A DNA stretch of 64,000 bases from Psychromonas sp. MME1 (GTDB lineage Bacteria > Pseudomonadota > Gammaproteobacteria > Enterobacterales > Psychromonadaceae), in assembly GCF_041080865.1 (NCBI RefSeq), contig NZ_CP160906.1, positions 62,001 through 126,000 of the forward strand. The letters are read 5' to 3'. The translations under genes were made by a program, and so were the position numbers. The notes below the pieces were generated by a model, which saw only the letters and a list, made by a program, of their open reading frames with translations, ran no database searches and was not told where the DNA came from. The first letter of the stretch is position 1. Every line of letters begins with the position of its first letter. This document shows, piece by piece, positions 1 to 64,000 of this stretch.

Positions 1-152
1 ACGAGGTAAGTCCCTATTGCGAATTTTTTGCAATACATTCACAAGCGTTCTAGTTTTACCTGAGCCGGCTCCTGCAAATAAAAGAATGATGTGGTTCAAT
101 ACTACCGGACACTACTAAAGACTTCAGTTAATATGTCTAGTAGAGGTAGATT

Positions 153-458
153 ATGAATAAGAAAAAAGTACGTCCAATTTTTACAGTTGAGTTTAAACAA
201 AGTGCAGTAAAGTTAATTACTGAGCAGGGGTATACACGCCAAGAAGCCGCTAATAATCTTGGTGTATCGCTGAGCGCAATTACTCGCTGGGTAAGAGCCG
301 AAACGCAAGTTGACTCAAAAGCAGGCTCAAAGCAATCAACATTAAACATATCTGAGCGAGCTGAGCTGGAGATATTACGCAAAGAAAACAACCGGTTAAA
401 AATGGAGCGTGATATTTTAAAAAAGGCCGCAGTCTTCTTTGCGAACGAAAAAGAATAA
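153..458 (+). CDS. IS3-family transposase OrfA
   Basis: A 101-residue protein with an N-terminal helix-turn-helix (QEAANNLGVSLSAITRWV, about residues 29-46) and a C-terminal leucine-zipper-like helix (ELEILRKENNRLKMERDILKKA), the standard OrfA layout. OrfA binds the terminal repeats and is normally fused to OrfB by -1 frameshifting. A slippery A6G run lies at about 418-424, just before the orfA stop, and OrfB is open in the -1 frame from there. The start ATG has GAGGT upstream. Confidence 0.9.
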   Translation: MNKKKVRPIFTVEFKQSAVKLITEQGYTRQEAANNLGVSLSAITRWVRAETQVDSKAGSKQSTLNISERAELEILRKENNRLKMERDILKKAAVFFANEKE

Positions 459-505
459 GATTTCAGTTTATTCAGCATCATAAAGAAGACTGGCCAATTA
501 AAGTA

Positions 506-1331
506 ATGTGTCGCGTCATGCAAGTAAGTTCAAGTGCGTTTTATGCTTGGCAAAATGCGCCTACTAAACCTTTTGATGCTTTGGGTTTTAATATAGACAG
601 TGCGGTGCAAAATACCTTTAACAGTCACAAAATGACCTTGGGTAGTCGGCGCATGGTGACAGAGTTGGCAAAGCAAGACATTACGATTGGCCGTTACAAA
701 GCCCGCTCAATGATGCGTAAATTAGGGCTTGTGGCTCGCTATCCCAAGAAATATAAAACGACAACTGATAGTAATCACAATAATCGAATTGAACCGAATA
801 AATTAAATAGGAAATTCACTGTTGATGAGGCTAATCGTTATTGGACGACAGACATTACTTATATCGCTACGCATCAAGGGTTTATCTATTTGGCGATTGT
901 CATGGACTTATATTCTCGCCGTATAGTGGGTTGGTCTATTGCAGACAATATGCGTACTGAACTATGCAGATTCAGCCCTTAACATGGCTTATTGGCAGAG
1001 AAAACCAGCATCGGGGTTAATGCATCATTCCGACAGGGGAAGCCAATATACCAGCGATGATTATAGGAAATTACTTAGCAGCATGAAAATGGATGTGAGC
1101 ATGAGCGGTAAAGGGGAATGCTGGGACAATGCCCCTACAGAGCGATTTTTCCGCAGTTTAAAGCATGAGCAATTAAACTATGAAACATTCAAAACAAAGA
1201 AAGCAGCAGAGCTAAGCATTTTAGATTATCTTGCTTATTACAACGGTAAACGCCCACACTCGGTTAATGGGTATTTATCACCGATTCAATATGAAAATAA
1301 AGTCGCTAAGAAAGTGTCCGGTTTTTATTGA
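506..1331 (+). pseudogene. IS3-family transposase OrfB, frameshifted
   Basis: The DDE integrase-core transposase is split over two frames. The first part (to 982) carries the first catalytic Asp in YWTTDITYI. The second part, in another frame, carries HHSDRGSQY (second Asp) and ECWDNAPTERFF (catalytic Glu). The break is at about 964-968, where ELC changes frame into DSALNMAYW. Loss of two bases, possibly a GC repeat, explains it. The same frame is open upstream of 506 back to the orfA slippery site, so translation normally begins as an OrfA-OrfB fusion. All three catalytic residues survive but not in one reading frame, so the element is probably dead unless supplied in trans. Confidence 0.8.
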
Positions 1332-1410
1332 CCATTACAGAAAGCTTTTAGGGGAGTTAAGGTCAAGGTACTGATAAATAGCATTATCTACATCATCTAA
1401 CTTGTTATCG

Positions 1411-3639
1411 TCACTCATTCCCTTCCTCCTTTTCTTTTGGAAGGGCTAAAATATCGAGATTAGATAACTCAAGTTCATTATTCAACCAATCTAAGCCTTG
1501 CTTGACGTACTCAGGGATTTTTAAATTTTCTGGGTCTACATCATAAAGAAGGTCAAGAGCCATCTTAGCTTTGGTTCCATCTAATGCCTCATATAATTTT
1601 TCAGAGCATTTATCTAAATCATCTTCAAGAGTGGCTTTATACATCTTTTTAACCATCCCAGTTGAAGAGGTTAACTTTTTAAAAACATCCAAATTTGTTA
1701 AGGCAATCGCATCTTCAAACGTATATGGTATTGCCTCTTTGGTCTTGCCATCATTGTTATAGTCAACCTCAATTCCACATTGGTAAGCGGCCCTAACATT
1801 GCCTATTATTTTTTTATCCTCAGATAAATCTAAAACGTCATCTAATTTTTTCCCCTTTAAATCAAACCAATCCTTCAAGGTGTCGCTACCAAAACTATAA
1901 CCTTTACCACGTTGTGGCCGTATCTTGTTTTCATTAAAAGTAGCATCTGTATCCGTCACAACCAATGTTGGTAGCCCGAGCGCCATAATTAAAGGTTTTA
2001 GTCTTTGTGCATGGGCTCCACCAACTTCTAAAATGGAGATATAACTTTGGTTTAAAGATTCTGAATATTTATTGCTAATAAAATGAGGGATTAGCATTCG
2101 CTCAGCAGCACCTTCCACCAAAATAATACCGTTAGCAAAAAATAGATCGCAGTGAGTTGTTTTCAAGTAACGCGACACAAATTTCTTCGTGTTTTCAACT
2201 TTATCTACAGGTGATTTTTTCGTGGATACACCGAAAACCATCGATAGATCAACTACCTCCGCACAGGAGACTTCTGCCGTATTAGTTGCAGGTTTTCGTT
2301 TAAAATAACAAAGCTTATCAAAACCAGCTTCGTGAGCAATATAGCTAGAATGACTGCTAACTATCATTTGAGTTGTAAAATTATCACCAACACCTTTTCT
2401 TAATACATCATAGGCTTTACGAATAAAAACTTGCTGAACTTGAGCATGAAGATGAGCCTCTGGCTCTTCTATTAAGACCAAGTGAATGGGTTCAATTGCT
2501 ATATCAGCTTCTGTTCTACGTCGCTGAGCTTTACCTATTCGTTGCCATTTATCCCTATAGGTAATCAACTTAAATACGATATGAATAAGGTTTTTATAGC
2601 CTAGTCCATTATATTTCTCAGGTAGAGAAAACACTGAGTTACCAAAGCTTTGCTTTTGCACATCAAAAATAACGGCTGCATCATGATTTAAACTCTCAAT
2701 AGGATTAACCTTGCTAGATAATTTTATATCGGGGTCGCTAAACCCTGGATAACCTAATGTTTTTATTTCACCAAGCGCACTTTTAAAAGAGCTCTCAAGA
2801 CGATCATCAAATAAGCTTTGTGCTTCATGTATTGCACTTAATGCCTTAATATCATCTTCATCAGGTAAATCGGTAGGGTTAAGGTGACGAGCATAATACT
2901 CGCTCAATTGAGTCGATAAACTCCCTCCTGCTTTTCCATTTTCACCATTTGGGTCTGTAAACCCTCGCTGGGCTTCAATAGTATCGACATTAAATATGCC
3001 ATTAAAAGGGTAAGCCTCTAGTGGTAATGATTTATCATCTAGCACCTGAAAATAGTTTATTTGGCTTGGATCAAGTAAAAATGCTCTAATTTCAAAATGA
3101 GTTTTAAGCTCTTTATCAAGATAGTCTTTAAGATCCCGTGGCCATAAAGATAATTTTTCATCTTGTGCAGTTAGTAGTTTTGCAGCTTCATGTTCCTGTA
3201 AATAACTTTCTCTTAATTTATCTATATCTTTAGGTTGATACGACAAACGTACCCCCAATGGCTCACCATTCCATTTTAATGTAGGGATCAAATGAGCTAC
3301 TTTCTGTACCTCACTAACTCCCGCATCTAGCCAGACATCAATTGACGGGCATAATCGCTGCCACTCATGTAACTCAGTGCCTTTAACATCCTCAGGAGTA
3401 TTATTCCCCCATGTTTCAGCATATTCATTTAAATTAGACCAATTACTTAGGGTAAAATCTGTCACAGAAAAACGTTTTTGTTTTTCTGTGTCTAAAAAGT
3501 TGATTAGAGCATCAATAGCAGACGTTTTCCCACTATTGTTTGCACCGACAAATAAGGTTTCTTTATCACCAAATGGAATCCTACATTGCTTTAGTTTTCT
3601 GAAATTTTGAACACCTACAAATTTAATTTTCAATTGCAA
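1411..3639 (-). CDS. gajA: GajA-like OLD-family ATPase/TOPRIM nuclease
   Basis: A 742-residue protein. The N-terminal ABC-type ATPase has a Walker A (VGANNSGKTS, residues 31-40), a Walker B with signature (LVLIEEPEAHLH, about 387-398) and an H-loop (IVSSHSS, about 426). The C-terminal TOPRIM nuclease has the catalytic Glu in LVEGAAE (about 509) and the DxD in VTDTDA (about 563). This is the class 2 OLD arrangement, and the adjoining UvrD helicase gene makes a Gabija system, in which GajA nicks DNA when nucleotides are depleted. It is longer than the founding GajA (about 580 residues), mostly between Walker A and the signature. It overlaps gajB by 8 bases. The gene looks intact, but its partner is broken. 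Confidence 0.88.
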   Translation of the reverse strand: MQLKIKFVGVQNFRKLKQCRIPFGDKETLFVGANNSGKTSAIDALINFLDTEKQKRFSVTDFTLSNWSNLNEYAETWGNNTPEDVKGTELHEWQRLCPSIDVWLDAGVSEVQKVAHLIPTLKWNGEPLGVRLSYQPKDIDKLRESYLQEHEAAKLLTAQDEKLSLWPRDLKDYLDKELKTHFEIRAFLLDPSQINYFQVLDDKSLPLEAYPFNGIFNVDTIEAQRGFTDPNGENGKAGGSLSTQLSEYYARHLNPTDLPDEDDIKALSAIHEAQSLFDDRLESSFKSALGEIKTLGYPGFSDPDIKLSSKVNPIESLNHDAAVIFDVQKQSFGNSVFSLPEKYNGLGYKNLIHIVFKLITYRDKWQRIGKAQRRRTEADIAIEPIHLVLIEEPEAHLHAQVQQVFIRKAYDVLRKGVGDNFTTQMIVSSHSSYIAHEAGFDKLCYFKRKPATNTAEVSCAEVVDLSMVFGVSTKKSPVDKVENTKKFVSRYLKTTHCDLFFANGIILVEGAAERMLIPHFISNKYSESLNQSYISILEVGGAHAQRLKPLIMALGLPTLVVTDTDATFNENKIRPQRGKGYSFGSDTLKDWFDLKGKKLDDVLDLSEDKKIIGNVRAAYQCGIEVDYNNDGKTKEAIPYTFEDAIALTNLDVFKKLTSSTGMVKKMYKATLEDDLDKCSEKLYEALDGTKAKMALDLLYDVDPENLKIPEYVKQGLDWLNNELELSNLDILALPKEKEEGNE

Positions 3640-3893
3640 TTCCCTTCAGTAATAATTAGTTACACAAGTAATAAAAGAAAACCACACTATACCCATTTAA
3701 TAAGTAATGTTACTTTCTCTTTAGAAAATGTGATTGTAAAAACTTAATGCGGTGTGTAAGACAAGAGACACTTAGGAGGACTTAGACTTGCTATTTATTT
3801 TCGTAGCAACAATGCGTTGGCTAAAAACCCCCTTAAATTGATCATATTTAAAGAATTTTTAAAATAAATAACGATAATTTTCATATCGAAAAC

Positions 3894-4007
3894 AAGTCTA
3901 TTACTAGACATTTGAGCACCTGAAAGTAGATTTTGATGCTAATTTTCAGTTTATGTGAAAATATTTCAGGAAATTTACCCCCCAAAAACATGTCTATTGT
4001 TAGACAT
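3894..4007. repeat. Pair of TGTCTA-N4-TAGACA palindromes
   Basis: Two copies 96 bp apart: AGTCTA-TTAC-TAGACA(T) at 3894-3911 and ATGTCTA-TTGT-TAGACAT at 3990-4007, the second a perfect 7-bp inverted repeat. The shape and spacing fit operators for a dimeric DNA-binding protein. The binder is unknown. Confidence 0.6.
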
Positions 4008-4228
4008 TCTTACCTATAAAATGATCTTGTGAGTTGAAAATTAAGTTTTGTATTTAATCGGCCAAATGACCGTTTGTGTGTGGCCAGCTAAATTGGCTTT
4101 GCCTGGCCAATCAACCGGAATAGACGGCCAGTTGGTGCGGAATCTATAGCAGCTATGTATTGTGAAAAAATAAATTCTGCAAACATTGTATACAGTAAAA
4201 AGTCAACGTCGCAATAGGTGAGTGCGAG

Positions 4229-4281
4229 CTAATGGTAGTGAAAGTACCTCTAATGGTAGTGAAAGTACCTCTAATGGTAGA
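4229..4281 (+). repeat. Tandem 21-bp iteron-like repeats
   Basis: CTAATGGTAGTGAAAGTACCT occurs twice without a gap (4229-4249, 4250-4270), followed by the first 10 bases of a third copy (4271-4280). Unit length and direct orientation resemble iterons of theta-replicating plasmids, and an AT-rich repeat block follows 70 bp downstream. No rep gene is present in the window. Confidence 0.6.
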
Positions 4282-4348
4282 AGAACTTATCGATGTTTTT
4301 ACCAATCATTCCAGAAAATCGTCGTGAAAACCTTCTAATCCTTATATT

Positions 4349-4395
4349 AGTTATATAATGATTATAATACTTATAATCGTTATAATAGTTATAAC
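4349..4395 (+). repeat. AT-rich run of about five 9-bp TTATAAT repeats
   Basis: Successive units of the form NNTTATAAT. The same block, with the shared lead-in CCTTATATTAGTTATATAAT, recurs at 18091-18128. It resembles a DNA-unwinding element beside the iteron-like repeats. Confidence 0.55.
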
Positions 4396-4901
4396 ACTTT
4401 TCAAGCTTTTTTTCAATGATTAAAATAATGACTTAATAAGGAAAGGTTTTATTAATCAAGTGTTTATATTTTTATTTGTATAATGTTCTGTGATTTTTCA
4501 TCTAAAAATTTTGCTTTTTTATTTTTACTTCGCACTCCCCTAGAGAGAAACTTTAAGGGTGAAATTTGGTTGGAATTAAGATAAATTTTAAATTGATTGT
4601 TTTATTGAGAAGGGATTAAAGAGCTGTTTTAGTCTTGTTAGCATTTCAACTTAGCTACCAACTGGCGTTTTTAATGGAGCTCAGCGACATTAGTATAAAA
4701 AGAATTCTGCCTGCGTAGTAAATTACTCTATTGATCTAAATGAGAAGTACAAGGTGTATTAATAAGTATACTTGTGAATATAGGTTTGGTTTGAATACAT
4801 CGCAAACCATTTTGTGGGGATTAAGAGTTACTGCTTCTAATGAATTTAGACTATACTTCTAGGGTTTAGATATATGAATACATTCATTAAAGGAATAACA
4901 A

Positions 4902-5465
4902 ATGCGACTAGCTTATATAAGAGTATCGACAGTAGAGCAAAATACAGATCGTCAAGTAATTGAAGCGGATAAAACTTTCACTGATAAAGTATCAGGTGCA
5001 AATACAAACCGACCAGCTCTAAAACAATTAAAAGATCATGTTCGATCAGGTGATATTGTCATATGTCACGATATAAGCCGATTAGCTCGTAACCTCTTAG
5101 ACTTGAAAGAGCTAATCACATTTTTCACTGGTAAAGGTGTATCTGTTCAATTTATAAAAGAAGCAATGACCTTTAGCAGTGACAAGAGCAATCCGATGAA
5201 TGAACTAATGCTGAACCTGTTAGGTGCTGTTTACCAATTCGAGCGTGATATTATGAAGCAACGTCAGGCAGAAGGTATTGCTATTGCTAAAAAGAAAGGT
5301 GTATATGTTGGAAGAAATACATCAATGCGATTAAAGTCTTCAATTATCGAGTCTTATAAGAGTGGTACTTCACAGCGTAATATTGCTAGAGACCTTGAGA
5401 CCTCGCTGTCTAATGTTCAACGTGTTATTAAAGCTCATAAAAATAAAGCTTCATATGATTTATGA
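4902..5465 (+). CDS. Serine recombinase (resolvase/invertase family)
   Basis: A 187-residue small serine recombinase. The nucleophile is Ser9 in YIRVST. HDISRLARNLLDL carries the conserved active-site Arg, and a long E-helix (FERDIMKQRQAEGIAIAKKKG) leads to a C-terminal helix-turn-helix (SQRNIARDLETSLSNVQRVI, about 154-173). Length and domain order fit resolvases and invertases that act on supercoiled sites. No invertible segment or partner transposase is visible beside it, so it may resolve multimers of a formerly plasmid-like element or act on the repeats upstream. AAAGGAA precedes the ATG. Confidence 0.88.
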   Translation: MRLAYIRVSTVEQNTDRQVIEADKTFTDKVSGANTNRPALKQLKDHVRSGDIVICHDISRLARNLLDLKELITFFTGKGVSVQFIKEAMTFSSDKSNPMNELMLNLLGAVYQFERDIMKQRQAEGIAIAKKKGVYVGRNTSMRLKSSIIESYKSGTSQRNIARDLETSLSNVQRVIKAHKNKASYDL

Positions 5466-5690
5466 CCCGCAGTAACTGAATGAAAATATAGAAAGCTGTT
5501 GGGTGGAATTTTTTAGCTGGTGGGGCCCCTATGGCACAGATGCTCTATAAATAAGTGTTCTTTTAATAGACATTTCAAGTCGTTTTTTTGAATCTCTCAA
5601 GCAGCAGTGCTACCTAATTACATTTAGCTATGCCACACCCATGAATTATATTTGAGAAGAAAATTTATGTTAATAAATAGTCTGCTTAGC

Positions 5691-5873
5691 TCACAGTTGA
5701 ATCTTGCTTTTGATAGCTTCAAATTCACTGATCTTCAATAATGAAAAAGAACCATCCAGGTTGTTTATCCACTCAATGGTATCTCCTTCTTCCCACCCTA
5801 GCTCTTTTTGAAGCTTCTTGGGAAGGTTAAAGTAATGCTCTCCCCTCTCAAGCTTTTTAATTTTAACTTTCAT
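5691..5873 (-). CDS. AbrB/MazE-type DNA-binding protein
   Basis: A 60-residue protein matching the SpoVT-AbrB swapped-hairpin fold: an N-terminal strand, then NLPKKLQKELGWEEGDTIEW. Such proteins are toxin antitoxins or small transcription regulators. No toxin gene is adjacent on the same strand, so it is an orphan antitoxin or a stand-alone regulator. Two ATGs are adjacent; the second (5873) was chosen because GGGGAC lies at better spacing. Confidence 0.7.
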   Translation of the reverse strand: MKVKIKKLERGEHYFNLPKKLQKELGWEEGDTIEWINNLDGSFSLLKISEFEAIKSKIQL

Positions 5874-5977
5874 CAAAGTCCCCTAAAAACCGTTGCATTA
5901 TGTAGAGTATATCAAACTGACTGTTGTGGCTAAATAGCTTTGTTTTTGATTGGAATGAAGTGATTATTCTAATTATT

Positions 5978-6022
5978 CGCACATTCTCATCAAAAATGCC
6001 GTGTTTTTGATGAGAATGTGCG
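5978..6022. repeat. Perfect 19-bp inverted repeat with a 7-base loop
   Basis: CGCACATTCTCATCAAAAA is followed by TGCCGTG and the exact reverse complement. No T-run follows, so it is not a classic terminator. It lies between the AbrB-like gene and the 3' end of intI. It could be a cruciform recombination site, an RNA hairpin or a MITE remnant. Confidence 0.7.
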
Positions 6023-6339
6023 TTCTATCCTCATCATTTTTACACTTGCGATAAATTTTGAACTGCATTGCTAATAATCTATCCATTCCATTTATACGGA
6101 AGTTGAGCCGCGGAATAACTCTCTTTTATAGAATAATTGGAAATCGCGACTTTATAAATCATTGTTTTAAGAAGTGGTCGTTTTTAAAAAACTCAGACCA
6201 CTTTAATGCCTGCTATGTCGGATTTCCTGACGTAACAAATTGAATTAGTTACGGCTCCTCAGAGCCTAGAGCGGACATTGAATATGTTGCTTTCTATGGC
6301 GCAAAAAACGACTTAGGGGATGTAAATTATTCCACTCTA
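6023..6339. other. Gap between the hairpin and the end of intI
   Basis: A 61-codon open frame (6058-6243, plus strand) is present but has no ribosome binding site, no recognisable domain and unremarkable composition. No gene or site can be supported here. Confidence 0.5.
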
Positions 6340-7329
6340 TTACTGTAGTTTTTTATTCATTAGCGATGCATTTCTATCAATAGGGCTTGTCGTGCAGGAT
6401 GAATGCTGACCAATAACATGCGTATATATCTGGGTTGTTTTTAAGTCGTTATGCCCTAATAACTCCTGAACGGTTCTGATGTCTGTCCCATTTAACAGTA
6501 ATTGAGTAGCAAAACTATGGCGGAAGGTATGTGCAGTGACATGCTTTCTAATACCACTTTTTATCACTGCTTTTCTTAACTCTTTTGTAAGCGAAGTCCA
6601 ATGTAAGTGATGTCGGCAAAAGTAACCATCAACAGGATGCTGACAACGATTTCTAGAGGGAAATATATATTGCCATTTAATATCGGTGATTGCATAGGGG
6701 TACTTTCTTGCAAGTCCGGTTGGTAAACTGGTTCTTCCTTCTCCTTCTAATATATCTTGTTGGTGTAGGTCTTCCACTTTACTTATTTGTGCTCTGATCA
6801 ACGGTATTATTGTTTGTGGGAGTAGAGCTACTCTATCCTTACCACCTTTCCCACGAAATATAAAAATTGAATTAGATTCAAAATCAATATCTTTTACCCT
6901 TAACCTGAGCAACTCAGATTTTCTTAGGCCACTGCCATATAAAATTAAAAACATCAGTCTATATGGTTCTTTCAGTAAGTTAATAATAGTCATTGCTTCA
7001 TTATTTGATAAAACAACCGGTACACGTTTCGGGGCTTTTGCTCTGACGGTATCATCAAGTAAAGTGAGTTCTCGGGAAAATATATGTTTGTACATAAACA
7101 CAATTGCACACAAAGCAAGGTTTTGAGTGGATGCGGTAACACCTCTTTGAACAGCCAGATAAGTCAAAAATTGACTGACTTCTTGCTCTGCCATATCTTG
7201 AGGATGCCGTTTGTGATGAAAAATAATGAATCGCTTTATCCAAGCTAGATAAGATTTTTCAGTTTGAATACTGTAATGCTTCGTTCTTAACACCTGCCTA
7301 ATGTGTTCTAGAAAGGGAGATTTTGACAT
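6340..7329 (-). CDS. intI: Integron integrase
   Basis: A 329-residue tyrosine recombinase. The catalytic Arg is in YGSGLRKSELLRLR, the HxxR in TAHTFRHSFATQLL, the His in LLGHNDLKTTQIYTH, and the nucleophilic Tyr in that last motif. The insertion LPTGLARKYPYA...WQYIFPS is the extra domain found only in integron integrases, where it helps bind folded attC. The enzyme inserts and excises cassettes at attI/attC. It is transcribed away from the array. The start at 7329 was chosen over an upstream in-frame extension because AGGA lies 8 bases before it and homology begins there. A LexA box sits just upstream. Confidence 0.93.
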   Translation of the reverse strand: MSKSPFLEHIRQVLRTKHYSIQTEKSYLAWIKRFIIFHHKRHPQDMAEQEVSQFLTYLAVQRGVTASTQNLALCAIVFMYKHIFSRELTLLDDTVRAKAPKRVPVVLSNNEAMTIINLLKEPYRLMFLILYGSGLRKSELLRLRVKDIDFESNSIFIFRGKGGKDRVALLPQTIIPLIRAQISKVEDLHQQDILEGEGRTSLPTGLARKYPYAITDIKWQYIFPSRNRCQHPVDGYFCRHHLHWTSLTKELRKAVIKSGIRKHVTAHTFRHSFATQLLLNGTDIRTVQELLGHNDLKTTQIYTHVIGQHSSCTTSPIDRNASLMNKKLQ

Positions 7330-7348
7330 CATTTCGATCCTATTTTTA

Positions 7349-7364
7349 CTGTTTTTATATACAG
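7349..7364. promoter_or_regulatory. LexA (SOS) box in the intI promoter
   Basis: CTGT-TTTTATAT-ACAG matches the gammaproteobacterial LexA consensus CTGT-N8-ACAG exactly. It lies 20 bp before the intI start codon. SOS control of integron integrases is established for Vibrio and class 1 integrons. Confidence 0.88.
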
Positions 7365-7500
7365 TTTTAGTTTGTATTTTATAAAAAAGCAAAAAACAAT
7401 AAATTATGTTCCATTTCAATTAGACCAGAATAGGTATTTGGTCGGTAAGTAGGTGACAATCTTTTGAACCATTAATAATATCAACTTTTTTAAATTGGAT

Positions 7501-7522
7501 GTTACTGAGAATTCTTAGTAAC
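7501..7522. repeat. Imperfect 22-bp palindrome upstream of intI
   Basis: GTTACTGAGAATTCTTAGTAAC pairs with itself except at one symmetrical position. A related palindrome starts 90 bp downstream. Confidence 0.55.
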
Positions 7523-7590
7523 ACACATGACTGTGTTCAATTATCAAGGTAACTACATTGTTTTTAATGTGTTTAGGTATTTTGTGGAGA

Positions 7591-7620
7591 GATTATTACT
7601 GAGACTTCTCTGTAATAATC
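7591..7620. repeat. Imperfect 30-bp palindrome related to the one at 7501
   Basis: GATTATTAC and GTAATAATC form the outer arms, with GAGA and TTCTC inside. It shares TTACTGAGA...TTCT...GTAA with 7501-7522. Possibly paired protein-binding sites near attI. Confidence 0.55.
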
Positions 7621-8020
7621 AAGGGAATGATAATTAACCCCGTGTTAATTTAGATAAAAAATTGATTTAAATGGTTTATCTGGTAACTTTATAGCTTTTG
7701 AGTAGGCGTTATTACTGATATGTCTACATAATAAGCTGTTATGCGGCATCGCGATTCTGATTTTAGGTGTTTTAAGCATTTGTACGTTACTAAAAGTGCT
7801 GCGCGTGTTTCTTTGCCTTTGTTGGAAGTAGGCCGATTAAATTTATTTTTTTAGCGCGTTGCCACCAGTTTTTCGCCAGTGTAGTTTGTAAACTAAATTC
7901 AGTTTTATTAAGTGGCTCAAAATTAAATTATTGCCGGGTCGCGATGCTTGTATTTGTTAATCGTTCTGTTATAAATTAAAGCCTAATAAACGTTGGGTGT
8001 TTTGTGGTCATTTATCAATC

Positions 8021-8121
8021 GCATAACAAGTCACTCAAGCAGGACAAATAACAGTTGGCTTTTGTTCGCTTCGCTCACTATTTTAGCCAACCATTATTTG
8101 CCTCTTAGTGAGGCGTTAAAT
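8021..8121 (+). repeat. attC site 1
   Basis: Starts GCATAAC (R'') and ends GTTAAAT (R', 8115-8121, a GTTRRRY match). Long complementary arms lie inside (ACAAATAACAGTTGG against CCAACCATTATTTG; CTCA against TGAG). If attI is at 7992, the first cassette is only about 120 bp and has no gene. Confidence 0.85.
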
Positions 8122-8136
8122 GGCACAAGGATACGC

Positions 8137-8493
8137 ATGGGACGTCGATATAGAAAACGTAGTTCAATAGTTTCAGATTCCGTTTCCATAGGTTCACGTT
8201 TACCTTGGTGGGGTGCACTAATATTTGGCTGTATATCGTTTGTTCTTTTCTATTTTATAATTCCAAGTTGGCTTGAAGCAAAATTAGCATCAGAGTCTCA
8301 GAACATGTTTTATCCTTTGCTAGAAGCTATTTTTGGTCGCAGAATTCATTGGTTTGAATGGGTTGGTATTGCCTGTGGGTTAATAGGTTTGTTCTTTTGC
8401 ATTAGAAATTCCCTTTTTGGTAATCGCGCAGGGCATTCAGAAAGAACTATTGTTGGGTACTTTGCTCGAATGTTTGGGCGAGACCTAAGCTAA
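8137..8493 (+). CDS. Cassette gene: two-TM membrane protein of unknown function
   Basis: 118 residues. A basic N-terminus (MGRRYRKRSS) is followed by TM1 at about 23-44 and TM2 at about 75-90, with a short basic tail. The N-terminal half resembles the membrane anchor of some Mrr-like restriction endonuclease proteins, but no nuclease domain follows, so the role is open. The start at 8137 was chosen because AAGG lies 6 bases upstream and any longer version would run through attC. It is the first gene-bearing cassette after intI, so it is likely to be the best expressed. Confidence 0.65.
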   Translation: MGRRYRKRSSIVSDSVSIGSRLPWWGALIFGCISFVLFYFIIPSWLEAKLASESQNMFYPLLEAIFGRRIHWFEWVGIACGLIGLFFCIRNSLFGNRAGHSERTIVGYFARMFGRDLS

Positions 8494-8499
8494 GTTGCC

Positions 8500-8596
8500 A
8501 TTTAACAAGCAATTTAACAGGACTAAAAACAGCGGGCTATTTCGCTTCGCTCCATTTTAGCCCACAATTTTTAGCCCGTTAATATGGGCGTTATGT
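8500..8596 (+). repeat. attC site 2
   Basis: R'' ATTTAAC and R' GTTATGT (8590-8596) with paired inner arms (GCGGGCTA against TAGCCC; AACAGGACTAAAA against TTTTTAGCCCGTT, imperfect). It follows the stop codon of the previous gene by 6 bp, as expected of a cassette. Confidence 0.85.
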
Positions 8597-8609
8597 ATTT
8601 AGGGTAACT

Positions 8610-9050
8610 ATGAACCAGCAACAGGAACATTATCGGCAACGTACAGTCGCATTGTTAACTAATTACCAGTTACTAGAGTTAACTTTGAAAATGTACATCG
8701 GCACTTCATATGACTACATACAAATGCTTGTTGCAGACCATATTCACTTTGATTTTTCTATCAAAGATGTTGAAAGCTATCCATTAGAAAGATTGCTCAA
8801 TGTGTTTGGTAAAATGAACGACAATACTGATCTTAAAAAGAGACTCAATAAGCTTAGAAATGAGCGTAATTACATCGCCCACGAAGCTTTAATTGTCACT
8901 ATTGGTAATAACCCCAATATGGATACATTACATAAAAAAGCAGAAGATTTTTTCTATTTAGAAGATGAGCTTATGGAATGTTTAAAATTACTTACTGATG
9001 AGTTTGCCAAGCTAAAAATGAAAGGCGAATTCAGTCGGTTAAATACATAA
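8610..9050 (+). CDS. Cassette gene: HEPN-like protein
   Basis: 146 residues, all helical in appearance. RNERNYIAHEAL (about 83-94) contains the R-N-x3-H arrangement typical of HEPN domains, many of which are RNases in toxin-antitoxin, abortive infection or CRISPR systems. Flanking helices (residues 8-40 and 115-140) fit the four-helix HEPN bundle. No antitoxin gene is in the same cassette. It is therefore either a non-toxic HEPN or controlled elsewhere. Its stop codon overlaps the R'' of attC3. Assignment rests on one short motif. Confidence 0.6.
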   Translation: MNQQQEHYRQRTVALLTNYQLLELTLKMYIGTSYDYIQMLVADHIHFDFSIKDVESYPLERLLNVFGKMNDNTDLKKRLNKLRNERNYIAHEALIVTIGNNPNMDTLHKKAEDFFYLEDELMECLKLLTDEFAKLKMKGEFSRLNT

Positions 9051-9140
9051 CAAGGCAATTAATCGGAACTAAAACAGTGGGTTACGTTTCGCTTCGCTAC
9101 ACATTTTAACCCACTGCTTTAGTCCGCTTATTGCGGCGTT
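9045..9140 (+). repeat. attC site 3, carrying the IS1182-family insertion at its R' end
   Basis: R'' ACATAAC (9045-9051). The arms ACAGTGGGTTA and TAACCCACTG pair. The site runs to GTT at 9138-9140, where the insertion begins. The remainder of R' (GTTATGT) reappears at 10988-10994 after the element. Confidence 0.85.
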
Positions 9141-10987
9141 GAGGCTGTAGAATTTCTCCAAAAAGAACATTTTTACATTCTTTCTCTTTTTGTGTTGATT
9201 GTATAAAAAATGTACTTGAATGCGCTGATCGACTGTGATCTAATAGTTATTATTCGCTCAGAGTTAAATGTAATGGCCAACTATAAACCTGACTTATCCT
9301 GCCAAAGTAAATTCATTCCGATTGATTTTGCACAGCAAATTATTCCCGGAACGTTTGAATACGCACTTTCCCATATCGTCGACAAACACCTTGATTTAAG
9401 TACCTTTGATAAATGGTATAACAACGACAAAAATGGTGCCGCAGCTTACCCACCTTCAGTGATGCTTAAAATAATCTTGTTTGGCTATTCTCGCGGATTG
9501 GTTAGTAGTCGTCGAATTGCTAATGCTTGTGAAACGAACATTACCTTTATGAGCTTATCGGGTGATGTACAACCTCATTACACCTCCATTGCCAGCTTTG
9601 TTGCTAAAATGAAAGACCAAATTGAACCGCTTTTTACACAGGTTTTAATGATATGTGACCGTGAAGGTTTGATAGGTCGTAACATGTTTGCGATTGACGG
9701 ATGTAAAATTAGTTCGAATGCCAGTAAAGAGTGGAGTGGCACATTTGATGAACTTGAACGCAAACAAGCTAAGTTACGTCGAGCAAGTCAACGCATATTA
9801 GCACGTCATCAAGCACAAGATAATTCAAACGAAGATGACTTGTCACATGACTTAAAACAGAAAGCGAAACTCGATAAAAGCGCTGATAAAATTAGCGCAT
9901 TCCTTGCGACAAATACAGAGAAATTAGGCAGTAGAAACACACCCGTTAAAAGTAATATCACCGACCCAGACAGCGCTAAGATGACGACCAGTAAAGGCAC
10001 GATTCAGGGGTATAACGGGATTGCCATTAATGATGATAAGCATCAAGTGATCATGCAAGCACAAGTTTGGGGAAGCGTTGGAGAACAACAAACCTTACAA
10101 CCTGCCATCGAAGCTCTGCAAAAACAACTGGCAGAACTCGGTACGCCCGATACTTTCAGCGAAGCAAAGTTTACCGCAGACAGTGGTTTCCACAGTGAAG
10201 TGAACCTTGAATTTATCGCTACAACGGGATTCGATGCTTACATCGCAGACACTGCGTTTAGGAGTCGTAATCCATTATTTAAAGAGAGTGAAACGTATCA
10301 TACAGAGCAGGAAAAACGACGATTGAAACGCAGTAAAGGTCGGGCGAGATTGTTTAATAGCAATGATTTTTACTTTGATGAGGCAGCATTAACCTGTCGC
10401 TGTCCAGCGGGCAAAGAGATGTGGTTGAGTGTGAAGCAAGTTGAAACAGCGGGTAGGCAATATGTGCGTTTTTCAGGGTATTTAAAAGATTGCCGAGTCT
10501 GCCCACTTCAGCAACAATGTATGCGCAAATCGCCTACAAAACAAGGTCGACAAGTACAGTTTGAGATTAATAAAAGTACTAAACCCATCTCCTATACCGA
10601 TAAGATGCGTGTGAAGATAGACTCTAGCGCAGGGCGACGACAATACAGCAAGCGACTAGGAGCGATTGAACCCGTGTTTGGTAACATCACCGTCAATAAA
10701 GGGATGAATAAATTCACGCTGCGCGGGCAAGAGAAAGTCAATGCGCAATGGCAGATGTATTGTTTAGTGCATAATATAGAGAAGTTAAGGAATAGTTTAC
10801 ATTAACACAAGGGCTAAGCCCTTAAACTGCAATAATCCAGCCTAAATAACCTCATAAATACCTTCACAGCTCAAATTAATCAATCATTTATTGAAAAGAG
10901 AATAATCTATTGGAATCTAAACTAAATATGAATTAATGTGGTTTTATTTTAAATAATCAGGCTGAAAATGAGAAATTCTACAGCCTC
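9141..10987 (+). mobile_element. IS1182-family insertion sequence in attC3
   Basis: 1847 bp bounded by perfect 18-bp inverted repeats GAGGCTGTAGAATTTCTC. It is flanked by GTT on both sides (9138-9140, 10988-10990), so the target is the GTT of the attC crossover and the duplication is probably 3 bp. It carries one transposase gene. The three MITEs at 12106, 12657 and 15221 share its ends and its insertion point. Confidence 0.9.
9273..10805 (+). CDS. IS1182-family transposase
   Basis: 510 residues. The N-terminal domain (FDKWYNNDKNGAAAYPPSVML, then FGYSRGLVSSRRI) and the DDE core are typical of IS1182 transposases: FAIDGCKISSNASK (Asp), FTADSGFHSE (Asp) and a C-terminal RRQYSKRLGAIEPVFGNI (Glu). 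A cysteine cluster (CRCPAG, then DCRVCPLQQQC) near residues 390-430 is a family feature. The start at 9273 (MANYKPDLSC) was preferred to a 21-codon extension that has no homology. It appears intact, so this element could mobilise the MITEs. Confidence 0.9.
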   Translation: MANYKPDLSCQSKFIPIDFAQQIIPGTFEYALSHIVDKHLDLSTFDKWYNNDKNGAAAYPPSVMLKIILFGYSRGLVSSRRIANACETNITFMSLSGDVQPHYTSIASFVAKMKDQIEPLFTQVLMICDREGLIGRNMFAIDGCKISSNASKEWSGTFDELERKQAKLRRASQRILARHQAQDNSNEDDLSHDLKQKAKLDKSADKISAFLATNTEKLGSRNTPVKSNITDPDSAKMTTSKGTIQGYNGIAINDDKHQVIMQAQVWGSVGEQQTLQPAIEALQKQLAELGTPDTFSEAKFTADSGFHSEVNLEFIATTGFDAYIADTAFRSRNPLFKESETYHTEQEKRRLKRSKGRARLFNSNDFYFDEAALTCRCPAGKEMWLSVKQVETAGRQYVRFSGYLKDCRVCPLQQQCMRKSPTKQGRQVQFEINKSTKPISYTDKMRVKIDSSAGRRQYSKRLGAIEPVFGNITVNKGMNKFTLRGQEKVNAQWQMYCLVHNIEKLRNSLH

Positions 10988-11063
10988 GTTATGTGGCTTT
11001 GTGCAAAGTAGCATTGCTATTTATACTTTTATCATTTTTACAATACGTTAGGTTATTAAACTT

Positions 11064-11483
11064 ATGTCCAAAAAAATTTATCTTGTGAAATATGAAATTG
11101 AGGATGATATCCCTATTGATGAAACCTCTGAAACACTGGACTCTACTTACATTTCAGATGATTTAATTGCTTGGCTACAAGATAATGAATTCTTAGTCGA
11201 AGAAAAAATCAAGGAAAGTAAAGGAAACAATCCTGATATTGAAGTCATCTTTATAAATGATGAAAAAGGCAAGGGTCTTGATGATATCTTCAGTCATTTG
11301 GAAAACCTTGTTTTAAAAATGATAGAAGATACGGCTTCTAAAAATAGGGATGGCGTTATTGTCGCCAATGAAGTTGATAACGATCTGACAAATATTCAAG
11401 TCCTATTGAATGTCAGAAGTATTATAAGAAGAAAAAGGGATAAGTTTGCTGACTCTCCATATATTAAGTTGATGCTGGGGTAG
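11064..11483 (+). CDS. Cassette gene: acidic protein of unknown function, first of a two-gene cassette
   Basis: 139 residues, strongly acidic in the first 75 (EIEDDIPIDETSETLDS), ending in a basic segment (SIIRRKRDKFADSPYIKLM). No known domain was recognised. It is separated by 6 bp from the nuclease-like gene that follows and lies in the same cassette, so the pair probably works together. By analogy it could be the specificity, sensor or inhibitor partner of the nuclease; this is inference only. Confidence 0.6.
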   Translation: MSKKIYLVKYEIEDDIPIDETSETLDSTYISDDLIAWLQDNEFLVEEKIKESKGNNPDIEVIFINDEKGKGLDDIFSHLENLVLKMIEDTASKNRDGVIVANEVDNDLTNIQVLLNVRSIIRRKRDKFADSPYIKLMLG

Positions 11484-11489
11484 TCATTT

Positions 11490-11984
11490 ATGTCTAAAAA
11501 TAGTGAGAAAGGCAGAAGGGGCGAACTAGCTGCAACTGGAATTTTTTCTAATATTGGTGTTCGTGAGAAAAAATTTGAGGTGCTTCGTACAAGTGAAACT
11601 ACAGTAGCTGACGATGGTGTGGATATTATAGTTAAATGCCCACATAACACCGCAGAAAAATTCGATGAAATTGTCGAGCAAGGTAGTTCTGATATTGCTT
11701 TATCTAGTACTCAGATTGGCGTAAGAGCACAAGTCAAAAATTATTCAAAACCAATTACTAAAGCTGTTGCCGAAGGATTTGTGGAAGACATTGAAAAAAA
11801 TTCGAATTTTGATGAACACTGGCTAATTGGTGGTACTCGATTAACCAAAGGTGCAAAGGAAGCGTTGGATAAGAGCAAAAATAAAGCTCCTATTAGATAC
11901 TATTCTAATGAAGGGTTTACAAAAATTCAGTCTCAATACCCAGCGATCCCTTTCTCTGAGATAAATGATATTGATGATGAGTAA
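11490..11984 (+). CDS. Cassette gene: Mrr/PD-(D/E)XK-like nuclease candidate
   Basis: 164 residues. RRGELAA (Glu about 12), DDGVDIIVK (Asp about 45) and AQVKNY (Q-x-K about 81-83) follow the order and spacing of an Mrr-like restriction endonuclease fold, with QxK as a known variant of the (D/E)xK motif. The following HWLIGGTRLTKGAKEA resembles the strand and helix after the active site in such proteins. Mrr-type enzymes cut foreign or modified DNA. No separate DNA-recognition domain is present, which points to the upstream gene as partner. The fold assignment is by motif only. Confidence 0.65.
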   Translation: MSKNSEKGRRGELAATGIFSNIGVREKKFEVLRTSETTVADDGVDIIVKCPHNTAEKFDEIVEQGSSDIALSSTQIGVRAQVKNYSKPITKAVAEGFVEDIEKNSNFDEHWLIGGTRLTKGAKEALDKSKNKAPIRYYSNEGFTKIQSQYPAIPFSEINDIDDE

Positions 11985-12010
11985 AAACCTGAATAATATC
12001 AGTCAGCGTC

Positions 12011-12105
12011 ACATAACAAGTCACTCAAAAGGACAAATAACAGTTGGTTCTTGCTCCTTCGTCGCTTATTTTAACCAACTGTTATTTGCCTCTTAGTGAG
12101 GCGTT
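12011..12105 (+). repeat. attC site 4, with a MITE at its R' end
   Basis: R'' ACATAAC. It closely matches attC1 (CAAGTCACTCAA, GGACAAATAACAGTTGG, CCTCTTAGTGAGGC). The GTT of R' is at 12103-12105 and is immediately followed by the MITE. The other half (GTTATAC) is at 12233. Confidence 0.85.
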
Positions 12106-12232
12106 GAGGCTGTAGAATAACTCGCTTTTTATAAAACTTTAATAATTGAAGATTTTTAACTTATTGTTTTAATTGGTAATTAAATTTTAAAAATGGCTGT
12201 TTTTTCTTAAAAAAGAGAAATTCTACAGCCTC
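12106..12232 (+). mobile_element. MITE copy 1 (127 bp)
   Basis: Begins GAGGCTGTAGAATAACTC and ends with the inverted copy of GAGGCTGTAGAATTTCTC, the terminus of the IS at 9141. No coding capacity. Flanked by GTT on both sides within attC4. Confidence 0.9.
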
Positions 12233-12262
12233 GTTATACGCTATTCATAATTTGGAAGTATC

Positions 12263-12574
12263 GTGGAAATAATTAGAAGTAAAGAATTCAAATCTGAACG
12301 CGCTTGGGGTGCAAAAGACATCGCAAATATGAACGGTATTACGACGCGCTTGCATTGGACTGATCAGCCTTATAAGTGGCATGTAAATGACGGCGAAGAA
12401 GTGTTTGTTGTTTTAGATGGCGTTGTTGAAATGTTGTTTAAAGAAAATGGAATTGAGCAATCATCGGTTTTAAGAACAGGTGATATATTTTATGCGTCTA
12501 TTGGAACTGAGCATGTTGCGCATCCGCGTGGTGAAGCTCGAATATTAGTCGTAGAATCGGAAGGAAGCGTATAA
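12263..12574 (+). CDS. Cassette gene: small cupin-domain protein
   Basis: 103 residues forming one cupin barrel. The first cupin motif region is YKWHVNDGEEVFVVLDGVVEM (about 35-55), with His and Glu metal-ligand positions. The second is LRTGDIFYASIGTEHVAHP (about 72-90), with GD and the terminal His. Such single cupins are metal-dependent enzymes or sugar/ligand binders; the substrate cannot be read from sequence. It occupies a cassette alone, 30 bp downstream of a MITE. Confidence 0.8.
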   Translation: MEIIRSKEFKSERAWGAKDIANMNGITTRLHWTDQPYKWHVNDGEEVFVVLDGVVEMLFKENGIEQSSVLRTGDIFYASIGTEHVAHPRGEARILVVESEGSV

Positions 12575-12656
12575 CAAGTCATTTAAATGGAAAATTAACA
12601 GTTGGCCATCGCTTCGCGATTATAGCCAACCATTAATTTCCACTTAATGAGGCGTT
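12569..12656 (+). repeat. attC site 5, with a MITE at its R' end
   Basis: R'' GTATAAC overlaps the stop codon of the cupin gene. The arms AACAGTTGGC and GCCAACCATTAA pair, with a short GCTTCGC loop. GTT lies at 12654-12656. It is the shortest attC in the array. Confidence 0.85.
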
Positions 12657-12783
12657 GAGGCTGTAGAATAACTCGCTTTTTATAAAACTTTAATAATTGA
12701 AGATTTTTAAGTTATTGTTTTAATTGGTAATTAAATTTTTAAAATGGCTGTTTTTTCTTGAAAAAGAGAAATTCTACAGCCTC
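12657..12783 (+). mobile_element. MITE copy 2 (127 bp)
   Basis: Nearly identical to copy 1, same orientation, GTT on both sides (12654-12656, 12784-12786). Confidence 0.9.
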
Positions 12784-12818
12784 GTTATGAATCACAATCA
12801 AAGTTAATAGGTATACGC

Positions 12819-14081
12819 ATGGATAAAAAAATACAAGGGTCGTGGTTAATTCATCATACCAATAAGTTACAAAATGTAACTAATCAAGGAAAGTATCAAA
12901 ATACCTTTGTAGCAGGTAAAGCAGGGATTTTGTTATCAGCAATTTCAGAGACAAATGAAAGTGTATTATCAAATGAGAAGTTAGAAGTATTGGCAAACGC
13001 TTCAAATATCAATATCGTTTTTGAACTTCCCAAGCTTATTGAAGTATTAAAAGAACAGGATCTAGTTGATGTTTCAGCTAGCGGTATTGGGGTTCTAGGT
13101 GTGACAACATCATCTGCTTTACAGCATACCTCTAATATTTTCGAATCACTCAACCCTAAAGATATAGAAATTTCATCCATTGAGCTTGCTGAAGCAGCTT
13201 CAATAAGACCTGTTAATAGTTCAGAACTTTCCCAACGATTATCGGATGAGTATAAATTAACTAATAACGAAGTAAATCAGCTTTTTCATGACTCAGAGAA
13301 AATAGGTTTTGTAGATGTTGAACATATTAGTAAAAATGAAAAATTACTTTTTAATGGAAATTTATTTAGAAGAGATTCTGCTGCAAAAACAAAAGCAGTA
13401 TTAGACTCTTTGACCGTTACGGAGCAGACATCCTTGACTGAATTGACGCAGAGATTAAGGCTCATGGCTTGTGTTGCAATATCTGATGCACAGCGAATTC
13501 TTGGTGAAAAATTATTTAAAAAAATCAATGCTATTGGTTTTTTTGATATTAATGTTGTAAGTAATAGCCAAGAAGAAGTTGGTTATCTTACGTTACCTTC
13601 GGCCTTTTCAAAATACAGTAACTCCATGGTAGATGATGCATTTGATTTGGCGAAAGCATTCGTAGCATCTTTGACTTACGGTATGACAAAAAGTGGTCAT
13701 GCCCGAGGCCAGATTAGCATGATTGACAAGTTGCTAGGAGCTCTCATTGATGGTCGAGAAGTAGGCCCAGTAAGTGCTATCGGCCAAGACTATAAAATCT
13801 TAGAATTAAAGGGTGTTGTTGCAATAAGGCACGGCACTAAAGGCGGGCGTAGCGGGCCACTTATGAGACTTTTGAAAAGAGAAGTCGGTGAATTAGCTTT
13901 ACAAGCGATTAGAATGGGCGATGTAAGTGAACAATCTATACTCTCACTACCTGGTGCAGCCATTACCAAATTTAGAGGTCCTGAAGCAAATAGGGAAATA
14001 ATCAGACGGGAACAAATACAAAGAAGCCCATTTGAAACCAATGATATGATTAGTGCATTAAGAACAGGAGGGGGCTTCTAA
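12819..14081 (+). CDS. Cassette gene: 420-residue protein of unknown function, first of a two-gene module
   Basis: No family was recognised. Residues about 130-170 (NSSELSQRLSDEYKLTNNEVNQL) look like a winged-helix DNA-binding unit. A second helical section (about 190-230) precedes a C-terminal region rich in Gly and Arg (RHGTKGGRSGPLMRLLKREVGE). The stop TAA overlaps the ATG of the next gene (TAATG), so the two are translationally coupled. At about 2.4 kb the cassette is unusually long. A DNA-binding sensor paired with a nuclease is the natural reading, but this is inference. Confidence 0.7.
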   Translation: MDKKIQGSWLIHHTNKLQNVTNQGKYQNTFVAGKAGILLSAISETNESVLSNEKLEVLANASNINIVFELPKLIEVLKEQDLVDVSASGIGVLGVTTSSALQHTSNIFESLNPKDIEISSIELAEAASIRPVNSSELSQRLSDEYKLTNNEVNQLFHDSEKIGFVDVEHISKNEKLLFNGNLFRRDSAAKTKAVLDSLTVTEQTSLTELTQRLRLMACVAISDAQRILGEKLFKKINAIGFFDINVVSNSQEEVGYLTLPSAFSKYSNSMVDDAFDLAKAFVASLTYGMTKSGHARGQISMIDKLLGALIDGREVGPVSAIGQDYKILELKGVVAIRHGTKGGRSGPLMRLLKREVGELALQAIRMGDVSEQSILSLPGAAITKFRGPEANREIIRREQIQRSPFETNDMISALRTGGGF

Positions 14082-15130
14082 TGGGAAAAATATTATCCAA
14101 AGGCTTTGAAATGGAAGAGCAACTTAGAAATTACTTTATGCAATCTGGTTATTTTGTTGTTAGAGGCGTACCTTTTGCATATAAAGGATTTGATGTCACT
14201 GATATAGATTTGTGGCTTTATAGTCGTGAATCTTCTCTTACAAGAAATATAACTATTGTTGATGTCAAAAATAAAAAAACACCTCAAGCAATAGAAAGAA
14301 TTTTTTGGGCAAAAGGTTTAGCTCAGGCCGTTAATGCACAGAACGTTATCGTGGCAACGACCGAAAGAAGAAAAGAAGTTAAAGAATTCGGACAAGATTT
14401 AGATGTATTAGTGTTGGATGGGGTTTTTCTATCGAAGCTGTCAAAATCCGAAGGTTTTCTAAAAAATAGATTTTCGGATGAAGAATTCTTTGATTCTATC
14501 GAAAAATACAGCCTGAGTAAATTAGATGGCGATTGGAAAGGGCAAATGGTGAAATGTAAAAGCTTATTAACCAAAGGTATTAGCTTTGATTCATGCAATC
14601 AATGGCTGGAAGTGTCTAGGTACTTCGCAGAACAAATTTTAACAAAACCTAGTCAAGTGGATGTGGCATTGAGATGTTTTTATTATTCTTTGTCACTATT
14701 TTCGATTGGTGTTGATTTCATTCTGAAGGAGTTGTCTTTTTTAGATCATGACGAGAGAATAAGTAAACTAATTGAAGGGTTTACATATGGTGCAAAGGGG
14801 CTGAATGGTGTTACTAAGATGTTGTCACTTTCTCTTTCTCTTGTAGAGCAGTTTGCTGCTGAAGGTAAAGCTATTTCTTCTCAGGTGCGGTCCAAAATCA
14901 TGGCTGATTTTGAATCATTGCCAACAGGAATTATTGGGGAATATTTTGCCAAAAGTGATGTGGGAAAAATTCTTTTCCCTGTTGCTAAAGAACTAGAAGG
15001 CTTAGCTATGAATCGTCAATTTAGAAATCATTTAGAGTCATCGCTTGAGTTACGTGGAATGCTCGGTTGCTTATTAGATTGTTGGGAAATTAACCGGAAA
15101 GAATTTAGCATTGTAGTAAGCACCTCATAA
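14081..15130 (+). CDS. Cassette gene: protein with an N-terminal PD-(D/E)XK-like nuclease domain
   Basis: 349 residues. The first 100 fit a restriction-endonuclease-like fold: EMEEQLRNYF (Glu about 10-13), VTDIDLWLY (Asp about 41-43), TIVDVKNKK (D-x-K, 61-63) and a helix with AKGLAQAVNAQNVIVATTE. The remaining 250 residues are mainly helical and unrecognised (FRNHLESSLELRGMLGCLLDCWE near the end). It is coupled to the 420-residue gene upstream. As a two-gene cassette with a nuclease signature it is a good candidate for an undescribed anti-phage or anti-plasmid module. Catalytic assignment rests on the motifs only. Confidence 0.7.
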   Translation: MGKILSKGFEMEEQLRNYFMQSGYFVVRGVPFAYKGFDVTDIDLWLYSRESSLTRNITIVDVKNKKTPQAIERIFWAKGLAQAVNAQNVIVATTERRKEVKEFGQDLDVLVLDGVFLSKLSKSEGFLKNRFSDEEFFDSIEKYSLSKLDGDWKGQMVKCKSLLTKGISFDSCNQWLEVSRYFAEQILTKPSQVDVALRCFYYSLSLFSIGVDFILKELSFLDHDERISKLIEGFTYGAKGLNGVTKMLSLSLSLVEQFAAEGKAISSQVRSKIMADFESLPTGIIGEYFAKSDVGKILFPVAKELEGLAMNRQFRNHLESSLELRGMLGCLLDCWEINRKEFSIVVSTS

Positions 15131-15220
15131 CAAGGCACTTAAACGGAACAAAAACAGTGGGTTATGTTTCGCTTCGCTACACATTATAACCCACTGTTTT
15201 TGTCCGCTTAGTGCGGCGTT
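15125..15220 (+). repeat. attC site 6, with a MITE at its R' end
   Basis: R'' TCATAAC overlaps the stop codon of the nuclease-like gene. Very similar to attC3 (ACAGTGGGTTA, TTTCGCTTCGCTACACATT, TAACCCACTG). GTT at 15218-15220. Confidence 0.85.
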
Positions 15221-15347
15221 GAGGCTGTAGAATAACTCGCTTTTTATAAAACTTTAATAATTGAAGATTTTTAAGTTATTGTTTTAATTGGTAATTAAAT
15301 TTTTAAAATGGCTGTTTTTTCTTGAAAAAGAGAAATTCTACAGCCTC
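15221..15347 (+). mobile_element. MITE copy 3 (127 bp)
   Basis: Same sequence and orientation as copies 1 and 2; almost identical to copy 2. GTT at 15218-15220 and 15348-15350. Confidence 0.9.
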
Positions 15348-15370
15348 GTTATGTGCTAGAGGAGTGAAGC

Positions 15371-15477
15371 ATGAGTTATGACTTAATGGTCTTTGATCCC
15401 ACGGTCGCACCAAAGGAAAGAAAAGACTTTATGAAGTGGTATGCCCAACTGCATATTCCGGCCTATCGTGAACAGCC
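15371..15477 (+). pseudogene. Truncated cassette gene cut by the IS21-family element
   Basis: AGAGGAGTGAAGC leads to an ATG and the start MSYDLMVFDPTVAPKERKDF, then MKWY. This is the N-terminus of a widespread family of about 200-residue hypothetical proteins beginning MSYDLMVF. The frame runs into the IS21 end after about 36 codons. The rest of the gene and its attC are missing on the other side of the element, so the array has lost its 3' part here. The last dozen codons (from 15455) already contain a copy of the IS-end motif ATTCCGGC, so true homology may end sooner. Confidence 0.6.
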
Positions 15478-15658
15478 ATTCCGGCGTAACGTGAACACCA
15501 ATTCTGGATTAACGTGAACAGCTGATTCTGGTTTTAAGGTGAACACTTTTACCTTAATTTCCGGAATCGGTGTTCATCATCAACCAGAATTGTTTCAACG
15601 TATTGATTATTAAAACCTTTAACTGCCATATTGGTTCTTTTTCCATTAAGGAACCGTC

Positions 15659-17203
15659 ATGGCTGCAAATAGGCTCACAATGCGTAAAATCAGAGAAGTT
15701 TTAAGACTGCGTTTCGAGGCAAATCTCAGCGTTCGTCAGATCAATGCCAGTACCAAAATAAGTGTTGGTGCTATTCAAAAATTACTAACAAAAGCCAACG
15801 AGTTAACCCTTTCCTGGCCATTATCTAATGAGCTGGATGATACAGAACTGGCTAGGCTGTTTTATCCCAAAGCCGATACCCAGACCGCTCGTCGGTTCCA
15901 AATACCTGACTGGCCCGAAATACATAAAGAACTCAAAGCAAAAGGAATGACTAAGCTGCTGTTATGGGAGGAGTATTGTCAGCAGTACCCAAATCGTTGT
16001 TTGAGTTATTCGCAATTCTGCGATCGCTATTTAAATTGGGCTAAAAAGCAGAAACGCTCCATGCGCCAGACCCACAAGGCGGGTGACAAATTATTTGTTG
16101 ATTACGCCGGACAAACCATGTCTGTCATTTCACCGACAACAGGAGAAGTCAGAGCTGCTCAGATCTTCGTTGCTGTTCTTGGCGCATCAAACTACACCTA
16201 TGCAGAAGCCACATGGAGTCAAAGCCTACCGGACTGGCTTGCCAGTCATGTGCGTACCTTCGAGTTCATTGGCGGCACCCCAGTGATGGTTGTACCGGAT
16301 AATCTGCGTAGCGGGGTAAGTAAAGCGTGTCGCTATGAACCCGAGTTAAATCCAAGTTATCAGCAGTTGGCAGCCCATTATAGCGTCGCGGTCATGCCCG
16401 CTAGGCCCTACAAACCCAAAGATAAATCCAAAGCAGAGGTAGGTGTACAGATCATTGAGCGCTGGATTTTGGCTCGATTACGCCACCAGATCTTCTTCTC
16501 GTTAGCAGAGCTTAATCGCTGTATTGCCTCATTATTAACCGAGGTCAATTTAAAGCCGTTTAAACAACTGCCGGGAAATCGGTTGCAATGGTTTGAGCAA
16601 TTGGACAGGCCATTACTTAAAGCACTACCGGTTCATCCATATCAATATGTCGATATTAAATCGGCCAAAGTTAATATCGATTATCATATCCAGTACGATC
16701 AGCACCTGTACTCAGTGCCGCACCACCTAGTCGGTGAAAAAGTCGAACTGCATGTCGGCGATAAGCTGGTACAGATTTATTTTAAAACACACCTGCTCGC
16801 CAGCCATGTCAGGAAGCACCATCCCGGCACAACAACCGAGCCAGGGCACATGCCAGAAAGGCATGCCAAGCACCAACAGTGGAGCCCTGGACGCCTAAAA
16901 AACTGGGCAAAGGATATAGGGCCGGAGGTGCTGCGCTGGGTATCAGATCAGCTAGAGCACAAAGAGCATCCGGAGCAGGCATACCGCGTGTGCTTGGGGC
17001 TGCTTAATTTAACACGCTCCTATCCGGCAGAACGCCTGAATAATGCCTGTGCAATCGCGAACCAGAAAGCCCTCGTAAAGCTTAAAAACATCAAAGCCAT
17101 TCTGCTAAGTAATCAGGACAAATTACCCCGGGAGGAGACGGCTAAAGCCATCACTTTACCTCAAGATCATGAAAATGTTCGCGGGCCCCAAAGCTTTCAT
17201 TAA
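15659..17203 (+). CDS. istA: IS21-family transposase IstA
   Basis: 514 residues. An N-terminal helix-turn-helix ([22 protein letters not shown]) precedes a DDE core: [11 protein letters not shown] (Asp), [10 protein letters not shown] (Asp) and [16 protein letters not shown] (Glu). A beta-barrel C-terminal part follows. All catalytic residues are present and the frame is open, so it is likely functional. It is followed 11 bp later by istB. Confidence 0.93.
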
Positions 17204-17214
17204 TAAGGATAATA

Positions 17215-17973
17215 ATGATGATCGACCAGACTTTATCACAGCTTCGCCAACTGAAACTTAGCGGTATGGCAACAGCGCTACAAATCCAATCGGAACAGCC
17301 CGGCACCTATGAAGGACTCTCATTCAACGAACGCATTCACCTATTGGTTGAAAGCGAAAAGTTAGAGCGGGACAACCGAAAACAGCAGCGTCTGCTGCGT
17401 ACTGCCAAGCTCAAACTCGCAGCCAATATACGAGATATTGACTACCAACACCCACGAGGAATTCAGCCGTCTCAGATGGCTGCGTTAACGCAGTGTGACT
17501 GGCTAAGGAAAGCACAAAACTTACTTCTCACTGGGCCGTGCGGTAGCGGTAAAACATACATCGCCTGTGCTTTAGGGCATTCAGCTTGTATGAACGGCTT
17601 CAGCGCTCGCTATTATCGTATATCACGGCTGATGCTGGAGTTAACTCAATCAAAAGCAGACGGCACTTACAGAAAGGTATTAAAAAACTTAGCTCAAACG
17701 GATCTGCTGATATTAGACGACTGGGGATTAGAGCCATTGAAAACAGCGCAACGCAATGATCTTATGGAGATAATGGATGACCGGCACGGTACTTCATCAA
17801 CGATCATTATCAGCCAGTTACCGACTGAACAGTGGTATGAAATGATTGGGGATAATACGCTTGCAGACGCTATTTTAGATCGCGTAATGCACAACTCACA
17901 TCGATTAAAACTCAAAGGAGAATCAATGCGAAAAAAACTAAACAGCTTGACCCATGGTGAACACTTAGGGTAA
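17215..17973 (+). CDS. istB: IS21-family helper ATPase IstB
   Basis: 252 residues, DnaC/DnaA-like AAA+ ATPase that selects the target and activates IstA. Walker A LLTGPCGSGKTYIAC (about 102-116), Walker B LLILDDWGLEP (about 163-173), sensor region STIIISQLP. Intact. AAGGATAATA precedes ATG; a second ATG directly follows the first. Confidence 0.93.
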   Translation: MMIDQTLSQLRQLKLSGMATALQIQSEQPGTYEGLSFNERIHLLVESEKLERDNRKQQRLLRTAKLKLAANIRDIDYQHPRGIQPSQMAALTQCDWLRKAQNLLLTGPCGSGKTYIACALGHSACMNGFSARYYRISRLMLELTQSKADGTYRKVLKNLAQTDLLILDDWGLEPLKTAQRNDLMEIMDDRHGTSSTIIISQLPTEQWYEMIGDNTLADAILDRVMHNSHRLKLKGESMRKKLNSLTHGEHLG

Positions 17974-18048
17974 AAAAGAGAACGGGCAATACATTGAAAG
18001 TTCAGGTGTTCACGTTGAACCAGAATCAGTGTTCACCTTCGCCGGAAT

Positions 18049-19027
18049 ACGCATTGAAAAACACATTCAGCGACTTTCATACCTTATATTAGTTATATAA
18101 TAGTTATAATAGTTATAATAGTTATAACATATTTCTAGCCAATACTCCTAATTTAAATTTATTTTATTTTTAAATTTTTCTTTTATAACAGTGCTTTATA
18201 TTGACATCTTTGCAGTTATTTAATATAGAAGATAATTTAATTTCTACTCTAACAGAGAGTGAATCTATTTATAATTAACTCTAAATATTCACATTAAATA
18301 GCTAAATATTGAAGAGATCTAAATCTGGTTATGGTTTTCAACCGAGCCCTGCGAGAGTTGAGCAAATTTCAAAAAATTAATTTAGATCTGCTTTTCGTTG
18401 ATAGCAATATATGTAAATATTTATTTCACTTTATTCATACTCTTCAACTAAGTTAATATCTACCGGTAACTTAAAATTAAGGTTTAGAATTATTTAAGAT
18501 TTTTATTATGATGTTCGTAAACTAAAAAATGAAGCAATTCACTATTATTGAATCATCCTTATGATCCAATCCAATCCAATCTAATTTATTTTATTAACTA
18601 CAGATGTATTGGCTAGGAGAGGTGCCCTAAAGATAGTTTAAGGTCGAAATCAGTCATTTAGTTGGTATTGAGGTTAGTGAATAAAAAACTATCTTAGGTA
18701 ATCTGTCAGACGATATTAAAATATATTGGGTAGATCATATAAATATTGTCGAAAGTTGTTTTTTAATTTGAATGTATAGGTGATTTTTTAGTGAGTGATA
18801 TTAAATTTTAGCATGTAAACTGGTAGTAATATTATTCAATAGGTTCGTCTCTGGTCATCAGGGGCACAGCTCGATAATGTTATTATTGCGCATGCACAAC
18901 GAAGAGCATTATAATCAATGTAACAGTTTGATTTATTTGTGACATGATAAATTGTAATGATTCATTTAGCATCAATATCCTTAGTATTGAAAGAATCAAT
19001 TTTATAAATAACGAGAAATAACACTTA
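18049..19027. other. AT-rich stretch before the phosphoesterase operon
   Basis: About 980 bp without a credible gene. It contains the 9-bp repeat run at 18091-18128 and a small ATCCA-type repeat near 18559-18578. Some sequence must be the promoter of the downstream operon, but no strong promoter was identified by eye. Confidence 0.5.
18091..18128 (+). repeat. Second run of 9-bp AGTTATAAT repeats
   Basis: Four units (AGTTATATAAT, AGTTATAAT, AGTTATAAT, AGTTATAAC). It shares the lead-in CCTTATATTAGTTATATAAT with the run at 4349, so the two loci are related and bracket the recombinase-integron segment. Confidence 0.6.
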
Positions 19028-20260
19028 ATGAAAATTTTTGTAATTAGTGATTTACATATTGGGCCATATGCTCGTTCTAATGATTTTAGAACTCAGGGGG
19101 CAGATAAAACCAATGTTGATAACTTCATTAGTGAATTTCAAAAAGTAGTAGATAAGGAAGGCATTACTGCTGATTACTTAATTATTGCAGGCGATATTAG
19201 TAACTATGCTGAATATGAAGAGTTTGAAGTTGCAGCAAAGAGAATTCAGGAAATTGCAAATATACTTAACATTAGCCATAAGAAAATATTTTTTGTACCA
19301 GGTAATCATGATGCTAACTGGAAAGCAGAAGAGACTTCATTAGCGAACAAAGAACCAGAGGGGTTGGCTCGGGTCAAAAAATACGTAAACTTACAATCCA
19401 ATTCTTTTTTTTCCGGACTTTTAGATAATAGTTGCTATCCGAATTACTATAAAGATCCTTATGCGTCTATTTGGGAAGATGAATTCGTTATTGTAGTTGG
19501 CATTAATTCCTCTGCCTATGACAGTTGTGATAATGAGATCCATCATGGGGAAGTCCGCCTTAGTACTTTTGAAGAAGTTCAAAAAAAATTAGATATAATG
19601 GTTCAACAAGGCACACAGAAAGTAAAAATACTCCTGACCCATCACCACCCCATTAATTATAGCGATAGAACTTTCAAAGAAAGTGATCTAAGTATGATGA
19701 AAAATTCTGAAGACTTTATTTCATTTTCTAATTCTAATGATTTTGATTTTATTGTGCACGGGCATAAACATGTTCCAAACTTTAAAATCCAAAGTAACGA
19801 CATGAGCAATCCTGTTAATATTTTATGTGCTGGAAGTTTTAGCGCGATGTTAAGTGAACACCACAACGGTGTACCAAACTGTTTTCATATCATAGAAATC
19901 GAAAATTTTTGTAGTGAAGCTAAAATCCCCCGAGGACAGGTTTCTTCTTGGTCTTACTTTACTGCAAATAATTGGGGTAAATCCAAATCAGACCGAGATG
20001 GCATTTCGCACAGAGAAAACTTTGGAACCATGTTATTTCCTGCTTCATTAAAAAATAAACTATCGGAGATAATATCTAACTTATTTGAAAGTAAAGATTT
20101 TGCTCGCTCCCAGTGCATCGTTGATGCTTTTCCTGATATAAAATACTGCCCAGGTAAGTCGGTAATGCATGTACTTCAAAAATTAGCCATAGAACTACAG
20201 TTTGAGATTCAACAGGCTGACAACAACGAATTTATTTTGTGGTCTAAGGATGCACAATGA
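19028..20260 (+). CDS. Calcineurin-like metallophosphoesterase, first gene of a three-gene operon
   Basis: 410 residues. All metal-site motifs of the superfamily are present: SDLHIG (7-12), AGDISNYAE (about 55-63), PGNHDANW (about 92-99), LTHHHP (about 203-208) and HGHKH (about 243-247). The N-terminal 270 residues are the enzyme; the last 130 are unrecognised and helical. It hydrolyses phosphodiesters or phosphomonoesters, substrate unknown. It overlaps the next gene by 4 bp (ATGA). In an island next to an ATPase and a sensor-like protein, a nucleic-acid or nucleotide-cleaving effector is plausible. Confidence 0.85.
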   Translation: MKIFVISDLHIGPYARSNDFRTQGADKTNVDNFISEFQKVVDKEGITADYLIIAGDISNYAEYEEFEVAAKRIQEIANILNISHKKIFFVPGNHDANWKAEETSLANKEPEGLARVKKYVNLQSNSFFSGLLDNSCYPNYYKDPYASIWEDEFVIVVGINSSAYDSCDNEIHHGEVRLSTFEEVQKKLDIMVQQGTQKVKILLTHHHPINYSDRTFKESDLSMMKNSEDFISFSNSNDFDFIVHGHKHVPNFKIQSNDMSNPVNILCAGSFSAMLSEHHNGVPNCFHIIEIENFCSEAKIPRGQVSSWSYFTANNWGKSKSDRDGISHRENFGTMLFPASLKNKLSEIISNLFESKDFARSQCIVDAFPDIKYCPGKSVMHVLQKLAIELQFEIQQADNNEFILWSKDAQ

Positions 20261-22053
20261 GCGAAATTGATTTTAACAGCGTATTTGATAGCTCAAATGC
20301 AAGGTACTTGAACTCCGAACAGTTAGTTAATGAGTTTATATGGACGGATTCTTTTGATAGCCTATTAATACAAAAAAACCAGATGGTCTTTGGGTCAAGA
20401 GGCTCGGGTAAAACTGCACTGATAAAAATGCTGTCACACTCAAATCTGAGTAAGTTAGGCGAGTTGCACTCGAAAGCTCTAGAATTGGTTGCAAAAAAGA
20501 GTTTCATAGCAACATATGTTCCTCTAAAAGTAGAGTGGGTAAGCACTCTAAACAATTTTGAAGATAAAAATTGTACATATTTTATGTGGAGTCTAAATTT
20601 AGCAACATGTGCATACCTACTAGATACATTAAAAAGTTGTATATTTTCTTATATTCCAGATGAGATTGAAAAGTTAAGAACGGAGAGATGGATATCTAAA
20701 GAAATATCACGTTTTTGGCTCAATGGAGATGAGAAAAATAGTTTTATTGATATCAAAAATGAATTAGAAAATATTGAGTATTTAAAAAATATTTCATTTA
20801 ATAAAAGTAGTATGGGATTGGACTTGTCTGATGCGGAACAAAATATTGGATCGGCCTTTCATGCATCTTTGTTTAGACCATTTTCTATTGTTGCAAAAGC
20901 TTCTTCTAAGTACTTCGATTTGCCAAATGATAACCCATGGGTAATATGTATCGATGAAGCAGAGTTCTTAAAAAAAGAACACCATCAAATATTGAATACA
21001 CATATGCGTTCAGCTTCAGATTTGACATTTAAAATTACCACAATGCCTTACAGGCATCATACGCTAGACACTAATGTTGAAGCTAATATCAATGTTGGAC
21101 ATAATCTGTCATATGTTTATATAGATAAGCTTGGGACTTCTAACCAAGATACTCGAAGCGCCGACAAAAAAATAAAACTCTTTGCTGAGAAATTATTCAA
21201 CAACAGACTTGCTACTTTTGATGTGCCAGGAAATTTCAGTTTTGAAAATGTTGTTGGTAAATCTCCTTTACTTGAGCCAATGTCTGAAATAATAGATGAT
21301 ATTGAATTACTTCGGTTAATAACTAAACACTGCTCCGAAAGCACGGTTAGTCGTGCTAATAAATTGTACAATTTAGATGATAAAACTCAATTCAACGACT
21401 CGATTGCAAGAAAACTAAGAGGTGCCTTATTGCTCAAAGAAGAGTGGGGTAAAATAGCTGGAAACAAATCTCCGACTTTATATTCAGGGGCATCACTAAT
21501 AGCCCGTTGTTCAGATGGCAATCCTCGTAGATTGTTCAGGATATTTAATCACCTTCTTTCTGATATGAAACTTAATGAAAATAGTAAACTAACAATCAGT
21601 CCCAAGTCTCAAAGTAGGAAATTGATGAGCTTTTCATTCTCTGAACTAGAAGTCATTAAATTCGAGACAAAAGGAAAAGATGCTTTTGATACATTAACAA
21701 AAATTGGGAATTACCTTCGGGACAAAATGATGAATGATAAAATAGGTTCTGACATTCATCGTTCTTTTAAAATTAATGAGCACATTGAAAATAGCATATG
21801 GGAAAATATAAAAACAGCTGTCGACTTAGGGCTCCTTTATCCCAAAATTAAGAAGAGTCAAAATGTACAGATTTTATTTCCATCTAAAGAAGGGGAGTTT
21901 GATATAGCAAACTGTCTATCACCTCACTTTTACCTCCTACCTCGTACTGGGAATTCAATCTCGTTAACAACAATACTGAATAATCCAGATTACAAAAAAT
22001 ACCAAGAAAAAATTGGTGCTAAACAAATGGACTTTTTTGATGATGGAAATTAA
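20257..22053 (+). CDS. ORC-CDC6-like P-loop ATPase, second gene of the operon
   Basis: 598 residues. SSNARYLNSEQLVNEFI (about 12-28) followed by MVFGSRGSGKTALIKML (Walker A, 46-53) is the start seen in proteins named ORC-CDC6 family AAA ATPases. Walker B is VICIDEAEFL (about 229-238). ARCSDGNPRRLFRIFNHLL (about 410-428) fits the arginine-containing lid region. The C-terminal 150 residues look like a winged-helix section. STAND/ORC-like ATPases are frequent switch components in defence systems. It is coupled to both neighbours by overlaps. Its exact role is unknown. Confidence 0.8.
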   Translation: MSEIDFNSVFDSSNARYLNSEQLVNEFIWTDSFDSLLIQKNQMVFGSRGSGKTALIKMLSHSNLSKLGELHSKALELVAKKSFIATYVPLKVEWVSTLNNFEDKNCTYFMWSLNLATCAYLLDTLKSCIFSYIPDEIEKLRTERWISKEISRFWLNGDEKNSFIDIKNELENIEYLKNISFNKSSMGLDLSDAEQNIGSAFHASLFRPFSIVAKASSKYFDLPNDNPWVICIDEAEFLKKEHHQILNTHMRSASDLTFKITTMPYRHHTLDTNVEANINVGHNLSYVYIDKLGTSNQDTRSADKKIKLFAEKLFNNRLATFDVPGNFSFENVVGKSPLLEPMSEIIDDIELLRLITKHCSESTVSRANKLYNLDDKTQFNDSIARKLRGALLLKEEWGKIAGNKSPTLYSGASLIARCSDGNPRRLFRIFNHLLSDMKLNENSKLTISPKSQSRKLMSFSFSELEVIKFETKGKDAFDTLTKIGNYLRDKMMNDKIGSDIHRSFKINEHIENSIWENIKTAVDLGLLYPKIKKSQNVQILFPSKEGEFDIANCLSPHFYLLPRTGNSISLTTILNNPDYKKYQEKIGAKQMDFFDDGN

Positions 22054-23008
22054 ATTAGAAGATATATCCAGAAATGATATTGGTTCAACTATTTACGATT
22101 TAGCTATTTTTTCTATCGGTTACGAACTTAGATGCACCCACCTGCCCAGTATTCTCAATAAAGCTAATATCAATACTAGTATCATTTTGTCATATCAAGA
22201 GAATCAAGGTTGTAAAAATAGAGCAATATCATCTAAGTTTTACAATTCAGAATGGCCTAATGCTGCATATATTGAGCAGGAGCACTCAGAGACAGAAAAG
22301 CTATATAAATATTTAGTCGATTTCACAAAAAAATGTGTCCATATAGGTGTGAAACCGAAAATATTAATCGATTACACATCAATGTCTCGTAATTGGTATT
22401 CTGCCATATTAAATTATTTTTTAAGGTTTTCTGAAATAGAGTCGGAGTTATACCTTTCATACTCAAGTGCAATATACCCGGAAGATCATGAATATTTAGA
22501 TTTTGAATTAGGTGAACTAAGGGTAATACCTGGATGCGAGGGTACTTCGATAACTAAAAAGAAGAAGGCTGCAATATTTATGTTGGGATTCGATAGAGTC
22601 GGCCCACAAAGCTTTTACAACTTATTAGAGCCTGATATTAGCTACGGAGTTATTGCCTCTCCAGGAGCTAAGCCCAATTATGATGAAATAGCACTTAGTA
22701 TTAATAAGCAGTTCATTGAACACCAGATAAAAGATGATAACAGGTTGATAAAACTGCCTATATCAAGTGTTTCTTTTACTTTTGAAAATCTCTGCCAGAT
22801 AGTTTCCCCATTAAGAGATGAATATAACATATCCATTATTCCGTTTGGCCCTAAACCTCATATATTAGCATCGATTATAGTCGGCCTTTATTATAAAAAT
22901 GTTAGCTGTATTTATTCCGAATATAAAAGAAGTAAAATCTTTAGTATCGTTGCTAGTGGTGAAGTTGTGTCCACTAAAGTAACGACGCTAAAAATTCCTC
23001 CTATGTAA
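22043..23008 (+). CDS. Rossmann-like protein of unknown function, third gene of the operon
   Basis: About 321 residues. Alternating strand-helix pattern with two halves. KILIDYTSMSRNWYSAIL (about 98-115) is reminiscent of a Rossmann-fold sensor strand. NISIIPFGPKPHILASIIVGLYY (residues near 270-292, quoted here only in its outer motif PFGPKPH) suggests a second such domain. This loosely resembles CARF/SAVED-type ligand sensors, but no diagnostic residues can be named. The start is one of two adjacent ATGs (22040, 22043) that overlap the end of the ATPase gene, so translation is coupled. Function not assigned. Confidence 0.7.
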   Translation: MEIKLEDISRNDIGSTIYDLAIFSIGYELRCTHLPSILNKANINTSIILSYQENQGCKNRAISSKFYNSEWPNAAYIEQEHSETEKLYKYLVDFTKKCVHIGVKPKILIDYTSMSRNWYSAILNYFLRFSEIESELYLSYSSAIYPEDHEYLDFELGELRVIPGCEGTSITKKKKAAIFMLGFDRVGPQSFYNLLEPDISYGVIASPGAKPNYDEIALSINKQFIEHQIKDDNRLIKLPISSVSFTFENLCQIVSPLRDEYNISIIPFGPKPHILASIIVGLYYKNVSCIYSEYKRSKIFSIVASGEVVSTKVTTLKIPPM

Positions 23009-23026
23009 TTAAAAATCTTATAACGC

Positions 23027-23052
23027 TAGGTCAATAACGCTATATTGACCTA
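23027..23052. terminator. Hairpin after the three-gene operon
   Basis: TAGGTCAATA, loop ACGCTA, TATTGACCTA: a perfect 10-bp stem, then a short T-rich stretch. It is weak as an intrinsic terminator but correctly placed 19 bp after the stop codon. Confidence 0.6.
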
Positions 23053-23157
23053 TGAAATTTTTATTACTCACTGCCAAGGAGCAACTACCTCAATTCATAC
23101 TCTAGCTATTTCTCGTATCTGTTTTCGACCAATTAAGGTACAAATTGGTGGCAAACA

Positions 23158-23373
23158 TCACTCTGTCATAACATCCTTAATTGACTCAAATAATTCACCA
23201 ACACTTATACCTAAGTGAATACAAATTTTATCTATTACTTCAATGTCAATTCTAGTTGCTGTTTCATTATAAAGTCTGTGAATTGTGTTCTTATTAACAT
23301 CTATTTCTCTTGCTAATTCAGCAACTTTTATGCGTTTTTCACCCAGAATCATCGATAAGTTACATCTGATCAT
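23158..23373 (-). CDS. XRE-family transcriptional regulator
   Basis: 71 residues, a single Cro/C1-type helix-turn-helix (KVAELAREIDVNKNTIHRLYN, with the ICIHLGISVGELFE tail typical of the compact XRE group). The start ATG at 23373 has GGGAG 5 bases upstream. Two TACC-N7-GGTA repeats lie 22 and 72 bp upstream of it, so it probably controls itself and perhaps the divergent gene at 23619. Confidence 0.85.
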   Translation of the reverse strand: MIRCNLSMILGEKRIKVAELAREIDVNKNTIHRLYNETATRIDIEVIDKICIHLGISVGELFESIKDVMTE

Positions 23374-23394
23374 GTTTCTCCCGTGTGTACTTAG

Positions 23395-23459
23395 TACCTG
23401 CAATGGGTATTTTGTACTTGACGTGAATATAAATTGAACTATGGTACCTTCTGTGGGTA
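23395..23459. promoter_or_regulatory. Paired TACC-N7-GGTA operators
   Basis: TACCTGCAATGGGTA at 23395-23409 and TACCTTCTGTGGGTA at 23445-23459: the same half-sites and spacing, 50 bp apart (about five helical turns), in the divergent region between the XRE gene and 23619. A weaker half (ATACCTGTGG) follows near 23486. Confidence 0.6.
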
Positions 23460-23618
23460 TAAAGTTTCATATTTAAATCTAAAATACCTGTGGTTTATTG
23501 TGGCACATATCTATCGAACTACAAAGTGCTAGCGTCATATATTAAATATGCTGCCAGAAGGATTTCTGAACTGTCATAACCAATCATCTAATTACTATGC
23601 GAATAGAGGATATTTATC

Positions 23619-24224
23619 ATGCTGAATGAACAATTTACGCCGTTTGTAATCTCACCATTTCAAGAAGGCCCACAAGAATGTTATTTACTAGAAAATGGCA
23701 ATGAATCATTCAAAGCCATTGTGACAGATAAAATTCATTTTAAGTGTGATACGCCTTGTTTAGGCCTGATTGATTATGAAGTGCTTGATCATAAAGTGCT
23801 AATAACAGAAGTGCATTTAATCGCAACTAATGTAGATAAAATAAAATTACTATCATGGTTGCAGTCAATAGAGCTTAACTTAGTGGGTTACCTCGTCATC
23901 TTAATTAGTTTGATTACCAAGGTGAATGATAATGAGCTACGGGCGAGTGTGCTTGAAGTTATTTTTCATGAGGAATTACACCCAAGAAATATAATTGAAG
24001 AGAATGCTGAAAAAATAAAGAACCTGTACCCACCTCTAATAGTTGCAGGGCAAAAAGTGTTTTCAAAATATCAAAGTAGCCCTTGCTCTCAAATTGTTAG
24101 AGACAAGTTTTTGGTTCGATGTTTATTAAGCTTATTGATAAAAAATGAATTAATTGCTAACTCATCTAAATATTTACCAGTAAAAATATTAATAAATGAA
24201 AAATTAGCTTCGTTGCAAATTTAG
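23619..24224 (+). CDS. Conserved-looking protein of unknown function
   Basis: 201 residues with no recognised domain. The first 75 look like beta strands (PFQEGPQECYLLENGNE, KCDTPCLGLIDYEVL), and the second half is helical (HEELHPRNIIEENAEKIK). GAGGA lies 9 bases before the ATG. It is divergent from the XRE regulator and shares its operator-bearing upstream region. It has no signal peptide or membrane segment. No function can be offered. Confidence 0.6.
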   Translation: MLNEQFTPFVISPFQEGPQECYLLENGNESFKAIVTDKIHFKCDTPCLGLIDYEVLDHKVLITEVHLIATNVDKIKLLSWLQSIELNLVGYLVILISLITKVNDNELRASVLEVIFHEELHPRNIIEENAEKIKNLYPPLIVAGQKVFSKYQSSPCSQIVRDKFLVRCLLSLLIKNELIANSSKYLPVKILINEKLASLQI

Positions 24225-24238
24225 CATCGATTATTGGT

Positions 24239-24320
24239 GGAGCCCCGCGACAGTTATGGTTTTCGCTAGAAAGTTATGTTTTATCAGTAATGATTTCTGA
24301 TTTGTTATGTTAGATATTAA
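24239..24320 (+). repeat. Repeat unit A (17 bp plus 61 bp, adjacent)
   Basis: GGAGCCCCGCGACAGTT (24239-24255) and, 4 bp later, a 61-bp block (24260-24320) that begins TTTTCGCTAGAAAGTTATG. The same 17-mer occurs at 26825-26841 and the 61-mer at 27540-27600 with 5 mismatches, there separated by a gene. Confidence 0.8.
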
Positions 24321-24388
24321 TAACAAGACCAATCAATATCACCTAAAAAAAGCAATATAAATATTGCTTTGATATATCCAAAGTTACT

Positions 24389-24416
24389 TTTGTTTGTTTG
24401 TTTGTTTGTTTGTTTG
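24389..24416 (+). repeat. (TTTG)7 tetranucleotide repeat upstream of the KfrA-like gene
   Basis: Seven perfect TTTG units followed by TTTC, 83 bp before the start codon at 24500. Such repeats change length by slippage and can alter promoter spacing. Confidence 0.9.
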
Positions 24417-24499
24417 TTTCCAAATTTGCATGCAGTAAATAAGAAAGGTGGTTCATAAGCTTCAAAAATTATGAAGTTTAAATTAAAAGAGATAAAAAT

Positions 24500-25540
24500 A
24501 TGGCTAGACCAATAACATTTACTTCAAACGACATTATCAAAGCAGCAAATGAACTGAACAAGTCATCAGCAAATAAAATCACTGGGACTGCATTACGAAA
24601 AATAATCGGTACGGGGCGTCCCGAAGTTATTATGCGGCATTACAATAAATTGCTAGAAGCAGGAACAATAACAGCAACCTCAACTACTACAGAAGTAACT
24701 GAAGTAGTTGAGGTTAGGGACCTTCCCAAAGAAGTGGAACAGTCATTAAATGAGGCTATGACGGCTTTAAAAAGTGTGGTTATGCATTGCAATGATATTG
24801 CGCATAACACAGTTGAAAATCGTTTAAGCGCTGCAATTGATAAAGCTAAATCAGCAGAAGTTTTAGCTGCTGAAGATGTTGAAAAATCGGAAATAGATCT
24901 TGCTGCCGCATATGATGAGATCGAACAATTGAAAGATGAGAGAATGACTGAAACAGATCAATTAAATGAAAAAATTACAACATTAATTAAAGAAAATTCA
25001 GATCTGAAAATCGAATTAAACAGTTTGAAAAAATCATATGAAGATACTCAAACAGTTAAAATGGATTTGTTGGAAAAACTAGAAATAAAAACAGAACAAT
25101 ACACACATGCAGAGCAAGAGTTTTTAGTGCAAAAAACACGGTCTGAAGAGGTTGATAAACAACTGCTAACGGCTCATAAAATTAATGCTGAGCATTCTAA
25201 AAAAATAGAAGATGCAACTGCACTGCATACTTCTAATACTGCTAATATTGCTAAATTAACAACACAGTTAACAGATGCAATAAAGGCTAAAGTAGATGCT
25301 AAACAAGAAGTGAAATCACAAACAGAAATTGCGAATAGTGCATTGTTAGGCGCTGCTAAATCGCATGCAGAGACGGTTAGTGCTAAAGAACAGATAACTG
25401 CATTAAAGGATAGTGAAGCTATGTTACATAAACAACTTGAACAACTGATAGCAAAGCATGCAGTGGAAGTGGAGCAAGCAAAAGTGCAGATCAATGTATT
25501 AGAAAATAATATAAAAACCGAACAAGCAAAGAAAATATGA
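24500..25540 (+). CDS. KfrA-like DNA-binding coiled-coil protein
   Basis: 346 residues. The first 55 match the KfrA N-terminal domain (TSNDIIKAANELNKSS, TGTALRKIIGTGRPEVIMRHYNK). The rest, from about 95 on, is one long coiled coil rich in Ala, Glu, Lys and Gln. KfrA of RK2-type plasmids is a self-repressing DNA-binding protein that supports segregation. The presence of such a gene in an integrated island hints at plasmid ancestry or a host-modulating role. Upstream lie repeat unit A and the (TTTG)7 tract. RBS AAAAGAG is 8 bases before ATG. Confidence 0.82.
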   Translation: MARPITFTSNDIIKAANELNKSSANKITGTALRKIIGTGRPEVIMRHYNKLLEAGTITATSTTTEVTEVVEVRDLPKEVEQSLNEAMTALKSVVMHCNDIAHNTVENRLSAAIDKAKSAEVLAAEDVEKSEIDLAAAYDEIEQLKDERMTETDQLNEKITTLIKENSDLKIELNSLKKSYEDTQTVKMDLLEKLEIKTEQYTHAEQEFLVQKTRSEEVDKQLLTAHKINAEHSKKIEDATALHTSNTANIAKLTTQLTDAIKAKVDAKQEVKSQTEIANSALLGAAKSHAETVSAKEQITALKDSEAMLHKQLEQLIAKHAVEVEQAKVQINVLENNIKTEQAKKI

Positions 25541-25594
25541 CATCTATTATTTTGCCACATTTGAATAGAACCAACTGCTGCCTCAAGTTAGGTG

Positions 25595-26794
25595 TAGTAG
25601 CTCAGACTTAATCTGACAGTTACCCATTTTGTAATGGTGACTGTTAGTTTAGATTTGAGCTAAATTCTTTTCTGCCCAAATCGATTTACCATCAATTAAT
25701 GTTTCAAGTGGTGTTCGTCCACAACACATTTTACCTTGATGGGTACGTTCATTGTTATAGTAATTGATCCATTCGTCTAGATCTTTTTGCAGCTCCTCCA
25801 AACTGCTATACAGTTTTTTCCTAAAAGTAATTTGATAAAACTCGTTCAATATCGTCTTATGGAAGCGCTCACAGATACCATTAGTCTGCGGAGACATCGC
25901 TTTCGTTTTAGTATGATCGATATCGTTAATAGCAAGATAGAGCTGATAATCATGCTGCTCAACTCTTCCACAGTATTCAGTACCTCTGTCAGTTAAAATC
26001 CGTAGCATAGGAAGCTCATACTGCTCAAAATACGGTAATACTTTGTCGTTAAGTATATCGGCAGCTGTAATTGGGGTTTTGGTGGTATAGAGCTTGGCGA
26101 AGGCTACTTTGCTATAGGTATCAACAAAAGTCTGCTGATAAATACGACCAACACCTTTCATATTGCCGACATAAAAGGTGTCTTGAGAGCCTAAATAACC
26201 TGGATGTACCGTTTCTATCTCACCACACGCCTCATCATCATGCTTTTTCTTTTCTAGTGCTGCGACCTGTGCTTCCGTTAGAATAATGCCGTCGTTAGCG
26301 ACTTTTTCTTCAAGTGCTTTTAAGCGTTTTTTGAAATTTTCAAGGTTATTCCGCAACCAAATAGAGCGAGCACCACTACCGGATACAAATACACCTTGTT
26401 TGCGTAATTCATTGCTTGTACGGTGTTGGCCGTGAGCTGGTTGTTCAATGGCATACTTAATAACAGCTTGTTCTGTTGCTTCATCAACACGATTTTTAAG
26501 ATTGGGTGCTCGTCTGGTTTTGTTGATCAGAGCATCAACACCACCTTCCTCCACAAGCTCTTGATAACGATAAAATGTATCTCGTGATACACCCATGACT
26601 TTACAAGCTCTAGATACGTTGCCTAATTCTTCTGCTAAATTAAGTAAACCTGCTTTGTGTTTAATGATTGGATTGTTAGTATGAAACATGAGAGTTACCT
26701 TTTGTTGTTTTGAAATAAAGATTCGACACCTTTATCAAAACGGGTAACTCTCAACTTTTCAAGTCGAAATGTCAGATTCTAGTCTGAACTAATA
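25595..26794 (-). mobile_element. IS481-family insertion sequence
   Basis: 1200 bp bounded by imperfect inverted repeats (TAGTAGCTCAGACTTAATCTG and, inverted at the right end, TATTAGTTCAGACTAGAATC). CAAGTTAGGTG occurs directly outside both ends (25584-25594, 26795-26805), an 11-bp target duplication within the range known for IS481. One transposase gene. Confidence 0.88.
25649..26689 (-). CDS. IS481-family transposase
   Basis: 346 residues. An N-terminal helix-turn-helix (NVSRACKVMGVSRDTFYRYQ) and a DDE core: the first Asp in QTFVDTYSKVAFAKL, the second in LTDRGTEYCG, and the Glu in GICERFHKTILNEFY. The C-terminus has YYNNERTHQGKMCCGRTPLETL, typical of the family. The frame is intact. AGGTAACTCTC lies just before the ATG. 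Confidence 0.92.
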   Translation of the reverse strand: MFHTNNPIIKHKAGLLNLAEELGNVSRACKVMGVSRDTFYRYQELVEEGGVDALINKTRRAPNLKNRVDEATEQAVIKYAIEQPAHGQHRTSNELRKQGVFVSGSGARSIWLRNNLENFKKRLKALEEKVANDGIILTEAQVAALEKKKHDDEACGEIETVHPGYLGSQDTFYVGNMKGVGRIYQQTFVDTYSKVAFAKLYTTKTPITAADILNDKVLPYFEQYELPMLRILTDRGTEYCGRVEQHDYQLYLAINDIDHTKTKAMSPQTNGICERFHKTILNEFYQITFRKKLYSSLEELQKDLDEWINYYNNERTHQGKMCCGRTPLETLIDGKSIWAEKNLAQI

Positions 26795-26824
26795 CAAGTT
26801 AGGTGCACATGGCTAAAGTCTTAT

Positions 26825-26841
26825 GGAGCCCCGCGACAGTT
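26825..26841 (+). repeat. Repeat unit B, 17-bp part
   Basis: GGAGCCCCGCGACAGTT, identical to 24239-24255, located 5 bp beyond the stop codon of the 228-residue gene. Confidence 0.85.
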
Positions 26842-26846
26842 TTTAG

Positions 26847-27533
26847 TTAGCCGTCAATAGTCTTAGTCTTCACAATTAGATCATTCCACATATTGTATGT
26901 CTCTGCATATTTTAGGACTTCGATGATATTAATATCTGACTTCCACAAGTTTGGATTAATGTTAAATTTACTTTCAAAATGATCAAGAAAAGTATGTATT
27001 AATGAACTCAAAGATTTTTTAGAATCTAATAGTTTGTATTCACAATAAGAGATCGCAAAAACTAACGGAATAATATCGTTATTTAAACCATAAGCTTCTT
27101 TTCTTTGATATAGGTTCAAGCCCAAATCAGTTAACCAGGTATATAGAGGACCTGCATCGTGCACGAAGGGGGTTTCTGTAATATAGATGTCTTGTGCTAA
27201 AAGTAACTTTATTAGTTGGTCTTGAATTAATTTACAGGCATCTTTTAGCCTTCCCTGATTCATAATACGAATCATATTGAAGGGTCCACAATTATAATAA
27301 TCTATCAGTTGTGGGAATTTAAGCGCGACTAACTTTTGTGTCGTTTCATCCGGAGCACCTTTGCCATTTTTAGCTTTATAAAGCGCGTCAGGTCTTCCCA
27401 ACTCAATTTTTTTTGCTAAGTCATTTGTGTTTTTTGCTTTGGCTAAATGTGATAACTCGCAGTACCAAAGCTGAGCTTGGATCCTCTGAGTATTGGATAA
27501 TTTTGGTCTACCTTGATTTTGTATTTCAGTCAT
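26847..27533 (-). CDS. Unknown protein lying between the two halves of repeat unit B
   Basis: 228 residues. A possible N-terminal DNA-binding part (RPKLSNTQRIQAQLWYCELSH, then AKKIELGRPDALYKAKNGKG) and a helical remainder. No known family. The gene sits exactly between sequences that are only 4 bp apart at 24239-24320, so it behaves like removable cargo. It is transcribed towards the IS481 element. Confidence 0.6.
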   Translation of the reverse strand: MTEIQNQGRPKLSNTQRIQAQLWYCELSHLAKAKNTNDLAKKIELGRPDALYKAKNGKGAPDETTQKLVALKFPQLIDYYNCGPFNMIRIMNQGRLKDACKLIQDQLIKLLLAQDIYITETPFVHDAGPLYTWLTDLGLNLYQRKEAYGLNNDIIPLVFAISYCEYKLLDSKKSLSSLIHTFLDHFESKFNINPNLWKSDINIIEVLKYAETYNMWNDLIVKTKTIDG

Positions 27534-27539
27534 ATTTTA

Positions 27540-27600
27540 TTTTCGCTAGAAAGTTATGTTTTGTCTGTAATGATTTTTGCTTTGTGATGTTAGATATTAA
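27540..27600 (+). repeat. Repeat unit B, 61-bp part
   Basis: 56 of 61 bases match 24260-24320; weaker similarity continues about 25 bp. Both copies lie upstream of a plus-strand gene (KfrA-like, PrtN-like), which suggests a shared regulatory region. Confidence 0.8.
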
Positions 27601-27650
27601 CATTAAGAGTAATTAATATAGCCTACAAAGAAGAGGCTAAGGATAATAAT

Positions 27651-27908
27651 ATGAATAGTACTTATTTTGCATTAATGGCTGAGTTTGGCACTGGCACTGT
27701 ACCTCTAGCATCGGTGTGTGAAAAATACTTTGGACTAAACGAAGCTCAAGCCCAAAGACGAGCTAGAAATCACCAGTTACCGCTCCCCATTTTCCGCGGT
27801 GCAAAAAGTCAAAAATCACCAATGCTGGTGAATATTTCTGATTTAGCGCAACATCTAGATAAAATGCGAGCTGAAGCTGAAAGTGAGTTTATTGCAGTTA
27901 ATTATTAA
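27651..27908 (+). CDS. PrtN-family protein, probable excisionase/activator
   Basis: 85 residues matching the pyocin activator PrtN family: FALMAEFGTGTVPLASVCEKYFGL, of which VPLASVCEKYFGL is the family start, then LPLPIFRGAKSQKSPMLV and NISDLAQHLDKMRAEAE. Members beside tyrosine integrases on integrative elements act as DNA-binding activators or recombination directionality factors. It is convergent with the integrase gene, 55 bp away. AAGGATAATAAT precedes the ATG. Confidence 0.8.
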   Translation: MNSTYFALMAEFGTGTVPLASVCEKYFGLNEAQAQRRARNHQLPLPIFRGAKSQKSPMLVNISDLAQHLDKMRAEAESEFIAVNY

Positions 27909-27925
27909 TAAATATAAGTAAAACT

Positions 27926-27956
27926 CGAGACACTGAATGTGATGGTAAGTGTCTCG
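27926..27956. promoter_or_regulatory. CGAGACAC...GTGTCTCG inverted repeat between prtN and the integrase
   Basis: 8-bp stem, 15-base spacer. The inner 7-mer GAGACAC/GTGTCTC recurs as an inverted repeat at 29033-29059 on the other side of the integrase gene. It could be a bidirectional terminator here, but its reuse suggests a protein-binding site. Confidence 0.55.
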
Positions 27957-27962
27957 GCTTAT

Positions 27963-29015
27963 TCATAACTTCGCTGTTATTTCTTCAGGTCTGAGATGTG
28001 TGTATCGTTTCAGTACTACCCATGAGTCATGTAGAGTAATTAACTGAACCTCTTGTATTGAGTGACCTGCTTCAAAGCATCTACTTGTTGCTTCATGCCT
28101 TAAATCGTGGAAGTGTAAATCACTTATTTCAAGTATTTTACAGGCATCTGTGAATTTTGAACTTATCGTTGCAGGGTTGAAAGGGAAAATAAATTTATTT
28201 TTTTTATCTTGTTGTTGCATCACTTCCCATGCTGCATTGGTATATTTGAAACGTTTATGATTTCCCCGTTTTGTACGAGGGTGCTTAAGATTTCTTACTA
28301 AACCTGTTTGTGCCTGATCATCATTATCATTCCATTCTATGCGTGTTATTTCTTCCTGTCTTCTTGAAGAGTGTATGGCAAACCACATAATCTCACGCAT
28401 CGGAATACTGGAATTAAGATCTTTAATTTTGAAATAGTTATCTAATTTAACAAGTTCATTTGATGTGGGTCGCCTCTCTCTAGTGTCTGAACGTGCTATT
28501 AATTTTTCATTTTTTGCAATTATGATTGCATTCTCAATGGCCTCAATCGCTAAAGGCCAATTTTTCTTTGCTTTTACGGACTTAAAAGCAACTCTCAAGT
28601 AAACCGCGTCATTATTTGCAGTTTGAGGTTTTACTCTATCAATTTCTAATCGATTCATTAAATGTGTAATAATATCTGCGCTGGTTAGCTGTATTGCGTC
28701 TAATTCGGAAATGTTAGTATTTTGGAGACGTTTTAATTCTGAGTTTTTACTTCTTCCCGCTTGCTTAATTGTGTCGAATTCTTCTTGATATACTTTTAAA
28801 ACTTGCCCAACCGTAATTCCAATGTGCTTAATTCTATCGAGTTCATTCGGATTATCTAACGCTGCTTCTCTGTTACGGATCCACAGTTCAGCATTTTTCT
28901 TTTTATTAAATGTTTTGCTCTCTTGGTGTATAATCTTCCCTTTTAATTTTCGTCTTATTTTTGCCTGATATGTCACGTTACCAGATTTACCTGTGCGCTT
29001 TTGTATTGTAGCCAT
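27963..29015 (-). CDS. Tyrosine integrase of the dusA-associated type
   Basis: 350 residues. N-terminal arm-binding domain (MATIQKRTGKSGNVTYQAKI), SAM-like core-binding domain (about 70-160) and a catalytic domain with Arg in HSSRRQEEITRIEW, HxxR in LHFHDLRHEATSR, and the nucleophilic Tyr in VLKRYTHLRPEEI. Integrases of this kind lie directly upstream of dusA and insert their islands into its 5' coding end. The gene reads away from dusA, 101 bp from it, the usual arrangement. It appears intact, so the island may still be mobile. Confidence 0.88.
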   Translation of the reverse strand: MATIQKRTGKSGNVTYQAKIRRKLKGKIIHQESKTFNKKKNAELWIRNREAALDNPNELDRIKHIGITVGQVLKVYQEEFDTIKQAGRSKNSELKRLQNTNISELDAIQLTSADIITHLMNRLEIDRVKPQTANNDAVYLRVAFKSVKAKKNWPLAIEAIENAIIIAKNEKLIARSDTRERRPTSNELVKLDNYFKIKDLNSSIPMREIMWFAIHSSRRQEEITRIEWNDNDDQAQTGLVRNLKHPRTKRGNHKRFKYTNAAWEVMQQQDKKNKFIFPFNPATISSKFTDACKILEISDLHFHDLRHEATSRCFEAGHSIQEVQLITLHDSWVVLKRYTHLRPEEITAKL

Positions 29016-29032
29016 ATCAAACTCCTTTTCTG

Positions 29033-29059
29033 GTGTCTCCTTGATAAATGTAGAGACAC
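29033..29059. promoter_or_regulatory. GTGTCTC-N13-GAGACAC inverted repeat upstream of the integrase
   Basis: Perfect 7-bp arms immediately before the integrase start, related to 27926-27956. Candidate operator or integrase arm site. Confidence 0.5.
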
Positions 29060-29116
29060 TTGTGGGACACCGTTAGGTGAAAAATACGCCAAAACGTACC
29101 AAAATGAGTATAGAAC

Positions 29117-30133
29117 ATGCAACTTAATAATGCACCAAAACATCATGATATATCAGCTCTGGCAGGTGTTTTCCCCTCTAATCGCTTCTCTATCGCACCG
29201 ATGCTTGATTGGACTGATAGACATTGTCGTCATTTCCATCGAGTATTAAGTAAAAATACTTTGCTTTATACTGAAATGGTTACCACGGGGGCTATTTTGT
29301 ACGGCAAGGGGAATTACTTACAGAAAGGTGATAGTGAGCATCCCGTCTGTTTACAGTTAGGTGGCTCTGCTTCTGTTGATTTGGCGCAAGCTGCGTTGGC
29401 GGGTAAAGAACAGGGTTATGATGAAATTAATTTAAATGTAGGTTGTCCATCGGATCGTGTGCAAAACGGTCGTTTTGGTGCCTGTTTAATGGCTGAACCA
29501 GATTTGGTTGGTGATGCGGTTAATGCGATGAAAGAAGCAACGGGCTTACCTGTGTCGGTTAAAACACGTATTGGTATTGATGAGCTAGACAGCTATCAAT
29601 TTTTATGTGACTTTATTGCTAAAGTACAGGAAAAGGGCTGTGACACCTTCATTGTACATGCGCGTAAAGCTTGGTTAAGTGGATTAAGCCCAAAGCAAAA
29701 TCGTGATGTTCCACCGCTCGATTATGAGCGTGTTTATCAACTTAAAAAGGATTTTCCTGAATTAACGATTGCGATTAATGGTGGTATTAAAACACTCGAT
29801 GAATGTGAAACGCATCTTAAGTATTTAGATGGTGTGATGTTAGGGCGAGAAGTGTATGCTAATCCCTATCTATTAAGTACCGTTGATCAACGTTTATTCG
29901 CTTCACAGGAAAAAGTGTTAACACGCTTTGAAGTACTAGAAAAGATGTATCCCTATATTGAGCAACAACTCAGTAATGGGGCTAACCTCAATCATATTGC
30001 TCGCCATATGTTAGGGTTATTTCAAGGTGTTGCAGGGGCTAGGGCATGGCGTCGTCATTTAAGTGAGAATGGACATGTGCAAGGTGCCGGTATCGAGGTG
30101 ATGCAAAAAGCGGCTTCGTTTATTGCCCAATAG
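29117..30133 (+). CDS. dusA: tRNA-dihydrouridine(20/20a) synthase DusA
   Basis: 338 residues, FMN-dependent enzyme that reduces uridine in the tRNA D-loop. [15 protein letters not shown] is the conserved N-terminal motif, [21 protein letters not shown] contains the catalytic Cys ([10 protein letters not shown]), and [16 protein letters not shown] and NGGIKT complete the barrel; these are DusA-type signatures. The 5' end before the [10 protein letters not shown] codons was probably supplied by the island. The start at 29117 lacks a good ribosome binding site. Confidence 0.93.
29195..29235. other. Likely attachment site (island/dusA junction)
   Basis: IntDusA-type islands recombine within the codons for [11 protein letters not shown], here at about 29197-29229. 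No second copy of this sequence was noticed in the window, so the other junction should lie to the left of position 1. Exact crossover not determinable here. Confidence 0.45.
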
Positions 30134-30314
30134 TAATTCTAAATTTAATCATTTGCTGTTGATTGAAATTTGTTAACAATGTATGCTGATTTTGTTGATT
30201 AATTTAATTAAAACAAATCGTTACTGTGTTTGTTATGGCGATTTTATCTATTAAATAGGGGCTTCAATAGGCCATCTAAGTTAATGAAATTGTTATGATC
30301 ATAGAGGGGAAGTT

Positions 30315-30920
30315 ATGAATAAAATTAAGTTTACTGTTTGCCTGTTAAGTTCTCTGTTTCTGTTATCGGCCTGTTCAACTTCACCAGATGGGGCGAGTGA
30401 CGCGCTTGTTGAAAAAGAAAAATCACAGAGAATGACCGTTGTCAGTAGTGGGCGTCCTGCAGATGTATTGCCTGCTTTTACTACGTTCACTTGGAATGAA
30501 GAGTATAACCGAGTTTTATCTGCTATTAATGATAGTAATGCCGCCGATGTGAAAGATCATATTCGTGCTGAAATAATTCGTTATTTAGGCACTAAAGGCT
30601 ATCGATATGAACCAGACGCGTCGCGAGCAGATGTGGTGATTGGCTTTTTATTTGCGCTTGAGCAGGATGCAGGGGATAACCGTATCATTCAACAGTTTGG
30701 TTTGTCTCCAGGGCTTAACGATAGTGATCTTAAAGATCATCGTTATGAAAAAGGAACTTTTTTACTGGCTGTTCTAGGCCCGAATTTAACGCCTGTATAC
30801 TGGCGTTCGGCGATGCAGGGCTTTGTCGATATGGATAGCGATAGAAAAGATCCACAAACAAACCGTATGCAAGCGGTATTAAGTATAATGATGGATGGTT
30901 TTCCTAAGGCGGGTCAGTAG
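30315..30920 (+). CDS. DUF4136-type lipoprotein
   Basis: 201 residues. Lipoprotein signal peptide with lipobox LLSAC (Cys about 19). The mature part fits DUF4136: FTTFTWNEEYNRVL, IRAEIIRYLGTKGYRYEP, ADVVIGFLF, and KGTFLLAVLGPNLTPVYWRS. Residue 20 is Ser, so outer-membrane sorting is expected. Function of the family is unknown. AGGGGAAG precedes the ATG. Confidence 0.85.
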   Translation: MNKIKFTVCLLSSLFLLSACSTSPDGASDALVEKEKSQRMTVVSSGRPADVLPAFTTFTWNEEYNRVLSAINDSNAADVKDHIRAEIIRYLGTKGYRYEPDASRADVVIGFLFALEQDAGDNRIIQQFGLSPGLNDSDLKDHRYEKGTFLLAVLGPNLTPVYWRSAMQGFVDMDSDRKDPQTNRMQAVLSIMMDGFPKAGQ

Positions 30921-30933
30921 CTCTTCCCTATAA

Positions 30934-30959
30934 AAGTGCGTACTTAGCGGTACGCACTT
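30934..30959. terminator. Bidirectional terminator
   Basis: AAGTGCGTAC, loop TTAGCG, GTACGCACTT: a perfect 10-bp stem between two convergent genes, with A and T bases on the outer sides. Confidence 0.8.
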
Positions 30960-30969
30960 CCTATTGACC

Positions 30970-31394
30970 TTATAAATTTTTTACACATTTATTATCAGTG
31001 ATTTTATAATCACAAGCTTGCATAAAGTCCACTAAACCTGCTTTTTCATCCTTTTTAATCACAGATAAATCCATCTCTAGGTTGGTAACACCTTCGCTGC
31101 AAAGCTGTTTTTCAACTTCCTTTATTAAATTACTCGCGATTCCACGACGACGTGTTATATCTCGCACGGTTAATAAACTCATTTGTGCTTGCTTTTCTTT
31201 GATGACCACTTGCAATGCAGCGAGGTGACGCTCATTAAACATAGCTACAAATATTTTGTTATTGCTATCATTAAGCCATGCTTGTAGTGATTCGCTTGTT
31301 AGTTGTTCTGGCAAAAGGTAGTGCTGGTAAATATCTTTTTTAAATCAATAATTAATTGATCTGTTATTTGTGGAGAAAAGACAGATAAACGCAT
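30970..31394 (-). pseudogene. panM: PanD maturation factor PanM (PanZ), frameshifted
   Basis: A GNAT-fold protein with FVAMFNERHLAALQVV and VRDITRRRGIASNLI, the acyl-CoA binding loop of PanM, which triggers self-cleavage of the aspartate decarboxylase proenzyme PanD. The start MRLSVFSPQITDQLIIDLKK is in another frame from the rest (DIYQHYLLPEQL). The frame changes at the A6 run on the coding strand (T6 at 31336-31341); one more A would join the parts into a protein of about 140 residues. Either a real 1-base deletion or a homopolymer error. Confidence 0.8.
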
Positions 31395-31429
31395 GATGAG
31401 CTTCTTTTTTGAGAGTTGATAGATATAAA

Positions 31430-32209
31430 CTAGTTAATTGTAGCAAATTGTTGTTGTTTTTGTAAAAGTGCTAAACCTTGTGTTTCAGGAATTAACTGAT
31501 TAATTGCAACAAGCGTAAAATTAGTCTCTTTATTTTGTAATAATTTTTTGTTTAGGAAGCTGAGTGTTTCAGGATAGGGGTGGGCAATGATGATGACGTT
31601 GATTGTTTGTTTACTAAGGTTAAGCGCACGTTGGAATTGTTCTTCCATGGCTTGTTCTGTTTTAATGTTATCTAAAAATACGTGGCGTCTTAGCGCTGGG
31701 ACTGCGAAGGTTTCAGCTGTCTGTTGCGCAATGGTATTGACGCTCGTGCGACTATCTAAAAAAAACAGTGCACGTGATTGCAGCACTTCCATCGTCCAGA
31801 TCATTGGCCGTTTAAGCTCTGTTAATCTGCTGCCCATGTGATTATTAATACCTTGCGCTTCAGGTAAGTAATCTAGAGATCGCTTCAGCTGGTTTTTAAA
31901 GTCAGATTCGGACATGTCATTCATTAATGCGCCTTTACCCAATTTATGATTGTCTTTTCTGGCCTGCATTGGAATATGAGCGAGAATAGTACGTCCTTGT
32001 TGCTGCCCCCGTCGGGCAATTTGTTGGGCGTATGTGGTATATGGAAGGATTGAAAATGAAACTTCAATAGGTAATGTGAGTACTTGAAGGTCATTTTTAT
32101 TATTACCTAGGTCATCGATAATAATGGTTAATTGATGCTTATCTTGTGCAAAGGATACTTCACTTTGCACAAGATAGATAAGGCAGACAAAGATGCCTAT
32201 GAGACGCAC
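31430..32209 (-). CDS. yibQ: Divergent polysaccharide deacetylase family protein YibQ
   Basis: 259 residues with a signal peptide (MRLIGIFVCLIYLVQSEVSF, cleavage about 21). LTIIIDDLGNN carries the DD pair of the NodB-like fold, and HIPMQ, NNHMGSRLT, FFLDSRTS and IIIAHPYPET are YibQ family motifs. Periplasmic. It follows envC by 9 bp, the order also seen in Escherichia coli (gpmI-envC-yibQ). The enzymatic activity is unproven. Confidence 0.9.
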   Translation of the reverse strand: MRLIGIFVCLIYLVQSEVSFAQDKHQLTIIIDDLGNNKNDLQVLTLPIEVSFSILPYTTYAQQIARRGQQQGRTILAHIPMQARKDNHKLGKGALMNDMSESDFKNQLKRSLDYLPEAQGINNHMGSRLTELKRPMIWTMEVLQSRALFFLDSRTSVNTIAQQTAETFAVPALRRHVFLDNIKTEQAMEEQFQRALNLSKQTINVIIIAHPYPETLSFLNKKLLQNKETNFTLVAINQLIPETQGLALLQKQQQFATIN

Positions 32210-32218
32210 TTTATCTGC

Positions 32219-33435
32219 TTACCAATTGGCTTTTTTAAGCCATTGCATTGGATCTTGCGCTTTTCCTTTATGACTAATTTCAAAATAGAGGCTATTTTTA
32301 TCTTGGCCCCCACTGTGTCCAGCCAATGCAATTGCATCTCCTTCAAAAACTACATCGCCTGTTCTTTGTAATAATGTTTGGTTGTAACCATATAGGGTAA
32401 TGTAATTATCTCCATGATCGAGAGCGATTACCATGCCATAACCTTTAAAATAACCTGCAAAGAGAACTCGTCCAGTTGCCACTGCTCTTACTTTTTCACC
32501 TTCATTAGCGGCGATGGAAATGCCTTTCCATTTTACTTGGCTACTACGCTGACTACCAAAGCTAGAGAGGACTTTCCCTTTAATTGGCCAATTTAATTTG
32601 CCCTCTTGTTGGGTAATGCTGGAATGACTTTGCTCTTCATTTTTTACTGTTACATTTTGTTGAGCACGTGTCTTTGCGGCTGCTAACTCTTTCTCTTGAC
32701 GGGCTTCACTCTCTTTTTTTAATCTTGTTTTGAGTGACTGTTCTGTATCCGTCAATTGCGCAAGAATCGCTTCTTGATAATTGAGATCCTGTTTGATTCT
32801 TGCAGTGCTGTTTCGCGTTGCTGACGTTGACTGAGCAATTTTTCTTGCGTTGCTTTTTGTTGTGCATGCATTTTTTCCAGTGCGGCTAATGATGCTGCTT
32901 GTTCTGTTTTATTACTATCGAGTTGCTGCAATGTAGTTTGCAATGTCTCTAAGCTATCTGAACGTGCTTTACTTAAGTAAAAATAATAGCTTTTCGCACG
33001 AATTATTTTACTTAAGTCATCTTGGTTAAGTAACAGTTTTATTAAGTCATTTTGTCCTGCCATGTAGGCACTGATCAATTGCTGTTGCAGTAACTTTTGC
33101 TGTTGTATTGTATCTTTTTGTAGTTGTTCAGTCTGTACTTTGAGCTCTTTTAAACGCTTGCCTTCCGCGAGTAATGCTTCGTTAGTTTGCTCGGCTTGTA
33201 GGGTGGCGATAGCCGTTTCTTGTTCAGACTGTGCAACAAGTTCTTCTAGCTCTAGTCTTTTTTTAGTTTGCTCTGCTGTACTTAATTTACTCTTTTTGAT
33301 CTGCTTTTGCAGTGTTGAAAGATCGTTAGCAGCAAGGCTATTCTGTAATGGAAGGGTAAAAAGAGATAGCAATAAAAATATATTTATTATCAGTGTCTTA
33401 ATGTCTATTTTTTTGCAAACATCCATGCTTTTCAT
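32219..33435 (-). pseudogene. envC: Murein hydrolase activator EnvC, split by a frameshift
   Basis: The upstream part (33435-32752) has a signal peptide and a long coiled coil (STLQKQIKKSKLSTAEQ, LRRQ-type heptads, FYLSKARSDSLETLQ). The downstream part (to 32219) has the degenerate LytM/M23 domain (FGSQRSSQVKWKGISI, GYGMVIALDHGDNYITLYGY, YFEISHKGKAQDP). EnvC activates the amidases AmiA/AmiB at the septum. Normal EnvC is a single chain of about 400 residues. The frames meet near 32795-32805, where one added base gives continuous RIKQDLNYQEAILAQLTDTEQ. Probably a 1-base deletion or a sequence error. Confidence 0.82.
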
Positions 33436-33534
33436 CAATTTCCTACACTTTTGAAGAGAATAATAGTATTTAGAAATTTTACCCATTTTATTGGTATATG
33501 TTGAGTAAAATAACTAAATACTGAGTGTTGAATC

Positions 33535-35070
33535 TTATTTTAATGTAATAAGAGGGGTACCTGTCATTTCAGCAGGGATATCAATGTTCATTAATTGTAA
33601 CATTGTTGGTGCAATATCACACAAGCGTCCATCTTTACTGTTGATTTCTGCATCGCGACCCACGTAGATGAAAGGAACTGGCAAGTTAGTATGAGCTGTA
33701 TGTGGTTGTCCTGTGATTGGATCAACCATCTCTTCTGCATTACCATGGTCAGCAGTGATTAGACATTCACCACCGACTTCTTTTAATGCATCAACAACTT
33801 GACCAATGCAGCTATCAACTGCTTCACAAGCTTTAACTGCTGCTTCATAAACGCCCGTGTGTCCAACCATATCACCATTTGGATAGTTACAGATAATCAC
33901 ATCATATTTTTCACTCTTAATTGCTGCAACTAATTTTTCTGTAAGTTCTGCTGAGCTCATTTCTGGTTGTAAATCATAAGTGGCAACTGCTGGTGATTTT
34001 ATTAGCGTACGATCTTCGCCTACAAATTCATCTTCAACACCACCGTTAAAGAAGAAAGTGACGTGTGCATATTTTTCTGTTTCAGAAATACGTAGTTGCG
34101 TTTTGTCATGTTTAGATAACCATTCACCGAGTGTATTCACTAGATCTTCACTTGGGTATGCAGCGGGTGCTGTAATATCTGCTGCAAATTCAGTTAATGT
34201 AACAAAATTGATGTTTGGCGTTACTTCACGGGTAAAGCCTGTGAACTCTTTCGCAGTGAAGGCATAAGTCAATTCACGAGCACGATCGGCACGGAAATTT
34301 AAAAATAGTACTGCATCACCATCTTGGATCGGTGCTTTTTCCCCAATCACGGTTGCTTTCACAAATTCGTCATTTTCATCACGACCATAGGCCGCTTCTA
34401 AACCTTCAATAGCTGTGTTAGCGCTATATTGTGCTTTTGCTTGTGTTAATAGATCGTAGGCTTCAGTAACGCGTTCCCAACGATTGTCTCTGTCCATTGC
34501 AAAGTAACGACCAACTAAGGTTGCAGTGCGACCCGCTCCTAATTTAGCATATTTAGCTTCAAATCTTGCTAATGTATGTTCCGCGCTTCTTGGTGGCGTA
34601 TCACGGCCATCTAAAAAGGCGTGTACAAGAATTTCTTTAGCACCACGTCGTGCTGCTAATTCAATGGCCGCTTCAATATGGTCGTCATGGCTGTGAACAC
34701 CACCAGGAGAAGCAAGACCCATAATATGTACAGCTTTGCCAGCTGCTACCGCTTTATCAACGGCTTCTACAAATACTGGATTTTCAAAAAAGTCACCATC
34801 TAAAATAGATTTAGTTACTTTAGTTAAATTTTGGTAAACCGTACGTCCTGCCCCGATATTGGTATGGCCAACTTCTGAGTTACCCATTTGCCCCGTTGGT
34901 AAGCCTACGTCCATACCCGATGCTGAAATATGCGCATTTGCATAATCTTGACATAGTTTATCTAATACGGGTGTATTTGCATTTGCAACAGCATTGTCCG
35001 CTGTCAGTGGATCGCGGTAACCCCACCCATCAAGAATCAATAGTACGAGTGGTTTTTTAGCAGTAGTCAT
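33535..35070 (-). CDS. gpmI: 2,3-bisphosphoglycerate-independent phosphoglycerate mutase
   Basis: 511 residues. [13 protein letters not shown] holds the first Mn ligand, and [17 protein letters not shown] the catalytic Ser. [40 protein letters not shown] and [10 protein letters not shown] are the other phosphatase/transferase motifs. It interconverts 3- and 2-phosphoglycerate in glycolysis. The start at 35070 (MTTAKKP) was chosen because AGAGG lies 7 bases upstream and it gives the normal family length. Confidence 0.96.
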
Positions 35071-35294
35071 AGGAACCTCTATGGTTATTAAGTTAATATA
35101 AATTGATGAGCTGATTTTACAACATTCATCGGTATTGTCACTGAAAAAGCCCATGGATAGCTGAATTGAGTATAAAAAACAGTCAATTTCGCTGTTTTAT
35201 AAGGGGTGATAAAAGTGTTTGTCTTTTATTATCTGTATCACAAGGTATACTCAGTACAAAATTTTCCTTTACCCTACAGAGATGAATAAAAATT

Positions 35295-35726
35295 ATGCAA
35301 GAATTTATACAGTTTCTTTCTAATAATCCGATGCTATCAATTACCTGGATTGTGATTGCTGGCATGTTGGTACATAGTGTTGTAAAAGCTAAGATATCTG
35401 GGTTTAAGCCGTTATCGTCACAGGATGCTATTTTGCTCATAAATAAACAAGATGCCATTGTTGTTGATGTTCGTGCAGTCGATGAGTATAAAAAAGGGCA
35501 TATTGTCGATGCAAAAAATATAACTCTGTCACAAATTGAGCAAGGAAATTTCACAGAGATTGAAAATAAGAAAGAGACCCCCATTATATTAGTCTGTGAA
35601 AGTGGTGCGCGTTCAAGTAGTGCCGCTAATAAATTGGCAAAAGCCGGTTTTACGCAGGTATATAATTTGACAACCGGTATGAGTGGCTGGGCTGCTGCTA
35701 ATTTACCAACGACAACGAAGAGATAA
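35295..35726 (+). CDS. yibN: Membrane-anchored rhodanese-like protein YibN
   Basis: 143 residues. One N-terminal membrane segment (ITWIVIAGMLVHSVV, about 16-31) and a rhodanese domain with DVRAVDEYKKGHI and active-site loop LVCESGARSSSAA (Cys about 100). Proposed to handle persulfide sulfur. It is 2 bp before grxC and in the order yibN-grxC-secB-gpsA shared with enterobacteria. Confidence 0.92.
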   Translation: MQEFIQFLSNNPMLSITWIVIAGMLVHSVVKAKISGFKPLSSQDAILLINKQDAIVVDVRAVDEYKKGHIVDAKNITLSQIEQGNFTEIENKKETPIILVCESGARSSSAANKLAKAGFTQVYNLTTGMSGWAAANLPTTTKR

Positions 35727-35728
35727 AT

Positions 35729-35983
35729 ATGGCAACGGTAATTATTTATACAACCGCTTGGTGTCCTTATTGTATCAAAGCTAAAAAGTTATTGGATGAT
35801 AAGCAAATTGAGTACACTGAGATTAATGTATCTGAATCTGATGCGCGTGCGAAGATGGTTGCATTAACGGGTGGTCGAACCGTGCCGCAGTTGTTGATTA
35901 ATGGTCAGTCAACGGGTGGTTGTGATGAATTATATGCATTAGAACGTAGTGGTAAGCTTGATGAGTTACTGCAAAAATCATAA
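35729..35983 (+). CDS. grxC: Glutaredoxin 3
   Basis: 84 residues with the CPYC active site (residues 12-15), the cis-Pro region TVPQLLI and GGCDELYALE for glutathione binding. Reduces disulfides and glutathione mixed disulfides. Full length for the family. Confidence 0.95.
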   Translation: MATVIIYTTAWCPYCIKAKKLLDDKQIEYTEINVSESDARAKMVALTGGRTVPQLLINGQSTGGCDELYALERSGKLDELLQKS

Positions 35984-36083
35984 CAAAATAAGATGGCTAT
36001 ATTTTGTTGTTTAATGATACTTCTTTAAACAATGGAAGCAGTTAGCAGATAAAATATTACATAACTTAAAATAAGGGAACAGA

Positions 36084-36566
36084 ATGTCAGAACAACAAGC
36101 TCCACAACAGATTGAATTTAACATCCAACGTGTATATGTAAAAGATATCTCTTTTGAATGTCCAAATTCTCCACTGGTTTTCAAAAAAGAGTGGGCGCCA
36201 GAAGTTTCAATGGATATTGATACAAAAGCGATAAAATTAGAAGAAAATGTCTATGAAGTTGTTTTAATATTAACGACAACGGCTAAAGTCGGTGAAGACG
36301 TTGCATTTTTGTGTGAAGTTCAACAAGCAGGTATTTTCTCTGTTGGTGCTTTAGAAGGAATGCAGTTAGCACATTGTTTAAATGCTTTCTGTCCAAATAT
36401 TCTATTCCCATATGCGCGTGAAGCTGTCTCTAACTTAGTATCTCGTGGTACTTTCCCGCAGTTAAACTTAGCGCCAGTTAACTTTGATGCACTTTTCCAG
36501 CAAGCGATTGCAAGTAAGCAAGCTGAAGCGCAAAAAGAAGCTGAAGCGGTACAATTAGACTCTTAG
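36084..36566 (+). CDS. secB: Protein-export chaperone SecB
   Basis: 160 residues. [19 protein letters not shown] is the family start, and [21 protein letters not shown] the conserved core. The tetramer delivers unfolded preproteins to SecA. The acidic C-terminal tail ([13 protein letters not shown]) is normal. AAGGGAACAG precedes the ATG; gpsA follows after 25 bp. Confidence 0.96.
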
Positions 36567-36591
36567 TCTATACAATTAAGTAGGTATTTAA

Positions 36592-37596
36592 ATGGCAGAT
36601 AAAGCAGCCATTACAGTCTTAGGGGCAGGATCTTACGGTTCTGCCCTTGCTGTATCCTTGGCACGAAATGGGCACTCCGTATTAATTTGGGGGCATGAAG
36701 CAGACCATATTGAACGTTTGCAACGGGATCGTGAAAATAAAGAATTTTTACCTGATATTGCTTTTCCTGAATTACTTAAACCTGAAGTCGATTTAGCGAC
36801 TTGCTTGGCTTCAACGCGTAATATTTTGTTGGTTGTACCCAGTCATGTTTTTGCGCTGGTGCTAAAGCAGTTAAAGCCATTTTTACGTGCCGATCATCGC
36901 ATCGCATGGGCAACTAAAGGGTTAGAAGCGGAAACCGGACGGCTATTGCAAGAGGTTGCCGTTGATATTCTCGGAAAAAATTATCCTTTGGCGGTTATTT
37001 CTGGGCCAACCTTTGCTATGGAGGTGGCGAAGGGATTACCAACAGCCGTTGCTGTAGCGGGAAGCGAACCGCAGTTCACACAAGATATTGCTGATTTATT
37101 TCATAACAAGAGTAACTTTCGAACCTATCTCTCCGATGATTTTACAGCCGTACAATTAGGTGGTGCGGTGAAAAACGTTATTGCGATAGGTGCTGGGCTG
37201 GCTGATGGCTTGGGTTTTGGTGCTAACGCACGTACAGCACTGATCACGCGCGGGTTGGTTGAATTAACTCGTCTAGGTGCGGCACTTGGAGCGAAAGAGT
37301 CATCCTTCATGGGAATGGCTGGGTTGGGCGATTTAGTGCTAACCTGCACAGATAATCAATCGCGTAATCGTCGTTTTGGACTCGCTTTAGGGCAAGGGAA
37401 AGGGATTGATCAAGCGCAAATTGAGATTGGTCAAGTCGTTGAAGGTTATCGAAATACCGAAGAAGTATTTAATTTAGCGAAACGTGTTGGTATTGAAATG
37501 CCAATTTGTGAGCAAATTTATTATGTGCTTTACCAAGGTAAAGCGGTAAAAGAAGCTGCCATGGCGTTATTATCTCGTAGTAAAAAAGGCGAATAG
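36592..37596 (+). CDS. gpsA: NAD(P)-dependent glycerol-3-phosphate dehydrogenase
   Basis: 334 residues. Rossmann start [36 protein letters not shown], catalytic Lys in [18 protein letters not shown], and [15 protein letters not shown]. Makes sn-glycerol-3-phosphate for phospholipids. Last gene of the yibN-grxC-secB-gpsA set. Confidence 0.96.
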
Positions 37597-37671
37597 TCGC
37601 AATATAATTAACCTGTTTAATGCTAATCTATCCACTCTTTATTTGCCTGCAAGATTACCTTCAGTTGATGA

Positions 37672-37697
37672 AACGAGATACAGGTATCTCGTTTTTA
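37672..37697 (+). terminator. Terminator after gpsA
   Basis: AACGAGATA, loop CAGG, TATCTCGTT, then TTTA. Strong stem with a T-run on the plus strand. Confidence 0.85.
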
Positions 37698-37732
37698 TCC
37701 AATTGACATTGATGGCTATTGCACTGCGTTCA

Positions 37733-38845
37733 TTAAGACTCTTGTAAAATATTTAGCATACGGCGAAGAGGCTCTGCCGCTCCCCATAATAGCTGATCAC
37801 CAACGGTGAATGCGCTGATATATTCAGGACCCATGCTAAGTTTGCGAATGCGTCCTACAGGAATACTTAGTGTACCCGTCACTTTTGCAGGAGATAATTC
37901 TTTAACCGTTATTTCACGCTCATTTGGAATCACTTTAACCCACTCATTATGGGAGGCTAAAATTGATTCAATTTCAGCTACTGAAATATCTTTTTTCAGT
38001 TTAATTGTGATTGCTTGGCTATGACAGCGCATTGCACCAATGCGTACGCATAATCCGTCAACGGGAATCTGTTTATCGCTGCTGCCAAGAATTTTGTTTG
38101 CTTCAACCTGTGCTTTCCACTCTTCCTTGCTCTGTCCTGAAGGCATTGGCACATCAATCCATGGGATCAAACTACCCGCTAAAGGTGCACCGAAACATGC
38201 CGTAGGTAATGCATCACTACGAATAAATTCAGCAACTTGTTGGTCTATCTCTAAAATGGCAGAAGCTGGATCTGCTAGTTTGTCAGCGACTGCACCTTCG
38301 ATAGCGCCCATTTGGCTAATCAGCTCACGCATATTACGCGCACCCGCACCAGAAGCCGCTTGATAGGTTTGTGGTGAAACCCATTCAATTAAATCGGCTT
38401 CGAATAAGCCGCCCAGTGCTAATAGCATTAGGGAAACGGTGCAATTACCACCAACATAAGTTTTAACACCACTTGCTAGCCCTTTTTGAATGACGTCTTT
38501 ATTGACTGGATCTAATACGATAATGCTGTCATCTTTCATGCGCAGGGATGATGCTGCGTCAATCCAGTAGCCATTCCAGCCAGTTGCGCGTAGTTTTGCG
38601 TATACTTCATTGGTGTAATCGCCACCTTGACAGGTTAGGATAACATCCATTTTTGCAAGTTCATCGATTGCGAAAGCATCTTTTAACGTTTCTGTGGCTT
38701 TGCCAATTTCTGGGGCCGCTAAACCGACTTGTGAGGTGGTAAAAAACGTAGGTTCAATGGTTGCAAAATCATTTTCATCACGCATTCTTTGCATAAGTAC
38801 AGAGCCAACCATACCGCGCCAACCAACTAAACCAACTTTTTTCAT
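37733..38845 (-). CDS. asd: Aspartate-semialdehyde dehydrogenase
   Basis: 370 residues. [18 protein letters not shown] nucleotide-binding start, [15 protein letters not shown] with the catalytic Cys (about 136), and [19 protein letters not shown] with the catalytic His. Makes aspartate semialdehyde for lysine, threonine, methionine and diaminopimelate. Length is normal for the proteobacterial form. Confidence 0.95.
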
Positions 38846-38972
38846 GAGTCAACATTCCTTAAATTTAAAAATCACAATGAGTATTCGGTTAATCTATAAC
38901 CGAATAGCAAATTTATCATTATCAGCTTTGTTATGGCTAGTTTTTTGACTGATCTAGATGAATAAATATGTA

Positions 38973-39008
38973 AAAAAATAGGTTTATTATGTAAATAAGC
39001 CTATTTTT
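38973..39008 (-). terminator. Terminator after nadE (minus strand)
   Basis: AAAAATAGG...CCTATTTTT with inner TTAT/ATAA pairing, 26 bp beyond the nadE stop codon; ends in a T-run in the minus-strand sense. Confidence 0.65.
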
Positions 39009-39033
39009 CACAATATTTAGCTAGGATTAGTGG

Positions 39034-39864
39034 TTAATCGTAAATAGTCGGAGTCGGGATGCGTTTGTGTTGAGTGCGTAGGTAAATGGCGATTAATTTT
39101 TCTTCTACTTCCGGTGCAACCTGCTTGCCTTCAAGAAAATCATCAATTTGATTGTAAGTCATGCCTAAGGCAATTTCGTCTTGCAGTTGTGGCTGCTGTT
39201 CTTCTAAATCTGCCGTTGGTGCCTTTTCCACTAACACTGCAGGGGCTCCAAGATGTTTAGCAAGAGCCCGCACTTGACGTTTATTGAGACCAAATAAAGG
39301 GGCTAAGTCACAGGCACCATCACCATGCTTGGTATAAAAACCGGTAATATTTTCAGCACTATGGTCGGTGCCAACCACTAAACCATTAGTTAAACCTGCA
39401 ATTTCATATTGGCTAATCATACGCATGCGTGCTTTGACATTACCTTTAACAAAATCAAGTTTATTACTTTCAGGTAATTGGATCCCGCTGTTTTGTAATG
39501 CGCTGGTGGTACTTGTATGGATGCCATCCACACCGGTTTGTATATTGACCGTAACACATTTTGAAGGGTGGATAAATTGCACGGCGAGTTGTGCTTCATC
39601 TTCATCCTGTTGTACAGAATAGGGAAGACGAACGGCAATAAATTGATACGCTGTTGTTGCTTCTTCGATATTAAGCTGGTCAACGGCTAGTTGGCATAAA
39701 CGCCCGGCGGTGCTTGAATCAACGCCACCGCTAATGCCTAAAACTAAACTTTTACAAAAGCTCTCTTTGAGTTTATTTTTTATAAAGTCAATACGTCGGT
39801 TGATCTCTTCTTCAACATCGATGCTAGCTAGTACACGCATCTCTTCTAATATTATTTTTTTCAT
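39034..39864 (-). CDS. nadE: Ammonia-dependent NAD synthetase
   Basis: 276 residues. PP-loop [15 protein letters not shown] (about 42-56), the acceptor-site segment [23 protein letters not shown] (motif GTDHSAEN) and [13 protein letters not shown]. Amidates deamido-NAD using ammonia; no glutaminase domain is present. AGGCTATTTC lies before the ATG, a weak RBS. Confidence 0.95.
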
Positions 39865-40041
39865 TGAAATAGCCTGTATGGGGATTTGTAGTTAATTATT
39901 ATGCAAAAAGAAATACATTTTTTATAGTGAAAATAGAGAATAAATTAATTAGTTTAGTTATGTTTATAAAAACAACGTGTTGTTTGCTGATAAACTCCGT
40001 TAAAATATCCTTTTCATCATTTTATTTATAAGGTCGAAATT

Positions 40042-41403
40042 ATGTCTTTAAGTGTTGTCATTCTTGCCGCAGGTAAAGGAACACGTATGTGTTCTGCTCT
40101 TCCAAAAGTTCTTCATAAAATAGCTGATAAGGCCATGGTGCAACACGTTATTGATACCGTTAAAGGAGTCGGTGCGGACAATGTTCACCTCATTTATGGT
40201 CATGGTGGTGAGCAGATGCAAGCGACGATACTCGATACTCGATTAAATTGGATAAAACAGAGTGAGCAACTAGGTACCGGTCACGCCATGCAGATTGCAC
40301 AACCGCACTTTAGAGATGATGAAAAGATATTGATGGTTTATGGCGATGTACCTTTACTATCAACACAGACATTACAACGTTTAATTGCCGCACAACCTGA
40401 GAATGGTATTGGTTTGTTAACGGTTGAATTAGATGATCCTACTGGATATGGTCGTATAGAACGAGTAAATGGTGCGGTTGTCGGTATTGTTGAGCAAAAA
40501 GATGCAACGATAGAACAACGTAATATCAATGAGGTCAATACGGGGATTTTAGTTGCTAACGCCCGTGATTTAGGCCGTTGGCTACCTGCACTAAGTAACG
40601 ATAATGCCGCTGGTGAATATTATATTACTGATATTATTGCCATGGCCCACCGTGAAGGGCGCAGTATCTGTGCGGTGCATCCTGATAATGCCGTTGAAGT
40701 TGAAGGGGTTAATACCCGTCTACAGTTAGCGAATCTCGAACGTGCTTATCAGCGTCAAAAAGCCAATGAACTATTATTATCCGGCGTGATGTTACGTGAT
40801 CCAAACCGTTTTGATTTACGTGGTGAGTTAACCTGTGGCCAAGATGTTGAAATTGATATCAATGTGATTATAAAAGGCAAAGTGACACTCGGTAATGGCG
40901 TGGTGATTGGTGCGAACTGTATCTTAATTGATGCTGTCATTGAAGATAATGCCGTGATTGATGCTAATTCCATCATTGAATCTAGCCACGTTGGTGAATC
41001 TGCAACTATTGGTCCCTTTGCCCGTATTCGCCCTGATAGCGTTATTAAAAAAGAGGTGCATATTGGTAACTTTGTGGAGGTAAAAAAATCGACACTCGGT
41101 AATGGCACTAAATGTGGCCACTTAAGTTATATTGGTGATAGTACCTTAGGTGAAAGAGTGAATGTGGGGGCTGGCACTATTACTTGTAACTATGATGGTG
41201 CAAATAAATTCCACACCCATATTGGCGATGATGTGTTTATTGGTTCTGATTGCCAATTAATCGCGCCTGTGACTGTTGGTAATGGCGCTACAACAGCCGC
41301 TGGTTCAACCATTGTTAATGATGTTCCCGATGATGCGCTCGCAGTTTCTCGTGGTAGACAGAGAAATATCAGTGGTTGGCAGCGTCCGGTAAAATTAAAA
41401 TAA
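40042..41403 (+). CDS. glmU: Bifunctional GlmU (UTP-GlcNAc-1-P uridylyltransferase / GlcN-1-P acetyltransferase)
   Basis: 453 residues. N-terminal pyrophosphorylase with [29 protein letters not shown] and EVNTGI; C-terminal left-handed beta helix with hexapeptide repeats ([40 protein letters not shown]). Supplies UDP-GlcNAc for peptidoglycan and lipid A. Full length. Confidence 0.96.
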
Positions 41404-41410
41404 TAGCAAT

Positions 41411-41440
41411 AAAAAAGGGTGCTCAATGCACCCTTAATAT
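41411..41440. terminator. Bidirectional terminator between glmU and deaD
   Basis: AAGGGTGC, loop TCAAT, GCACCCTT, with A6 before and AT-rich sequence after; genes on both sides converge on it. Confidence 0.85.
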
Positions 41441-41458
41441 TAAAAGTTATGAATTAAC

Positions 41459-43186
41459 TTATTCTTTTCTAATTTTTAATTGACGTTTGCAAACAAAAAC
41501 ATTTTCAAGATGCTTTAAGGTTGCGTTAGGCATTCCTTTCGGCAATTCAATCGTTGAATAATCATTATTTAATTTAATATCACCAATGAAACGGCTATTA
41601 ATATCGGCTTCATTAGCGATTGCACCAACAATATTTTTAACTTGCACGCCATGACTACGACCAACATCAATACGGTAAGTCTCTAATTCAACATCCGTTG
41701 GACGACCTCGACCACGCGGCGTATCGCCACTTTCATTTCTATCGCGGCCTCTAGGGCCACGGTCACGACCTGGGCGCTCAGAGCGTTCACGATGACCTCG
41801 AGGTGCTCGGTCATTATGGTCAGGACGAGGCTCTACAAATTTTTCTTCAACAGGTTGAAGTGGTTTGTCTTTTTGTGCGAGATAAAGCAGGGCTGCAACT
41901 AAATCTAACTCTTCGAGCTCACTGTTATTTTCGATTTGCTCGAATAATGTACGGTAGAAAGAGAGGTCTTCGCTTTCACAGACTGCTGCAACTTGTGCTT
42001 CAAAGTTGGCAATACGCGTTTTTGTCACTTCATCATGTGTTGGTAAATCCATGATGGTGATTTTTTGACGAGTAGCACGTTCAATTGCTTGTAATAGTCG
42101 ACGTTCACGAGGTGCTGCAAATAGTATCGCTTTACCTTTACGTCCAGCACGGCCTGTACGACCGATACGGTGAACATAAGACTCAGTATCCGTTGGAATG
42201 TCATAGTTTACAACAAGGCTTAAACGTTCAACATCAAGGCCTCGAGCAGCTACATCTGTAGCAACAAGTATATCTAAACTGCCAGATTTTAAACGAGCAA
42301 TAGTGCGTTCTCGTACTTGTTGGTTCATGTCGCCGTTTAGTGCTGCACTGCGGTAACCGCGCGCTTCTAAACGTTCAGCTAATTCAACTGTTGCTGTTTT
42401 GGTACGGGCGAAGATGATAACACCATCAAAATCTTCCGTTTCCAACATACGTGTTAATGCATCTAGTTTGTTCACGCCGCGTACAATCCAACATTTTTGT
42501 TCGATGTTTTCAACGGTTGATGTTTTTGCTTGAATCTTAACTTCAGTTGGGCTGTTCATGTAACGTTTAGTAATACGTTTGATTTGGTCGGGCATAGTTG
42601 CTGAGAAAAGTGCCGTTTGACGTTTTTCAGGCATCTCTTTCATAATGGTTTCGACATCATCAATGAAGCCCATACGTAACATTTCATCCGCTTCATCAAG
42701 CACTAGTGTGGTTAATTTAGAGAGATCTAAGGTTTTGCGTTTAAGGTGATCCATGATACGACCGGGTGTACCAACAACAACCTGAGGACCACGTTTTAAT
42801 TGATTAAATTGAATGTTGTAACTTTGACCACCATAAATAGGCATAACATGAAAACCGCGTAAATGACGAGCATAAGTTTGAAATGCTTCTGATACTTGGA
42901 TTGCAAGTTCTCGTGTAGGTGCAAGTACTAATACTTGAGGGTAATTTGCACTGACATCTATATTCGCTAATAAAGGGAGTGCAAATGCGGCCGTTTTACC
43001 GGTACCTGTTTGCGCAAGGCCTAATACGTCTTCACCTTTTAAAAGGTGTGGAATACATTGTGCTTGAATAGGTGAAGGTGTTTCATAGCCTAATTCAGTA
43101 ACAATATTAATCAATGCTTCTGGTAGCTTTAAATCTTTAAAGGTAATTGATAGTTCTTTTTGTTCTGTGTTTGTTGACTCTGACAT
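41459..43186 (-). CDS. deaD: DEAD-box RNA helicase DeaD/CsdA
   Basis: 575 residues. Q motif, AQTGTGKTAAFALP (motif I), VLDEADEMLRMGF (motif II, DEAD), SATMP (III), IFARTKTATVELAE, TDVAARGLDVERL and HRIGRTGRAGR. An RNA-binding DbpA-like C-terminal domain (YRIDVGRSHGVQVKNIVGAIAN) follows an Arg/Gly-rich linker (RGHRERSERPGRDRGPRGRD). Acts in ribosome assembly and mRNA decay, especially in the cold. The linker is of moderate length. Confidence 0.94.
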   Translation of the reverse strand: MSESTNTEQKELSITFKDLKLPEALINIVTELGYETPSPIQAQCIPHLLKGEDVLGLAQTGTGKTAAFALPLLANIDVSANYPQVLVLAPTRELAIQVSEAFQTYARHLRGFHVMPIYGGQSYNIQFNQLKRGPQVVVGTPGRIMDHLKRKTLDLSKLTTLVLDEADEMLRMGFIDDVETIMKEMPEKRQTALFSATMPDQIKRITKRYMNSPTEVKIQAKTSTVENIEQKCWIVRGVNKLDALTRMLETEDFDGVIIFARTKTATVELAERLEARGYRSAALNGDMNQQVRERTIARLKSGSLDILVATDVAARGLDVERLSLVVNYDIPTDTESYVHRIGRTGRAGRKGKAILFAAPRERRLLQAIERATRQKITIMDLPTHDEVTKTRIANFEAQVAAVCESEDLSFYRTLFEQIENNSELEELDLVAALLYLAQKDKPLQPVEEKFVEPRPDHNDRAPRGHRERSERPGRDRGPRGRDRNESGDTPRGRGRPTDVELETYRIDVGRSHGVQVKNIVGAIANEADINSRFIGDIKLNNDYSTIELPKGMPNATLKHLENVFVCKRQLKIRKE

Positions 43187-43741
43187 AGTGGCCTCATGAG
43201 TTCAGTTTAAATCCATATTTATCTCGTGGATAAATATACTAAATTCAGCCTATACCTACGTCACATCAATCATTTCATTAGTTGAAATCATCTATTAATT
43301 CTCGCGTTATTAACCGCGTAAGTAGGTAAATCTGAAAATTTTGCATCGTTGAAAGGAAAGCCTTTTACGAGGGTGGCATATACTACTTTATTTGCTTACA
43401 AAACACCCGTGTTATTTGACCTACTACTCATAATAATAAAAAAATAGCTTTTTTACTTGGTTTATTTTAGAAAACACTTGTCAATGCCCTGCTATTGTGG
43501 GTTGTTAGAGTCATTGTTATTTAGCCTAGTAATGTATTTTTTTGGGGGCTGAGTTTTTTCATCGAATCTACGTTGTTTCGCTTGATTCTCTATGACTTGT
43601 TTTTCAAGTTGTTGATTTTTAGGTGTTGTTTTTCCGTTGTCGGGGGCGTAGGGTGTGGGAGGGAGACTAAAAGAGTAACTCGCATTAAGGTAGCTATAGG
43701 GTAGTCAATACACTTTATCGTTAAATAGAAGGAATGCCACA
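43187..43741. other. Divergent intergenic region between deaD and the GH14 gene
   Basis: About 555 bp. Long leader regions upstream of deaD are usual in this group. No gene, RNA gene or clear operator was identified. Confidence 0.5.
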
Positions 43742-46444
43742 GTGGTCAACAAGCAGACAGTATTGCAAGTTTGGATACACATGCCAACCAATTTTACTCG
43801 TCGTTTAGGCGTGCTAAGTAAAGATAATAATCCTTGGCACAGTGCTTTTTTAAAACAGTTAGCCTTAGCTAAATCTCTCGGAATTGATGCGGTTATCGTA
43901 CCTATTAGCTGGCGTGTTATTGAACCCTATGGCCCTAACTGTGCCGATTTAAAGAGTAGTTGGGCGAGTTATCGAGAGGTTTTCAATACTTGCATAGATC
44001 ATGGTTTGAAAGTGATCCCTGAATTTCACTCTGCAGCGACAGGTTTAAAAGATAATAGTCAGTTAAATTTATTACCCGATTGGTTATGGGGCACTTTAGG
44101 TGGCAAATTAGCCGGTGATGATGCGCAAAGTATTAAGTATATAGATAGTTATGGACAAGATAGTTTTGCTGCTATTTCCCTGTGGCAAGATGAAATGTTT
44201 CTTCCTTATTTTGAACAGCTACTTGCTGGCTTTGAAAAAAACTTTTCTGATTTGGCGGATCATATTCCCCATGTCAATTTAGGTGCAGGACCTGAAGGAG
44301 AGCTGCGTTATCCTTTTCTCGGGTTGCACAGCGAAGGGCCTGATTTTTTGCAGTTACCCTGTTTTAGTCGAAAAGCGAAATTAGACTTTAAGACCTTTAT
44401 TTCAGAGCAAGCCTCTACTGATAAGTTACTGCAAGATACCTCTTTTTATGAGCAGTTAATGCGTGATGATTTTTTTGATTTACAGTTAAATTATTTGCAA
44501 CAACTAGCGCATAGCGAAACGCCTAATAATCCTGCATTTATCTATTTCACTCGCTGGTATCATCAATCTCTTATGGACCATGGGCAACGTTTGCTCGCTT
44601 TAGCCGATGGCGTATTTAGTCAGAAGTGGCAATCGACTACATTGGGACTAAGACTGGCTCTTAATTTGCCCGATCTTAAAAATAGCCCCGATCTCGCTGA
44701 GGTTGTATCTGGATTGTCCTCAGAGCTTAATGCTAACCACGTTATGCAGAAAAATAATTGGCAACAAAGTTTTTCGCGTTTACTTGATGGTGCTTGGAAA
44801 TCCCGTGTGCGTCTGTTTGTCTCTGGAATAAAGGAGTCAGAGCAAAAAAATTATCAGTCATTGCTATCGGTTGCTCAAGATTTGAATGTTAAATTACTTA
44901 TTGAGAATAGTGAACAGGTTAAATTGCAACAGCACAGCGAATGGGACAAATTATTAGAAAGTGTCATGCAAGAGAAAACTTTCTGTGGGTGGAGCTTACG
45001 TGACTTAGGTATGCTTAGTAATGATGCCGGGATTGGTTATGCTCGATTGTCTCAAATTGGTAAGTTAAAATATGGTCAAGGTCAGTATCAAGGTGTCGCG
45101 CGTAAATCGTTTCGTGTCATGGCGCCACTACACCTCAAGGTGGCTAACCAGAAGCAACTATTAGATGAAGAGAATTGGTTGCTTTTTGAACAGCAATTAC
45201 GAGTGCTTAGAGATGCCGGGGTCGATGCGGTCTCGACTGATTTATGGTGGGGATTAATAGAAGGACGACACCCCGGTTGTTTTGACTGGAGTTATTACGA
45301 TCGCCTTGTTGAGGTGTTAGAAGCAAATAATATGCACTGGGTGCCGATTCTCTCTTTCCATCAAGCAGGAGGAAACGTCAATGATGATTTCAATCAAACC
45401 ATTCCTTTATGGCTTTGGGGGAAATTATTAGAGCAGCATCAAGAGATTGAATCTGTTCGGGACTTGCAATATGTGAGTGAAACAGGTGATGCATCAATGG
45501 AGTATGTTTCTCTCTGGGCTGATCCCTATGTGTTACCCTATTATTTAGCATTTGTTAAAGCGTTTCGTGACCACTTTCGTACTAAAGTTCATTTAATTGA
45601 TGAGATAAATATTAGTATGGGACCAGCAGGAGAATTACGCTATCCAAGCTATAACGCGCACGATTGGGGCGATTACCCTAATCGCGGTACACTGCAGTGT
45701 TACAGCCCACTTGCTCAGAGAGATTGGAATCTCTATTTACGCAAGAAATACCATTCAATAGGGGCATTTAATGCAACCTTTGGCACGCAATTTAATGATT
45801 TTGATGAAATCAGTATGCCTAGCGCCGATAGTTTATTTGAACATAAGAAATACATCTATAGTGCATGGGGGAGAGAGTTATTAACGTGGTATAACGATCG
45901 ATTAGTACAACATGGACGAGATGTACTTGAAGGTGTTCTTATGTTGTTTTCTGATAGTGATTATATTAATGCCCCAATCGGGATAAAAATCCCCGGTATT
46001 CACTGGGAAATTAGTGATCCTAAAATGCCACGTGCCGCGGAAATATCAGCTGGCTTGATTCGTGTTCATCCTAATTTAAGCAAGTTAAATTCTGGGGAAT
46101 ATGTACAGCTACTTAAGGGGATTATACCAGCGCAACATTTGTCTCGGGTCGTGGTTCACTTCACTTGTTTAGAAATGGTTAATAAGGATCACGAAGGTTA
46201 CTCTCGAGCCGAAGATCTCGTTAACTGGATGGCTGATGCAGCCTATGAAGTTGGCGTTGAATTGATGGGAGAAAATGCCTTAGCTGGTGAGTTGTATGGT
46301 AAGCAAGGCTGGCAACAGATGGAAAGAGCGTTAACTCGCACGCCAGGTTATGGTGGTATTACTTTATTGCGTATGCAGAATTTCTTTGATGACAGTAAGT
46401 TACCTTTAGCTGAACTTAAATCGTTAGTGAATCGTTCTATTTGA
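43742..46444 (+). CDS. Tandem beta-amylase-like (GH14) protein
   Basis: 900 residues made of two related halves. The C-terminal half (about 450-895) has the GH14 signatures: GVDAVSTDLWWGLIEG, LSFHQAGGNVNDD, MGPAGELRYPSY with the acid Glu (about 630), GIKIPGIHW, and FTCLEM with the base Glu (about 806). The N-terminal half (1-445) keeps GIDAVIVPISWRVIEP, FHSAATG and GPEGELRYP (Glu about 184), but no FTCLEM counterpart was found. So the second half is probably the active exo-amylase, releasing maltose from alpha-glucan ends, and the first a degenerate copy. No signal peptide is seen, so it likely works on internal glycogen. GTG start with AGAAGGA upstream. Confidence 0.85.
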   Translation: MVNKQTVLQVWIHMPTNFTRRLGVLSKDNNPWHSAFLKQLALAKSLGIDAVIVPISWRVIEPYGPNCADLKSSWASYREVFNTCIDHGLKVIPEFHSAATGLKDNSQLNLLPDWLWGTLGGKLAGDDAQSIKYIDSYGQDSFAAISLWQDEMFLPYFEQLLAGFEKNFSDLADHIPHVNLGAGPEGELRYPFLGLHSEGPDFLQLPCFSRKAKLDFKTFISEQASTDKLLQDTSFYEQLMRDDFFDLQLNYLQQLAHSETPNNPAFIYFTRWYHQSLMDHGQRLLALADGVFSQKWQSTTLGLRLALNLPDLKNSPDLAEVVSGLSSELNANHVMQKNNWQQSFSRLLDGAWKSRVRLFVSGIKESEQKNYQSLLSVAQDLNVKLLIENSEQVKLQQHSEWDKLLESVMQEKTFCGWSLRDLGMLSNDAGIGYARLSQIGKLKYGQGQYQGVARKSFRVMAPLHLKVANQKQLLDEENWLLFEQQLRVLRDAGVDAVSTDLWWGLIEGRHPGCFDWSYYDRLVEVLEANNMHWVPILSFHQAGGNVNDDFNQTIPLWLWGKLLEQHQEIESVRDLQYVSETGDASMEYVSLWADPYVLPYYLAFVKAFRDHFRTKVHLIDEINISMGPAGELRYPSYNAHDWGDYPNRGTLQCYSPLAQRDWNLYLRKKYHSIGAFNATFGTQFNDFDEISMPSADSLFEHKKYIYSAWGRELLTWYNDRLVQHGRDVLEGVLMLFSDSDYINAPIGIKIPGIHWEISDPKMPRAAEISAGLIRVHPNLSKLNSGEYVQLLKGIIPAQHLSRVVVHFTCLEMVNKDHEGYSRAEDLVNWMADAAYEVGVELMGENALAGELYGKQGWQQMERALTRTPGYGGITLLRMQNFFDDSKLPLAELKSLVNRSI

Positions 46445-46451
46445 AATAGAT

Positions 46452-46485
46452 AAAAGAGAGGATGGCATCGCCATCCTCTCTTTTT
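46452..46485. terminator. Strong bidirectional terminator
   Basis: AGAGAGGATGGC, loop ATC, GCCATCCTCTCT, flanked by A4 and T5; lies between convergent genes. Confidence 0.92.
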
Positions 46486-46509
46486 ACTTTAAGTAAGGGT
46501 GAGATTGCG

Positions 46510-47091
46510 TTATTTATAAAAAGAGTGATCACCTTGCTGGTGCTCAGTGATATCTCGTACAGCATGAAGCTCACCAGAAAACTCTTCTAGTAACTCTTTT
46601 TCGATGCCTTCTTTGAGTGTTAAATCCACTTGGGAGCAACCGTTACAACCGCCTCCAAACTCAATGATAGCGACCTTATCTTCTGTTATTTCAATTAGTT
46701 TAATAAATCCACCGTGACTTGATAGCTGTGGATTTATTTGCACTTGAATGACATATTCGACACGATCTAACAGTGGTGCATCATCTTTAACACGACGCAT
46801 TTTGGCATTCGGTGCTTTTAATGTTAGTTGTGTACCTGCCTCCTCTTCAACAAGATCGATAAAAGCTTCTTCTAAAAAAGGTAAGCTTACATCATCGACT
46901 AATGCATCAAAGTCTGCGAAGTTTAAGCGTGTATCGCTTCCTTCCACTGCTTCTGGTGGGCAGTAAGAAACACCACATTCAGCTTTTGGGGTACCAGGGT
47001 TGATAACAAAAATGCGTATATTTGTGCCTTCTTTTTGTTGTTCAAGTAATTTTTTAAAGTGCGCCTGTGCAACTGGGGTGATTTCAATCAT
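46510..47091 (-). CDS. nfuA: Fe-S cluster carrier NfuA
   Basis: 193 residues. N-terminal degenerate A-type scaffold domain and a C-terminal NifU-like domain with [19 protein letters not shown] (CxxC near 149-152). It carries 4Fe-4S clusters to target enzymes under iron or oxidative stress. Adjacent to gntX and bioH, as in Escherichia coli. Confidence 0.95.
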
Positions 47092-47208
47092 TATTCAACC
47101 TTAACCTTGAGTGATTTACTCGGACATTATAACTGTGTTCAATATCAAGAATCAAAGAAAAGAGTGAAATTATTATTTATAGTCATTTTTTGCGTAACGC
47201 CGGGGTAT

Positions 47209-47949
47209 CTAAGCGGTATCTGTACGGCTGATGCAAAATACCGTAATCGAAGCAACGCCTGCTTTTAGCAAAGATTGACAAAGACTATTAATAGTTGCGC
47301 CTGTTGTGACAACATCATCAATAATGGCGATATGTTTATTTTGCAAATGAACATTATCATGGATGTGAAATGCGCCATGTAAATTTTTTTTTCGTTTGTT
47401 AATGGAAAGGTTTTCCTGTGGAAGCGTTTCTTTATGACGTTGTATGGCATCTTTAAGGACGGGAATAGATAGCTGCTTAGCAACCGCTTCTGCAATTAAA
47501 GCCGCTTGGTTAAATCCACGTTGTCGCAATTTTTTATGGTGCAATGGGACTGCTATCAAGTATTCAATGCTTTTTATCTGTTGTGCATTGAGGTTTTCTA
47601 GGATAGATAAACTTAACAGCTCTCCTAACGCCTCTGCAATGATTAATTTCTTGCCATATTTCAGCTCTTTTATGAGAGATGAATAGGGCGTTGTATAGCT
47701 TGCTAGTGCGTGTAATTTGGTAAAATAGTGCTGTTGTTGGATACAATCGCCGCAGAAATGCTGGGATACCGGTAAGCTTAACCCACAGTGTTGGCAACAG
47801 GTTCGTTGCTGCAATAGTGAACTCTTGCAATCCTTGCAAATAAGTTTGTTGTCACTTGCTAATTGACAAATTAAACATTGCGCAGGAATAAACTGCTCAA
47901 GTAAATGTAATAATTTATGTTTTAATTGCGTATAAATTGAATTCAACAC
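47209..47949 (-). CDS. gntX: ComF/GntX family amidophosphoribosyltransferase-like protein
   Basis: 246 residues. N-terminal zinc-finger-like Cys pairs (CLIC, CKDC, CCQHC, CGDC) and a C-terminal phosphoribosyltransferase loop IAIIDDVVTTGATINSLC. Related to ComF of natural transformation; whether this one supports DNA uptake is not known. Divergent from bioH. Confidence 0.9.
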   Translation of the reverse strand: MLNSIYTQLKHKLLHLLEQFIPAQCLICQLASDNKLICKDCKSSLLQQRTCCQHCGLSLPVSQHFCGDCIQQQHYFTKLHALASYTTPYSSLIKELKYGKKLIIAEALGELLSLSILENLNAQQIKSIEYLIAVPLHHKKLRQRGFNQAALIAEAVAKQLSIPVLKDAIQRHKETLPQENLSINKRKKNLHGAFHIHDNVHLQNKHIAIIDDVVTTGATINSLCQSLLKAGVASITVFCISRTDTA

Positions 47950-47977
47950 TTTTTTATCACCTTAATAAGGGGGCTGT

Positions 47978-48751
47978 GTGAGTATAGAACAAACTGTTTA
48001 TTGTCGTGTTGTCGGTGAGGGAGATGATTTAGTCCTATTGCATGGTTGGGGGGTAAATTCTCTTGTTTGGGAGCCTGTCATCGCGACATTAAGTCGTCAT
48101 TTTCGACTGCACCTAATCGATTTACCCGGTTTTGGGCAAAGCCAGTGTATGGAAAAATATAGCTTAACTGCGATCGTTGAACGTATTTTGTTACATGTGC
48201 CAGAGAGAGCGAATTGGTGTGGGTGGTCACTTGGCGGCTTAATAGCCACCTATGCAAGTTATGCTCATCCTCAGAGAGTAAAAAAAATAATTCAAGTTTG
48301 CAGTTCGCCGAAGTTTGTTGAAGATGCAAATTGGTCTGGTGTGGATAGGGGTGTTTTTGAAAGTTTTCAATCTAGTTTGCAAAAAAACAGCAGTAAAACG
48401 TTGTCCCGTTTTATTGCCATTCAAGCGATGGGCTGTGCAACAGCACGTCAAGATACGCTTTTTTTGAAAAAACTATTAATAGATAATTGGCAGAGTGATG
48501 AAAACGCGCTATCTGCAGGGTTGGTATTACTCGAAGAAACTGATTTACGAGTGCAATTTAGTCAAATTAAAATACCTTGTTTATCCATTTTTGGCCAATT
48601 TGATAGTTTATTGCCGCAGTCAGCGCATCTCAATATCCATCAATTATTACCTAATTCAGTTCAGCAAGTATTTGAAAATTCAGCTCATGCTCCATTTGTT
48701 AGTGAGGATGAAAAATTTTCAGAGAGTATAATTGCATTTTTAAGTGATTAA
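47978..48751 (+). CDS. bioH: Pimeloyl-[ACP] methyl ester esterase BioH
   Basis: 257 residues, alpha/beta hydrolase. VLLHGWGVNSLVW oxyanion loop, CGWSLGGLIATY nucleophile elbow (Ser about 82), Asp in FGQFDSLLP (about 207) and His in NSAHAPFVS (about 236). Frees pimeloyl-ACP for biotin synthesis. GTG start with AAGGGGG upstream. Confidence 0.92.
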   Translation: MSIEQTVYCRVVGEGDDLVLLHGWGVNSLVWEPVIATLSRHFRLHLIDLPGFGQSQCMEKYSLTAIVERILLHVPERANWCGWSLGGLIATYASYAHPQRVKKIIQVCSSPKFVEDANWSGVDRGVFESFQSSLQKNSSKTLSRFIAIQAMGCATARQDTLFLKKLLIDNWQSDENALSAGLVLLEETDLRVQFSQIKIPCLSIFGQFDSLLPQSAHLNIHQLLPNSVQQVFENSAHAPFVSEDEKFSESIIAFLSD

Positions 48752-48836
48752 ATATTAATCAATATCTGTATTTGTGTTAATATGGTGCCATACTTTGTAT
48801 TAGTTCTTTCTCTTTTAAACAATATGATGGTGTTTT

Positions 48837-49124
48837 ATGGATGTTCGCTCTGCTTATAATTCAGGTCTAACTGGCTTTCAAGATGCTTCTGCTAAGTTGA
48901 GCAACGCAAGTTCTCGAATTGCCCAAGCGGGCGCTGCAGGAAATAGTGTCAATGAAAATCAGCAGGCTACGGAGATTAATTCTTCACCTGCTGAGCGAGC
49001 ACCCATATCTTTGACGACAGAGTTAGTGAACTTGAAAGTGGCTGAGTATCAGGCCAAAGCATCGGCAAAAGTCATTAGTAGTGCCGATGAGGTTATGGGC
49101 ACCTTAATTAATACGAGTGTTTAA
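48837..49124 (+). CDS. Small flagellar-rod-like protein
   Basis: 95 residues. The first 25 (YNSGLTGFQDASAKLSNASSRI) and last 35 (LVNLKVAEYQAKASAKVISSADE) resemble the N- and C-terminal ends of FlgE/F/G axial proteins, with the whole middle missing. The two coiled-coil ends could still pair. No flagellar genes are nearby. It is followed 10 bp later by another small gene, probably an operon. Role unknown. Confidence 0.75.
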   Translation: MDVRSAYNSGLTGFQDASAKLSNASSRIAQAGAAGNSVNENQQATEINSSPAERAPISLTTELVNLKVAEYQAKASAKVISSADEVMGTLINTSV

Positions 49125-49134
49125 GGTTACGTAA

Positions 49135-49566
49135 ATGGCTAATATCAATGCGCAACTGCCTCAAGCCGCGACGATATCATTTCACCCAGCAACGGAAAGC
49201 TTACAACGTGAAAATTTAACTAGGCCGATTATTCCTAAAACGGAAGTGACCAGTGCTTATCAAAAAATGCGTGATGAGCAGGAGCGTAACAACCAGTTTT
49301 CAACTCAATCACGTACACTCTTTCAAGATCAAAAAAATCAAAATACCCAACACTCTTCGCAACAGGAATCATCACAACAAAATACCTCTCTACAGCATAA
49401 GCGAGCACTTTTCTTTGCGCGTAAAGGGGTGTTATGTCAATCTGAAAAAGGTGATGTAAGTGCATATGAAATAAAAGATTTCACTGCCGTTATTTCGGTT
49501 ATTCAAGCGCGTTACCGTTGTGCTGTTAACCCGTTACCTGAACCCGTGGTAGATGACCTCGTCTAG
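49135..49566 (+). CDS. Unknown protein with a Gln/Ser-rich middle
   Basis: 143 residues. The segment at about 54-88 is dominated by Gln, Ser and Asn (NQNTQHSSQQESSQQN). The last 50 residues (ALFFARKGVLCQSEKGDVSAYEIK) appear folded. No known domain. It is the partner of the small flagellar-like gene upstream by spacing only. Confidence 0.7.
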   Translation: MANINAQLPQAATISFHPATESLQRENLTRPIIPKTEVTSAYQKMRDEQERNNQFSTQSRTLFQDQKNQNTQHSSQQESSQQNTSLQHKRALFFARKGVLCQSEKGDVSAYEIKDFTAVISVIQARYRCAVNPLPEPVVDDLV

Positions 49567-49838
49567 TACAACTTGCAATATATAACTATGAGACTTCAAG
49601 ATGCAAAGTCAGCAAGAACAAGTGTACCGAAATGTGATTTTTTCCTTGCCCTACGGGGGGGATTCACTTTTATCTTGATGAAAAAAAGCTATCCGCGACC
49701 ATAATAAACTGTTTATGCAACGATTTTTTTCTTTATCTGAATTTTATCTTTACTTATTATATAAAAAATAGGCTAGACTATACTGTGTAGATGTTTGCTC
49801 TATGTGATCTATCTGACTCTGAATAATAAGGATAAAAT

Positions 49839-50585
49839 ATGAAAATGAAATATACTGTGATTGCAGCACTAGTTGCATCATTGCCAATGGTTGCTCAAGC
49901 GGAATCTAATTTGGAGATTGGTGCAGGTGCAGCGTTTAAAAATACGGCATACCGCAATTATGATGACAATGCTCAAGTTATGCCGCTAATCAGTTTTGAT
50001 TATGAATGGTTTTATGCGCAAGCTGGTGAGTTTGGTTTTAAACCTTACGATGACGGCACTAACCGTATTGGCACGTTTATCAGTATGGGCCAAGAAGAGT
50101 GGCAACGTAGCGATAATAATAACGACAGCTTTAAAGGTTTTGAAAATAAAGATCGCGCGATCAACATCGGTGTTAGTTACCGTCATAAAGCAACTTGGGG
50201 TGTTATCAGTGCATCGATTTATACTGATGTGAATGATACATATGGCGGTAAAGGCGGAACGTTAGGCTATGCTTACCCATGGGTTATTAATCAAAAATTT
50301 GCGGTTGTGCCAAGTGTTAAAGTGAAGTTTATGGATTCTGATTATGCTAACTATTACTATGGCATTAGTAATAAAGATGCTCAAAAAACAGGAATCAATT
50401 CATATGATACGGGCAGTGCAACGAATATTGAAGTTGGCGTGATGAGCTCTTATTTAATCGCGGATCATTGGAAATTATATGCAGGTGTTAATTACACCAA
50501 ATTAGATAGCGATATTAAAGACAGCCCTTTATTAAGCGATGATAAAGAGACTGTTGCTATTATAGGCGCAGCTTATAAATTCTAG
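49839..50585 (+). CDS. MipA/OmpV-family outer-membrane protein
   Basis: 248 residues with a signal peptide ending AQA (about 21). The mature chain is an amphipathic beta-barrel pattern (FYAQAGEFGFKPY, INIGVSYRHKATWGVISASIY, WKLYAGVNYTKLDSD) closing in AAYKF with a C-terminal Phe. Members are OmpV porins or MltA-interacting proteins. AAGGATAAAAT precedes the ATG, and a terminator follows. Confidence 0.9.
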   Translation: MKMKYTVIAALVASLPMVAQAESNLEIGAGAAFKNTAYRNYDDNAQVMPLISFDYEWFYAQAGEFGFKPYDDGTNRIGTFISMGQEEWQRSDNNNDSFKGFENKDRAINIGVSYRHKATWGVISASIYTDVNDTYGGKGGTLGYAYPWVINQKFAVVPSVKVKFMDSDYANYYYGISNKDAQKTGINSYDTGSATNIEVGVMSSYLIADHWKLYAGVNYTKLDSDIKDSPLLSDDKETVAIIGAAYKF

Positions 50586-50621
50586 TATTTTCACTTAAAT
50601 TAAAAGTGTAATACTAATTGA

Positions 50622-50649
50622 AAACGGGTCTATTTTGACCCGTTTTTTT
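50622..50649 (+). terminator. Terminator after the OmpV-type gene
   Basis: AAACGGGTC, loop TATTTT, GACCCGTTT, then a T-run. Confidence 0.92.
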
Positions 50650-50688
50650 ATGGATACAAATACGCATTTTATTTAGGGAGTTTGCATT

Positions 50689-51231
50689 TTGATTGATGTT
50701 CATGGTTACTATTCACTTGCGAAGCAAATTGAAAGCCCTTTTTATAATGAGCGTCCTAGCGGTGTAGAGATTAGTTTATTGGTGATCCATTGCATCAGTT
50801 TACCGAAGGGATGTTACACAGGTGGTGCCATTGAAGCGCTTTTTACTGGTTGCCTAGATTGTTCTAGCGACCCAAGTTTTACTGATTTATTAGGTGTTGA
50901 GGTTTCTGCGCACTGTGTTATTCGCCGCGATGGTGCTGTACAGCAATATGTCCCCTTTAATGGCAGAGCTTGGCATGCCGGAATTTCAAGCTTCGAAGGT
51001 ATGCCTGCATGTAACGATTATTCAATTGGTATTGAGTTAGAAGGAACAGATGATTCGACCTATACCGAGAAGCAATATCACTCTTTAGCTAAGCTTACTC
51101 AAGCAATTCAGCAGGTTTATCCCCATATTACTAAAGAGCGTATTACTGGCCACAGTGATATTGCCCCTGGCCGGAAAACAGACCCAGGGCCTTATTTTAA
51201 TTGGCAGCATTATTTTAGCTTATTCGAATGA
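50689..51231 (+). CDS. ampD: 1,6-anhydro-N-acetylmuramyl-L-alanine amidase AmpD
   Basis: 180 residues. Zn ligands in LLVIHCISLP (His about 35), TGHSDIAPGRKTDPGPYF (His and Asp), with SAHCVIRRDGAVQQYV. Cytosolic, cleaves anhydromuropeptides in peptidoglycan recycling. TTG start; TAGGGAG lies 10 bases upstream. Neighbour of pdhR as in enterobacteria. Confidence 0.94.
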   Translation: MIDVHGYYSLAKQIESPFYNERPSGVEISLLVIHCISLPKGCYTGGAIEALFTGCLDCSSDPSFTDLLGVEVSAHCVIRRDGAVQQYVPFNGRAWHAGISSFEGMPACNDYSIGIELEGTDDSTYTEKQYHSLAKLTQAIQQVYPHITKERITGHSDIAPGRKTDPGPYFNWQHYFSLFE

Positions 51232-51394
51232 CAGAGTTCACCCTCTATCAAGCACTGATATATTGTATCAAAAAGTCACACCTAATCGCATATCAGTACG
51301 TTATTTCTGTACTATTGCAGCACTTTGATTATGGTTGCATTCATCATACAAATTACAGCAATGTATCATTAATCCACGTTAAGCTTGATATTTA

Positions 51395-51408
51395 TTGATT
51401 TGAATCAA
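51395..51408. promoter_or_regulatory. FNR box upstream of pdhR
   Basis: TTGAT-TTGA-ATCAA is a perfect match to the FNR consensus TTGAT-N4-ATCAA. FNR control of the pyruvate dehydrogenase operon with oxygen is known in Escherichia coli. Confidence 0.85.
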
Positions 51409-51458
51409 TAAATGCTGGACGTGTTGTGAATTAATTGTTAATTTACACAGCAAAGTTA

Positions 51459-51473
51459 AATGGTAATACCATT
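51459..51473. promoter_or_regulatory. PdhR operator upstream of pdhR
   Basis: AATGGT-AAT-ACCATT fits the PdhR site (A-x-TGGT-N3-ACCA-x-T). It lies 35 bp before the start codon, suiting autorepression relieved by pyruvate. Confidence 0.8.
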
Positions 51474-51507
51474 TTCATGAATTGAGTTTTTGTATTCTAA
51501 GGGTGCT

Positions 51508-52257
51508 ATGGTTTACGCAAAAATTAAACAGCCTAAATTAGCGGATGTAATCGAAAAACGTATCGAAACGATGATACTCGATGGTTCTTTAGAATTAGGC
51601 GAAAAATTATTGCCAGAGCGTGAACTAGCGAAGCAATTTGATGTTTCTCGCCCCTCATTGCGTGAAGCTATCCAACGTCTAGAATCAAAGGGATTATTAA
51701 GTCGACGCCAAGGTGGTGGTACTTTTGTAAAAGAAGAGTTGCGTGATCAGTTAACGGATTCATTATTTGAATTGTTTAATACGCACCCTGAGTCACAATA
51801 TGATCTTCTTGAATTTCGTCATGCATTAGAAGGGTTTTCTGCATATTATGCGGCATTGCGTGGTAATGCAGATGATTTTATTCGTATTAAAGAAAGTTTC
51901 TCGGCCATTAATCATGCCAAGAAAAAGAGAGATTTAGATTTAGAGATTGAAAGTGTCGCACTGTTTTATCTTGCTGTTATTGAGGCTTCTCATAATGTGG
52001 TATTTATACACCTTGCACGAGGTATTAAATCCTTACTTGAAAAAAATATAGCCGATAATGTGAAAACACTTTATCGCTACCCTGAAGTCGCTAAAAAGAT
52101 TGATCAACATCGTCAAGAATTATTAGATGCAATTCTCTCTAAGCAGCCTGCGAATGCGCAGAAAGCATCTGCACAGCATTTAGCCTATATTGAAGAAACA
52201 CGTCTTGTTATGTTACGTGAAGAAAGTTTATTTAAACGCGAATTAGGGCGTTTTTAA
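51508..52257 (+). CDS. pdhR: Pyruvate dehydrogenase complex repressor PdhR
   Basis: 249 residues, GntR/FadR subfamily. Winged helix (LLPERELAKQFDVSRPSLREAIQRL, about 34-58; SRRQGGGTFV wing) and helical FCD effector domain (LLEFRHALEGFSAYYAA). Binds pyruvate. The start at 51508 (MVYAKIKQPK) was preferred to a TTG six codons upstream. Confidence 0.95.
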   Translation: MVYAKIKQPKLADVIEKRIETMILDGSLELGEKLLPERELAKQFDVSRPSLREAIQRLESKGLLSRRQGGGTFVKEELRDQLTDSLFELFNTHPESQYDLLEFRHALEGFSAYYAALRGNADDFIRIKESFSAINHAKKKRDLDLEIESVALFYLAVIEASHNVVFIHLARGIKSLLEKNIADNVKTLYRYPEVAKKIDQHRQELLDAILSKQPANAQKASAQHLAYIEETRLVMLREESLFKRELGRF

Positions 52258-52283
52258 CTTTTTAAAAAATAGCAAAAATTAGG

Positions 52284-52363
52284 TAACTATTTAGATTGCT
52301 TATTGCCTTAGTGGCATTTCCAAAACGTGTTATTCAACAGGTAATGGTTAATCTAAATAGTTA
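52284..52363. repeat. Perfect 14-bp inverted repeat in the pdhR-aceE gap
   Basis: TAACTATTTAGATT at 52284-52297 and its exact complement at 52350-52363, with a 52-base loop that also holds GGCAT and TGCC-type pieces. In the aceE leader it could form an RNA stem or a DNA loop site. Confidence 0.7.
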
Positions 52364-52416
52364 TTAAGCACTTAGCTCATGGCTAAGATTATTTAGTGAT
52401 AGAGAAGGAAAGTGTC

Positions 52417-55083
52417 ATGACTGACATCTTAAATAGAGATATTGATGCGCAAGAAACTTCGGAATGGCTTGATGCCCTAGCTACAATTCTTGAAGATGAA
52501 GGCACTGAGCGTGCTCAGTTCATCGTTAAAAAATTAATAGAGCAGGCTCGTAAAGACGGTGTTAAATTACCAAGTGATATTAATACAAATTACCTTAATA
52601 CGATTGCACCTGCTGACCAGCCTATTTATCCTGGAGATTTAGAGTTAGAGCGCCGTATTCGTTCCGTGATTCGCTGGAATGCGATAATGATTGTTATGCG
52701 CGCATCAAAAAAAGATCTGGATTTAGGTGGGCACATGGCTTCTTACCAGTCTGCGGCTGCATTTTATGAGGTTTGTTTTAACCACTTTTTCCGTGCCCCT
52801 AATGAGGCCGATGGCGGTGATTTAGTTTATTATCAAGGCCATATCTCTCCAGGTATCTATTCTCGTGCTTTCCTTGAAGGTCGTTTAACGGCTGAACAAC
52901 TGGATCATTTCCGTCAAGAAGTTGATGGAAAAGGACTGCCTTCATACCCTCATCCGAAGCTGTTACCTGAATTTTGGCAGTTCCCAACGGTATCAATGGG
53001 ACTAGGCCCTATTTCTGCTATTTATCAAGCGCGTTTCTTAAAATATCTTAATGGTCGTGGTTTAAAGAATACCACTCAGCAACGTGTCTATGCTTTCCTA
53101 GGTGATGGAGAGATGGATGAGCCAGAGTCGCGTGGTTCATTATCATTTGCTGCGCGTGAAAAACTAGATAACTTATGCTTCTTAGTTAACTGTAATTTGC
53201 AGCGTCTAGATGGCCCTGTTATGGGTAACGGTAGTATTATTCAAGAGCTTGAAGGTCTGTTTAATGGTGCTGGTTGGAACGTGGTGAAGGTTATCTGGGG
53301 GAGTAACTGGGATTCTTTAATCGCACAGGACTCATCGGGCCGTTTACTACAATTAATGGAAGAGACCGTTGACGGTGACTACCAAAACTTTAAATCAAAA
53401 GATGGCGCATACGTACGTGAGCACTTCTTTGGTAAATACCCAGAAACAGCATCATTAGTGGCAACATGGACAGATGAAGAGATTTTTGCTTTAAAACGTG
53501 GTGGTCATGACTCATCTAAACTGTATGCTGCATTTAAAAATGCACAGGATACCATGGGTAAACCTACGGTTATCTTAGCTAAGACCGTGAAAGGTTATGG
53601 TATGGGCGCTGCGGCGGAAGGCAAAAATATTGCCCATGGCGTGAAAAAAATGAATGAATCACACATCCAAAGTTTACGTGATCGTTTAGGCCTACAGGAT
53701 CTATTAAGTGATGAGAAAGCCGCAACCTTACCATATTTAACATTACAAGAGGGATCGGCTGAATATAATTATTTGCATGCAAAGCGTGAAGCGTTATTAG
53801 GCTATACCCCGAAACGTTCACCTAAGTTTTCTGGTCAATTAGCGGTTCCTTCTTTAGACGAGTTCGCACCGCTTCTACAGGAGCAAAAGCGTGAAATATC
53901 AACGACGATGGCTTATGTTCGTATATTAAATATTTTGTTAAAAGATAAAGGTATTGGTAAAAATATAGTCCCCATCATTGCCGATGAAGCGCGTACCTTT
54001 GGTATGGAAGGGCTATTCCGTCAAGTGGGTATCTACAACCCACATGGTCAAGAAGAATATATCCCAGAGGATCGCAGTGTCGTTTCCTACTATAAAGAAG
54101 CAACATCAGGTCAAGTATTGCAAGAGGGGATTAATGAGCTCGGTTCCATGTCATCTTGGGTAGCCGCTGCAACGTCCTACAGCACTAATGATCTACCAAT
54201 GATTCCATTTTATATCTACTACTCAATGTTTGGCTTTCAACGTATTGGTGATATGGCTTGGATGGCAGGTGACCAACAAGCTCGTGGCTTCTTGTTAGGT
54301 GCGACGGCTGGTCGTACGACGTTAAATGGTGAAGGTTTACAGCATGAAGATGGTCATAGCCACATTCAAGCGAATACTATCCCTAACTGTATCTCCTATG
54401 ATCCAACTTTTGCTTACGAGTTAGCGGTTATCGTTCAAGATGGTATTGAACGTATGTATGGCGAGAAGCAGGAAAATGTTTTCTATTACTTAACAGTAAT
54501 GAATGAAAACTATGCAATGCCTGCGATGCCAGAAGGTGCAGAAGAAGGTATTCGCAAAGGTATCTATAAACTTGAGTCCCATCAAGGTGCAAATAAAGTG
54601 CAGTTATTGAGCTCGGGAACTATCATGAATGAAGTGCGTAAAGCAGCACAGATCCTCAGTGAAGAGTATAACGTTGCTTCTGATATCTTCTCCGTTACCT
54701 CATTTAATGAGTTAACGCGTGAAGGTCAAGCGATTGAGCGTGACAACATGCTTAACCCTGAAGCGCCTGCAAAACAAGCTTATATCACGCAAGTATTAGG
54801 TGACGAGCCAACAATCGCAGCCACAGATTATATGAAAAATTATGCAGAGCAAGTGCGTGCTTTCATTCCATCTAATACATACAAGGTGTTGGGTACCGAT
54901 GGTTATGGGCGTAGTGATAGTCGTGAAAATTTACGTCGTCACTTTGAAGTTAATGCGAGTTATGTCGTTGTTGCAGCGCTTTCTGAGCTTGCAAAACGTG
55001 GTGATATTGAGGCATCTGTCGTGACTGAAGCTATTGCCAAATTTGCTATTGATACAAACAAAATCAACCCATTATTTGCGTAA
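52417..55083 (+). CDS. aceE: Pyruvate dehydrogenase E1 component
   Basis: 888 residues, homodimeric thiamine-diphosphate E1. [30 protein letters not shown] (ThDP/Mg site), [23 protein letters not shown], and [19 protein letters not shown] with the conserved Glu. Oxidatively decarboxylates pyruvate. The start at 52417 (MTDILNRD) has AGAAGGA upstream. Length normal. Confidence 0.97.
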
Positions 55084-55117
55084 ATATAATTCGCTGTTAT
55101 TGATTAGGAAAATTATT

Positions 55118-56713
55118 ATGTCTGAATTAAAAGAATTTTTACTACCTGATATTGGTGCTGATGCTGCTGATGTTACGGCTATTTTAGTCTCTGTTGGTGA
55201 TATGGTCGCAGAAGATCAAGATGTGATTTCTCTTGAAGGTGATAAAGCATCAATGGATGTGCCTGCAGCATTTGCAGGTAAAGTTGTTGAAATAAAAATG
55301 AGTGTTGGTGATAGTGTTTCTGAAGGTCAGGTTGTATTGGTGCTTGAAGTGGCAGGCTCAGGCTCTGCGGAAGTTGCTACAACACCAGCTGAAACGGCTC
55401 CCGTTGCTCCTGCCGCAGCTAATGTTGCTCCGGCGGCAACGCAAGTTAAGGAACTTTGCTTGCCAGATATTGGTGGCGATGAGGTTGATGTAACGGCGGT
55501 TTTAGTGGCGGTTGGTGATACCATTGAGGTGGATCAAGATATATTGTCCGTTGAAGGTGATAAAGCATCAATGGATGTACCCGCTCCCTTTGCTGGTGTC
55601 GTTAAAGAGATTAAAATTGCCGTGGGCGATAAAGTCTCTGAGGGGACATTAATTTTACTTGTGGAAGTTGAAGGTGTTGCTGCACCAGTAACAACTGCTG
55701 CCGTAGAAACCCCAAAAGCGGTAAGCTCGCCTGTTGCCGATGCCCCTCAATCTGCTGCTACACCTGCCGTTCAATTGTCACCATCACAGGTTACCATTGC
55801 AGGCTCAATTAAGGCGTCTCCTTCAGTGCGTCGTATTGCACGTGAATTTAACTTAGATCTTGCAGTTATTCCTGCAACAGGTCCAAAAGGGCGTACAACG
55901 AAAGAAGATGTACAAACCTATGTTAAAGCACAGTTACTGTTAGCTAAATCAGGCGGTGGTGCTGGTGGTTTACAAGTATTGCCGTATGCTGAGGTTGATT
56001 ATGCTCGATTTGGTGAAATTGAAGTTAAGCCTCTTTCGCGAATTCAAAAAATATCAGGTCCAACATTACATCGTAACTGGGTAACCATTCCACATGTTAC
56101 CCAATTTGATGAGGTTGATATTACCGAGCTTGAAGCATTCCGTCAGGAACAAAATGCCATTGCGGCGAAACAAGATCTAGGCTTTAAAATTAGTCCGCTT
56201 GTGTTCATGATGAAAGCCGTTGCCAAAGCATTACAACAATACCCTAACTTTAATGCGTCATTATCGACAGATGGTGAAAGCGTCATATTAAAGAAATATA
56301 TTAATATCGGTATTGCTGTCGATACACCAAATGGCTTAGTTGTACCTGTTGTTAGCGATGTTATCAACAAAGGTATCTATGACCTTTGCCGTGAAATCGG
56401 GGAGATATCTAAAAAGGCACGAGCGGGTAAATTAACCGCTAAAGATATGCAAGGTGGTAGCATGACTATCTCTAGTCTTGGCGGCATCGGTGGCACTCAA
56501 TTTACGCCTATCGTTAATGCGCCTGAAGTGGCTATTTTAGGTGTATCTAAGTCGGCTATAAAACCGCAGTGGGATGGTAAAGAGTTTGCACCGCGATTAA
56601 TGGTACCACTTGCTCTTTCCTATGATCACCGTGTAATTGACGGGGCTGATGGTGCACGTTTTATCACTGCCATCAACAATTACTTATCTGATCTACGTAC
56701 GTTGATTTTATAA
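55118..56713 (+). CDS. aceF: Dihydrolipoyl acetyltransferase (E2) of pyruvate dehydrogenase
   Basis: 531 residues. Two lipoyl domains with GDKASMDVP (lipoylated Lys about 42 and 148), Ala/Pro-rich linkers, the E1/E3-binding domain ([14 protein letters not shown], about 232-245) and the catalytic core ending in [16 protein letters not shown] (His about 503). Two lipoyl domains rather than three is a common variant. Start at 55118 with TTAGGAA upstream. Confidence 0.97.
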
Positions 56714-56816
56714 TAATGTTATCAGGTCGGCATTTGTCGACCTTTTGTTTTGCTTTTCATTAACATTTAAATAGACTCAAATTAGTTTTTGATGGAACAC
56801 TTTTATAGAGGTTTAC

Positions 56817-58243
56817 ATGAGTAAAGAAATTAAAGCACAAGTTGTGGTACTGGTTTCGGCCCTGCAGGATATTCAGCGGCCTTTCGTGCAGCAGATTTAG
56901 GGTTAGAAACCGTATTAATAGAAAAATATAGCACCCTAGGTGGTGTTTGTTTAAACGTGGGATGTATTCCATCAAAAGCACTTCTACATGTTTCAAAGGT
57001 AATTGAAGAAGCTAAGGCGCTATCTGCGCATGGTGTTTTATTTGGTGAACCATCAACGGATGTAGATAAAATTCGCATTTGGAAAGAAAAAGTAGTTTCG
57101 CAACTCACTGGCGGCCTAAAAGGCATGGCTAAAATGCGTAAAGTTACCGTGATTAATGGTTTTGGTAAATTTACCGGTGCCAACACGATTGAAGTTCAAG
57201 GTGAAGATGAAACAACCATTGTAAATTTTGATAATGCGATTATCGCTGCGGGCTCTCGTCCTGTTAAATTGCCTTTTATTCCTCATGATGACCACCGTGT
57301 ATGGGACTCTACCGATGCACTTGAACTACGCTGTGTACCTAAACGCCTGCTTATTTTAGGTGGTGGTATTATCGGCTTAGAGATGGGGACTGTTTATAAA
57401 TCGCTCGGCTCTAGCGTTGATGTGGTTGAGTTTGCCGATCAATTAGTACCAGCTGCCGATATTGATATCGTGCAGGTATATACTAAGAAAGTGAAAAATA
57501 AATTCAATATTATGTTGTCAACTAAAGTGACGGCCGTCGATGCTAAAGAAGATGCTCTGTATGTCTCCTTTGAAGGGCACAATGCACCTGCTGAAGCTAA
57601 GCCCTATGATGCGGTATTAGTCGCTGTTGGACGTGTACCAAATGGGTTGTCTATTGATGCTGAAAAAGCGGGTATTGCAGTCACTGAACGCGGTTTTATT
57701 GAAGTTGATAAGCAGATGCATACCAATGTTCCACATATTCATGCAATCGGTGATATTGTCGGGCAACCGATGTTGGCACATAAAGGTGTGCATGAAGGTC
57801 ATGTGGCTGCCGAGGTTATCGCTGGCAAGAAACATTATTTCGATCCGAAAACTATCCCATCTATCGCCTATACTGAACCTGAAATGGCTTGGGTTGGTTT
57901 GACTGAAAAAGAGGCGAAAGAACAGGGGATTAATTACGAAAAATCTATTTTCCCTTGGGCAGCTTCTGGCCGTGCAATTGCCTCAGACTGTAGTGATGGT
58001 ATGACTAAGCTTATCTTTGATAAAGAGACACATCGTATTATCGGTGGTGCGGTTGTTGGTACCAATGCAGGTGAATTACTGGGTGAAATTGGTCTTGCGA
58101 TTGAGATGGGCTGTGATGCTGAAGATATCGCATTGACGATTCATGCGCATCCAACATTACATGAGTCTGTTGGTTTGGCCGCTGAGATTTATGAAGGTTC
58201 TATTACTGATTTACCTAATGCAAAAGCGGTAAAACGCAAATAA
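56817..58243 (+). pseudogene. lpdA: Dihydrolipoamide dehydrogenase (E3), with a frameshift near the start
   Basis: MSKEIKAQVVVL is in one frame and GPAGYSAAFRAADLGLETVL in the next. A single added G near 56850 (CTGGTTTC to CTGGGTTTC) gives VVVLGFGPAG and restores the whole 475-residue protein, including GGVCLNVGCIPSKALL (redox Cys pair), GGGIIGLEMG and HAHPTLHESV (active-site His). E3 is shared by pyruvate and 2-oxoglutarate dehydrogenases. Loss would be severe, so a sequence error is more likely than a mutation. AGAGG precedes the ATG. Confidence 0.85.
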
Positions 58244-58276
58244 TTTAACTTATTGATTAATCTCATTGTACTTTAT

Positions 58277-58307
58277 AAACCGATGTTCATTGAACCTCGG
58301 TTTTTTT
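58277..58307 (+). terminator. Terminator after lpdA
   Basis: AAACCGA-T-GTTCA facing TGAAC-C-TCGGTTT, followed by a T-run. Imperfect but strong. Confidence 0.8.
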
Positions 58308-58349
58308 ATATCTGGAGGATTACGCTTCTTTAGTGGATAGACTTCAGAT

Positions 58350-58385
58350 AAAAAAATGCCCGTCGGCTTTTAACTGATGGGCATA
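58350..58385 (-). terminator. Terminator after infA (minus strand)
   Basis: ATGCCCGTC and GATGGGCAT pair (one G-U), with a run of A7 on the plus strand that becomes a T-run in the transcript direction of infA. Confidence 0.85.
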
Positions 58386-58434
58386 TATTACTCAGTGATT
58401 GTACTAAGTGTGGTTTATTCTGGGGCTTTAACGA

Positions 58435-58674
<240 letters not shown>

Positions 58675-58898
58675 TTATATATACTCAACTATATGGAGTA
58701 AGCTTATCATTTCAATCGGCGCATAATGCCAGAATTATCCATTTGGGTAAAGGATTGTTGATTATTTATTGAGCCATATTGTAGTAAATAAGGTAACTAA
58801 TCGCTGTTGCTGATAAGTAAATTGCTACTATGCCTGTATTTATAGCTATTTATGCGATCAACAATTTGCAATTCACTCGCTAAGAAATAATTAAAAGT

Positions 58899-59618
58899 TC
58901 ATAGGAAAGATAACCATTGCCCATTTATAAAGCGCTGGTGGGGGGTAAATTGCGTTTTATAATTCATCTTTCGGCAATCTTTTATGTAATAGCCTAAATA
59001 GAGCCAATCAATATTTTCTTTTTTTGCCAACTTTAATTGTGTGAGTAGCGCAAACTTACCCAGTGAATAGTGGCTGTATGTGGGATCATAAAAACAGTAG
59101 AAGGCACTCCATGCGGTGCCCGAAGCCTCAGTAACGATATCGGTAATAGCGACACAGATAAGTCTGTTTTGGTCGTATATTTCAAGAAAAAAACAGTTAT
59201 TCCAAGATGAATGAATGAATTCATTAAATTGCTGCTGAGTAGCGGGAAACATGACACCATCACTATGTCTCTGATTAATGTAATTTTCATATAAATCATA
59301 ATAGCAAGCTTTGACTTGTTGGCTTTGTATTATGGTGAAGGCTTTATTTTTATTAGAGAGTCGTTTTTGGCTTCGAGATGGGGCAAAATGACGAATTGGA
59401 ATGCGAATCGATTGGCAAGCCGAACATTGCTGGCAATGTGGGCGGTAAACTGCATCACCACTACGTCGAAACCCCTGAGCTAATAATAAAGGATAAAAGC
59501 GTTTCGCATTATTTTCCGGATCGATGAGCATGAGGAGTTGCTCTTCCTGTTGATCAAGGTAAGAGCAAGGAAATGCTTTGCTGAGACCGATATTTAAAGA
59601 TGTTTTTTGATCAGACAC
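58899..59618 (-). CDS. bpt: Aspartate/glutamate leucyltransferase
   Basis: 239 residues. N-terminal Cys set (CSYLD, CQQCSACQSIRIP) and a GNAT-like core with SDGVMFPATQQQF, AVAITDIV-type strand and WLYLGYYIKDCRKMNYK. Adds Leu to N-terminal Asp/Glu, feeding substrates to ClpAP. Same strand and order as bpt-infA elsewhere. Confidence 0.93.
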   Translation of the reverse strand: MSDQKTSLNIGLSKAFPCSYLDQQEEQLLMLIDPENNAKRFYPLLLAQGFRRSGDAVYRPHCQQCSACQSIRIPIRHFAPSRSQKRLSNKNKAFTIIQSQQVKACYYDLYENYINQRHSDGVMFPATQQQFNEFIHSSWNNCFFLEIYDQNRLICVAITDIVTEASGTAWSAFYCFYDPTYSHYSLGKFALLTQLKLAKKENIDWLYLGYYIKDCRKMNYKTQFTPHQRFINGQWLSFL

Positions 59619-59758
59619 ATGAAACCTAGGTATATTGTATTATTGAAAAATAAACGATTATTCATTGTTAGCCTATCATCGTTCGGCTATCTGAGTTAGC
59701 GACGGATCAAGGAGCTTGAGTAAGATGAGTATATTAACCTTTTACAGGAATGTTCAAG

Positions 59759-60070
59759 ATGAAAATAGAAGAAATAATAGAACGTAAAATAAAAAATAAT
59801 ATGCAAGTTGTTTTTTTACAAATTGATAATGAAAGTTATCGTCATTCGGTTCCAAAGGATTCCGAGACCCATTTTAAAGTTGTATTGGTGAGTACTGACT
59901 TTGCAAACATGCGCTTACTCGAACGTCATCGTCTAATTAATGACTTACTAAAAGAAGAGTTAGCAGGGCCAGTACATGCCTTGGCATTGCATACTTATAC
60001 ACCTGAGCAATGGCAGCTAAGGGAGCAGCAACTACCTCAATCCAGTCAGTGTTTAGGTGGTAGTAAATAA
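59759..60070 (+). CDS. bolA: BolA-family protein
   Basis: 103 residues. INDLLKEELAGPVHALALHTY is the family signature, of which LAGPVHALALHTYTPEQW is closest; SYRHSVPKDSETHFKVVLVS forms the first strands, with the invariant His. Partners monothiol glutaredoxins in iron sensing and affects cell shape. The start at 59759 was chosen over 59750 because AGGA lies 9 bases upstream rather than touching it. Confidence 0.92.
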   Translation: MKIEEIIERKIKNNMQVVFLQIDNESYRHSVPKDSETHFKVVLVSTDFANMRLLERHRLINDLLKEELAGPVHALALHTYTPEQWQLREQQLPQSSQCLGGSK

Positions 60071-60353
60071 CGTCATTACAAATGGTTAACGCGCTTTTTC
60101 ATTTGCAGCGAAAATGAATTGTGGGTAAAAATGTCAATGTCTGATTATTTTGTAAATGAATATTACACGAAAATTTGAACTAAAATCACTAAGATGGCAC
60201 TTTTCCGATATCAATTCATCCTCTTGTAATGCTATTATTCGTTAGAAAATTTGAGTTTACTTGTTGCTGAATTGTTACAGTGTATAAATATATTAGCAGG
60301 CAAGTAATTGTTGTTATGCCGCAAGGCTTCTAACTTTTATCCCCGTAAACATA
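60071..60353. other. Upstream region of the nqr operon
   Basis: About 280 bp, expected to hold the nqr promoter. No clear operator or RNA structure was identified. Confidence 0.5.
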
Positions 60354-60365
60354 GTGCAAGAGAAT

Positions 60366-61706
60366 ATGATTACTATAAAAAAAGGACTGGACCTCCCCAT
60401 CTTAGGAGCGCCAGAGCAAGTTATTCATGATGGCCCGACCATCTCTGAAGTGGCTGTACTGGGTGAAGAATATGTTGGCATGCGCCCGTCTATGGCAATT
60501 AAAGCTGGAGACACAGTAAAAAAAGGTCAACTTCTTTTTAGTGATAAAAAGAATGTTGGCGTTAAGTTTACCGCTCCTGCATCTGGTGTAGTTAAAGAAA
60601 TTAATCGTGGTGAAAAACGTGTATTGCAATCCGTTGTTATCTCTATTACTGGTGAAGAGAGTCTATCTTTCCCTAAATATGAGAGTGCTCAACTTGCAAC
60701 TATCGAACGTAGTGCCATTGTAGAGAACTTGGTTGATTCCGGCGCATGGACTGCATTTCGTACACGCCCGTTTAGCAAGGTTCCGCAAATCACCGCTATT
60801 CCCTCTTCTATTTTTGTAACCGCAATGGATACTAATCCACTGTCTGCAGATGCGGCATTGATCATTAATGGAAATTCCCAGGGATTTATTGACGGTCTGA
60901 CGCTATTGTCACAATTGACTAGCGGTACGGTTTTTGTTTGTAAAGGTGAGGCTAGCTTACCTAAATCAACACAAAAAAATGTCCAGGAAGAGCTGTTTAC
61001 TGGCATGCATCCTGCGGGATTGGCTGGCACCCATATTCATTTTCTTGATCCGGTATCAATCAACAAACAAGTTTGGTCGATTAATTATCAGGATGTGATT
61101 GCCTTTGGTAAATTATTTACCAGCGGTGAACTTTATACCCATAAAGTGATCTCTTTGGCTGGCCCAGCAGTAAAAAAACCTCGTTTAATACGGACAATCC
61201 TTGGTGCGTCAGTATCTCAATTGACCGAGAATGAGTTGCTTGAAGGCAATAATCGCGTTATATCGGGATCGGTGTTATGCGGTGTTCATGCAACTAAATC
61301 GCATGCCTTTTTAGGCCGTTATCATAATCAAATTTCGGTATTGGCTGAAGGTTATGAGAAGGAGTTATTTGGCTGGGGCGTGCCCGGTGCGAATAAATTC
61401 TCCGTTGCTAATGTGTTCACCTCTGCACTTAATAAAGCTAAACGTTTTGCTTTTACAACCACAACAGGGGGAAGTGATCGCGCCATGGTGCCGATTGGTC
61501 AGTATGAACGTATTATGCCTCTGGATATTCTACCAACCATGTTATTACGTGATCTTATTGTTGGTGATACTGATGGCGCACAGGCTTTAGGGTGTTTAGA
61601 GCTAGATGAAGAAGATCTTGCTTTATGTACTTACGTTTGTCCTGGTAAATACGATTACGGCTTAATCTTGCGTGACAACCTAAGCAAAATTGAGAAGGAA
61701 GGCTAA
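60366..61706 (+). CDS. nqrA: Na+-translocating NADH:quinone reductase subunit A
   Basis: 446 residues, the cytoplasmic subunit. [18 protein letters not shown] start, [19 protein letters not shown] (biotinyl/lipoyl-like fold) and RPFSKVPQI. The Nqr complex couples NADH oxidation to Na+ export. The start at 60366 was preferred to GTG at 60354 because AAGAGA is better spaced. Confidence 0.95.
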
Positions 61707-61708
61707 GC

Positions 61709-62917
61709 ATGAATCTTAAACATTTATTTGAAAAAATGGAGCCGCATTTTGAGGCGGGAGGGCGCTATGAAAAATGGTACGCACTCTTTGAAGCAACGGC
61801 CACTTTTTTCTATACACCCGGATTAGTAACCAAAGGCATTACCCATGTTCGTGATGGGATTGATTTAAAACGAATCATGATTTTTGTTTGGTTAGCGACA
61901 TTTCCAGCTATGTTTTTTGGTATGTATAATACTGGAGTACAAGCTAACGACGCGATTGTAGCGGGGCTTTCTGCATTTGATGATTGGCGAGTGGCGATTC
62001 TTAATGCAATTGGTGTCACGCTTGGATCTGGTGCGGGCGTTATTGATAACTTCTTATTTGGTGCCATGTATTTTGTCCCCATCTATGCCGTTACTTTTAT
62101 TGTTGGTGGTTTTTGGGAAGTACTTTTTGCCAGTGTACGTAAACATGAAGTTAATGAAGGCTTCTTTGTTTCTTCTGTACTCTTCGCACTTATTGTTCCT
62201 GCTACGATTCCACTTTGGCAAGTTGCTTTAGGTATTACCTTTGGTGTTGTTGTTGCTAAAGAGATTTTTGGTGGCACAGGGCGTAATTTTTTAAATCCCG
62301 CATTAGCTGGGCGTGCATTTTTGTTCTTTGCTTACCCGACCGATATTTCAGGTGATTCAGTCTGGACAGCTGTGGATGGCTTTTCAGGCGCGACACCACT
62401 AAGCCTTGCTTATCAAGGTGGTCTTGATGCAGTCGCGCAGTCGGGATTGTCGTGGATGGATGCTTTCTTGGGGAATATGCAAGGTAGTATCGGTGAGGTT
62501 TCTACCTTAGCTATTTTGATCGGCGGTGCATTTATTGTTATTGCCGGTATTGCTTCCTGGCGAATTATTGTGGGTGTCATGGTTGGTATGATTGCTGTCT
62601 CGACATTATTTAATATGATAGGTAGCACAACAAATCACATGTTTGAGTTACCTTGGTATTGGCACCTTGTGATGGGCGGTTTTGCTTTTGGTATGGTGTT
62701 CATGGCAACGGATCCGGTTTCAGCCTCCTTTACCGATAAGGGAAAATGGGCGTACGGTATTTTAATTGGTGTGATGGTAGTGCTTATTCGCGTGGTTAAT
62801 CCTGCATTTCCAGAGGGTATGATGCTCGCTATTTTATTTGCTAATCTCTTCGCTCCACTCTTTGACTACTTTGTAGTGCAAGGCAATATCAAACGGAGGT
62901 TGTCGCGTAATGTCTAA
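61709..62917 (+). CDS. nqrB: Na+-translocating NADH:quinone reductase subunit B
   Basis: 402 residues, ten-helix membrane subunit. [12 protein letters not shown] carries the Thr (about 227) to which FMN is covalently attached, and [18 protein letters not shown] is a conserved helix start. Begins 2 bp after nqrA and overlaps nqrC by 8 bp. Confidence 0.96.
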
Positions 62918-63698
62918 TCAACAAGAAACATTCAGCAGAACCATATTGGTCGTACTAGCTGTTTGCTTAGTTTGCTCAATTATTGTTGCTGGTGCAGCCG
63001 TAGGCCTGCGCTCAACGCAACAGGCTAATAAAGAGAAAGATAAGCAAAGCAATATTTTAGCCGTTGCAGGTTTAGAAACGGATAAAAGTATCAAAGAAAT
63101 ATTTGCCACAAATATTAAAACTAAGCTTGTTGATTTAGCAACAGGTGAGTTTGTGGATAATGTTGATGGTGTTTTGCCTAATAATTATGAACAACGCAAA
63201 GCGGCTAAAAATCCGAAGGAAAGTATTGCCCTTTCGGAACAAGATAATATTGCTAAAATTGGTCGCCGAGCGAATGTAGCAACGGTTTATCTCGTGTCTA
63301 ATGATGCCGGTCAATTACAGCGTATTATATTGCCAGTTCATGGCGCAGGTTTATGGTCGACGATGTATGCCTTTGTTGCCATTCAACCTGATGGTAATAC
63401 AGTTGATGGTATTACTTATTATGAGCAAGGTGAAACACCTGGGCTTGGTGGGGAAGTTGAAAACCCTCGTTGGCGTGCATTGTGGGTTGGTAAGGAACTC
63501 TATGATGAACAAGGGCTACCAGCTATTAAAGTTGCTAAAGGTCAAGCTGCTGCCGGTAATAAGCATGAAGTTGATGGCCTATCTGGTGCTACATTAACGA
63601 GTGTTGGTGTGCAACATACTTTTACATTCTGGTTGGGTAAACAGGGCTTTGGTCCATTTCTTAGCAAAGTTCGAGAAGGGGAGATGAACAATGGCTAA
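62910..63698 (+). CDS. nqrC: Na+-translocating NADH:quinone reductase subunit C
   Basis: 262 residues. One N-terminal membrane helix ([21 protein letters not shown]) with a periplasmic domain; [14 protein letters not shown] holds the second covalent FMN Thr (about 226). [12 protein letters not shown] and [10 protein letters not shown] are family motifs. Overlaps nqrB and nqrD. Confidence 0.96.
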
Positions 63699-64000
63699 AT
63701 CAACGGATATTAAAGCTGTTCTTACGTCGCCAGTCGTTAATAATAACCCGATTGCATTGCAAATATTAGGGGTTTGTTCGGCGTTAGCGGTAACCAGTAA
63801 ATTAGAAACTGCATTTGTAATGACTTTAGCTGTACTCGTCGTTACGGCTTTTTCTAATTTGTTTATCTCTATGATCCGAAATTATATTCCCAATAGTGTG
63901 CGTATTATCGTACAGATGGCAATTATTGCTTCATTGGTTATTGTCGTTGACCAAGTATTAAAAGCCTATGCTTTTTCAATATCTAAACAGTTATCTGTTT
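63691..64000 (+). CDS. nqrD: Na+-translocating NADH:quinone reductase subunit D, partial
   Basis: The first 103 residues are visible: [20 protein letters not shown], then hydrophobic helices ([18 protein letters not shown], with [20 protein letters not shown] later). NqrD is a small membrane subunit that helps form the Na+ and 2Fe-2S region with NqrE. The start overlaps nqrC by 8 bp. Cut by the window end. Confidence 0.95.

Follow-up and report, generated by a model that had tools for sequence, protein, structure and literature searches.

An IS1182-like insertion sequence and MITEs with matching ends at attC sites of integrons in Psychromonas and other Gammaproteobacteria

Introduction

Integron arrays are viewed as shaped by the integrase IntI alone, and the guests known from them are the IS1111-attC elements and the group IIC introns. 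Members of the IS1111-attC group, including ISKpn4 and ISPst6, are described as insertion sequences (IS) with a single target position in the attC of gene cassettes (PMC11187229, which cites Post & Hall 2009 and Tetu & Holmes 2008). The elements reported here work alike in using a fixed position in attC but are not members of that group: in PMC11187229 its transposase is described as DEDD and as guided by RNA, whereas the present elements have a DDE transposase, perfect 18-bp ends, a 3-bp target duplication and MITEs. Group IIC-attC introns are likewise mobile elements largely confined to attC, but as portrayed in PMC7923331 they are retroelements on the R'' side, opposite to the cassettes, whereas those studied here are DNA transposons at R'. 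The ISAjo2 group of the IS1202 family, found at pdif/dif sites, likewise shows one orientation, a short duplication and an adjacent tyrosine-recombinase site; according to PMC10132070 it lies 5 bp from the XerC site, whereas the present insertions are within the attC crossover triplet. IS1272 and some other IS1182 members are reported to target stem-loops (PMC5678879, PMC4923244), IS1272 replacing inverted repeats and leaving no duplication (PMC5678879). By profile their transposase belongs to the same family as the one found here, but in the present case GTT is duplicated, there is no replacement and a C-GTT-A core is preferred.

Literature searches on IS1182 with attC, integron or gene cassette, on MITE with attC and on the 12-base terminus returned no attC-targeting IS1182 element (ISfinder and subscription papers lay outside their scope), and in the passages of PMC9137128 and PMC9908598 that name it, IS1182 is merely listed. 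Insertion sequences that target attC are already known; the DDE, IS1182-like clade with MITEs is a new variant, absent from the literature searched. Insertion of this kind can alter both cassette expression and the R' box used by IntI, and the system offers a direct test of a DDE transposase reading a folded or recombinase-bound site.

Sequence analysis

The attC sites were called with a covariance model (R1) built from 28 uninserted sites, which included attC1 and attC2 of the window and left out attC3 to attC6. The model was adopted because a fold-only attC score parted insertion sites from controls weakly: in the genus, 32/58 sites passed the 5% quantile of GTT controls and 23/58 that of GCGTT controls, and at class level 23 and 22 of 43, respectively. 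Genus flanks were read in 106 regions and in the G000 copies. Triplets in the genus were counted at ends with at most one mismatch, which make up 141 of the 175 located at up to 4 mismatches, and class counts refer to 86 exact ends after de-duplication (87 by another tally). The 74 paired elements were preselected for GTT or ATT on both sides and hence give no evidence on the triplet. Transposition itself is inferred from sequences, and the ends in related genomes are partly non-independent events.

Organization of the integron

The window, a stretch of 64,000 nucleotides within a 3.59-Mb contig of Psychromonas sp. MME1, contains an integron with an integrase gene and an array of six attC sites detected by the model, as follows (window positions).

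6340..7419, minus strand: intI, integron integrase, open frame with a putative start (TIGR02249 404.3 bits, cut-off 265)
7730..7746, plus strand: probable attI core AATAAGCTGTTATGCGG, without insertion, suggested by its place between intI and the first attC and by AAGCTGTT, which it has in common with the site used beside intI2
8021..8121, plus strand: attC1, uninserted (88.3 bits; training-set member)
8500..8596, plus strand: attC2, uninserted (82.8 bits; training-set member)
9045..9144, plus strand: attC3, GTT at 9138-9140 followed by the IS (73.2 bits; bottom-strand fold z -5.58)
9141..10987, plus strand: IS1182-like IS, 1847 bp, perfect 18-bp terminal inverted repeats
9273..10805, plus strand: DDE transposase, 510 aa, frame open from 9210 (DDE_Tnp_1_6 111.7 bits, DUF772 55.8 bits; NF033551 266.3 bits, cut-off 270)
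10988..10990, plus strand: second copy of the GTT triplet, behind the IS
11064..11984, plus strand: two cassette ORFs (11064-11483, 11490-11984), no function assigned; for the second, the sole match is a weak, sub-threshold one to NA-iREase1
12011..12109, plus strand: attC4, GTT at 12103-12105 (76.2 bits; fold z -5.46)
12106..12232, plus strand: MITE 1, 127 bp, followed by GTT at 12233-12235
12263..12574, plus strand: cupin-domain cassette ORF (Cupin_2 27.5 bits, cut-off 27.2)
12569..12660, plus strand: attC5, GTT at 12654-12656 (81.3 bits; fold z -6.62)
12657..12783, plus strand: MITE 2, 127 bp, identical in sequence to MITE 3, followed by GTT at 12784-12786
12819..15130, plus strand: two cassette ORFs (12819-14081, 14081-15130), without Pfam or NCBIfam match
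15125..15224, plus strand: attC6, GTT at 15218-15220 (75.1 bits; fold z -7.48)
15221..15347, plus strand: MITE 3, 127 bp, followed by GTT at 15348-15350

Eight exact copies of the terminus GAGGCTGTAGAAT form four inverted pairs in the window (9141-10987, 12106-12232, 12657-12783 and 15221-15347); the shuffled window gave a mean of 1.40 and a maximum of 4 matches at up to two mismatches. CGTT stands before each pair and GTTAT behind it, and all four elements have the same orientation. The four inserted attC, whose bottom strands fold with z of about -5.5 to -7.5, terminate at the insertion points and retain their stem. The preliminary description had placed one IS and three MITEs at the crossover GTT of four of the six attC, with a second GTT behind each, and this is confirmed. 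Insertion leaves the left GTT and both adjacent cassette ORFs intact. Two cassette regions of the window had no match elsewhere in the genus beyond scraps of 26-34 bp, and a promoter scan of the MITE region gave 3 sites against 2.6 expected.

The contig carries nine complete elements: the window IS, the three MITEs and five other IS copies, four of them 87% identical to the window transposase across its length and the fifth (L012) frameshifted. Six of the nine lie at model-detected attC, one at a probable attI (L010), one at an attI-like repeat (L009) and one in a gene with RHS repeats (L013). GTT also adjoins each of four further single ends (L014-L017). The model finds 21 attC in this genome (E <=0.01), six of them carrying an element of this family. 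If CGTT[AG] were used uniformly, at about 14,756 sites extrapolated from the window, at least six of nine elements would lie at attC with p ~7e-16. The L010 site lies ~560 bp from a second integrase gene, intI2, and resembles the probable attI of the window; the cassette behind it has a short attC-like end. The L009 left flank is attI-like and 95% identical to that of L010, and different cassettes follow the two. Over 1846 bp the copies at L010 and L013 do not differ, so movement has been recent.

Occurrence in the genus and the class

The 18-bp terminus was found with at most one mismatch in 21/24 genomes of the genus, and its reversed pattern in none. GTT/AAC adjoins 130/141 of these ends, the remaining 11 having AAT (3), CAC (2), AAA (2), TAT, ACC, AGC and GGT. 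A search of genome contigs returned 35 loci, their sources including Psychromonas, Colwellia, Pseudoalteromonas, Marinomonas and Catenovulum. CGTT|..|GTT junctions are seen in most of them, as is an attC-like left flank where the flank was present. Viral contigs gave no relatives, and plasmids 3 records only. A related terminus, GAGGCTGTAGAAAAAC, occurs in 29/369 sampled gammaproteobacterial genomes from 26 genera (reversed pattern, 0), and 83/86 of its exact ends abut GTT/AAC, the other 3 having different triplets. The presence of a third, unrelated guest at the same address, so widespread in the genus and the sampled class, points to attC as a general safe harbour; insertion at the R' box spares both adjacent cassette ORFs and preserves the left GTT, which makes this site one.

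Target specificity

Counting flanks of ends with up to 4 mismatches, the attC model was positive at 41/58 insertion GTTs of the genus. Same-locus controls were called attC in 29/5936 cases for GTT, 19/481 for CGTT[AG], 16/122 for GCGTT[AG] and 13/28 for GGCGTTA, the insertion sites differing from the last three with p of 3e-33 (Fisher), 2e-14 and 0.035, respectively. Insertion sites ending in GGCGTT were attC in 32/37 cases as against 13/28 of the GGCGTTA controls, so the longer motif accounts for some of the signal, with a further contribution from the attC context. At class level, where the model used had been trained chiefly on sites of the genus, 15/44 GTT sites and 2/277 CGTT[AG] controls were called attC. 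In the flank logos C at -4 reaches 100% at genus attC and 90% at class sites, and A at +4 reaches 91-93%.

Targeting of attC is strong but not absolute. Among the 17/58 genus GTT-side sites without an attC call, some are by eye short, truncated, divergent attC or attI-like, and others, including L099 and L013, are not; the attI-like sites L009 and L010 and the genes of L099, L013 and L037 are also used. The C-GTT-A core is common to attC and non-attC insertion sites and, since some insertions sit in genes, the attC stem-loop is dispensable. The preliminary description had proposed that an IS1182 transposase targets attC, to be checked by the fraction of insertions at attC GTT in other genomes and put in doubt by copies in unrelated sequence with no GTT or attC. 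The proposal holds beyond the window, in the 130/141 ends at GTT/AAC, the 41/58 attC flanks and the six of nine elements of its own genome; such stray copies are mostly absent, although the gene insertions L099, L013 and L037 exist.

The gene interrupted in L099 has an uninterrupted homologue, L306, with a single triplet (ATT). In the inserted copy GTT stands at either end of the element and nothing is lost relative to L306, so the target was duplicated over 3 bp with no part of it removed. Replacement of a target inverted repeat without duplication, as in IS1272, is seen neither here nor in the window, where the attC stem is retained. The transposase gene points in the same direction relative to the triplet in 28/31 transposase-bearing paired elements; the three reversed ones (L037, L039 and L057, from Catenovulum and uncultured Alteromonadaceae) are of one lineage. 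It is the GTT duplex that is duplicated, and once the bottom strand folds, its copy of this triplet is paired with its own R''; strand transfer therefore probably occurs on double-stranded R'. At L292 two IS have one GTT in common, so an occupied site can take another insertion.

MITEs and gene cassettes

The MITEs of the window differ mutually at 0-3/127 positions and have in common with the window IS only a 23-bp right end (95.7% identical) and a 13-bp left end. Among the paired elements, 41 measure less than 260 bp, and such elements are MITEs in being short and non-coding, with the ends of the autonomous element and its target duplication. Identity to the window MITE is 71-84% in those that resemble it, which come nearly all from the genus, a single one (L233) belonging to another genus. 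The preliminary description took the MITEs to derive from the IS; with only the ends in common, this does not hold, and they belong to a genus-wide MITE family rather than being simple internal deletions.

Since the left GTT is kept, a MITE could possibly travel through IntI as the leader of the following cassette. The right flanks of the 74 paired elements and of 121 unpaired right ends, when compared, included no MITE-cassette with a changed upstream attC: L113 and L146 have both flanks in common, and for L134 and L166 the left flank is absent. The cupin cassette of the window has a MITE-free copy, 89% identical, elsewhere in its own genome.

Proposed mechanism and alternatives

Very probably, IS1182-like DDE transposases of one clade, with ends GAGRCTGTAGAA, put IS and same-ended MITEs into the R' box of attC, with duplication of GTT, preference for C-GTT-A and one orientation. 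The transposase itself would recognise the target, most likely in the form of duplex CGTTA beside the attC stem-loop, and the MITEs would be mobilised in trans by the transposase of the IS. The stem-loop enters this proposal by analogy, because a stem-loop preference is known in the relative IS1272. The enrichment of intI in genomes with the ends, detailed below, speaks for the proposal, and the six end-bearing genomes lacking an intI match speak against it.

IntI bound at attC or attI might instead recruit the transposase, so that the protein rather than the DNA itself would mark the target. We consider this unlikely. Attachment sites of the attI kind are used too (L010 beside intI2, and L009), an analogous interaction with XerC has been proposed for pdif-targeting IS in PMC10132070, and intI is commoner in genomes with these ends (23/29 by hand count, as against 123/340 without ends; p 1.2e-5). 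However, 6/29 end-bearing genomes have no intI match at E 1e-50, though drafts may be incomplete, and genes apparently outside an integron context, L099 among them, are used too.

It is still less probable that any CGTTA duplex can be used and that selection spares only insertions at cassette junctions. The core shared by attC and non-attC sites would fit, as would the attC calls at 13 of the 28 GGCGTTA controls of these loci; but CGTT[AG] in the same array-rich loci is attC in just 19/481 cases, and attC holds six of the nine elements of a genome with an estimated ~729 GGCGTTA and 21 attC.

That IntI, and not the transposase, spread the elements as cassette leaders and so set them at cassette boundaries is hardly credible: IntI does recombine precisely at G/TT boundaries, and L009 and L010 pair one attI-like left flank with different cassettes, but an ordinary gene was hit with a 3-bp duplication, the elements have conserved inverted ends and a DDE transposase, a single MITE type precedes three unrelated cassettes in the window, no pair combines the same MITE-cassette with another upstream attC, and the cupin cassette has its MITE-free copy.

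Beyond direct reading of the site by the transposase, one may speculate that a deep DDE clade has evolved to recognise attC and attI as such and, with its own MITEs, produces insertions that become 5' leaders movable by IntI, the lineage living on integron recombination across many gammaproteobacterial genera; we regard this larger picture as doubtful.

Relationship of the transposase

The preliminary description assigned the element to the IS1182 family. The window transposase has the IS1182-like profile and the DUF772 and DDE_Tnp_1_6 domains of that family, but at 266.3 bits it falls very close below the NF033551 cut-off of 270 (next family, 42.8 bits) and is not a typical member; on these profile matches it is best called IS1182-like, related to IS1182. 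Its Pfam and NCBIfam matches are DDE/IS1182-like and not those of an IS110/IS1111-type DEDD transposase. A tree of 52 transposases (midpoint root, long branches) sets a clade of 29 rows, being those with these ends or from genomes bearing them, apart from 23 typical IS1182 with support of 100/100 and a stem of 2.21. Aspartates at frame positions 164 and 325 are kept in the clade and in typical IS1182 members, and a crude EP.FG pattern matches 31/36 clade rows vs 2/28 others. Thirty typical IS1182 loci over the NF033551 cut-off, with ends taken from an automatic finder, had no GAGRCTGTAGAA ends at a CGTT junction; for several of them the same finder gave terminator-like palindromes as boundaries.

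Cassettes of the window and their copies

Downstream of the third 127-bp miniature element (MITE 3, window 15221-15347), the next cassette appears to be interrupted by a pair of ORFs, which we take to be IS21-like:

15659-17973 (window), two ORFs: a transposase of Mu-type/rve character, paired with a short protein that resembles ATP-binding proteins

The cupin cassette of the window (12234-12574) has a second copy, 89% identical, about 690 kb away in the same genome (loci L009/L021, the former an IS copy). This second copy is not preceded by a MITE, as the one in the window is, and attI-like repeats lie on either side of it. Part of the second cassette (window 8193-8500) is 99.4% identical over 308 bp to locus L179 in another genome of the genus.

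Second integron integrase

A second integron integrase is encoded in the Psychromonas sp. MME1 genome at C1:1301511-1302449 (locus L010), with a copy of the IS1182-like element at its probable attI and, downstream of this copy, a cassette whose attC-like end is short.

Orientation and unusual elements

Four loci of Catenovulum/Alteromonadaceae relatives (L037, L039, L057 and L059) carry the element in reversed orientation relative to the GTT triplet or the attC. At L292 a single GTT is common to two tandem IS copies, and the 1438-bp element at L135 has both ends, with most of its transposase gene replaced by other DNA. Among typical IS1182 members, terminator-like palindromes lie at both boundaries, as placed by the automatic end finder, in L315, L317, L319, L339 and L340.
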